NCBI GenBank assembly: GCA_019248485.1 | Contig: JAEHGL010000006.1 | Coordinates: forward strand, 1-38,844 | Direction of reading: 5' to 3' | DNA: 38,844 nt | From: Candidatus Komeilibacteria bacterium S5_K13 | GTDB lineage: Bacteria > Patescibacteriota > Patescibacteriia > UBA1558 > S5-K13 | Shown: positions 1 to 38,844 of the stretch, one piece after another | Layout: the number at the start of each line of letters is the position of its first letter | Position numbering within the stretch: the stretch's first letter is position 1 | Notes under the pieces: model-generated | Told to the model about the DNA's origin: nothing | Seen by the model: the letters and a program-made list of their open reading frames with translations, nothing else | The model's database searches: none | Made by a program: the position numbers and the translations under genes

Positions 1-832
1 ATTTTTCAATAGTCATATCAGTATTTTTTTGGAATCTTCCAATTATCAGAGCTTTTACTTTGTCAAAATTTGGCTGATGAATCAGTGATTGTAAATTTCT
101 ATCAAATTCTACTCCCATATTATTTCCAGCCATATCATCGTCTTCTACAAAAATAATAGAGCCTGAAATATCTGGCATAAATTCAGTGCCTTGTAATAAA
201 TTAAACGTACACAAATTAGCACCATAAATTATACCCTCGGCAACACCTTCATTTAAAATGATAAAACCGTCATTATTTTCTATTGTTCTATTTTCTTGAT
301 CCCTATACCAAGCATCGTCACTCCATGTTTTTGATGGCTCTACTAAAAATTCAGAATCTTCCATAAGACATTTTTTGAAATATTCTAAATTATATTCAAA
401 CTCTTTTTTCATTCCAAATGTAGAAAAATGCGGACCTGAATAAGTGACCAATCCTGTCTTTGTGGTGATTGCATTTGCAAGTGCTGTAATATCTGAGTAA
501 CCACACAAAATTTTTGGATTGTTTTTTATAAGATCATAATCTAAATATTTCAAAAGTTGATTGGAATTAAATCCACCTATAACACTAAGAATTGCTTTTA
601 CATTTTTATCTATAAATGCGTCATGAATATCGCTTACTCTAGATTCTATTTTTGAAGATAAAAAAATATCAGACTCTTTGCAATTTTTTGAGAAAGTTAC
701 CTCAAAACCCAAGCTCTCAAGTTTTTCTTTTGCAAGCCTAATATTTTCTTCGCTAAGTAGCGACAAACTTCTAGATGGCGCAATAATTCTTATTTCATCT
801 CCTATTTTTAATTTTGGTGGGATTATGTTCAT
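1..832 (-). CDS. LD-carboxypeptidase (peptidase S66, LdcA/MccF-like), 3' end cut by window
   Basis: Peptidase family S66 serine hydrolases cleave the L,D bond of muropeptides during murein recycling (LdcA) or inactivate microcin C-type nucleotide-peptides (MccF). The reading frame stays open from ATG at 832 to the window edge, about 277 residues, starting MNIIPPKLKIGDEIRIIAPS. The nucleophile-elbow motif CGYSDIT places the catalytic Ser at residue 113. The block AEGIIYGANL followed by LLQGTEF and FVEDDD matches the region carrying the family's catalytic Glu. The expected catalytic His should lie past the window edge, so completeness cannot be judged. The first residues fit the family's usual N-terminus, supporting this start. 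No SD precedes it. LdcA and MccF functions cannot be separated from this part alone. Confidence 0.85.
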   Translation of the reverse strand, partial: MNIIPPKLKIGDEIRIIAPSRSLSLLSEENIRLAKEKLESLGFEVTFSKNCKESDIFLSSKIESRVSDIHDAFIDKNVKAILSVIGGFNSNQLLKYLDYDLIKNNPKILCGYSDITALANAITTKTGLVTYSGPHFSTFGMKKEFEYNLEYFKKCLMEDSEFLVEPSKTWSDDAWYRDQENRTIENNDGFIILNEGVAEGIIYGANLCTFNLLQGTEFMPDISGSIIFVEDDDMAGNNMGVEFDRNLQSLIHQPNFDKVKALIIGRFQKNTDMTIEK

Positions 833-877
833 GACTTTATTCTATAAAAATTTATATTAATCTACGGTTTATTGTGT

Positions 878-965
878 TGGCGGAGAGGACAGGATTTGAA
901 CCTGCGATACCTTTCGGTATACCCGCTTTCCAAGCGAGCGCACTAAGCCACTATGCGACCTCTCC
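878..965 (-). tRNA. tRNA-Ser (anticodon GGA)
   Basis: Read on the minus strand, the acceptor arms GGAGAGG and CCTCTCC pair, followed by G and an encoded CCA (878-880). The anticodon stem CTCGC/GCGGG closes loop TTGGAAA, giving anticodon GGA, which reads UCC and UCU. A long variable arm (TACC-GAAA-GGTA) identifies a class II tRNA, as expected for serine. The T arm is CAGG-TTCAAAT-CCTG. The length is 88 nt including CCA. Confidence 0.95.
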
Positions 966-1060
966 AATAACTTTATGTATATTTATATTATCATAGAAAA
1001 CCACATAATTACCACCCCCTATTTAGATATTCTATGCTTATAATATCCGATATTATAAAT

Positions 1061-1089
1061 TTGACACAATACTTATTCTGTGATAATTT
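1061..1089 (+). promoter_or_regulatory. Promoter of radical SAM/Nudix pair
   Basis: TTGACA (1061-1066), 17 bp spacer, TAATTT (1084-1089). Transcription should start near 1096, downstream of the upstream in-frame ATG at 1093. This supports the SD-linked ATG at 1120 as the true start. Confidence 0.7.
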
Positions 1090-1119
1090 AATATGAAATA
1101 CCAAAATCTGGGAGGAATT

Positions 1120-1932
1120 ATGACTGACTATATTTCATTTTCTATTTGTAATATTTGTAATCTGTGTTGCCCATATTGTTATAAAGAAAAAGATGAACAT
1201 ATCTTTAAAATCGAAAATTTAATATACCTGAAAAAACTCAAAGATCTAGGAATTAATGTAATCAATATTTCTGGAGGTGAACCATATTGTAATCCTAATA
1301 TACACAACATTCTTGAGGAATTGTCCGAAAGCTTTTATTTATATTTATCATCCAATGGGCTACTAATTGATAAAAAAGAGCTTGATTATATAAATCAAAA
1401 TCAAAAGATCCGGCTTTTGTCATTACCACTTTACGGAAGCAGAAAATACAATGATTCGATAACCGCTCAAGGTCACTTTGACAAAATCATAAGCATAATT
1501 AAAGCTTATAAAAGCGGGGCCTATGGTTTTTCTTTAAAAATCAATACCGTTGTTACAAAAGACAACCTCCTTGATCTAGAAAGGTTTTATGTAGAATATC
1601 TTCTTGGAAAAGATGTTATATGGAGACTCTTTGAATTACAATTTAAGGGTGACTTCAAACTACGCTCTTCAAGTGTTGATTATGCGAATATGCACATAGA
1701 TGGAAAGATAATAGAAGGGTTCGCACAAAAAATGAATTCACTTTATCGGGATGAGAAGATCTTTGCTGGCACAAAAACAGATCTAAAAAACGTTCTTATG
1801 TTGGAACCAAATTTAGATGTTTGTACAAGTCATCCTGATTATGTAAAGGTTACCAATTTGCTATCTGAGGACTTTGAAGTTGAATTCAAAAAATTACAAG
1901 AAGATAACCACTTAATATGTGGGAAATATTAA
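1120..1932 (+). CDS. Radical SAM domain protein
   Basis: Radical SAM enzymes use a [4Fe-4S] cluster to cleave S-adenosylmethionine and start radical chemistry. The cluster motif CNLCCPYC (CxxxCxxC) lies near the N-terminus and the SAM-contacting motif GGEP follows in NISGGEPYCNP. No SPASM or twitch extension is seen; the protein is about 270 residues. A middle block, LKINTVVTKDN then WRLFELQ, resembles in spacing the KINTVV...N...WKVFQ region of viperins, but it is also loosely like MoaA, so the substrate is unknown. The end has two further Cys (DVCTSHP, LICGKY). ATG at 1120 is chosen over ATG at 1093 because GGGAGG sits just upstream and the promoter places the start of transcription after 1093. 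The gene lies 11 bp before a Nudix gene with which it is surely co-transcribed. Confidence 0.85.
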   Translation: MTDYISFSICNICNLCCPYCYKEKDEHIFKIENLIYLKKLKDLGINVINISGGEPYCNPNIHNILEELSESFYLYLSSNGLLIDKKELDYINQNQKIRLLSLPLYGSRKYNDSITAQGHFDKIISIIKAYKSGAYGFSLKINTVVTKDNLLDLERFYVEYLLGKDVIWRLFELQFKGDFKLRSSSVDYANMHIDGKIIEGFAQKMNSLYRDEKIFAGTKTDLKNVLMLEPNLDVCTSHPDYVKVTNLLSEDFEVEFKKLQEDNHLICGKY

Positions 1933-1943
1933 AGGAGGAATAA

Positions 1944-2603
1944 ATGATAACCATAACGCCACTAAGTATAATTGACAATCCAGATCAAAATCAATGGACT
2001 CTTAAAATTAACGGAAAAACAATAGGAGGTGTTAAATTTTTAAAGCTATATAATCCGAATTTTGGGGAAATTACCTATGGAAAACATCCAAGGGGATATG
2101 ACTGTTGGTTTTTTCATGAAAATGGTGGGGGTGGAGAAATAACAATTCTATATTTTAAAGATAACGATGGATTGTTGTATGTTTCTCTACTAAAAGAAAA
2201 TCGAGTAAATATGGATGGAGAAAACTATTGTGCAATAGGTGGATTCTTTGATCCAACAGATGTAAATAAACACTCTGCTGTATGCCGCGAAACAGAAGAA
2301 GAAACCGGGCTAACAGTCCGATTAGAAGAACTCCCTGGCTTGGTAGTAAATACCAATAGAGCGGTCTTTATAACAAATGCAAAAGAAAACAAAGGCCTTA
2401 GTTGCTACTGCGCTAGCATACCTATTGAAGATGTAGAAAAAGATCCTTTGGATAACAACCTCTACAAATTCAAATCCCGCCTAGAAAATCCTAAGTCTGC
2501 TAATATTAGATTTGTTCCGTGGAATCTATTACAGGAATACACATCTGATGGATTTATGTATATTCTAGGATATAAACTACTAGTAAAACTTAGTGAGGGC
2601 TGA
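1944..2603 (+). CDS. Nudix hydrolase domain protein
   Basis: Nudix enzymes hydrolyse nucleoside diphosphates linked to another moiety. The Nudix helix is visible as RETEEETGL, preceded by the GGFFDPTD loop; the usual GE glutamate position is Asp or Val and the loop is one residue longer than the consensus, so substrate or activity may differ. The 219-residue protein has about 110 residues before the Nudix box, longer than a minimal domain, with a Gly-rich turn (GGGGE). A strong SD (AAAGGAGG) precedes ATG. It is the second gene of a pair with the radical SAM gene and is closed by a hairpin terminator at 2634, so the two probably act on the same nucleotide-type metabolite. That functional link is inference. 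Confidence 0.8.
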   Translation: MITITPLSIIDNPDQNQWTLKINGKTIGGVKFLKLYNPNFGEITYGKHPRGYDCWFFHENGGGGEITILYFKDNDGLLYVSLLKENRVNMDGENYCAIGGFFDPTDVNKHSAVCRETEEETGLTVRLEELPGLVVNTNRAVFITNAKENKGLSCYCASIPIEDVEKDPLDNNLYKFKSRLENPKSANIRFVPWNLLQEYTSDGFMYILGYKLLVKLSEG

Positions 2604-2633
2604 TAAATATTAGCTCCACACAAAAATGATAAT

Positions 2634-2667
2634 AATGACCCCCGTAAATAACGAGGGTCATTTTTTA
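2634..2667 (+). terminator. Rho-independent terminator
   Basis: AATGACCC pairs with GGGTCATT around an inner CGT/ACG stem, followed by a T run. It closes the radical SAM/Nudix unit. Confidence 0.85.
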
Positions 2668-2678
2668 TTTATAAGCTA

Positions 2679-2707
2679 TTGACTTAAAAAATAAATTGCT
2701 CTAACAT
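2679..2707 (+). promoter_or_regulatory. Promoter of the 2738 gene
   Basis: TTGACT (2679-2684), 17 bp spacer, TAACAT (2702-2707), 31 bp before the ATG at 2738. Confidence 0.6.
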
Positions 2708-2737
2708 TTAAATAATATTTAATTTTAGGAGGAAGAA

Positions 2738-3199
2738 ATGAAAAAAACAAAGGAATTTTTGCGAAGAATATTTAATATATTCGCAATCAAAGCTACAATA
2801 TTCTTTGTTAGAATTTTTAGAAAAAAGGTTATGGCTAAATGTGGTCACGAAACATACCTAAAGGATGTCGTGATATATAATGAAATTCCTAAGATAATAA
2901 CAATTGAGATGGAAAAACCATCTTATTGTCATAAATGTCTTCAAAAAATGACAATTAGATGTGCTTGGTGTGGTAACCCTATATTCATAGGAGATAGTAT
3001 CACGATCAACTCACCTCAAGATACATACGTTATTCCAAAATATGCAGTAAAACACAATACATATCCAACCGGCCTTATCGGATGCACCAGAATAAGTTGT
3101 TGCGATATGCTTGGAGAAATGATTGGATTCTGGCTACCACCCGGGAAAGTCGAACTAACACAAGAATATAAAAAAGCTTCAGGGCTTATAAAAAGATAA
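2738..3199 (+). CDS. Unknown Cys-rich (zinc-ribbon-like) protein
   Basis: Not recognised. It has 153 residues and a basic, amphipathic or weakly hydrophobic N-terminus (residues 1-33). A Cys-rich body follows: a CGH motif, then CHKC, CAWC, and later GC, CC. The paired CxxC motifs strongly suggest one or two structural zinc sites. No catalytic motif is visible. An SD (TAGGAGG) lies six bases before ATG. The gene has its own promoter and its own terminator, so it is a stand-alone unit. An internal Met before AKCGH could be an alternative start, but it lacks an SD. Confidence 0.7.
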   Translation: MKKTKEFLRRIFNIFAIKATIFFVRIFRKKVMAKCGHETYLKDVVIYNEIPKIITIEMEKPSYCHKCLQKMTIRCAWCGNPIFIGDSITINSPQDTYVIPKYAVKHNTYPTGLIGCTRISCCDMLGEMIGFWLPPGKVELTQEYKKASGLIKR

Positions 3200-3217
3200 T
3201 CATCCATAATCATAATA

Positions 3218-3242
3218 GGGACTAGAAATAGTCTCTTTTTTT
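3218..3242 (+). terminator. Rho-independent terminator
   Basis: GGGACTA-GAAA-TAGTCTC hairpin with a GAAA tetraloop, followed by a T run. Confidence 0.85.
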
Positions 3243-3269
3243 ATTATTATAAATTTCAAAACAAAATCA

Positions 3270-3298
3270 AAACAAAAAGGAGTCCCATTGGAGACTCC
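3270..3298 (-). terminator. Rho-independent terminator (minus strand)
   Basis: On the minus strand GGAGTC pairs with GACTCC, followed by TTTTTGTTTT. It closes the 65-residue gene at 3330 and faces the plus-strand terminator at 3218. Confidence 0.8.
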
Positions 3299-3329
3299 CT
3301 TAAATTATTGAGCGATGATCATTAAATGA

Positions 3330-3527
3330 TCATTGACAAGAATCATCATCTGTAATTGTATTATCAACCAAATCTGGCCTATGGTTTCTATGTTCTGAGC
3401 CTCCTCTACATCTACCTCTTCCACGGCCACCAAGTGGAGTACCCTTACGATTTGCTGGATGTGGATCAGTAAACTTCTTCTGCTCACCACGAATATCTGG
3501 ATCTTTTGACAATACTTTGTTTGACAT
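3330..3527 (-). CDS. Small Arg/Gly-rich protein, unknown
   Basis: Not recognised. This 65-residue protein has a charged N-terminal half (MSNKVLSKDPDIRGEQKKF), a central Gly/Arg repeat with one Cys (GGRGRGRCRGG), a His/Arg stretch, and an acidic tail ending DDDSCQ. It is real rather than a shadow: GGAGG lies 6 bases before ATG, a promoter sits upstream at 3561-3588, and a terminator follows. RG-rich segments often bind nucleic acid, while a leader-plus-modifiable-core layout also occurs in ribosomally made peptides. Neither can be decided here. The overlapping 91-residue frame on the same strand lacks an SD and is rejected. Confidence 0.65.
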   Translation of the reverse strand: MSNKVLSKDPDIRGEQKKFTDPHPANRKGTPLGGRGRGRCRGGSEHRNHRPDLVDNTITDDDSCQ

Positions 3528-3560
3528 TTGTTACCTCCATGTTCTTTTTTTGTAAAGACA

Positions 3561-3588
3561 ACTTTAGCACAATCTAACAATTAGTCAA
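3561..3588 (-). promoter_or_regulatory. Promoter of the 65-residue gene
   Basis: On the minus strand TTGACT (3588-3583), 16 bp spacer, TAAAGT (3566-3561). It overlaps the 3' end of the upstream 98-residue gene. Confidence 0.55.
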
Positions 3589-3877
3589 TATAGTCACCTC
3601 CCGCGTCATAAATTTGTTTTGCCCTATTATAGTATTCCTCTGTAATTCTAACAGAGTAAGTGCAATGATCACATCTGTGAAAATATATCTTTCCACCACA
3701 ACGAGAATGATATATACCAAACTCGTGGAAACAAATACCGCCACTATGATTACAAGACTTCCTAAGAAGAAAAGTTCCATCTACAAATTCATTACTAAAA
3801 TGAATTTCTTTACCTACGTCTGCTAATATTTCCAACCTATACTGCCTTCTTTTTTCTTCTTCAGATAAAGGCCCCAC
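3581..3877 (-). CDS. Small Cys/His-rich protein, unknown (GTG start)
   Basis: Not recognised. The 98-residue protein starts with GTG, supported by GGAGG six bases upstream. Its charged N-terminal helix (SEEEKRRQYRLEI) is followed by a Cys/His cluster (CNHSGGICFHEFG, then RCGG and CDHC) that looks like a zinc site, and a Tyr-rich C-terminus. It starts 24 bp after the stop of ppsA with no terminator between, so it is probably transcribed with ppsA or from a promoter inside it. The next gene downstream has its own promoter overlapping this gene's stop codon. Confidence 0.65.
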   Translation of the reverse strand: MGPLSEEEKRRQYRLEILADVGKEIHFSNEFVDGTFLLRKSCNHSGGICFHEFGIYHSRCGGKIYFHRCDHCTYSVRITEEYYNRAKQIYDAGGDYID

Positions 3878-3901
3878 AATTCCTCCTTTTTTTATATAAA
3901 A

Positions 3902-6313
3902 TTATTTTTTGTTTTTATTAAGAGCTAAAATCGTCTTTACAACTGAATCTGGCACTAGTGACATACTATCTATTCCTTCTTTGACCAAGAATTTTGCAAA
4001 CTCTGGAAAATCAGATGGTGCTTGTCCACATATTCCAACTTTTCTCTTGTTTTTCTTTGCGATTTTTATGACACTTCTTATAAGAGTTTTTATTGCTTCA
4101 TTTTGTTCATCATATATATGAGAAAGCATTGCTGAGTCACGGTCCACCCCGAGGGTTAATTGCGTTAGGTCATTTGAACCAATAGAAAATCCATCAAAAA
4201 TTTTACAAAACTCGTCGGCCAATATCACATTTGATGGTATCTCACACATTACATAAATCTCTAGTCCGTTTACTCCTCTTTTTAATCCCTCGCTAGTCAT
4301 AATCTTTATAACTTTTTTCCCCTCTTCTATAGTACGGCAGAATGGAATCATAATTTTTACATTATTGAGACCCATTTCTTCTCTTACTTTCTTTAGTGCC
4401 TTGCACTCTAATCTAAAGGCCTTTTCATACTTTGGATCATAATAACGAGATGCACCGCGCCAACCTATCATAGGATTATCCTCTGATGGCTCAAAATATT
4501 TTCCACCCAATAAATTTGCATATTCATTTGATTTGAAATCTGACAAGCGAACTATCACATCCTTTGGATAAAATGCTGCTGCAATACGTGCAATTCCTTC
4601 AGCAAGTTTTTCAATAAAAAACTCAGACTTGCTCCTGTAGTTTATAGTAAGTTTCTTTATTTCATCACGCTCTACTTTGTCTTTTACTTTTTCAAATTCA
4701 AGAAGTGCAAGCGGATGAACTCTAATATAGTTTGAAATAATAAATTCTTCTCTTGCAAGGCCCACTCCATCATTTGGAATCATGCAGTCACGAAATGCTT
4801 GCCTAGGATTTCCTACGTTCATCATTATCTTAACGTTTTTTGGTAATTTCAAATTTTTCAAGCTTATATCTTTTCTTTCAAATGCTACACGACCATCATA
4901 AACAAAACCTTCTTCTCCAAGAGAACAATCAACTGTAATAAGTTGTCCATTTTTCAATTTTGCAGTACCAGTTGTCGTTCCTACAACGCATGGTATTCCA
5001 AGTTCACGAGAGACAATAGCTGCATGACATGTTCTTCCACCAGAATTGGTTACAATAGCTGATGCTTTTTTCATAATAGGCTCCCAATCAGGATCAGTCA
5101 TCTCAGCGACAAGTACTTCTCCACTCTTAAAATTAACTAGCTCTGAAACATTTTTTATTACATGTGCTGGACCTGCGCCAATTTTCTTACCAACTGATTC
5201 ACCTTTCAAAATTATACTCCCTTTTGCTTTTATACTATATTCTGTCAAAACATTTTTATCTTCCCGAGATGTCACTGTCTCTGGACGGGCTTGAACAATA
5301 AATAACTTTTTTGTTTTTCCATCTTTTGCCCACTCCATATCCATAGGCCTCTTATAGTGATTCTCAATTATTACAGCCCATTTTGCAAGTTGAATTATTT
5401 CATCATCTTTTAATACAAATTTTATTCTCTCTTCTATCGGAACATCCACGTTTTGTGTGCTACTTGTTCCTCCAGTTGCATAAATTAATTTTTTTGCTTT
5501 TTCTCCAACATCTTTTCCTATAATAGAATTATATTTTTTCTTTAAGGTTGGCTTGTAAACATGATATTCATCTGGGGTGACAACCCCTTTTACAACATAC
5601 TCTCCTAGTCCATATGCAGCATTTATCACAACAATATCAGGAAAACCAGACTCAGTGTCTACTGAAAACATTACGCCAGATGATGCAAGATCCGACCTTA
5701 CCATTTTCTGGACTACAACAGATAAACCAATTTTCAGATGACCTATTTTTTTATCTGTTCTATATGAAATTGAACGATCTGTAAATAAAGATGCCATACA
5801 CTTTTTTATTGACTCAAGAAGTGCATACTCTCCCGTTATATTTAAATATGATTCCTGCTGACCCGCAAAAGAAGCGTCTGCGGCATCCTCTGCTGTAGCA
5901 CTTGATCTAACTGCAACATCACATCCAAGCTCTGCTGTTTTATAAAATTTTGCTAAATCTTTATATGCCAAAACAATTTCTTTTTTTAAATCTTCTGGAA
6001 ATTCAGATTTTAAAATAAGCTCCCTAATTTTTTTTGCTCTATTTTTTAAATCAATAATTTTATTTGTATCTAATCCTTTTAATATTTCTTGGATTTTATC
6101 TTTTATTCCATTGTGTTTTAGAAAATACCAATAAGCCTCTGCTGAAACAGCGTAACCATTTGGGATTGGAACGCCAGATGATCCCAATTTTTGATACATT
6201 TCTCCAAGAGATGCGTTCTTTCCGCCAACAAGTGGCACATCTTTTATAGTAAGTTCAGAAAACCATAAAACATATTTTTTACTTATTTTGTTTATGAGTT
6301 TTTTTTGTTTCAT
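3902..6313 (-). CDS. ppsA: Phosphoenolpyruvate synthase
   Basis: Converts pyruvate, ATP and water to phosphoenolpyruvate, AMP and phosphate, the gluconeogenic direction of the PEP/pyruvate step. The 803 residues match the usual length. Order: N-terminal ATP-grasp pyruvate-phosphate-dikinase domain with GGKNASLGEM; swivelling phosphohistidine domain with GGRTCHAAIVSRELG, catalytic His at residue 430; C-terminal PEP-binding barrel with GSNDLTQLTLGVDRD and GICGQAPSD carrying the active-site Cys. The GGRTCHAAI form and overall length point to PEP synthase rather than PPDK. No SD is visible before ATG. It lies in the same direction as pyruvate kinase upstream, separated by a palindromic spacer. 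Confidence 0.95.
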   Translation of the reverse strand: MKQKKLINKISKKYVLWFSELTIKDVPLVGGKNASLGEMYQKLGSSGVPIPNGYAVSAEAYWYFLKHNGIKDKIQEILKGLDTNKIIDLKNRAKKIRELILKSEFPEDLKKEIVLAYKDLAKFYKTAELGCDVAVRSSATAEDAADASFAGQQESYLNITGEYALLESIKKCMASLFTDRSISYRTDKKIGHLKIGLSVVVQKMVRSDLASSGVMFSVDTESGFPDIVVINAAYGLGEYVVKGVVTPDEYHVYKPTLKKKYNSIIGKDVGEKAKKLIYATGGTSSTQNVDVPIEERIKFVLKDDEIIQLAKWAVIIENHYKRPMDMEWAKDGKTKKLFIVQARPETVTSREDKNVLTEYSIKAKGSIILKGESVGKKIGAGPAHVIKNVSELVNFKSGEVLVAEMTDPDWEPIMKKASAIVTNSGGRTCHAAIVSRELGIPCVVGTTTGTAKLKNGQLITVDCSLGEEGFVYDGRVAFERKDISLKNLKLPKNVKIMMNVGNPRQAFRDCMIPNDGVGLAREEFIISNYIRVHPLALLEFEKVKDKVERDEIKKLTINYRSKSEFFIEKLAEGIARIAAAFYPKDVIVRLSDFKSNEYANLLGGKYFEPSEDNPMIGWRGASRYYDPKYEKAFRLECKALKKVREEMGLNNVKIMIPFCRTIEEGKKVIKIMTSEGLKRGVNGLEIYVMCEIPSNVILADEFCKIFDGFSIGSNDLTQLTLGVDRDSAMLSHIYDEQNEAIKTLIRSVIKIAKKNKRKVGICGQAPSDFPEFAKFLVKEGIDSMSLVPDSVVKTILALNKNKK

Positions 6314-6360
6314 TTTGTTTAGAAGATTAGTAGGGTTAGTTAGGTTAGGAATACAAATCT

Positions 6361-6495
6361 CTAAATACTAAACCCTTTATTCAAAACCCTTCAGCCGAAG
6401 GCTGATCCCTGCCTACTCATTCGAGTCTGAGCCTGAGGGCTCATCCCTCAGAGTCGAAGACCGGACAGGCAGGCGCCTATGGCGGAAAAAACTAA
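6361..6495. repeat. Compound palindromic element, copy 1 (between pyk and ppsA)
   Basis: Several nested inverted repeats: TCAGCC-GAA-GGCTGA (6391-6405); CCTGCCT (6408) with AGGCAGG (6467); TTCGAGTCTGAG (6420) with CTCAGAGTCGAA (6447), one mismatch; inner GAGCC-TGAG-GGCTC (6429-6442). It ends with CGCCTATGGCGGAAAA just before the pyk stop codon. A shorter relative lies at 14005-14080. Confidence 0.8.
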
Positions 6496-6499
6496 TTAA

Positions 6500-7930
6500 T
6501 TAAATCTTTTGCAATTCTACCAAATTCATATTTTCTTTAAGTCCTACTGGCTGACCCGTAACAATAACTGCTAAATCACCTTTTTTTGCGAGTTTCTTAG
6601 TTTTGATAAATGCCATTACTTTTGACATAAGCTCTTCTATTGTGCGACACTTTGGCATATCATAAGAATAAACCCCCCAGCTGATAGCCAACTGTCTTTT
6701 TATATTATCATCATTTACTAGGGCTATAATAGGGGTTCTTGGACGAAACTTTGAAACCATCCTAGCGCTATATCCTGAGTTTGTAGCAACAACAATTAAT
6801 TTTGCCCTTGTATTTAACACAAGTTCTTTCGCTGATTCAGATATTGCTAGTAATGTTTTTAATTTTTCGCTTGAATCAAGTTCTAGCACATCGTCATATG
6901 GAGAAGCTTCTGTTGTGTTTATAATTCTTGTCATCATCTTAACTGTTTCAAGTGGATATTTTCCAAAAGCAGTTTCCTCAGAAAGCATAACAGCATCTGT
7001 GTGATCTATTACAGCATTCGCAACGTCTGATACTTCAGCTCTTGTTGGTTTTGGATTTTTTACCATTGACTCAAGCATCTGAGTTGCAACAACAACCGGC
7101 TTGCCAGATTCAATACACTGCATTATTAAATCTTTTTGAACTATTGGAACTTTTTCTATCTGAATTTCAACGCCCAAATCTCCACGAGCCACCATTATAC
7201 CGTCAACCTCTTCTATAATACTTTTTATATTTTTCAAAGATTCTGGGGTCTCTATCTTTGCCATTATTTTTACTTTTGAACTCGGTTTATATCTTTTTAT
7301 AGCTCTTTTTAAATCAGTTATATCAGAAGCCTTTTTTACAAATGACAATGCAATCCAATCAACATCGTGCTTTAAGCCAAATTTCAAATCTTCCAAATCT
7401 TTTTTTGTAAGTGCCTTTTCTTTTACATCAACATGAGGAATATTAATTCCCTTATAAGAAAAAACTGTTCCTCCAGACACGACCTGACAAAGAACAGATT
7501 CTTTTAAAATCTTTTTTACTTTGAGCTCAATAAGTCCATCATGAATCATTATTGTAGAATTCTTTTTCACAACTTCATGAATTGGAAAAGATACTGGAAT
7601 AATTTTATTCTCAGATCCTACCAATAATTTGTAGTTTAATATTTTTTCATTAATGAGTGCTACGATTTCATCTCTATTAATTCCTATTCCATCATTTGAT
7701 ATGCCTCCAACCCTAATCTTAGGACCCTGTAAATCTTGCATTATAGCAAGTGGAATATTGAGAGTTTCTCTAACCTTTTTTATATTTTCAATCACCTCTA
7801 AGTGACTTGCGTGTGAATTATGAGAAAAATTTAATCGACATACATTCATTCCAGACTTAGCCATTTCCAAAAGTTTTTCATAACTTGATGAGGATGGTCC
7901 TATCGTTGCTACAATTTTTGTTCTTTTCAT
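6500..7930 (-). CDS. pyk: Pyruvate kinase
   Basis: Transfers phosphate from phosphoenolpyruvate to ADP, giving pyruvate and ATP. The 476-residue length is usual. It begins KRTKIVATIGPSS, has the substrate loop NFSHNSH, the signature IMVARGDLGVEI, the KIETPESL active-site strand, and a C-terminal alpha/beta domain ending with the VTGQPVG region. The ATG overlaps the stop of the small membrane-protein gene upstream by four bases (ATGA), so expression is translationally coupled to it. No canonical terminator follows; the palindromic element at 6361-6495 abuts the stop. Confidence 0.95.
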   Translation of the reverse strand: MKRTKIVATIGPSSSSYEKLLEMAKSGMNVCRLNFSHNSHASHLEVIENIKKVRETLNIPLAIMQDLQGPKIRVGGISNDGIGINRDEIVALINEKILNYKLLVGSENKIIPVSFPIHEVVKKNSTIMIHDGLIELKVKKILKESVLCQVVSGGTVFSYKGINIPHVDVKEKALTKKDLEDLKFGLKHDVDWIALSFVKKASDITDLKRAIKRYKPSSKVKIMAKIETPESLKNIKSIIEEVDGIMVARGDLGVEIQIEKVPIVQKDLIMQCIESGKPVVVATQMLESMVKNPKPTRAEVSDVANAVIDHTDAVMLSEETAFGKYPLETVKMMTRIINTTEASPYDDVLELDSSEKLKTLLAISESAKELVLNTRAKLIVVATNSGYSARMVSKFRPRTPIIALVNDDNIKRQLAISWGVYSYDMPKCRTIEELMSKVMAFIKTKKLAKKGDLAVIVTGQPVGLKENMNLVELQKI

Positions 7931-8241
7931 AATTTAATTTTTTTTGCTAATTTATTAATATAAGGCATTTCCCATTTCTCTCCATTTAAAGCTGACCTGA
8001 TTCCTAAAATTGCCAAAATAACCACCATTACTGTAAGCAACCATCCAATTACTGGTATCCACGCAACTAGTATTAGCGCCACTTCTACAAAAAACAATAC
8101 TAGTCCTTGCTTTGCATGAAATTTTACAAATTCATCACGAGAAAATAAAATAGGCACAAAACAAAAAACCCATAAATAGCTAAGAACTGCTAATTTTTTA
8201 TTTGTGCTTAAATTAAAATTTAACTTTTGATTCTTTTCCAT
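7927..8241 (-). CDS. Small membrane protein (DUF4870-like)
   Basis: A 104-residue protein with about three hydrophobic segments (residues 17-33, 46-64, 66-82) and a basic tail. The pattern LSYLWVFCFVPILF...FVKFHAKQGLVLFFVE resembles DUF4870-type small membrane proteins, in which a conserved HxxQ motif lies between helices; here it is HAKQG. The function of that family is unknown. It overlaps pyk by four bases and starts 4 bp after the upstream membrane-protein gene, so the three form one operon. Confidence 0.7.
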   Translation of the reverse strand: MEKNQKLNFNLSTNKKLAVLSYLWVFCFVPILFSRDEFVKFHAKQGLVLFFVEVALILVAWIPVIGWLLTVMVVILAILGIRSALNGEKWEMPYINKLAKKIKL

Positions 8242-8245
8242 ATTA

Positions 8246-8932
8246 TTATTTATTAGTTAATAAAATTTTTTTATCTTGATAAAAAATAGCCCCGAAAATA
8301 AGTCCCACTATAAGACCGATTAAGACAAAAAATAAAGTTGTGGTTGCCAAATTAAAAATAGCCCACATTTCTCTATATACAAAAAGCTCAATAGTTGAAA
8401 TAACAATTCCAGACATAAACCCACAAATTATACCAGCAATACCTGATATTTTTGGAATTTGATGTTTTTTTTGAACCACTATATAAGAAAGGACAATAAA
8501 TACACATATTTCAAATGGAAGTCTTATATAATCCAAAAAAACAAACCCACTAAAATAGTTTGTGCTCTCTTTTATTATAATCAAAAAATTTATGAGAACA
8601 ATGAGCATTGCTGGCCATTTAACCATCTTTATATACCAAGAAATATCTTGTCTTTGATCCTCTTCCTCTTTTTGTTCTTTTGAGACAAAAATGTTTCTAT
8701 ATTCTCTGCGCTCATCTTCATCCCCAGAAAGTCTTTTTTGAAGCTCATCCTTATCTATGCCAAAAGAAATATATTCTTTTTTATTATTAGTTTTTTGCGT
8801 TGCATTTGCCATAGCGCTTTCTATTTTTCCATCATATTCAATGTCATCAATAGAAAAACCTTTTGAAATATTATACTTGCTGTCTATAGAAATACTTTCA
8901 TCTAAATTTTTATCTCGCTCTTTAAAATCCAT
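8246..8932 (-). CDS. Membrane protein of unknown function
   Basis: Not recognised. The 228 residues divide into a charged soluble N-terminal half (about residues 1-105, rich in Lys, Glu and Asp) and a C-terminal half with four predicted membrane helices (about 108-124, 133-153, 162-184, 192-218). It is the first gene of an operon with a DUF4870-like membrane protein and pyruvate kinase. No SD is obvious. The spacing suggests it is made with those genes, but nothing in the sequence links it to glycolysis. Confidence 0.7.
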   Translation of the reverse strand: MDFKERDKNLDESISIDSKYNISKGFSIDDIEYDGKIESAMANATQKTNNKKEYISFGIDKDELQKRLSGDEDERREYRNIFVSKEQKEEEDQRQDISWYIKMVKWPAMLIVLINFLIIIKESTNYFSGFVFLDYIRLPFEICVFIVLSYIVVQKKHQIPKISGIAGIICGFMSGIVISTIELFVYREMWAIFNLATTTLFFVLIGLIVGLIFGAIFYQDKKILLTNK

Positions 8933-9027
8933 ATTACAAAAATAAGTAAATTATTTAACAACTTCTTATATTATAGAATAGATTAGGGATAAAATAAAGG
9001 ATTTTTATATGCGGGGCGGATATCCAG

Positions 9028-9057
9028 AAAAAATAAAATCGGGTCATACGACCCGAT
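9028..9057 (-). terminator. Rho-independent terminator of groL
   Basis: Perfect stem ATCGGGTC-4 nt-GACCCGAT, followed on the minus strand by TTTATTTTTT, 28 bp after the groL stop. Confidence 0.9.
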
Positions 9058-9084
9058 ATTTATGTGTATATTTTATTTATAGAA

Positions 9085-10755
<1,671 letters not shown>

Positions 10756-10907
10756 TCAGCCAAATCTTTCCTGACCTACTAACTACCTGACTCGCTAAAT
10801 TTAATTGTTTATTTTCAAAATTAGTTAATTCAATAATTTATTCCATTAGGCCCGAGCTTATGACCGAGGGCAAAATTCTAAATTCATAATTCAAAATTCT
10901 TTGTTTA

Positions 10908-11198
10908 TTATTCTATGATAGCTATTACATCTGTTTGAGTCATTACCAAATATTCTTCTCCGTCGATTTTGATTTCATCTGGTGCATATTTTCTAAACAA
11001 TACTTTATCCCCGACCTTAACCTCCATTTGAGATCTTGTTCCATTATCTAATATTTTACCAGTTCCTGCTGCAATAACTTCTCCTTGTTGTGGTTTTTCC
11101 TTATCAATTGTGTCTGGAAGAACTATTCCACTTTTTGTCTTTTCTTCCATACTGATTTTCTTGACAACTATATTGTCAAAAATTGGCTTTAACTGCAT
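10908..11198 (-). CDS. groS: Co-chaperonin GroES (Hsp10)
   Basis: The heptameric lid of the GroEL chamber. Its 96 residues match the family: MQLKPIFDNIVVKK start, a mobile loop around EEKTKSGIVLPDT, GKILDNGTR, the core KVGDKVLFRKYAPDEIKIDGEEYLV, and a C-terminal strand. An AAAGGA element precedes ATG. It is the first gene of the chaperonin unit, with a CIRCE element and promoter 64-129 bp upstream, pointing to HrcA repression and heat induction. hrcA itself is not in this window. Confidence 0.97.
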   Translation of the reverse strand: MQLKPIFDNIVVKKISMEEKTKSGIVLPDTIDKEKPQQGEVIAAGTGKILDNGTRSQMEVKVGDKVLFRKYAPDEIKIDGEEYLVMTQTDVIAIIE

Positions 11199-11261
11199 AC
11201 TATTTTTCCTTTCATTATTATGCCATTTTAGGCTTAAAATTTTAATATTAATTTGTCATTT

Positions 11262-11288
11262 TTAGCACTCATAACTCACAAGTGCTAA
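11262..11288 (-). promoter_or_regulatory. CIRCE operator (HrcA binding site)
   Basis: TTAGCACTC-N9-AAGTGCTAA against the CIRCE consensus TTAGCACTC-N9-GAGTGCTAA: a single mismatch. It lies between the groES promoter and the start codon, the standard HrcA repression position. Confidence 0.95.
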
Positions 11289-11298
11289 CTCATATATA

Positions 11299-11327
11299 AT
11301 CTTATAACAAGCCATACCTATTGTCAA
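11299..11327 (-). promoter_or_regulatory. groES-groEL promoter
   Basis: On the minus strand TTGACA (11327-11322), 17 bp spacer, TAAGAT (11304-11299). Transcription should start at or just before the CIRCE element. Confidence 0.7.
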
Positions 11328-11409
11328 TATTCCCCTACTAATTCCAAATTGCTCCCGTATAAATCCTGTGCTATTCTTAATGTATTGATAAACTAAAAAA
11401 ATAAATAAC

Positions 11410-12378
11410 ATGTTTTTTGTTTGGATTATTATACTACTCATTATGTCTGCTTGGTTTTCTGGAACTGAAATAGCCCTTTTTTCAATGACTCCTGGATCTG
11501 TAAAATCAATGGTCATAGCAAAGAAAAAAAATGCCAAATTATTAGAAAAATTACTCAAGAACAAAAAAAGGCTACTCGTAGTAATACTGCTTGGCAATAA
11601 TCTAGTGAATATTACAGCGGCCAGCATGATGAGTCTTTGGGTAGAGCAAAGATTTGAAAATGGCGCACTTGGAATAGCAACTGGAGTAATGACGCTTTTG
11701 ATACTTATATTTGGAGAAATGTTTCCAAAAGCATTTGCCCAAAATCATGCAGAAAAATTTGCATTATTTTTTGCACCAATAATATACTTTTTAGAAATAA
11801 TATTTTATCCAATAGTCATATTACTTGAAAAATTACTACGACTAATAACCGGAAATAAAACGAAAAATATTGTTTCTGAACAAGAGCTAAAAGCTTTTAG
11901 TAGATTAGCCGTAGAACATGGCGTCTTGAAATTCAAAGAACATGAAATGATAATGAATATTATTAATTTTGAAGAAAAAACAGCAAAAGAGGTTATGACT
12001 CCTAGATACAAAATGTCTGTTATAAACGAAGATGCCGAAATTGATAAAATAGCACATTTTATTTCTCAAGAAGGTTTTAGTAGATATCCTGTCTTTCATA
12101 ATCAAGAAGATAATATTATTGGATATGTTCACATAATAGATATTATGAGAGTTTTAAATAGTGACAACAGAGAAGATGCTATAAAAAAATATGTAGAACC
12201 AATCATAACGGTAAATGAAGATACAAAAATAGACAAAATTCTTAAAAAAATGATAAAGCGAAGAGTTCATATTGCTCTTGTTTATAGAAACAAAGAACAG
12301 CTAATAGGTATGCTTACGCTTGAAGATATGCTTGAAGAAATTGTTGGTGAAATAAGAGATGAAAATGATGATGAATAG
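11410..12378 (+). CDS. CNNM/CBS-domain membrane protein, lacking the C-terminal CorC_HlyC domain
   Basis: Belongs to the CNNM / CorB-type family, linked to Mg2+ and other divalent cation transport. The 322 residues give an N-terminal CNNM domain with the signature WFSGTEIALFS, membrane helices at about 1-20, 59-77, 85-102 and 117-137, and the motif GEMFPKAFA. A pair of CBS domains follows (about 185-310), starting AKEVMTPR and ending LEDMLEEIVGEI, and these usually bind adenine nucleotides. Most bacterial relatives are over 400 residues and carry a CorC_HlyC domain after the CBS pair; here the protein ends straight after it. It is divergent from groES and ends at a hairpin terminator. No SD is seen. 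Confidence 0.85.
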   Translation: MFFVWIIILLIMSAWFSGTEIALFSMTPGSVKSMVIAKKKNAKLLEKLLKNKKRLLVVILLGNNLVNITAASMMSLWVEQRFENGALGIATGVMTLLILIFGEMFPKAFAQNHAEKFALFFAPIIYFLEIIFYPIVILLEKLLRLITGNKTKNIVSEQELKAFSRLAVEHGVLKFKEHEMIMNIINFEEKTAKEVMTPRYKMSVINEDAEIDKIAHFISQEGFSRYPVFHNQEDNIIGYVHIIDIMRVLNSDNREDAIKKYVEPIITVNEDTKIDKILKKMIKRRVHIALVYRNKEQLIGMLTLEDMLEEIVGEIRDENDDE

Positions 12379-12410
12379 ATTTTAATTAAAAAAATATAAT
12401 TTTAAATACA

Positions 12411-12441
12411 CCTCAAAAACATAGTTTTTGAGGATTTTTTT
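12411..12441 (+). terminator. Rho-independent terminator
   Basis: CCTCAAAAAC pairs perfectly with GTTTTTGAGG around a 3-nt loop, followed by a T run. Confidence 0.9.
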
Positions 12442-12444
12442 GTC

Positions 12445-12473
12445 TTTACTTTCATTCATAAATATGCTAATTT
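12445..12473 (+). promoter_or_regulatory. purB promoter
   Basis: TTTACT (12445-12450), 17 bp spacer, TAATTT (12468-12473), directly after the upstream terminator. Confidence 0.6.
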
Positions 12474-12507
12474 TTAGGCAAATATCAAAAATATAAAGGA
12501 GGATATT

Positions 12508-13941
12508 ATGCACTACATCCTTGAAAAAATGGTCCAGTCTATACTTAATGATGAGTTTTCTTTAGAAAACTTAATCATGCCCGGAAATCCTAGATATCAA
12601 CCCAAAGAATTAACAACTTTCTTTGGTTATGACAATCTGTTTAAATGGTTGGCAGTTGTAGAAGTTGCGAATCTACTCGCTCTGCCAAATTGTCCAAAAC
12701 CAACAGAAGAACAAGCTCTCAAATTACTAGAGATATCAACCACTCTAGTTGATGAAAGGGAGGGTATCACAAGACACGACATAAGAGCTTGGGTACAACT
12801 TGCACAAGAAAAATGCCCAGAGCTTGCAAAATGGATTCATATACCACTTACAAGCTATGACGCATTAGATACAGCGAGAACACTACAATTCAAATTGTCT
12901 TATAAAAATGTATTAAAGCCCAAAATCAAAGAGTTCATATCACTTTTTGCAGATATTGCAGAAAAACATAAAGAGCTTCCTCAAATTGGAAGAACCCATG
13001 GTCAATGCGCTATACCAATAACAGTAGGTTTCTGGCTAGCTTCTATTCTTGAAAGAATAGTATACAACTTCAAACAAATGGACTACTATGCAGAGCATAT
13101 ACTTGGAAAAATATCCGGCGCAGTAGGGGCATATAATGCTCAAAGATTACTAAAAATAGACAATCATGAAATCATTGCACTTGGATATCTTGATCTAAGA
13201 CCAGCTCCTATTAGTACCCAAATATTACCACCTGAACCGCTCGCATACTATCTATTTACTTGTACAATGATGTCAACGGCCATTGCACAATTTGCAAATG
13301 ATTGTCGTCATCTTACAAGAAGTGAGATCATGGAAATATCTGAGCCCTTTGATGAAAAGCAAGTTGGATCCTCAACAATGGCCCACAAAAGAAATCCAAT
13401 AGTATTTGAAAATACAGTTGGACTTGCTACTAAAAATAAAGTAGATTTCCTTTTGGTGCTAGAAACATTAATCAGCGAACACCAGAGAGATTTAACAGCC
13501 AGCTCTATATACAGAGATTTTCCAATGATCATTCTAAATTTGGTTTGTCAGCTTAACAACATGACAAAAAGAAATAAGCAAGATATACCATTTTTGAATT
13601 CAATATTCTTCAATGAAGCGCAGATCAAAAAAAATCTCCTTGCCGTAGGAGATATTATAATGGCAGAGCCTCTTTATATACTCCTACAAGCAAATGGATA
13701 TGATGGCGATGCACACGATCTTGTTAATCATACACTTGTTGAGCGTGCTAAAAAAAATGGATCATCTCTATATCAAGAACTTCTTATTGAACTTCAAACA
13801 AATAACGAGATTGCATCTGCATTCAACAGAATACCAAGGGATATTCAAAACATATTGCAACACCCTGAGCTATACATAGGGCGTGCTGTAGAAAAAACTA
13901 TGGAAATTGTTGAAAACGCAAGAAATTCAATTCTTGCATAA
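12508..13941 (+). CDS. purB: Adenylosuccinate lyase
   Basis: Releases fumarate from adenylosuccinate (and from SAICAR in de novo purine synthesis) to give AMP. The 477 residues have the fumarase/aspartase superfamily blocks: LTSYDALDTA, GRTHGQCAIPITVG with the catalytic His, and the flexible signature loop GSSTMAHKRNP with the catalytic Ser. An SD (AAAGGAGG) lies six bases before ATG. It stands alone with its own promoter and terminator and no other purine gene nearby, so its role may be AMP formation from salvaged IMP rather than a full pathway. Argininosuccinate lyase is a less likely alternative given the KRNP loop. Confidence 0.9.
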   Translation: MHYILEKMVQSILNDEFSLENLIMPGNPRYQPKELTTFFGYDNLFKWLAVVEVANLLALPNCPKPTEEQALKLLEISTTLVDEREGITRHDIRAWVQLAQEKCPELAKWIHIPLTSYDALDTARTLQFKLSYKNVLKPKIKEFISLFADIAEKHKELPQIGRTHGQCAIPITVGFWLASILERIVYNFKQMDYYAEHILGKISGAVGAYNAQRLLKIDNHEIIALGYLDLRPAPISTQILPPEPLAYYLFTCTMMSTAIAQFANDCRHLTRSEIMEISEPFDEKQVGSSTMAHKRNPIVFENTVGLATKNKVDFLLVLETLISEHQRDLTASSIYRDFPMIILNLVCQLNNMTKRNKQDIPFLNSIFFNEAQIKKNLLAVGDIIMAEPLYILLQANGYDGDAHDLVNHTLVERAKKNGSSLYQELLIELQTNNEIASAFNRIPRDIQNILQHPELYIGRAVEKTMEIVENARNSILA

Positions 13942-13952
13942 CCTAATAACAC

Positions 13953-13984
13953 AAAAGGACTGGCAAAACCCAGTCCTTTTTTTT
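13953..13984 (+). terminator. Rho-independent terminator
   Basis: GGACTGG-caaaac-CCAGTCC stem, extended by AAAA/TTTT pairing, then a T run. It closes purB. Confidence 0.95.
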
Positions 13985-14004
13985 ATAAATAATACATGTA
14001 TGAC

Positions 14005-14078
14005 TAAATACTAACTACTTCAGCCCAAGGCTGATCTCCTCCATAGGCGGACAGGCGCCTCTGGCGGAAAATACTAAA

Positions 14079-14080
<2 letters not shown>
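14005..14080. repeat. Compound palindromic element, copy 2 (after gyrB)
   Basis: Shares with the 6361 element the TAAATACTAA lead-in, the TTCAGCC..AGGCTGA hairpin, and the GGACAGGC...CGCCTNTGGCGGAAAA end. It lacks the inner stem-loops of copy 1. Like copy 1 it abuts the stop codon of a minus-strand gene. Confidence 0.75.
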
Positions 14081-16208
<2,128 letters not shown>

Positions 16209-16283
16209 TTAATACTATTATAAGGGCTAAAATAAGGCTAATTTAACACAATTTGAGACAAGCCGTTTAGACTCGACTCTAAT

Positions 16284-16324
16284 AAAAAATAACAAAAAAA
16301 ACTCCTCAGTTAGTATGAGGAGTT
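16284..16324 (-). terminator. Rho-independent terminator (minus strand)
   Basis: Perfect 9-bp stem AACTCCTCA/TGAGGAGTT with a 7-nt loop, followed on the minus strand by a long T-rich tract. It ends the small membrane-protein gene at 16343 and probably the whole phe operon. Confidence 0.9.
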
Positions 16325-16342
16325 GTAAAATATTTAAAATCA

Positions 16343-16690
16343 TCAAACAATAAATCTTTCTTCTTTATTATCCTCTTTTACCTTCTTTGCTTGTAATGAC
16401 TCTAAACTAACATCATTTATTTCAATAATAATTCCGCGCGTCTTTGATGATAAATAATTATATAGACTTGCAAACAAATATCCAATGACCCAAAATATTA
16501 TATAAGCAAAGATTGTTCCCATCAATATATTCAATAATTCTTGCCACCAATACATTTTGAGCACACTTGTCTCAGTTCGCACTGCGCTAAAAATAAAGTT
16601 TAGAAGTCCGCTCAACAAAACCGCCATCCCAGCTACAATAGATAAATATTTTGCAAAAGAGCTTGGTAATATTTTTTTTATTTCTTGCAT
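16343..16690 (-). CDS. Small membrane protein, unknown
   Basis: Not recognised. The 115-residue protein has two predicted membrane helices (about residues 13-36 and 48-75) joined by a short polar loop with MYWW, and a charged C-terminal tail of about 35 residues. It starts 25 bp after the pheT stop and is followed by a strong terminator, so it is probably the last gene of the pheS-pheT transcript. Two-helix proteins with a cytosolic tail of this kind are common in small genomes and carry no assigned role. Confidence 0.65.
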   Translation of the reverse strand: MQEIKKILPSSFAKYLSIVAGMAVLLSGLLNFIFSAVRTETSVLKMYWWQELLNILMGTIFAYIIFWVIGYLFASLYNYLSSKTRGIIIEINDVSLESLQAKKVKEDNKEERFIV

Positions 16691-16715
16691 AATTTTATTT
16701 TATTTATTAAATAAT

Positions 16716-19142
16716 TTATCTAATAATCACTTTATATTTATCTACAAGCATTTTCTTTATAGATTTCATAGCATCCTCCGTTTCTCTACTTACAAGAGTT
16801 CTTGTTGCATCACTAAAAACAATATGAAAAGCCAAAGATCTTTTTCCTTTTTCTATTTTTTCTCCATCATATACGTCAAAAATTTCTATTTTTTCTATAA
16901 GTGGAGAAATTGCAGTAATTGATTGCTCTATGTCTTGCCAAAGCAAATCACACCCCACAATCATAGAAATATCATAAGTCATGCTTGGATATTTTGGAAG
17001 AGATTTGTATTTTTTTATATCTTTTGTGTACTTAATGGCTTTTGAAAGATTGAGCTCGCCATATAAAACTCTCTCTTTAATATCGAAATTATGTCTTATT
17101 TCCTCTTTTACAAAACCAACAATAGCAATTTGCTTATCATCAACAAAATACTCGAGCGCCGTATTAATTTCAAAAAATTTATTATCTACAATTTTTGAAG
17201 TGTATTTAATACCAAAATTATCCAAAACAAGCTCTAAATCTCCTTTAAAAGAATAATAATCATTACCCACGCTTGTAATTGCGAACATCTTATCCTGCCT
17301 TGGCAAAAATTCCCCTGAGTTTAAATCTGTTTTATATTCTCCGACTTCTTTTGTAAAAACCCTTCCTATTTCAAATATTTGAAATGTCTTAAAGAATCTT
17401 AAGTTATCACTGACATTTTTCAATATATTCATTAGTAACGAATTTCTAAGATATTTAAGATTTTTTGATACAGCATTAGCAAGCTCAATAAAATTATGCT
17501 TATCTTCTAACGTATCATTGATATCATCTTCCGAAACAAAAGAATAGTTACAAACCTCATTATATTTCATATCCCTTGAAACAAAATCTTTTATTTTTCT
17601 CTCAAAACTAATAGATTTATCTATTATAGGAGATTTTGTCTCTAGTATTGGATAAACTCCTTTTATATTTTTATAGCCATAAATTCTTGCAACTTCTTCA
17701 ACAATATCTTCTTTTTCTTTAATATCAGCACCAGATCTGTGCGTTGGAATTATAATTTTTATTGTATTATCCCTTTTTTCTTTTGGAGAAAATCCCAATC
17801 TTGTTAAAATATCCAAAATATCTTTTTTTGGAATTTCAATTCCTATTTTTTTATTTATAAATTCATATGATATTTCCAATTTTTCCTCTTTTCTATCTGA
17901 ATAATCCTCATCTATCAATTTTCCACAATGCAAACTTTCTAAGTTTAGTTGATTTATAAGTTCTAGTGCTCTTATAAGGGCTTTTTTTGTAAGATTTGGG
18001 TCAAGTGATTTTTCAAACCTTACGCTAGCTTCTGTCCTAAGTCCTAATCTATTTGAAGTTTTTCTAACAATAATAGCGTCAAAGTTTGCAGACTCTATAA
18101 AAATATCTGAAGTTGTATCTTTTATTTCACTATTTTTTCCACCCATAATACCAGCCAGAGCAATAGGTTTTCTTGCATCACAGATAAGAAGATCTTCACT
18201 ATTTAAAATTCTTTCAAGATTGTCTAACGTTCTAAATCTTTCTTTATCCTTTGCCCTCCTTACGATAATACGAGAAAAATCTATATCACTCAAATCAAAT
18301 GCATGAAGAGGTTGACCAAGCTCCATCATTACAAAATTTGTTATATCTACTATATTATTTATTGATCTTATATTTACAGATTCGAGCTGTTTTACAAGCC
18401 ACTCTGGAGATTCTTTTATTTTTATATTCCTTAACACTATACCTGTGTATCTTGGACAAGCAACTCTATCTTCAATACTAACCTCAAAACTACAATCTCT
18501 ATCTACCTTATCAAAAATTTTTTCATCAAAAATCATTTTCTTAAGTTTTATTCCAAGAAGAGCTGCTATTTCCCGAGCCATTCCATAATGACCCCACAAA
18601 TCAGGTCTGTTTGTAAGGGATTTATTTTCTATATCAAAAATAACATCATCCAATCCAAGCGCCGATTTAAGATCCATTCCAATATATAATTTATCTAAAT
18701 CCAAGTCCGCTATTCCACCCTTATGATAATATTCCATTGATATACCAATCTCCTCTGCTGCCGCAATCATTCCTTCTGACTCAACTCCTCTTATCGTAGT
18801 TTTTTCTAACGTTATTAGCTCTCCCTCTCCATGCCATTTTACTTTTGCACCAGGAAGCGCCACTGGAACGGTCATATCTTTTTTTACATTATTTCCACCA
18901 CAGACAACCTTTAAAACCCCACGTCGACCAGCATCAACCTGACAAATATTTAACTTGTCTGCATTAGGATGTTTATTTATTTCAATGATACGCCCGACTA
19001 CAATGTTTTCTAAATTCTTACCCTGATAGATAACATCGTTTATTTCAACAATAGAGCTGGTAATTTTGTTAGCAAGCTCTATAGGACTAATATCATTAGG
19101 AATATTTGTATAATTTTTAAGCCATTTTAAAGAAATTAACAT
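16716..19142 (-). CDS. pheT: Phenylalanyl-tRNA synthetase beta subunit
   Basis: Beta chain of the alpha2-beta2 enzyme that charges tRNA-Phe. The 808-residue length fits. Order: short N-terminal segment MLISLKWLKNY; EMAP-like tRNA-binding domain (about 40-150, VGRIIEINKHPNADKLNICQVDAG); B3/4 editing domain with LTNRPDLWGHYG and FDLSDID; B5 domain; catalytic-like core with LRNSLLMNIL; FDX-ACB anticodon-binding domain at the end (YPSMTYDISMIV to the C-terminus). It lies 163 bp downstream of pheS with an AT-rich repetitive spacer between. No SD is seen. Confidence 0.97.
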   Translation of the reverse strand: MLISLKWLKNYTNIPNDISPIELANKITSSIVEINDVIYQGKNLENIVVGRIIEINKHPNADKLNICQVDAGRRGVLKVVCGGNNVKKDMTVPVALPGAKVKWHGEGELITLEKTTIRGVESEGMIAAAEEIGISMEYYHKGGIADLDLDKLYIGMDLKSALGLDDVIFDIENKSLTNRPDLWGHYGMAREIAALLGIKLKKMIFDEKIFDKVDRDCSFEVSIEDRVACPRYTGIVLRNIKIKESPEWLVKQLESVNIRSINNIVDITNFVMMELGQPLHAFDLSDIDFSRIIVRRAKDKERFRTLDNLERILNSEDLLICDARKPIALAGIMGGKNSEIKDTTSDIFIESANFDAIIVRKTSNRLGLRTEASVRFEKSLDPNLTKKALIRALELINQLNLESLHCGKLIDEDYSDRKEEKLEISYEFINKKIGIEIPKKDILDILTRLGFSPKEKRDNTIKIIIPTHRSGADIKEKEDIVEEVARIYGYKNIKGVYPILETKSPIIDKSISFERKIKDFVSRDMKYNEVCNYSFVSEDDINDTLEDKHNFIELANAVSKNLKYLRNSLLMNILKNVSDNLRFFKTFQIFEIGRVFTKEVGEYKTDLNSGEFLPRQDKMFAITSVGNDYYSFKGDLELVLDNFGIKYTSKIVDNKFFEINTALEYFVDDKQIAIVGFVKEEIRHNFDIKERVLYGELNLSKAIKYTKDIKKYKSLPKYPSMTYDISMIVGCDLLWQDIEQSITAISPLIEKIEIFDVYDGEKIEKGKRSLAFHIVFSDATRTLVSRETEDAMKSIKKMLVDKYKVIIR

Positions 19143-19305
19143 AAATGTATTTTAATAATCAAAACTCAAACGCCAATACTCAAATAACAAATCTCAAATA
19201 ATATTCAAATACCAAATTCTAATTATCGATTATTGAATATTATCTGGAACTTACACGCCATGGCGGCATGCCATGAATTATTGTAATTTGTTATTTTTAT
19301 ATTAT
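19143..19305. repeat. AT-rich spacer between pheS and pheT
   Basis: Made of loose repeats of CTCAAAT/CAAATA words, then GCCATGGCGGCATGCC, an imperfect palindrome at about 19258-19273. No ORF or terminator with a T run is seen. Confidence 0.5.
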
Positions 19306-20346
19306 TTAAAATTGTTTAGTAAATCTTATATCTCCTGATTGCATTAATCTTATATCAGCTATTTCATGAAGCATCATAATCATTCTTGTAGTCCCAAGTC
19401 CAAAAGCAAAGCCACCATACTCTTCTGAATCTATTCCTCCAGCCTTTAAAACATTAGGGTGCATTAATCCACAGCCAATCATTTCAAGCCAACCACTATT
19501 TTTACAAGATGGACACCCTGCTCCATCACAAATAATACAATTCATGTCCACTTCAAAACCGGGTTCAACAAAAGGAAAATAAGCTGGTCTAAGCTTCGTC
19601 TTTAATTCTCTCTTGAAAACTTTTGATAAAAACTCCTCCATAACAGCAATTAGGTTTGCAACTGAAATATTTTTATCAATAATCATTCCTTCTAACTGAT
19701 GAAAAGAGTTATCGTGACAAACATCCGTTGCCTCATTTCTAAAACATTTACCAGGAAATATAGCACGAAGTGGCGCGCCATATTCATGCATTGTTCTTAC
19801 CTGCATATTTGAAGTTTGAGTTCTTAAAACTATCTGTGATGAACACAACTTCTTATCTGGCTTAATATAGTAGGTATCCTGCATATCACGAGCAGGGTGA
19901 GTTTTTGGAACATTCAAAGATTCAAAATTATAATAATCTGATTCAAGTTCAGGCCCCTCCAAAATCATAAAACCCATAGACGCAAAAATATCCATAAGCT
20001 CATTTTGGATTAGCGTAGTAGGATGAAGATGTCCTATTTCTTGCTTCTTAGATTGAAGCGTTGGATCAAAAGAAAAAACAGATCCCTTTATATCGCCAGC
20101 TGTCTCTAAAACAGCTTCTTTGATTTTGTTAAAACCATTTTCTAAGTCTATTCTTATTTCATTTGCAATTTTACCAACAATAGGACGCTCTTTTTCAGCT
20201 AAACTTTTGATATCTTTTATTGCTTTTGTAAATTCACCATTTCGTCCTAAATATTTTTTTTCTAACTTTATATATTCATCCCCAGACTTGATATTTTCAA
20301 TTTCTCTAAGCGCGTTATTTTTAATGGTATTTAAAATATTCTGCAT
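19306..20346 (-). CDS. pheS: Phenylalanyl-tRNA synthetase alpha subunit
   Basis: Catalytic chain of the Phe-tRNA synthetase. The 346 residues start with an N-terminal coiled coil (about 1-85). The class II core follows: motif 1 around ELMDIFASMGF, motif 2 FRNEATDVCHDNSFHQLEG, and motif 3 GFAFGLGTTRMIMM near the end. A Cys cluster CIICDGAGCPSCKNSGW before GCGLMHPNV is typical of bacterial PheS. It is upstream of pheT in the usual order, and starts 21 bp after the stop of a small membrane-protein gene that may be co-transcribed. Confidence 0.97.
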   Translation of the reverse strand: MQNILNTIKNNALREIENIKSGDEYIKLEKKYLGRNGEFTKAIKDIKSLAEKERPIVGKIANEIRIDLENGFNKIKEAVLETAGDIKGSVFSFDPTLQSKKQEIGHLHPTTLIQNELMDIFASMGFMILEGPELESDYYNFESLNVPKTHPARDMQDTYYIKPDKKLCSSQIVLRTQTSNMQVRTMHEYGAPLRAIFPGKCFRNEATDVCHDNSFHQLEGMIIDKNISVANLIAVMEEFLSKVFKRELKTKLRPAYFPFVEPGFEVDMNCIICDGAGCPSCKNSGWLEMIGCGLMHPNVLKAGGIDSEEYGGFAFGLGTTRMIMMLHEIADIRLMQSGDIRFTKQF

Positions 20347-20367
20347 TTTATTAAATAATTTAAAAAA

Positions 20368-20784
20368 TTAATTAGAGTGTAGGTCGGTGCTTCTTTTACT
20401 TTCTATTTCATTACTTTTTGTGCTAAGACAAAAAAATTCAATGAGTGCGAGCGCCAAAATAAACAATATCTCATTTATCCAATTTAAAAGCCCTTTTGAT
20501 TGTAAAAATAAAGAAACAACTACAACTATAGAAATCCAAAGAGCTTGTCTAAAAGAAACAATGACTTGACCAAAAACTGGCTCTTTTTTGGAACTAAATT
20601 TTCGTATTGTAAAACCAAAAATTGTAAAAAATCCCAAAACCGTAAGGCCAAGACTAAAATAAAACAAAAGCATCAAAACAGGACCTGACTCAGTAGGATT
20701 TATAAAAAGTAGTACAACAATCCAAGCAAAAAGACTCAATATGCTTCCTATAATCATTGATATAATAAACTTTTGTAGGTTCAT
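20368..20784 (-). CDS. Membrane protein, unknown
   Basis: Not recognised. From ATG at 20784 the protein has 138 residues and four predicted membrane helices, followed by a charged tail rich in Ser and Glu. The frame extends upstream to a TTG at 20820, but ATG (MNLQKF) is the more natural start. Its stop is 21 bp from the pheS start, so it probably leads the pheS operon. The helices have no charged residues suggesting transport. Confidence 0.65.
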   Translation of the reverse strand: MNLQKFIISMIIGSILSLFAWIVVLLFINPTESGPVLMLLFYFSLGLTVLGFFTIFGFTIRKFSSKKEPVFGQVIVSFRQALWISIVVVVSLFLQSKGLLNWINEILFILALALIEFFCLSTKSNEIESKRSTDLHSN

Positions 20785-20919
20785 CTTTTTTATGTTAATT
20801 AATAACGCTTTATATACCAAAGAACCCCGCTAAATTTTAAAATTACCTTTTAAATACTAATCTAACGGGAATCACATACTTATTATAGCAAAAAATAAGT
20901 GAAAAACAACCTCTTCATT

Positions 20920-20934
20920 ACACCTCTGAGGTGT
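20920..20934. promoter_or_regulatory. Perfect palindrome upstream of the 21059 gene (possible operator)
   Basis: ACACCTC-T-GAGGTGT, a 15-bp perfect dyad in the divergent gap, 34 bp before the -35 at 20969. It may be an operator for either divergent gene; no regulator is identified. Confidence 0.4.
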
Positions 20935-20968
20935 TAGTACGCATAATAACTTGTCCACAACTCTACTA

Positions 20969-20996
20969 TTGACAAATTTTTTAAATGTGGTAAGGT
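20969..20996 (+). promoter_or_regulatory. Promoter of the 21059 gene
   Basis: TTGACA (20969-20974), 16 bp spacer, TAAGGT (20991-20996). Confidence 0.6.
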
Positions 20997-21058
20997 CTAA
21001 GTATTAATGGCTCAAACGAGTCTAAGTAAAAAAATTCACAAAAAACAAGGAGGAACAA

Positions 21059-21508
21059 ATGAGTAATCTAGCGATCAAAAGACTGATCCTGATTATCGTA
21101 ACCATTGTTGCTTTTAGCTCAATGATTTACGCCAAATCAAATCCGCCCCCCGATCAGAGCACTGTTATGCAACAAAGCTCTTTAAATTATGAACTGACAT
21201 TCAACCTGGAAAGTTCTCCGGGATCCAGCATCACCCCCAATTCGGCGGTTCCAACACTGCCACAAACGAGTTTGATGTATGAAGCTCCCCCTCCGGTTAG
21301 CGCTTTGCCGGTTTATAATTATAATTCAGCCCTCAATCAAACCCGGCACCCCAGCGCTATATCCAGTCAGTCGGCAAATATAATCAATTTCCATGCCGGC
21401 AAAACAACCCAATTCAACCCGGTCAACCTTAATAATTATTATGATGAGGCCCTTAGTTACGCAACTAATATACTCAAGATGCCTATTTATTCCAATATTA
21501 ATACTTAG
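21059..21508 (+). CDS. Secreted protein, unknown, Pro/Ser/Asn-rich
   Basis: Not recognised. The 149-residue protein begins with a clear signal peptide: basic start (MSNLAIKR), hydrophobic core LILIIVTIVAF, and a probable cleavage after IYA. The mature part is low-complexity, rich in Pro, Ser, Asn, Thr and Tyr, with no Cys, so it is likely a disordered extracellular or cell-surface protein. SD AAGGAGG precedes ATG. Its codons use more C and G (CCC, CCG, GCC, CGG) than the AT-rich neighbours, which suggests recent acquisition or different selection. It has its own promoter and terminator. Confidence 0.7.
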   Translation: MSNLAIKRLILIIVTIVAFSSMIYAKSNPPPDQSTVMQQSSLNYELTFNLESSPGSSITPNSAVPTLPQTSLMYEAPPPVSALPVYNYNSALNQTRHPSAISSQSANIINFHAGKTTQFNPVNLNNYYDEALSYATNILKMPIYSNINT

Positions 21509-21536
21509 ATCCGGCTTTGCGGTCAAAAAACAATGT

Positions 21537-21571
21537 CGAGCGCACACAACCCAAAGTGCGCTCGTTTTTTA
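21537..21571 (+). terminator. Rho-independent terminator
   Basis: Perfect 9-bp stem CGAGCGCAC/GTGCGCTCG followed by TTTTTT. Confidence 0.95.
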
Positions 21572-21644
21572 TTTTCAAAAAGAGTTTGCACAATCTAATG
21601 AAGCGAATTGAATATCCAGTAAAACTGGTTAAATGATTTAGTGA

Positions 21645-21691
21645 AACGGGTTGAATAACCCGTTGACAAAAGAAAAATACATAAGTAAGAT
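21645..21691 (+). promoter_or_regulatory. Lipoprotein promoter with overlapping operator-like palindrome
   Basis: TTGACA (21663-21668), 17 bp spacer, TAAGAT (21686-21691). The palindrome AACGGGTT-gaat-AACCCGTT (21645-21664) overlaps the first two bases of the -35. A second dyad CCAGT-AAA-ACTGG lies at 21616-21628. Both are placed as operator sites would be. Confidence 0.6.
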
Positions 21692-21720
21692 ACAGATAAA
21701 TAAAAACCTTGGGAGGAATA

Positions 21721-22215
21721 ATGAAAAAGATACTTATTTTAATGACTGTATTAATCTTATTGATTACAATAGGATGCACTCCACTAGAAGAAACACCAGA
21801 TAATAGACAAATGCCAATTACAGAAAAAATTCTAAGCGGAGAACACCTCTTGCAAAAAATGGACTCTTCAAAAGCGACTGAGTCTCAATCTCGTGGAGAT
21901 TTTTTTCTCTTTGCGGGAGAATATAAGAATCGCACAGATTCAAAAATTAAGATTATTTTTTCTTGGCAAATGAATGAGCCCGATAGCATATATGCCATAT
22001 CTTCATTGGATATGACAAAAATACGCATAAAATTTGATAACAAGATTAAATCTCCTACTATCCTATTTAAATGGGAACAGAGTTGCTATGAACAATCAGA
22101 CCCTCAAATACAATATTTGATGGATAATAAGGTAATATACGCCATCGTTACGATACAAGAAAAAGACTGGCCAAAAGATATAAAATTACCAATAAACGAA
22201 ATACCCTCCAAATGA
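21721..22215 (+). CDS. Predicted lipoprotein, unknown
   Basis: The 164-residue protein begins MKKILILMTVLILLITIGC, a type II signal peptide with lipobox TIGC; the Cys at residue 19 would be lipidated and anchored to the membrane. The mature part is soluble and charged, with a beta-rich look (SKIKIIFSWQMNEP, YAIVTIQEKDW), and matches no family I know. ATG at 21721 is chosen because GGGAGG precedes it; the ATG at 21709 lies upstream of that SD. It stands alone, with its own promoter and terminator, and ends with TGA. Confidence 0.75.
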   Translation: MKKILILMTVLILLITIGCTPLEETPDNRQMPITEKILSGEHLLQKMDSSKATESQSRGDFFLFAGEYKNRTDSKIKIIFSWQMNEPDSIYAISSLDMTKIRIKFDNKIKSPTILFKWEQSCYEQSDPQIQYLMDNKVIYAIVTIQEKDWPKDIKLPINEIPSK

Positions 22216-22241
22216 TCGGGCATTAAAGAAACAAACTATAT

Positions 22242-22274
22242 GGCACGGAAATATAATTAAACGTGCCTTTTTTA
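22242..22274 (+). terminator. Rho-independent terminator
   Basis: GGCACG-14 nt-CGTGCC followed by a T run, 26 bp after the lipoprotein stop. Confidence 0.85.
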
Positions 22275-22344
22275 TTTACAAAAAAAATACACTTTCGCAT
22301 ATTATATAATCTAAGCACTAAACACTAAAAACTAAAATCTACCC

Positions 22345-22485
22345 CCACCCTTGAATTGACGTACCTTAGAAATGGGTTTATAACCCATTTCTGAGTCAAG
22401 TTACAAACCCGACTCTATATATATTAAAAAAATATAGGTTATATAATGATCCTATATTTAATATGATTATTCAATTCAAAGGTGG
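22345..22485. repeat. Nested inverted-repeat element
   Basis: Bounded by 15-bp inverted repeats with one mismatch (22345-22359 and 22471-22485). Inside is AGAAATGGGTT-tat-AACCCATTTCT (22368-22392), a perfect 11-bp stem, and a weaker hairpin at 22430-22459. It lies in the convergent gap between the lipoprotein and dciA-like genes. Confidence 0.65.
22421..22459 (-). terminator. Probable terminator of the DciA-like gene
   Basis: On the minus strand AAATATAGG-12 nt-CCTATATTT followed by TTTT and more AT. The stem is AT-rich, so it may be weak. Confidence 0.5.
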
Positions 22486-22488
22486 GAG

Positions 22489-22779
22489 TTATATCCTAAA
22501 CACTATCTCTTTAACAACGTCTGATTCCATTTTTCTATTTATTTCTTCTATTATCTTTTTCTTTGCCATAAAAAGTGCGGCTGACACAGTTGAGGATGAA
22601 CATTTTACAACCAACATTCCCTCTTTCAAATATTGTGGTTCTGCCATTACAACCACCTCTTCTCCCCAAACATTTCTAACAAGATTACGGAATTCATCCA
22701 ATACATTACAAGCCTCTACTTGGGGCTTTATTTTATTTCGCAATAAACTACTTGGTAATATGTTTTTAATGGAATCCAT
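22489..22779 (-). CDS. DciA-like (DUF721) protein
   Basis: DciA recruits the replicative helicase DnaB in bacteria lacking DnaC/DnaI-type loaders. The 96-residue protein from ATG at 22779 (MDSIKNILP) has the DUF721 layout: N-terminal helix with the motif NVLDEFRNLVRNVWG, then LVVKCSSSTVSAALF, corresponding to the family's strand-helix that usually reads like LxVxxxSsawaxeL, and the closing VVKEIVFRI. The frame opens further up with TTG at 22800, but that part is made from the AT-rich repeat spacer, so it is excluded. No SD is present. It sits upstream of the nested inverted-repeat element, which ends at its stop codon. Confidence 0.7.
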   Translation of the reverse strand: MDSIKNILPSSLLRNKIKPQVEACNVLDEFRNLVRNVWGEEVVVMAEPQYLKEGMLVVKCSSSTVSAALFMAKKKIIEEINRKMESDVVKEIVFRI

Positions 22780-22908
22780 AAGTTTAATTTCAAATTTCAA
22801 ATATCCAATGACTATTCAATTTCAAAATCAAAATTTCAAATATTTAATAATTTTGATATTAATTATTTGTCATTTGATATTGATTTGAAATTGAAAATTT
22901 GATATTTG
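22780..22908. repeat. AT-rich self-complementary spacer
   Basis: Built from words such as CAAATTTCAAATATCC, CAATTTCAAAATC and their complements TTTGAAATTG and ATTTGTCATT, so the two halves form an imperfect long dyad. The spacers at 19143 and 28256 look similar. Confidence 0.6.
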
Positions 22909-25900
22909 TCATTCCTTAAATGGGCAAATATTTTTAAAATCACAATATTTACAAATAAAAGAATTCGGGTTTGCGCTAAAATCGCAACTATTTATTCCTT
23001 CAATTGATTTGAGTAATTTTTCTTTTATTTTGATTATATCTTTTTCTTTGGCTATAAAATTTACTTCTGTTCCATTGTTTAGATAATAAAATTTTAGATT
23101 GACCACTTTTTCTTTGAAAATTTCTTCATACGCCATTTGATAAATAAATAACTGTTCTTTGTCTTCAAAAGACAGTTTTTCCTTTGGCTCCCCTGTCTTA
23201 TAGTCAATAATTTCTACTCCTCCACTTACTTCATCCACTCTATCTATTTCACCTTTAAAACTATAATTATCTACTTTAAAATTAAATCCTTTCTCTAAAT
23301 ATTTTACTTTTGGCATATTGGCCTTTATCCCGGAATAAAACTCCTCGAGAGTCACTCTACCCATTTCCCAATATTTTTGCTTTGTAGTGTCGTCCAAAAA
23401 CCAATCCTCTTGCCAACTTTCCTCATAAAGCTTGAATAACTCTTCACGTGATACAAAAACTTTATCTTCAAAATTATTTTTTTTATTAGACTCAAACAAG
23501 CTCGACTGATTATTGTTTTTACGAAGCAAATAAAGCTGAAAAAATTTCTGCAAAACTAGATGCATCGTCTTTCCATAACTAAATTGACCCTTACCACTTA
23601 CTGGTATCTTCAATATATGAGAATAATAATATTGTCTTGGACAAGTCTCATAAGCCTTGAGTTGAGAAAATGAATATTGTTTTGGTAAAAGCTTTTTGAA
23701 GTCTTCTTTGCGAATTGTCTCGTCACCCAAATCTTCAAACACGCCAGATAAAAATGCGTTTTTATTCTCACGAATAAACTCTTCTTCTATTTTTATAAGC
23801 TCTAACTCATGCAAAAATCTTGATGGCTTTTTTTCCCTTGTTCCACCATAATCAAGTGCCCATGTAAAATAAAGGCCTTTTTTTGCTCTTGTCATTGCAA
23901 CGTAAAACAAACGTCTTTCTTCTTGCAAATGAACATCGCCACCTGGGATAACTTCTCTTATAAGCTTATCCGGTATTGAAATTGCCTCTCCTCTTTCCAT
24001 GCTTGGAAATCTTTTATCCACAAGAGAAATTATAAAAACATATTTAAATTCAAGGCCCTTTGCACCATGGACTGTCATAACTTTTATTCCCTCTGGGCCA
24101 TCATCTACATCACTTGTAAGTTTTCCACTATCTCCCGACTCAAGTTCCATATCAAAAAATATCAAAAAATCTTTTACATTTATACTATCATTTTCTCTTA
24201 TAAATAATTGTATCTTCTTGTAAAACTGATTTAAGTAGCTAAAAATTTCTTGCTTTTGAAACTCATCTTGAGAGTCAATCCATTTTAAGTATCCACTATC
24301 ATTTAAAAACGTCCAGACAATAGCCCAAATATTTTCTTTGAGTGCAAGATCAGTGTGCTTTTCTATTAACTCATTAATTGTTTTTAATTTTTTTTCTGTA
24401 TCACTAGATAATTTCAAATACACTCTAGGATTTCTTATAATTTCATAAATAGAAACTGACTTCTTTCTTGCCATATGAGAAATATTCACTGCATCTCTTG
24501 TCGGTATTTGCCAAAAACGAAAGTTAAGAACCCTCCACATCGCAGATGACTCATGATAATTATCCAAAAGTCGTAAATATGAAACAATATCTACTATAAT
24601 TTCTTTTTCATACAATCCGCTCGAAGCAATATACTGATATGGTATATTGGCACTCTTTAATGCTCCAATAATAGGCTTTGCAGATGCATTTGCACGAGTT
24701 AATATTGCAAAATCATTCCAACTCAAATTATCTGTATCAACTTTCAAAATTTCATATATTTTTTCTATTATTTTTCTAGCCTCATCATTTTCATCACTTC
24801 CTTGGATTACTGCAATTTCTCCAACATAGTCAACTTGCGAACCCAATTTCTTGCTAAGCTTTTTTCCTTTTGGCATACCCTCTGACAATTTTATCTCAAG
24901 TCTCTCTGGATTATTTTGTTGGATAAAGTTATATGATAAATCTAAGATATTTTGTGCGGATCTATAATTTTTTGTAAGAAGCACTTCTTTTGCATCACTA
25001 TAGTCTTTTTTAAATCCTAAAATATTATTCATAGAACTGCCCCTAAAAGCATAGATAGAATTATGAACAACAACTTTTTCCGCCAAAAAATTATGCGTTT
25101 TATCTATTTCAAGATCATATACAACCGAATTTGTCTTATGTTCTTTTATATCAATTATTTCATCATAAATAATTTCATTATTTATTTTCACTGGTAAATA
25201 ATGTCCTAGTAATAAATTTTTTGCGGGCATCACAAGCGCTGGAAGTGTCTGATAATTTAATTTCCCTATTCTTGCCCTTGCTTGAATAACGCCTCCAGTA
25301 ATATTTTCTAAATTTTTTAAATCTTTTTTAAGCTCAAGTAGATCGTTGCTAACTATTCTTAATCTTTTTCCAATTTTTGCACTTTGAAGTTTATACCCAT
25401 TTTTTGAAAGAATTTCTAAAATTCTCTTACTTGATGTTTGAATATTAATTTCGTGTTGAATTAAATATGTTTTCATTGATTCTCTTTTGTTTTTTACGTG
25501 ATCTTTGCTTCTATGTCTTCTTTGACACATATTTAAATTAATTTTTATTCTTTCTTTAGATCCTCTTATCACGCCAGAAAGACAAATATGAAAACTATTT
25601 AAATCTATATTTAGATCTTTTGCTAATTTTTGAATTCCGCAGTCAACATCTAATTGTTTATATAATTCTTTCAATTTATCTTCATATATGATAAGTCCTT
25701 TTCTATGTTTAAAACAGTAAGTGGGAATGGAATATTTCAAAGAATATAATTGCTCATAAAATCTTGCTTCTTCTTCTGTTTTACAAGATTTTATTCCTAT
25801 TATTTTGTCTGCCGATCTCTCGAGAGATAGTCTCCAAGAAAGATTTCGCGTAATTCCAATTCTCCAACCGATATCGCTTCTCCACATTAAATAAATATAA

Positions 25901-26976
25901 AAGAATTTACCTTTAATATTTGATGACGGAACATAACAAAACATTTTATGATTATCTGTAACTCTTATCTTAAATCCTTTTTTTGTTTCTATTGTCAAAA
26001 AATTAACATCTTTTTTGTTCTTAAAAACATGATTTACTATTGAAATTCCTATGTGTGATTTTCCTATTGCCGAAAAAACCTCGTCTCCAACCCTTATATT
26101 CTTAATTAATTTTTCACCACTTGGTGTTGATATTTTTGAATTTCCTGGCAAACATTGATCATCATCGCCGACTACTGTAATATTGTTTTTTGGATGAGCT
26201 AACATTTTGATAAGCTCGTATTGAGCGTAATTTGTATCTTGAAACTCATCTACCAAAATATACTTAAATAATTCCCTATATTTTTTTAATATATTTGGTC
26301 TTTCTTTAAAAAGTTTTATACAATAAGTTATCAAATCTCCGAAGTCTAATGAATCATTATCAAGTAATAATTGTTCATACGTATGATAAGCGCTTGCAAG
26401 TTCGCTTATTTTTTTTATTTCAAAATTAATACCTTCATCATCACTCTCATTATTATTTAACCTTAGCTTTTGAGCATAGTCCAAGTATTCTTGTGGAGAA
26501 ATAAGCTCATCTTTACAACGAGAAAAATGTTTTAATAATTCTTTTATAAACTTCGATGGATTTCCAAGTGGCTTATAATAATCTAGATCAAATCTGTCTA
26601 GATTTTTCCTCATCATCATAAAAGCACCTGACTCATCAAGCACCTTAAACTTTGCTGGAAGCCCGAGATCTATTCCATCTCTCTCCAAAATTTTCTGAGC
26701 AAAAGAATGAAATGTCATTACCCATAGGTCACCATATCCAAATGGTAACTCCCTATCAATTCTATCTTGCATTTCTGCTGCCGCCTTTTCAGTAAAGGTA
26801 AGAGCCAATATTTCATCAGGTGCTAAATTTTCAGATTCTATCAAATGCAAAACCCTCTGAGTAAGCACCGTTGTCTTGCCAGTTCCAGCTCCTGCAACTA
26901 TTAGAAGTGGGCCATTTCCATGCTCTATAGCAATTTTTTGTTGGGGATTAACCTTGATTTTGTCTGATATTGACAT
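22909..26976 (-). CDS. UvrD/PcrA-type DNA helicase with RecB-like Fe-S nuclease domain, interrupted by an intein
   Basis: A superfamily 1A helicase that unwinds DNA from 3' to 5', fused to a PD-(D/E)XK nuclease, as in AddA/AddB-type repair enzymes. From ATG at 26976 it has 1355 residues, about 990 after intein removal. Helicase motifs: GAGTGKTT (Walker A), ILVDEFQDTN (Walker B), GDDDQ-SIYAFRG (split by the intein), VMTVHGAKGLEF and FYVAMTRAKKGL. The C-terminus has EIDRVD and EIIDYKTGEP nuclease motifs. Four Cys (TCPRQYYY and CKYCDFKNICPF) should hold a [4Fe-4S] cluster. ATG at 26976 is chosen over GTG at 27012, whose extra residues would be hydrophobic and unlike the family. Confidence 0.93.
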   Translation of the reverse strand: MSISDKIKVNPQQKIAIEHGNGPLLIVAGAGTGKTTVLTQRVLHLIESENLAPDEILALTFTEKAAAEMQDRIDRELPFGYGDLWVMTFHSFAQKILERDGIDLGLPAKFKVLDESGAFMMMRKNLDRFDLDYYKPLGNPSKFIKELLKHFSRCKDELISPQEYLDYAQKLRLNNNESDDEGINFEIKKISELASAYHTYEQLLLDNDSLDFGDLITYCIKLFKERPNILKKYRELFKYILVDEFQDTNYAQYELIKMLAHPKNNITVVGDDDQCLPGNSKISTPSGEKLIKNIRVGDEVFSAIGKSHIGISIVNHVFKNKKDVNFLTIETKKGFKIRVTDNHKMFCYVPSSNIKGKFFYIYLMWRSDIGWRIGITRNLSWRLSLERSADKIIGIKSCKTEEEARFYEQLYSLKYSIPTYCFKHRKGLIIYEDKLKELYKQLDVDCGIQKLAKDLNIDLNSFHICLSGVIRGSKERIKINLNMCQRRHRSKDHVKNKRESMKTYLIQHEINIQTSSKRILEILSKNGYKLQSAKIGKRLRIVSNDLLELKKDLKNLENITGGVIQARARIGKLNYQTLPALVMPAKNLLLGHYLPVKINNEIIYDEIIDIKEHKTNSVVYDLEIDKTHNFLAEKVVVHNSIYAFRGSSMNNILGFKKDYSDAKEVLLTKNYRSAQNILDLSYNFIQQNNPERLEIKLSEGMPKGKKLSKKLGSQVDYVGEIAVIQGSDENDEARKIIEKIYEILKVDTDNLSWNDFAILTRANASAKPIIGALKSANIPYQYIASSGLYEKEIIVDIVSYLRLLDNYHESSAMWRVLNFRFWQIPTRDAVNISHMARKKSVSIYEIIRNPRVYLKLSSDTEKKLKTINELIEKHTDLALKENIWAIVWTFLNDSGYLKWIDSQDEFQKQEIFSYLNQFYKKIQLFIRENDSINVKDFLIFFDMELESGDSGKLTSDVDDGPEGIKVMTVHGAKGLEFKYVFIISLVDKRFPSMERGEAISIPDKLIREVIPGGDVHLQEERRLFYVAMTRAKKGLYFTWALDYGGTREKKPSRFLHELELIKIEEEFIRENKNAFLSGVFEDLGDETIRKEDFKKLLPKQYSFSQLKAYETCPRQYYYSHILKIPVSGKGQFSYGKTMHLVLQKFFQLYLLRKNNNQSSLFESNKKNNFEDKVFVSREELFKLYEESWQEDWFLDDTTKQKYWEMGRVTLEEFYSGIKANMPKVKYLEKGFNFKVDNYSFKGEIDRVDEVSGGVEIIDYKTGEPKEKLSFEDKEQLFIYQMAYEEIFKEKVVNLKFYYLNNGTEVNFIAKEKDIIKIKEKLLKSIEGINSCDFSANPNSFICKYCDFKNICPFKE
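25060..26154 (-). other. Intein with embedded GIY-YIG-type homing endonuclease
   Basis: A 365-residue protein-splicing element (residues 275-639 of the helicase) inserted between Gln and Ser of GDDDQ|SIYAFRG. Splicing residues are all present: Cys1, block B VTDNHKMF with the TxxH motif, block F VYDLEIDKTHNFLAEKVVVHN ending His-Asn, and +1 Ser. Between the splicing halves, residues 360-411 match a GIY-YIG nuclease: YIY (360-362), 9 residues, RIG (372-374), Arg382 eight residues after that Gly as in I-TevI (G19 to R27), and Glu408 in RFYEQLY. A helix-turn-helix-like region (CGIQKLAKDLNIDLNSFH) and a basic stretch follow, possibly for target binding. No LAGLIDADG or HNH motif is seen. The first Gly and first Tyr of the signature are replaced. 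Confidence 0.9.
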
Positions 26977-26981
26977 AAAAA

Positions 26982-27014
26982 TTATATTTGATACAATAAC
27001 AACAGAATACACAT
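26982..27014 (-). CDS. Ten-residue leader ORF before the helicase
   Basis: MCILLLLYQI, stop TAA, ends 5 bp before the helicase ATG. AGGAGG (27028-27023) lies 8 bases upstream of its ATG, the best SD spacing of any start here. The SD is buried in a strong hairpin (27015-27056). It may couple translation of the helicase to its own. Alternatively the SD is a by-product of the terminator hairpin, or serves the GTG at 27012. Confidence 0.35.
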   Translation of the reverse strand: MCILLLLYQI

Positions 27015-27056
27015 GAAAAATACCTCCTAATGTTCCGTCTTTAGGCGGTATTTTTC
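27015..27056 (-). terminator. Strong hairpin at NYN gene end, hiding the SD (terminator or attenuator)
   Basis: GAAAAATACC (27015) pairs with GGTATTTTTC (27047), then CCTAA (27026) with TTAGG (27041), with one T/C mismatch: 15 bp in total and a 10-nt loop. It has the A-tract/T-tract form of a bidirectional terminator and contains the NYN stop codon and an AGGAGG. Confidence 0.7.
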
Positions 27057-27544
27057 TTTTTATACTCCAATTTACGTTTTAAATTATTTATAAAAATAAT
27101 CTTATTTTTTGCTTCTTTTTTCAAAAGACTTGAACAAGTATTTATATGAGGACTAATAACTTTTTCTAATTTTTTGTTTTTATATAAGTGTTTAATAAGA
27201 GAATAATAATCTCCGTCACTTGTTACGATAATCGCTTTATTGAAATTATTATATTCAAGCATTACATGTAAGACAAGGTCTGCGTCTACATTTCCCTTGA
27301 GATTTCCATCTTGATCTGGAATGGTTGGCTTGAAAACAAGTACATAGCCATCCTTTTGTAGAGATGAATACAAGTCTTGGTTTGAAGGAACATATCCAAT
27401 AAAAATATATGCCGTTTGAACAGAATACTTTTCTCTTAAATAAACTCTAAATTTCTTAAAATCTAGTGACCAGCCCAAATTCTTAATCCCCATATTCAAG
27501 TTTTGGCCATCAATAAATCCTATATTGTTTTGTTTTTTTAACAT
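27041..27544 (-). CDS. NYN-domain (LabA/DUF88-type) nuclease-like protein
   Basis: NYN domains are PIN-like folds; several members are metal-dependent RNases. In this 167-residue protein the conserved acidic residues are in place: FIDGQN (Asp12), NVDADLVL and TSDGDYYSLI. The layout is a single NYN domain with a basic C-terminal tail (LKRKLEYKKK). The promoter at 27551-27579 ends 6 bp before ATG, so the mRNA is probably leaderless. It lies upstream of the helicase gene on the same strand, with a strong hairpin between, so read-through may link them. The substrate is unknown. Confidence 0.85.
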   Translation of the reverse strand: MLKKQNNIGFIDGQNLNMGIKNLGWSLDFKKFRVYLREKYSVQTAYIFIGYVPSNQDLYSSLQKDGYVLVFKPTIPDQDGNLKGNVDADLVLHVMLEYNNFNKAIIVTSDGDYYSLIKHLYKNKKLEKVISPHINTCSSLLKKEAKNKIIFINNLKRKLEYKKKNTA

Positions 27545-27550
27545 ATCCTC

Positions 27551-27579
27551 ATTTTAGCCTTTTTGAAGGGGCTAGTCAA
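27551..27579 (-). promoter_or_regulatory. NYN gene promoter, leaderless
   Basis: On the minus strand TTGACT (27579-27574), 17 bp spacer, TAAAAT (27556-27551), then 6 nt (GAGGAT) to the ATG. Confidence 0.6.
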
Positions 27580-27608
27580 AGCAAGTCTAAATACCTAGCC
27601 TTTCTATG

Positions 27609-27637
27609 TTGACTATCTTTAGATTTAGTTGTAGGGT
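27609..27637 (+). promoter_or_regulatory. Promoter of the 27671 gene
   Basis: TTGACT (27609-27614), 17 bp spacer, TAGGGT (27632-27637); divergent from the NYN promoter. Confidence 0.5.
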
Positions 27638-27670
27638 AAAAATAGATAATCAAATTCCATAGGAGGAAAA

Positions 27671-28165
27671 ATGAAAAGTGTCGGAATGATCGTATTTATT
27701 AAGATCTGTGATAAGTTGTTTGCAATCTTACAAAAAAGAGGCGAATACAACTTTGAAAAGGGTCTTAAAGACGGAATCAAGACAGAAAGCTACGCTGGAG
27801 CACTGCAAGTAACGGTGCATGGAAAGTGTGAAAATGAGGAAAGTCCCATGGACACACTTGTCAGAGAAACACCCGAGGAAATTGGGATAAACTTTTACAG
27901 ATGGTTTAAGAAAGACAAATTAGCCTCTCTCACAACATGTGAAAATGCTATTACATACGGTTACATGTATAACGGAGATCCGGAGCCTCTTTTTTCAAGT
28001 ATTCGGCTCCACTCTGGTAGTGGAGGTCTAATACTCGTAGAAAAAAAATCCATAATTGAGAATCTTCTCCCAGAGAACAAAACCCCAGGTATCAGATATC
28101 GCCAAGAATTTCGGATGTTTCCCGATGAAATAGAAGCCCTTAAAAAAGGCTTTGAAATATTCTAA
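27671..28165 (+). CDS. Nudix-like protein
   Basis: A 164-residue protein with a Nudix-box-like helix RETPEEIGI, preceded by GALQVTVHGKCENEESP, which parallels the family's GGxxExGE loop with one G replaced. The N-terminus (VGMIVFIKICDKLFAILQKRG) fits the first Nudix strands. The REUxEExGU residues that bind metal are largely kept, so hydrolysis of a nucleotide-type substrate is plausible, but the substrate is unknown. SD TAGGAGG precedes ATG. It stands alone with its own promoter, and hairpins follow. It differs from the Nudix gene at 1944 in length and in its N-terminal part. Confidence 0.7.
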   Translation: MKSVGMIVFIKICDKLFAILQKRGEYNFEKGLKDGIKTESYAGALQVTVHGKCENEESPMDTLVRETPEEIGINFYRWFKKDKLASLTTCENAITYGYMYNGDPEPLFSSIRLHSGSGGLILVEKKSIIENLLPENKTPGIRYRQEFRMFPDEIEALKKGFEIF

Positions 28166-28213
28166 AAACAAATCACCAAATAAACTGTGGTGATAAATCT
28201 CAATAATATATAG

Positions 28214-28250
28214 TTGGGCACTTAGCAAATAGCTTCGTGTCCAATTTTTT
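28214..28250 (+). terminator. Rho-independent terminator
   Basis: TTGGGCAC pairs with GTGTCCAA (one G-U), followed by TTTTTT. It ends the Nudix-like gene. Confidence 0.75.
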
Positions 28251-28255
28251 ATTTA

Positions 28256-28376
28256 TCAAAAACATAACGAGATACCAATATACAAATGAATACTAATTAT
28301 AAGAATTCTATTTGTATAATTAGTATATTAGTATCAAAATTAGTGTTATTAGTATAATTAGTATATTAGCATCATA
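28256..28376. repeat. AT-rich dyad repeat upstream of hppA
   Basis: Copies of ATTAGTAT and ATAATTAGTATATTAG-type words, with complementary ATACTAATTATA and ATACAAAT words around GAATTC (about 28306), giving an imperfect long inverted repeat. Confidence 0.6.
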
Positions 28377-28479
28377 ACAACATTCGTATCCTTGATTTTT
28401 ACTCTATTTTTCGCTATATTTATGTATAAGAGCCAATTCAAGGCTTATTTTATAACTAAATATTAATAAACAACTGATT

Positions 28480-30471
28480 ATGGAAATCACTTCAATTCTG
28501 ATAATTGGAAGTGCTCTAGTAGCAATACTATATGGGGCAATTTCAATTAGATCAATCCTAAAGCTTCCAAGGGGTAATGAAAGAATGCAAGAAATAGCAA
28601 GCGCTATTCAAGCTGGTGCAAAAGCATTTTTAAACAGACAATACAAAACAGTGTTTATGGTGGCAATACCACTATTTGTAATTATTGGATTTGTACCAAA
28701 TCTTGGATGGACTACAGCTACTGCATTTATAATAGGTGCATTACTATCTGCTCTTACTGGATATATTGGAATGAATATCTCGGTTCGTGCAAATGTCACA
28801 ACTACTGAAGCTGCAAAAACCAGCATGAAAAAAGCACTTGGCGTTGCTGTAAAAGGAGGAAGTATTACTGGGATGCTTGTTGTAGGACTTGCACTTCTTG
28901 GAACTGCAGGATTTTATCTTATAACTCGTGACATTCATGCTCTAATTGGATTTGGATTTGGAGGATCTCTTATTTCTATATTCGCTAGACTTGGAGGCGG
29001 AATATTTACAAAAGCTGCTGACGTGGGTGCAGATCTCGTTGGAAAAGTTGAAGCAGGAATTCCAGAAGACGACCCAAGAAACCCTGCTGTAATTGCTGAC
29101 AATGTTGGTGATAATGTAGGAGATTGTGCTGGAATGGCCGCAGACCTTTTTGAAACATATGCCGTTACTTCAATCGCAGCAATGATTCTTGGGGTTTTGA
29201 CATTTGGTAGATCAAATGAAATGTATATATTATTCCCACTCATTCTTGGTGCTGTTTCAATCATTGCATCAATAATAGGAATTTATTTTATCAGACTTGG
29301 AAAATCTCAAAATATCATGATGGCTCTTTACAAAGGCCTTGTTGCAGCAGGAGTTCTTTCTGCAATTGCTTTTTATCCTGTCATAAATTGGGTAATGAAA
29401 GATAATGGAAAATATAGTGTAATGAATTTGTATTTAGCATCTATTATTGGACTATTAGTTACTGGTGCTCTTGTTGTAATTACAGAATATTTTACTTCAA
29501 CAAAATACGCTCCAGTAAAACAAATTGCGCGTGCTTCTGAAACAGGACATGGCACAAATGTAATTGCAGGACTTGCAGTTTCTATGAAATCAACTGCTCT
29601 TCCTATTATTGCAATAGTATTAGCAATTCTAGGCGCATATTCTCTTGCAGGATTGTATGGAATTGCAATCGCTGCAGTTTCAATGCTTTCAATGGCTGGA
29701 ATAATAGTTACTATTGATGCTTATGGTCCTATTACTGATAATGCTGGTGGAATCGCAGAAATGGCAGAACTAGGAGATGATGTCCGAAATATTACAGACC
29801 CACTTGATGCTGTTGGAAATACCACAAAGGCAGTTACAAAAGGTTATGCAATAGGTAGTGCTGCCCTAGCATCACTGGTGTTGTTCGCAGATTTTTCTCA
29901 AAGTGCAAATGGTGTTCAATTTTTGATAAATGATCCATATGTTCTAATTGGATTATTCCTTGGCGGACTATTACCATATTATTTTGGTGCTCTATCAATG
30001 CAGGCAGTAGGACGTGCAGCAGGGGCGGTGGTCGAAGACGTCCGGGCACAATTCAAAGAAAAACCAGGAATTATGCTAAACACAGAAAAACCAGATTATG
30101 GAAGAACCGTTGATATTGTTACAAAATCTGCTATTAGAGAAATGATAGTTCCATCTCTTATTCCAGTACTCGCCCCAATACTTGTTGGATTTATATTCGG
30201 AGTACCCGCTCTTGGTGGATTACTTATAGGAACAATTGTCACCGGAATATTTGTAGCAATTTCTATGACTTCAGGTGGTGGAGCATGGGACAATGCCAAA
30301 AAATATATCGAACTTGGAAATCATGGTGGAAAGGGTTCTGATGCTCATAAAGCTGCTGTAACGGGAGACACGGTTGGAGATCCTTACAAAGATACAGCAG
30401 GACCAGCAATTAATCCTATGATTAAAATTGTAAATATCGTAGCACTTCTTATAATCGGACTTCTTATATAA
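28480..30471 (+). CDS. hppA: Membrane-bound proton-translocating pyrophosphatase
   Basis: Couples pyrophosphate hydrolysis to ion pumping across the membrane. The 663-residue protein is nearly all membrane helices. The catalytic block [29 protein letters not shown] (starting at residue 191) and the C-terminal [12 protein letters not shown] and [17 protein letters not shown] blocks carry the Asp residues that bind Mg-PPi. Residues K450 and T453 in [16 protein letters not shown] are the pattern of K+-independent enzymes, which pump H+; Na+ pumps are K+-dependent. It precedes the ATP synthase operon but is separated from it by a terminator, so they are separate transcripts. Confidence 0.96.
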
Positions 30472-30487
30472 TACTGAATAAAAACAT

Positions 30488-30523
30488 AAAGCGCCCTGAG
30501 TAAAGTCGAAGGGCGCTTTTTTT
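30488..30523 (+). terminator. Rho-independent terminator of hppA
   Basis: AAAGCGCCC pairs with GGGCGCTTT around TGAGTAAAGTCGAA, followed by T residues. Confidence 0.9.
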
Positions 30524-30563
30524 AAAAAATAAATTTAATAAAGCTGAGTCAAGTATCACGATA

Positions 30564-30592
30564 TTGATTATAATAATTATAAATGTTATAAT
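30564..30592 (+). promoter_or_regulatory. ATP synthase operon promoter
   Basis: TTGATT (30564-30569), 17 bp spacer, TATAAT (30587-30592). It rules out the long upstream start of the first gene, whose TTG would sit inside the -35. Confidence 0.7.
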
Positions 30593-30620
30593 TGTGCCGA
30601 TTTATATAAACAAAAATTTA

Positions 30621-30914
30621 ATGAAAAACAATAAACTACAAAAACCAAATAGCATGAAAGATCTTGCACTGGGCATGATAACTTACAATGCAAGCTCTAT
30701 TTTGGGGCCACTTATAATTTTTCTTACATTAGGATTTATACTAGATAAATTATTAAATACTAAGCCAATAATGCTGATTTGTTCTGTCTTATTATCATTT
30801 ATAATCACAAATATTCTTATAATAAAAAACATCAAGAAATTAACAAAAGAACTCAATACCATATACCCAAGTCCAAATGAAAAAGAAGAAAACTTAAAAA
30901 AGAATAATCAATAA
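30621..30914 (+). CDS. AtpI/AtpZ-like ATP synthase accessory protein
   Basis: A 97-residue protein with two membrane helices (about residues 25-44 and 50-68) and a charged tail. Its position before atpB and its hairpin topology match AtpI/AtpZ proteins, which help c-ring assembly or ion handling. ATG at 30621 is chosen because the promoter overlaps the longer frame. It ends 2 bp before atpB, giving tight coupling. No strong sequence signature is visible, so the assignment rests on position and topology. Confidence 0.7.
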   Translation: MKNNKLQKPNSMKDLALGMITYNASSILGPLIIFLTLGFILDKLLNTKPIMLICSVLLSFIITNILIIKNIKKLTKELNTIYPSPNEKEENLKKNNQ

Positions 30915-30916
30915 AT

Positions 30917-31723
30917 ATGGAAGGAATATCGTTAGCACCACAAGTGTTATTTTATATAAAATCATTTCCTGTAACAAATTCATTTTTTTGGGCTGTATTT
31001 TTGAGCCTATTTTTAATTATAATGCACCTAATTATAAGGATAAGACTTAAAGAAATTCCCGGAAGATTACAAAATGCCTTCGAAGTACTAATAGATGGAT
31101 CCTATAGCCTTGTTAAAAGTGTCATGGAGAATGATAAAAAAGCAAAAAAAGCTCTTCCCTTAATATTTACACTTTTCATTTTTATAATGATGGCTAATTT
31201 AGCTACATTCATACCTGGCCAATCTGCTATTTCAATAAAAACACCAAATGGCAACGTACCACTTTTTAGAGCAATAATGGCTGACTATAGTCTAATTTTT
31301 ATCATGACAATGATATCTGTAATAACTACTCAAATAGTAGCTATTTTTGTATATGGACCATTTGGATATATATTCAAGTTTATCAATATAAAAGAATTAA
31401 AAAATTTCTTTTTAGAGCTACTTAAAGGAAGGCTAAAACTTGGACTACTAGGTCAAGGATTTTTGGATTTATTCTTGGGACTTATGGATATAGTTGGAGA
31501 AATTGCAAAAATAATATCTCTATCATTTCGTTTGTTTGGTAATATATTTGCAGGAGAAGTTCTTGGTGCTGTATTTTTATTTCTAGCGCCATTTATAGCT
31601 CCTCTGCCAATGCAATTTCTGGGATTACTGACAGCAATAGTTCAGGCATTTGTTTTTTCAATACTAACTTTAATATTTATAAAAATGGCTGGGGACATAG
31701 GCCCAGAAGAAGTAAATAGTTAA
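30917..31723 (+). CDS. atpB: ATP synthase F0 subunit a
   Basis: Forms the two half-channels through which ions reach the c-ring. The 268-residue protein has several membrane helices; the essential Arg is in SLSFRLFGNIFAGEVL near residue 200, followed by the C-terminal helix QAFVFSILTLIFIKMA. It lies 2 bp after the AtpI/Z-like gene and is followed by atpE after 62 bp. Confidence 0.95.
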   Translation: MEGISLAPQVLFYIKSFPVTNSFFWAVFLSLFLIIMHLIIRIRLKEIPGRLQNAFEVLIDGSYSLVKSVMENDKKAKKALPLIFTLFIFIMMANLATFIPGQSAISIKTPNGNVPLFRAIMADYSLIFIMTMISVITTQIVAIFVYGPFGYIFKFINIKELKNFFLELLKGRLKLGLLGQGFLDLFLGLMDIVGEIAKIISLSFRLFGNIFAGEVLGAVFLFLAPFIAPLPMQFLGLLTAIVQAFVFSILTLIFIKMAGDIGPEEVNS

Positions 31724-31767
31724 ATTAATTAATATAATTAAACAATTAATATCCTAATATTATTTAG

Positions 31768-32013
<246 letters not shown>

Positions 32014-32028
32014 AAATTAGAGACGTTT

Positions 32029-32048
32029 CGCTCTTTTATTAAAGGGCG
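32029..32048 (+). promoter_or_regulatory. mRNA hairpin between atpE and atpF
   Basis: CGCTCTTT-TATT-AAAGGGCG forms an 8-bp stem with one G-U pair, 15 bp after the atpE stop. No T run follows, so it is not a standard terminator. It may protect the atpE message or reduce read-through to favour c subunit. Confidence 0.5.
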
Positions 32049-32077
32049 GAATAAATGTAATTTTTAAAATAAAAAAT

Positions 32078-32578
32078 ATGGAATTAATAAATGTTTTAGG
32101 ATTAGATATCAAAATTCTCATAGCTCAATTTGTAAATTTTGCTATTTTCTTTTTTGTTCTATACAAATTTGCATACAAACCAATACTAAAATTCTTAGAT
32201 GACAGAAAAGATAAAATTGAAAATGGGATAATTAATGCTGAAAAAGCAGAACAAAAATTATTGGAGATAGAAGATAACGAGAAAAAAATTATAGAAAATG
32301 CAAAAATAGAAGCAAAGAATATATCCAAAGATATAATAGACAAAGCAACAATTTTTGCCGAAGATAAAAAGGTCAAAATGATTGAAAAAGCAAAACAAGA
32401 AATAAAGACATTAATAGACCAAGAAAAAGGCTCCATAGAAATTCAAAAAGCACAAACCATAAAAGAAATAAAGCGCGAGATTGCAGATATAGTAATTGCA
32501 TCCTTAGAAAAAATTATAGATAAAAAGCTAAACAAGGAAGAGCTTACAAAAACTATAAAAGAAATCTCAAAAGAATAA
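32078..32578 (+). CDS. atpF: ATP synthase F0 subunit b
   Basis: The peripheral stalk that holds F1 to subunit a. The 166-residue protein has one N-terminal membrane helix (about 10-30, ILIAQFVNFAIFFFVLYKFAYKPI) and then a long Lys/Glu-rich coiled coil to the end. Length and layout are normal. It ends one base before atpH starts. Confidence 0.93.
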   Translation: MELINVLGLDIKILIAQFVNFAIFFFVLYKFAYKPILKFLDDRKDKIENGIINAEKAEQKLLEIEDNEKKIIENAKIEAKNISKDIIDKATIFAEDKKVKMIEKAKQEIKTLIDQEKGSIEIQKAQTIKEIKREIADIVIASLEKIIDKKLNKEELTKTIKEISKE

Positions 32579-32579
32579 T

Positions 32580-32984
32580 ATGCAAAAAATTTCAGAAAAA
32601 AAATATGCCCTTGCATTATTTAGATCTTTAGAAAATAAAGACCAAAAACACACCGAAGAAATAATCAAAAATTTTATTATTTTATTAGATAAAAACAACA
32701 AACTCTCTGTAATTGATAAAATAATTGAAGAATTTGAAAAAATACACAATACAGAAAATCAAATAATAGATGTTGAAACAATTACCGCGACAGAAATGAA
32801 TGACACGCAAAAAAAGGATGTTAAAAAGTTCATATTAGAAAAAACCAATTCTAAAACCATAAACATAACTCATAATATATCAAAAAAAATACTTGGCGGA
32901 ATAATAATCAAATATGGAGATAGAATAATAGACTCGAGCATAAAAAATAAATTAAATAATCTAAAAATAGAACTTTTAAAATAA
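32580..32984 (+). CDS. atpH: ATP synthase F1 subunit delta (short)
   Basis: Connects the b stalk to the top of F1. Usual length is about 180 residues; this one has 134. The N-terminal helical domain is recognisable (KKYALALFRSLE) but reduced, and the C-terminal block ILGGIIIKYGDRIIDSSIKNKLNNLK is well conserved. ATG starts one base after the atpF stop. The reduction appears natural, since the frame is intact. Confidence 0.9.
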   Translation: MQKISEKKYALALFRSLENKDQKHTEEIIKNFIILLDKNNKLSVIDKIIEEFEKIHNTENQIIDVETITATEMNDTQKKDVKKFILEKTNSKTINITHNISKKILGGIIIKYGDRIIDSSIKNKLNNLKIELLK

Positions 32985-32997
32985 TAAATAAACCAAT

Positions 32998-34509
32998 ATG
33001 GAAATAACAAAAGATTTTGTTGTAGAACAATTAAAAAAACAAATATCCAATATCAAGAACAATATCAAAGAAGAGATTATTGGCACTGTAATTGAAATCG
33101 GAGATGGAATTGCAAAAATATCTGGAATTGATGATGCTATGATGTCTGAAATGTTAGAATTTCAAACTGAAAAAGAAAAAATATATGGAGTAGTTCTAAA
33201 TTTAGAAGACGGACAAGTCGGATCTATTGTTCTAGGAGATTATAGAAAAATTAAAGCTGGTGATAGCGTAAAATGCACCAGAAAAATTCTTTCAATTCCA
33301 GCTGGAGAAAATATTATAGGAAGAGTAGTAAATCCTCTCGGGGAAGCTATTGACGGTCGTGGAGAGATAGAAACCGATAAGTTTTATCCTGTTGAAAAAA
33401 TTGCTCCCGGGGTAATAGAAAGAGAATCTGTAAACGAGCCAATACAAACTGGGATAAAGATGATTGACTCTATTATTCCAATTGGCAAAGGGCAGAGAGA
33501 ATTAATCATTGGAGATAGACAAACTGGAAAAACAGCAATTGCGATTGATACTATAATCAATCAAAAGGGCCAAAACGTAAAATGTATTTATGTTGCAATA
33601 GGTCAAAAAAAATCAAAGATAGCAAACATATTAGAAAGATTAGAAAAATCTGGTGCTATGGAATATACGACAATAGTACTAGCAAGCGCATCTGATCCTG
33701 CATCACTTCTTTATATAGCACCATATTCAGGATGTGCTATGGCAGAATATTTTCTAGACAAGGGTGAAGATGTGCTTATAGTTTATGATGATCTATCGAA
33801 GCACGCTGTCGCATACAGAGAACTTGCATTGCTTTTAAGAAGACCGCCTGGAAGAGAAGCTTATCCTGGAGATGTATTTTATTTACATTCAAGATTACTT
33901 GAAAGATCTTGCAAGTTAAGTAAAGAATTTGGAGCTGGGTCTATTACCGCCCTTCCTATCATAGAAACCCAAGCTAGTGATGTATCTGCTTATATTCCTA
34001 CAAATGTAATTTCTATTACCGATGGTCAAATTTATCTAGAATCTGACTTATTTAATCAAGGACAAAGACCAGCTATAAATGCGGGGCTTTCGGTTTCTCG
34101 TGTAGGATCCTCTGCTCAAATAAAGGCAATGAAGCATGTTGCGGGTAAAATGAAACTTGAAGCTGCTCAATATAGAGAACTTGCAGCTTTTGCACAATTT
34201 GGATCAGATCTAGATGAAGAAACAAAGAAAAAACTAGAAAGAGGCAAAAGACTTATGGAGATATTTAAACAAGATCAATATTCCCCATCTAACATCATAA
34301 ATCAAATTGCAATATTCTTTTCACTTATAAATGGATTATTAGATGATGTCGAAGTAAATAAAATAAAAGAGTTTGAGTCTGGACTATCTAATTATTTAGA
34401 AATAAACGGCGGCAACATTGCGAAAGAAATTAAAAAAACCAAAGACCTAAACGATGAACTATCAGAAGAATTAAAACAAACAATCCTCTCTTATAAAAAC
34501 TCAATATAA
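32998..34509 (+). CDS. atpA: ATP synthase F1 subunit alpha
   Basis: Non-catalytic nucleotide-binding subunit of the alpha3-beta3 head. The 503-residue length is standard. N-terminal barrel (about 25-95), P-loop GDRQTGKT at residues 172-179, signature [14 protein letters not shown] near residue 360, and the C-terminal helical domain. All expected blocks are present. Confidence 0.98.
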
Positions 34510-34534
34510 ATAGCTCCTCCAGCTAATAGCTAAT

Positions 34535-35491
34535 ATGGCAAAAACAAAAGAAATAACTAGCAGAATAAAATCTGTAAAAAGCACAAAAAAGATTACAAAG
34601 GCAATGGAAATGGTCGCTGCTTCAAAGATGAAAAAGACCATTACCTCTGTTCTCAAAACAAGAACCTATTCAAACTTGAGTTGGGTTACGGTTGTTAATC
34701 TTGCAAAATCTCTAAATAACAAACATGAAAAACACCCACTATTAACAAGCAGAGAAAGTATAAATAAAGAATTAATAATACTTATCTCAGCAAATCGTGG
34801 ACTTTGTGGAAGTCTAAACTCTTCAATAATAAACAAGGCTCATGAATCCATAAAAAAATATTCCGAACCAAACAACATACAAACTGATTTTATTTTAATA
34901 GGAAAAAAAGGTAGCTCTATTCATAGACATGGATACAATATTGCTGCAGAATTTGAAAAAAAAGATATTGAAACTTTTATCACAGATGTAAGACCAATAA
35001 CACAAATGATAATAAAAGAATTCTTATCCGGAAAATATGATAAAGTAATGCTAGCTTATACAGACTTTATAAATCCATTAGAACAAAAACCAAGAATCAA
35101 GCAATTAATTCCAGTTGATACCTCTAGTGAAGATCAATATCTAGGAGCAACCGGAAAAAGCGAACTTCTTAAAACAGACTTGGATTATATAAAAACGAAA
35201 GAAGATAAATATTTACATGATAAATATGGAAATTACGAATACACCATTGAACCAAATGAGCAAGAAGTTTTAAATGAATTAATTCCTAGATTAATAGAAG
35301 TTCAAATTTATCAGGCTATTCTTGAATCAAATGCATCGGAGCACAGCGCGAGAATGAATGCTATGCACAATGCGACAATATCTGCAAACGATTTAATTGA
35401 CGAGCTAACACTTTACTACAACAAAGCTAGACAATCCGGAATCACATCTGAACTCTCGGAAATAAGTGCTGGCGCAAACGCTCTTAACTAA
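34535..35491 (+). CDS. atpG: ATP synthase F1 subunit gamma
   Basis: The central rotating shaft. It has 318 residues, longer than the usual 285-290, with an extension in the middle domain around EDQYLGATGKSELLKTDLDY. The N-terminal helix (ITSRIKSVKSTKKITKAMEMVAASKM) and the C-terminal helix with SEHSARMNAMHNATISAND are conserved; both form the coiled-coil axle. It sits between alpha and beta in the normal order. Confidence 0.97.
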   Translation: MAKTKEITSRIKSVKSTKKITKAMEMVAASKMKKTITSVLKTRTYSNLSWVTVVNLAKSLNNKHEKHPLLTSRESINKELIILISANRGLCGSLNSSIINKAHESIKKYSEPNNIQTDFILIGKKGSSIHRHGYNIAAEFEKKDIETFITDVRPITQMIIKEFLSGKYDKVMLAYTDFINPLEQKPRIKQLIPVDTSSEDQYLGATGKSELLKTDLDYIKTKEDKYLHDKYGNYEYTIEPNEQEVLNELIPRLIEVQIYQAILESNASEHSARMNAMHNATISANDLIDELTLYYNKARQSGITSELSEISAGANALN

Positions 35492-35513
35492 AAATTTTAT
35501 TTAAATAATATAA

Positions 35514-36905
<1,392 letters not shown>

Positions 36906-36934
36906 TAAATATCAATAAACCTAAAATAAACAAA

Positions 36935-37393
36935 ATGACCAACCTAATAAAATTTGAAATAGTTACCCCCGAGCGAACAATACTCAAAGAACAAATTGTC
37001 AGCATTACCGTTCCTACAACAGAAGGAGAGTTAACTATTTTAGCTCACCACATTCCTATAGTTTCAATACTAAAGCCTGGAATAATACAAATACGAAAAG
37101 ATGGTGGCGAAATAGATCTAATGGCTGTCTCTGGTGGCTTCATTGAGGTGCTTAGAAATAAAATTGTCATAATGGCTGATACCGCTGAAAGAGCTCAAGA
37201 GATAGATGAAGCACGAGCTGAAGAAGCAAGGCAAAGAGCTGAAGAACTAATGAAAAATATTGAAAAATCAGATGATATTGATTTTGCAAGTATTAGCGCA
37301 AATATGGCAAAAGAGCTAGCTAGAATAAAAACAGCCAATAAATGGAAAAATATAAAACATCCACACAATACACTAAATTCAGAAAAAAAGTAA
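36935..37393 (+). CDS. atpC: ATP synthase F1 subunit epsilon
   Basis: Part of the central stalk; its C-terminal helices can inhibit ATP hydrolysis. The 152-residue protein has the N-terminal beta-sandwich (FEIVTPERTILKEQIVSITVPTTEGELTILAHH) and a helical part containing DEARAEEARQRAEEL, slightly longer than the usual 130-140 residues. It is the last gene of the operon, with a terminator 10 bp after. Confidence 0.95.
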   Translation: MTNLIKFEIVTPERTILKEQIVSITVPTTEGELTILAHHIPIVSILKPGIIQIRKDGGEIDLMAVSGGFIEVLRNKIVIMADTAERAQEIDEARAEEARQRAEELMKNIEKSDDIDFASISANMAKELARIKTANKWKNIKHPHNTLNSEKK

Positions 37394-37403
37394 GACAATT
37401 AAA

Positions 37404-37439
37404 AATCCCCAAAATATAATGATTATAGGGGATTTTTTT
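37404..37439 (+). terminator. ATP synthase operon terminator
   Basis: AATCCCC-loop-GGGGATT followed by TTTTT. Confidence 0.9.
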
Positions 37440-37463
37440 ATTTATAAAACATAAGACTTCACA

Positions 37464-37492
37464 TTGACAATTAATAGATAAGTCTGTAAAAT
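37464..37492 (+). promoter_or_regulatory. Promoter of the 37521/37891 pair
   Basis: TTGACA (37464-37469), 17 bp spacer, TAAAAT (37487-37492). Confidence 0.7.
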
Positions 37493-37520
37493 TCTTTTAA
37501 TAGTTAAATTAGGAGGATAT

Positions 37521-37901
37521 ATGCTAGAAAGAATACTGATAAAATGCGATCAAAATTGCTCTACCCGTAATATTGATTGTGAAATCAGAGAAAAGGAGCC
37601 TGAGTTAAATCTTAGTCATTTGTTCGAAGATGTATCAAACCAACTACAGCTCTTTACATATACCAATGTCGTGAAAAGCCTTATTTCAAGCATAAGTCTT
37701 TTAAGAGATGACGAAGCGAGTCAAATGATATTTATTGCTGATTGTATAGAGCCTCACGTAAAATCTTTATTACAAAAGGCCAAAATAGATAAAGCAGAAA
37801 AGGACTTAGTCGCCTCAAATCTAAATGGATTTCTGTATCATATAGCGGATAAAATAATATTAAAAAGCAAAAAAAATCTAGGAGGAACAAATGCGAATTG
37901 A
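37521..37901 (+). CDS. Unknown protein with N-terminal Cys cluster
   Basis: Not recognised. The 126-residue protein has three Cys near its start (KCDQNCSTRNIDC, spaced C-x3-C-x6-C), then a mostly helical body with charged and hydrophobic residues. SD TAGGAGG precedes ATG. The end overlaps the next gene by 11 bases, so the two are translationally linked. The cluster could bind metal or form disulfides; nothing else is clear. Confidence 0.65.
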   Translation: MLERILIKCDQNCSTRNIDCEIREKEPELNLSHLFEDVSNQLQLFTYTNVVKSLISSISLLRDDEASQMIFIADCIEPHVKSLLQKAKIDKAEKDLVASNLNGFLYHIADKIILKSKKNLGGTNAN

Positions 37902-38193
37902 ACCAGCCGCGAAGAAATTCCAAGACCTTGGTGCAAAAAAATGCATCATCATCAATCATCTCACTAATGTGACGGTGCCTGACATCAAAGAAATGGCTGG
38001 GCAAGAAACAGCTTTCTTTGATAAAGATGGCAGAAGGTACTTTGTATTGATCTTTGGTTATCCCGGCAACCAGCAAGTTGCTGTTATCGAAGAAGAAATA
38101 CCTTATCTTTTCGGCAAACCAAAATACGCACAATGCAAAAAAGGGTGTGACAGAAAAAATCTGTGTCATCAAGGCGCACAGTGTACAATGTAA
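37891..38193 (+). CDS. Unknown protein with C-terminal Cys cluster
   Basis: Not recognised. The 100-residue protein has an alpha/beta-like body (KKCIIINHLTNVTVPD, RRYFVLIFGYPGNQQVAVIEEE) and a C-terminal Cys-rich tail CKKGCDRKNLCHQGAQC, four Cys with a His, resembling a small metal-binding knuckle. SD TAGGAGG lies inside the previous gene. It overlaps the 126-residue gene by 11 bases, and its tail mirrors the N-terminal Cys cluster of that partner. It is closed by a terminator. Function unknown. Confidence 0.65.
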   Translation: MRIEPAAKKFQDLGAKKCIIINHLTNVTVPDIKEMAGQETAFFDKDGRRYFVLIFGYPGNQQVAVIEEEIPYLFGKPKYAQCKKGCDRKNLCHQGAQCTM

Positions 38194-38200
38194 ATATCAT

Positions 38201-38231
38201 AACCGCTGAGTCAAATGATTTAGCGGTTTTT
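38201..38231 (+). terminator. Rho-independent terminator
   Basis: AACCGCT pairs with AGCGGTT around a 14-nt loop, followed by TTTTA. Confidence 0.8.
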
Positions 38232-38246
38232 ATATCTATCACTTTA

Positions 38247-38275
38247 TTGACAAATAAACACAAAACCAATAAGCT
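38247..38275 (+). promoter_or_regulatory. Promoter of the 38310 gene
   Basis: TTGACA (38247-38252), 17 bp spacer, TAAGCT (38270-38275). Confidence 0.6.
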
Positions 38276-38309
38276 ATAGTAAATTAATAAAAAAAAAATA
38301 GGAGGCCTC

Positions 38310-38609
38310 ATGAGTGCTAAAATATACGTGTATAAAATCATCATTTATTCTAGTGGTGAGGAAATACTCAACTCCGTAGTTTCAAAAGAGCAATTTGATA
38401 ATTATGCAACTCTTTTGAAGAAAATGAACAAAAGCAAAGAAAATCCAAAACCAGTTATTCTAACCCTAAAAATATTGGATGATCACTTGCTTATTCTAAG
38501 TCATAAAAACGTTGGCCACAATGATGGTCAAACAATTTCAATCTATACCATCCCAAAATCATCACCAAAAATTTCTATAGAAATTGATGTTGAGAAAATA
38601 GCTAAGTAA
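38310..38609 (+). CDS. Unknown small protein
   Basis: Not recognised. The 99-residue protein appears soluble with an alternating beta pattern (KIYVYKIIIYSSG, VILTLKILDDHLLILSHKN, ISIYTIPKSS, ISIEIDVEKIAK) around a short charged helix. It has no Cys. SD TAGGAGG precedes ATG, and its own promoter and terminator flank it, so it is a single-gene unit. Confidence 0.65.
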   Translation: MSAKIYVYKIIIYSSGEEILNSVVSKEQFDNYATLLKKMNKSKENPKPVILTLKILDDHLLILSHKNVGHNDGQTISIYTIPKSSPKISIEIDVEKIAK

Positions 38610-38630
38610 AAAACTTTCTTCGTTAATCAT

Positions 38631-38661
38631 AAACGCCCGGTCAATAACCAGGCGTTTTTTA
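38631..38661 (+). terminator. Rho-independent terminator
   Basis: AAACGCC pairs with GGCGTTT, with an inner GGT/ACC stem, followed by a T run. Confidence 0.9.
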
Positions 38662-38705
38662 TTTAAAATTATAATTCCAAATTCTATTTTATTCCATTAA
38701 GCTAT

Positions 38706-38721
38706 TTTTAACATGTTAAAA
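38706..38721. repeat. 16-bp perfect palindrome near the window end
   Basis: TTTTAACATGTTAAAA, fully self-complementary, in a gene-free stretch. Confidence 0.6.
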
Positions 38722-38779
38722 GATACATGCCATATTACTTATCTGCGAGCTTATAAAAATTTACTAAAAACTCTAGTGA

Positions 38780-38837
38780 GGGTAAACAAAATTTTCACGA
38801 GGAATGGGTATGACGAGTGCAAAAATTTTGATTTAGC
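38780..38837. repeat. Imperfect inverted repeat at the window end
   Basis: Left arm GGGTAAACAAAATTTTCAC matches, with small gaps, the complement of the right arm (GGCTAAATCAAAATTTTTGCAC). It may continue beyond the window. No gene is supported in 38662-38844. Confidence 0.5.
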
Positions 38838-38844
38838 CAAGCGA

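Follow-up and report, generated by a model that had tools for sequence, protein, structure and literature searches.

A helicase intein of Candidatus Komeilibacteria with a probable GIY-YIG-type homing endonuclease

A gene for a UvrD-type DNA-repair helicase of Candidatus Komeilibacteria bacterium S5_K13 is interrupted by what is very probably (we put it at about 85%) a mobile intein of the class 1 type that carries, as its homing endonuclease, a member of the GIY-YIG superfamily and not a LAGLIDADG or HNH enzyme. Intein nucleases are usually grouped as LAGLIDADG, less often as HNH, and rarely as other types. The evidence obtained here comprises the anatomy of the intein, the homology and predicted fold of a nuclease module within it, the invariance of and constraint on its catalytic positions, intein-free sites in related genomes, and the footprint that homing has left in related phage inteins. 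The stretch of DNA analyzed, hereafter the window, is 38,844 nucleotides of contig JAEHGL010000006.1.

The host gene (22909..27012, minus strand) encodes an SF1 helicase of the UvrD/PcrA type with a C-terminal PD-(D/E)XK nuclease domain, matching the Pfam models UvrD-helicase (4.6e-72), UvrD_C (4.5e-53), and PDDEXK_1 (3.4e-32); its match to the NCBIfam pcrA model (2e-137) lies under the equivalog cut-off. The protein has 1367 amino acids with the intein and a predicted 1002 after splicing. The intein, 365 amino acids long, lies in frame at 25060..26154 on the minus strand, between VGDDDQ and SIY in the helicase motif III region. These are exactly the coordinates at which the first-pass annotation had placed an intein in a UvrD-type helicase, and the Pfam Intein_splicing model (E=3.7e-18) and both NCBIfam intein models, TIGR01445 for the N terminus (1.3e-07) and TIGR01443 for the C terminus (3.4e-05), each over its cut-off, agree. 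The full set of splicing residues claimed there was also found: Cys1 (26154..26152), TDNH (Thr66, His69), THNF (His354), His364-Asn365 (Asn365 at 25062..25060), and a +1 Ser. By its sequence, with a nucleophile, TxxH, His-Asn, a +1 residue, and in-frame insertion at a conserved site, the insert qualifies as a class 1 intein. The N-terminal splicing half (residues 1 to 78; 25921..26154, minus strand) is predicted by AlphaFold2 (AF2) to adopt a Hint fold, and its Foldseek matches are intein structures; the C-terminal half (residues 315 to 365; 25060..25212, minus strand) matches the archaeal intein structure 6rpq at 34 bits. In eight related genomes the same helicase site is free of intein, with VGDDDQ followed directly by SIY or AIY.

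Standard searches with the whole intein return its splicing parts. Pfam, NCBIfam, and PHROGs scans gave splicing domains and no nuclease, PDB sequence searches with the single protein and with a profile gave Hint/intein folds and no nuclease match, and Hint folds dominate the whole-intein Foldseek results. The Pfam models PF01541 and PF10544 did not match any of 19 intein relatives at E<=10. The nuclease module, residues 80 to 152 (25699..25917, minus strand), had been read in the first-pass annotation as GIY-YIG-type, and profile comparison, a stand-alone open reading frame, and the predicted fold all bear this out. Aligned with GIY-YIG proteins of the same phylum by hhalign, the module reached 92.8% (score 37.5), and the best of 150 permuted decoys, at 16.5, scored less than half of that; with the short-loop clade the value was 93.8%, and Arg108 and the Glu aligned with the Arg and Glu of the superfamily. 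Scores in the two alignments were 37 to 38. Accepted superfamily pairs scored similarly in the same test (giy/t5, 87%; giy/uvrc, 83%). A module HMM matched a stand-alone GIY-YIG open reading frame at 2.1e-6, and its best matches among 1482 open reading frames were GIY-YIG ones. The AF2 models of the module (pLDDT 90.5 and 86.4) have the order beta-beta-alpha-beta-alpha, with the three-stranded sheet that the earlier reading had called for, and place Tyr88 and Arg98 on strands 1 and 2 and Arg108 and Glu134 on helices 1 and 2, respectively. In Foldseek against the PDB, the UvrC GIY-YIG structures 1yd5/1ycz took ranks 1 and 2 (probabilities 0.95 and 0.84) and BH0048 and Slx1 also matched, with weak E-values, 0.18 at best, which is what a query of 73 residues would lead one to expect. 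The comparison originally proposed, with GIY-YIG (PF01541) and T5orf172, thus succeeded for GIY-YIG by profile-profile alignment, not through Pfam, and failed for T5orf172, which was rejected as the nearest family (hhalign, 2 to 4%), as was UvrC (2 to 6% for the two together). By sequence profile, the module is nearest to GIY-YIG proteins of the URI/COG2827 type.

The motif residues are Y86-I87-Y88, R98-I99-G100, Arg108 (eight residues past Gly100), and Glu134, so every residue of the YIY...RIG-Arg-Glu series reported earlier was located in the module; the Glu itself is real, but its number, 408, was counted from an ATG 12 codons downstream; numbered from the GTG start, it becomes residue 420 (Glu134 of the intein). 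Tyr88, Arg98, Gly100, Arg108, Glu112, and Glu134 are invariant across 18 divergent inteins, and Arg98 occupies the position of the YIG Tyr in all 18; this invariance and the margin over the decoys put the motif match beyond chance. The active site would be a variant one, Tyr / Arg for YIG Tyr / Arg / Glu / Glu. The C-terminal Asn of the classical enzymes is missing. The first signature Gly is also absent, which is not a sign of decay, since most URI/COG2827-type proteins of the same phylum lack it too (YYVYIL...). Given the absent YIG Tyr, we file the module on its sequence as a divergent variant of the GIY-YIG superfamily, not as a canonical member. It shares with URI/COG2827-type proteins (PF01541; e.g., BH0048, PDB 1zg2) the strand-strand-helix-strand-helix core, the YxYL/VYIL start, the eA...E of the last helix, and, in the clade of the window, the Arg eight residues past the Gly; those proteins, however, are free-standing and have the YIG Tyr and R-x3-H, in place of which the intein module shows Arg98 and R-x3-Glu. 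In I-TevI and further homing endonucleases of the GIY-YIG type, a nuclease core is likewise joined to a separate DNA-binding region for the purpose of homing, but these enzymes are free-standing or lie in group I introns.

The first-pass annotation had rightly seen that the first Gly and the Tyr of YIG are replaced and had concluded that activity was uncertain. Degeneration is, however, unlikely on the sequence comparisons, because the substituted residues do not vary among the inteins and no other part of the intein is under purifying selection as strong as that on the module. Its dN/dS in relatives is 0 to 0.18; in a Rokubacteria pair the module differs by 8 synonymous changes and no nonsynonymous one, and a phage pair gives 0.05. 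Three comparisons extend to the C-terminal half or the region behind the module, and in two of them the lowest dN/dS within the intein is that of the module. This evidence bears on the alternative that the module descends from a GIY-YIG nuclease, has lost its activity, and now stabilizes the intein or modulates splicing. The change of the YIG Tyr to Arg and of the usual His/Tyr to Glu, the missing Asn, and the fact that the window copy stands alone among 35 close relatives would all suit such a history, but the replaced positions would not be expected to be invariant, nor the module to be so constrained, and phage members with the same residues carry a homing footprint. Moreover, the active GIY-YIG restriction enzyme R.Hpy188I (PMC2630997) carries Lys73 where the YIG Tyr would stand, a basic residue as in the module, although it differs in being a restriction enzyme, in having Lys instead of Arg, and at other motif positions. 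We regard an inactive module as improbable.

The footprint comes from phi92-like phages. Their alleles with the intein and those without it share about 99% identity, apart from the sequence lying no more than 50 bp from the site. Compared with the ESCO9 allele, the intein-plus allele has an exact insertion of 346 codons, and 28 of the 49 differences between the two fall in 100 bp at the insertion site. Between Escherichia and Klebsiella phages, the intein DNA is 93 to 97% identical over most of its length, and four-fold sites of the host gene are near-random. On these sequences, the phi92-like phage inteins bear the signature of homing, in the differences clustered at the site and in an intein far better conserved between phages than its host gene. 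In the window's own lineage, the evidence for homing is the empty sites, the footprint being that of phage relatives whose inteins are 24 to 29% identical to the window intein. Among the bacteria, the conflict between intein and host-gene trees was not significant (p-AU 0.26), so it was dropped as proof of transfer, and the trees do not support a recent move of the copy in the window.

LAGLIDADG nucleases are carried by most inteins, and those of PI-SceI and PI-PfuI resemble the present case in having a Hint fold with a nuclease between the halves; their nuclease fold is unrelated. A decayed LAGLIDADG nuclease that resembles GIY-YIG by chance is very unlikely and, as an identity for the module, largely refuted: the profile search suggested earlier as a check on LAGLIDADG gave GIY-YIG strongly, with a LAGLIDADG_3 score of 8.1 for residues 80 to 152; Pfam gave 19 members one chance-level, Hint-associated match and no other LAGLIDADG family; and the predicted fold is beta-beta-alpha-beta-alpha. 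A point of resemblance lies downstream, where in the long-loop clade residues 215 to 270 match LAGLIDADG_3 weakly (hhalign, 40%; score 25.9; decoys at most 18.5). The module is followed by a linker and putative DNA-recognition region (residues 153 to 314; 25213..25698, minus strand), delimited from AF2, hhalign, and the phage comparison. It includes two consecutive AF2 helices, residues 158 to 167 and 170 to 181 (25612..25683, minus strand), which may form the helix-turn-helix suggested in the first-pass annotation. A better candidate for target recognition is the stretch of about residues 215 to 290, where AF2 predicts a beta-alpha-beta-beta-alpha unit at about 233 to 286; the phage counterpart of residues 153 to 314 is the one block that is swapped or diverged among otherwise near-identical phage inteins. 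A GIY-YIG cutting module may have been inserted in an older LAGLIDADG intein, the LAGLIDADG half of which degenerated into a DNA-binding part, a refinement compatible with our main reading that we hold doubtful. The weak long-loop signal, the secondary-structure order at 233 to 286, and the location there of the part that differs among phages would fit it, but the signal is missing in the window's own clade (hhalign, 2%), the window has no visible LAGLIDADG helix or Asp, and other small alpha/beta folds would look much the same. A LAGLIDADG origin of the C-terminal part is no more than suggested.

For the preferred reading, a mobile intein with a GIY-YIG-type nuclease, we infer the following course. 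The helicase precursor would be translated together with the insert, and the Hint halves would excise the intein and ligate Gln286 to Ser652, restoring helicase motif III. The intein, excised or still embedded, would bind an uninterrupted uvrD site through residues ~153 to 314, and the module of residues 80 to 152 would cut it, with Tyr88 as the putative general base, Glu134 as a metal ligand, and Arg108 contacting a phosphate; Arg98 and Glu112 would occupy the positions of the YIG Tyr and of the His or Tyr of other GIY-YIG enzymes. Repair of the break from the intein-bearing allele would copy the intein in, and the window copy may still be active.

Inteins from Patescibacteria, Rokubacteria, phi92-like phages, and SPO1 share the module. 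The UvrD-helicase inteins of SPO1 (gp34.33), CampHawk, and phi92-like phages have the same nuclease module as the window intein, those of SPO1 and the phi92-like phages at the same insertion site, and all are annotated only as intein or helicase. Viral contigs scanned with a single intein protein gave no match, and an intein alignment found two further members (L071 and L072); a plasmid tblastn search with the window intein gave no match, and a search starting from a relative's intein found two members. GIY-YIG inteins probably constitute a widespread, unnamed class of intein homing endonucleases with a variant active site. The class would extend over bacteria, plasmids, and phages, with UvrD-type helicases and DNA methyltransferases as hosts, and would still be homing in phages. 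A 2006 survey of the superfamily stated that inteins were not known to contain GIY-YIG nucleases (PMC1564403), the CampHawk paper does not name the nuclease type of its intein (PMC3868849), and our literature search, which did not extend to subscription papers and intein databases, found no earlier paper on a GIY-YIG intein. If our reading is correct, a whole class of intein nucleases has been overlooked because the Pfam models are blind to the module, though the UvrD intein of SPO1, a classic phage, contains it, and the module adds a new, compact (~70 amino acids) DNA-cutting unit whose active site is unusual. The natural intein-plus and intein-minus phage alleles would make homing directly testable in laboratory E. 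coli.

The SF1 helicase gene with a C-terminal PD-(D/E)XK domain (22909..27012, minus strand; UvrD-helicase, 4.6e-72; UvrD_C, 4.5e-53; PD-(D/E)XK, 3.4e-32) carries at VGDDDQ|SIY a 365-residue intein with complete splicing signals (26154..25060, minus strand; Intein_splicing, 3.7e-18). The first-pass annotation had placed the intein exactly. The glutamate that it numbered Glu408 is real but is Glu420 counted from the GTG start, which is Glu134 of the intein. We file the element as an intein with a divergent GIY-YIG-superfamily putative homing nuclease, its nuclease module spanning intein residues 80 to 152.

No member of the intein family that was scanned had a Pfam GIY-YIG match. When profiles of the module and of GIY-YIG proteins of the same phylum were compared, the result was 92.8% with a score of 37.5, whereas the best of 150 column-permuted decoys scored 16.5; known pairs inside the superfamily are equally strong. 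For the short-loop clade, to which the window's intein belongs, the figure was 93.8%, and Arg108 and the final Glu both line up with their superfamily counterparts. A module HMM run over 380 genomes matched one non-intein open reading frame (2.1e-6), by sequence a plain URI-type GIY-YIG protein (MYYVYLL...YVGITKDIKKRLRDH...). AlphaFold2 predicted a b-b-a-b-a fold with high confidence. In a Foldseek search of the PDB, the top two places went to the UvrC GIY-YIG domain and BH0048 and Slx1 appeared lower, but the E-values were weak (0.18 and above), so this ranking supports rather than proves a GIY-YIG fold. The profile comparisons, the HMM match, and the predicted fold bear out the GIY-YIG assignment originally made by eye. 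The window's own genome also contains a GIY-YIG gene broken by one in-frame TAG (G000:C54:1655-1882).

Tyr88, Arg98, Gly100, Arg108, Glu112, and Glu134 are invariant in 18 of 18 divergent members. In the superfamily mechanism, the GIY Tyr is the general base and the Glu is a metal ligand (PMC10287932, PMC4081073). The usual YIG Tyr is Lys in R.Hpy188I (PMC2630997), whereas the intein module has Arg at that position; some HMM alignments have a one-residue gap at Arg98, and the replacement of Tyr by Arg thus depends on ungapped spacing to Gly100. Four residues past Arg108, where the superfamily usually has His or Tyr, the module has Glu112. The C-terminal motif may be missing in other GIY-YIG families, such as Slx1 (PMC1564403). 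The module is under strong constraint. One Rokubacteria pair showed eight synonymous and no nonsynonymous changes within it, and a more distant Rokubacteria pair gave a dN/dS of 0.18 there versus 0.27 to 0.43 in other intein parts. For a phage pair, the value was 0.05 in the module, 0.25 to 0.27 in the N-terminal splicing half and the region past the module, and 0.03 in the C-terminal splicing half.

The phages offer a possible footprint of homing. Between JohannJBalmer and KP2025, the helicase exteins are near-random at four-fold sites (0.25 to 0.54 identity), whereas most of the intein is 93 to 97% identical in DNA. A sharply diverged block past the nuclease, at helicase codons ~470 to 540 (loci L036 and L038), falls to 63% DNA identity at its lowest and looks like a swapped recognition segment. 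The unit at residues 233 to 286 is the block that differs between these near-identical inteins, which makes it the leading candidate for target recognition. By profile comparison, the long-loop clade's version of this unit looks like the second portion of a LAGLIDADG half (40%; its score of 25.9 exceeds the decoy maximum of 18.5), a likeness that the same comparison did not find in the window's clade. Two helices at residues 158 to 181 could be the helix-turn-helix noted in the first-pass annotation. The JohannJBalmer gene minus its 346 intein codons is exactly as long as the intein-free ESCO9 gene, and 28 of the 49 differences between them lie inside 100 bp around the site, the remainder of the gene differing by 1.3%. 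In KP2025, the 28 bp upstream of the site match the donor-like flank at all but one base. Judged from these sequences, the clustering and the donor-like flank fit what co-conversion during homing would be expected to leave behind; the p-value calculated for the clustering treats the changes as independent. Alternatively, the empty site may have been recoded, escaping cutting, which would require a working nuclease too.

Three same-family genomes, with helicase N-parts 70 to 74% identical to that of the window, have an empty site, and 34 relatives lack the intein; it is present in a more distant genome (L009, 66%). The intein and host-gene trees did not differ significantly. Full-length relatives of the intein occur in other Patescibacteria, Rokubacteria, and Collierbacteria, in phi92-like and other enterobacterial phages, and in viral contigs, at the same UvrD site in nearly all bacterial and phi92-like cases; among 380 genomes sampled from the window's phylum, about a dozen have one. 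A 485-kb uncultured phage (LR745208.1; L039:2501-2707) carries the module in an intein placed at a different point of a helicase, DEAQDLN|C...N|CQHIM, so the module is not bound to a single insertion site. It recurs in the SPO1 gp34.33 intein (VGDDDQ|SMY), a UvrD helicase intein of Vibrio phage RYC, a UvrD-like gene of a Thermobispora plasmid, and inteins in ParB-like/adenine-specific DNA methyltransferase genes of a Providencia plasmid and Streptococcus suis prophages (L151:1613-3721 and L154:870-2981). The Providencia gene is absent from the PLSDB table for that record. Papers on SPO1-like and phi92-like phages mention the intein and give no nuclease type; our literature search found none naming a GIY-YIG intein, although subscription papers and intein databases were outside its scope and priority is not certain.

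Klebsiella phage KP13-16 has a UvrD-like gene (L037:740-4336) that is interrupted twice: an intein of LAGLIDADG-like appearance sits in the Walker A motif (GTGK|...|TS), and the GIY-YIG-type intein lies at motif III. Two contig-end fragments of a single genome (L033 and L017, at the ends of G116:C21 and C25; 55% and 41% identical) resemble two halves of one further short-loop-clade intein, and the same genome has a second, long-loop intein (L035).
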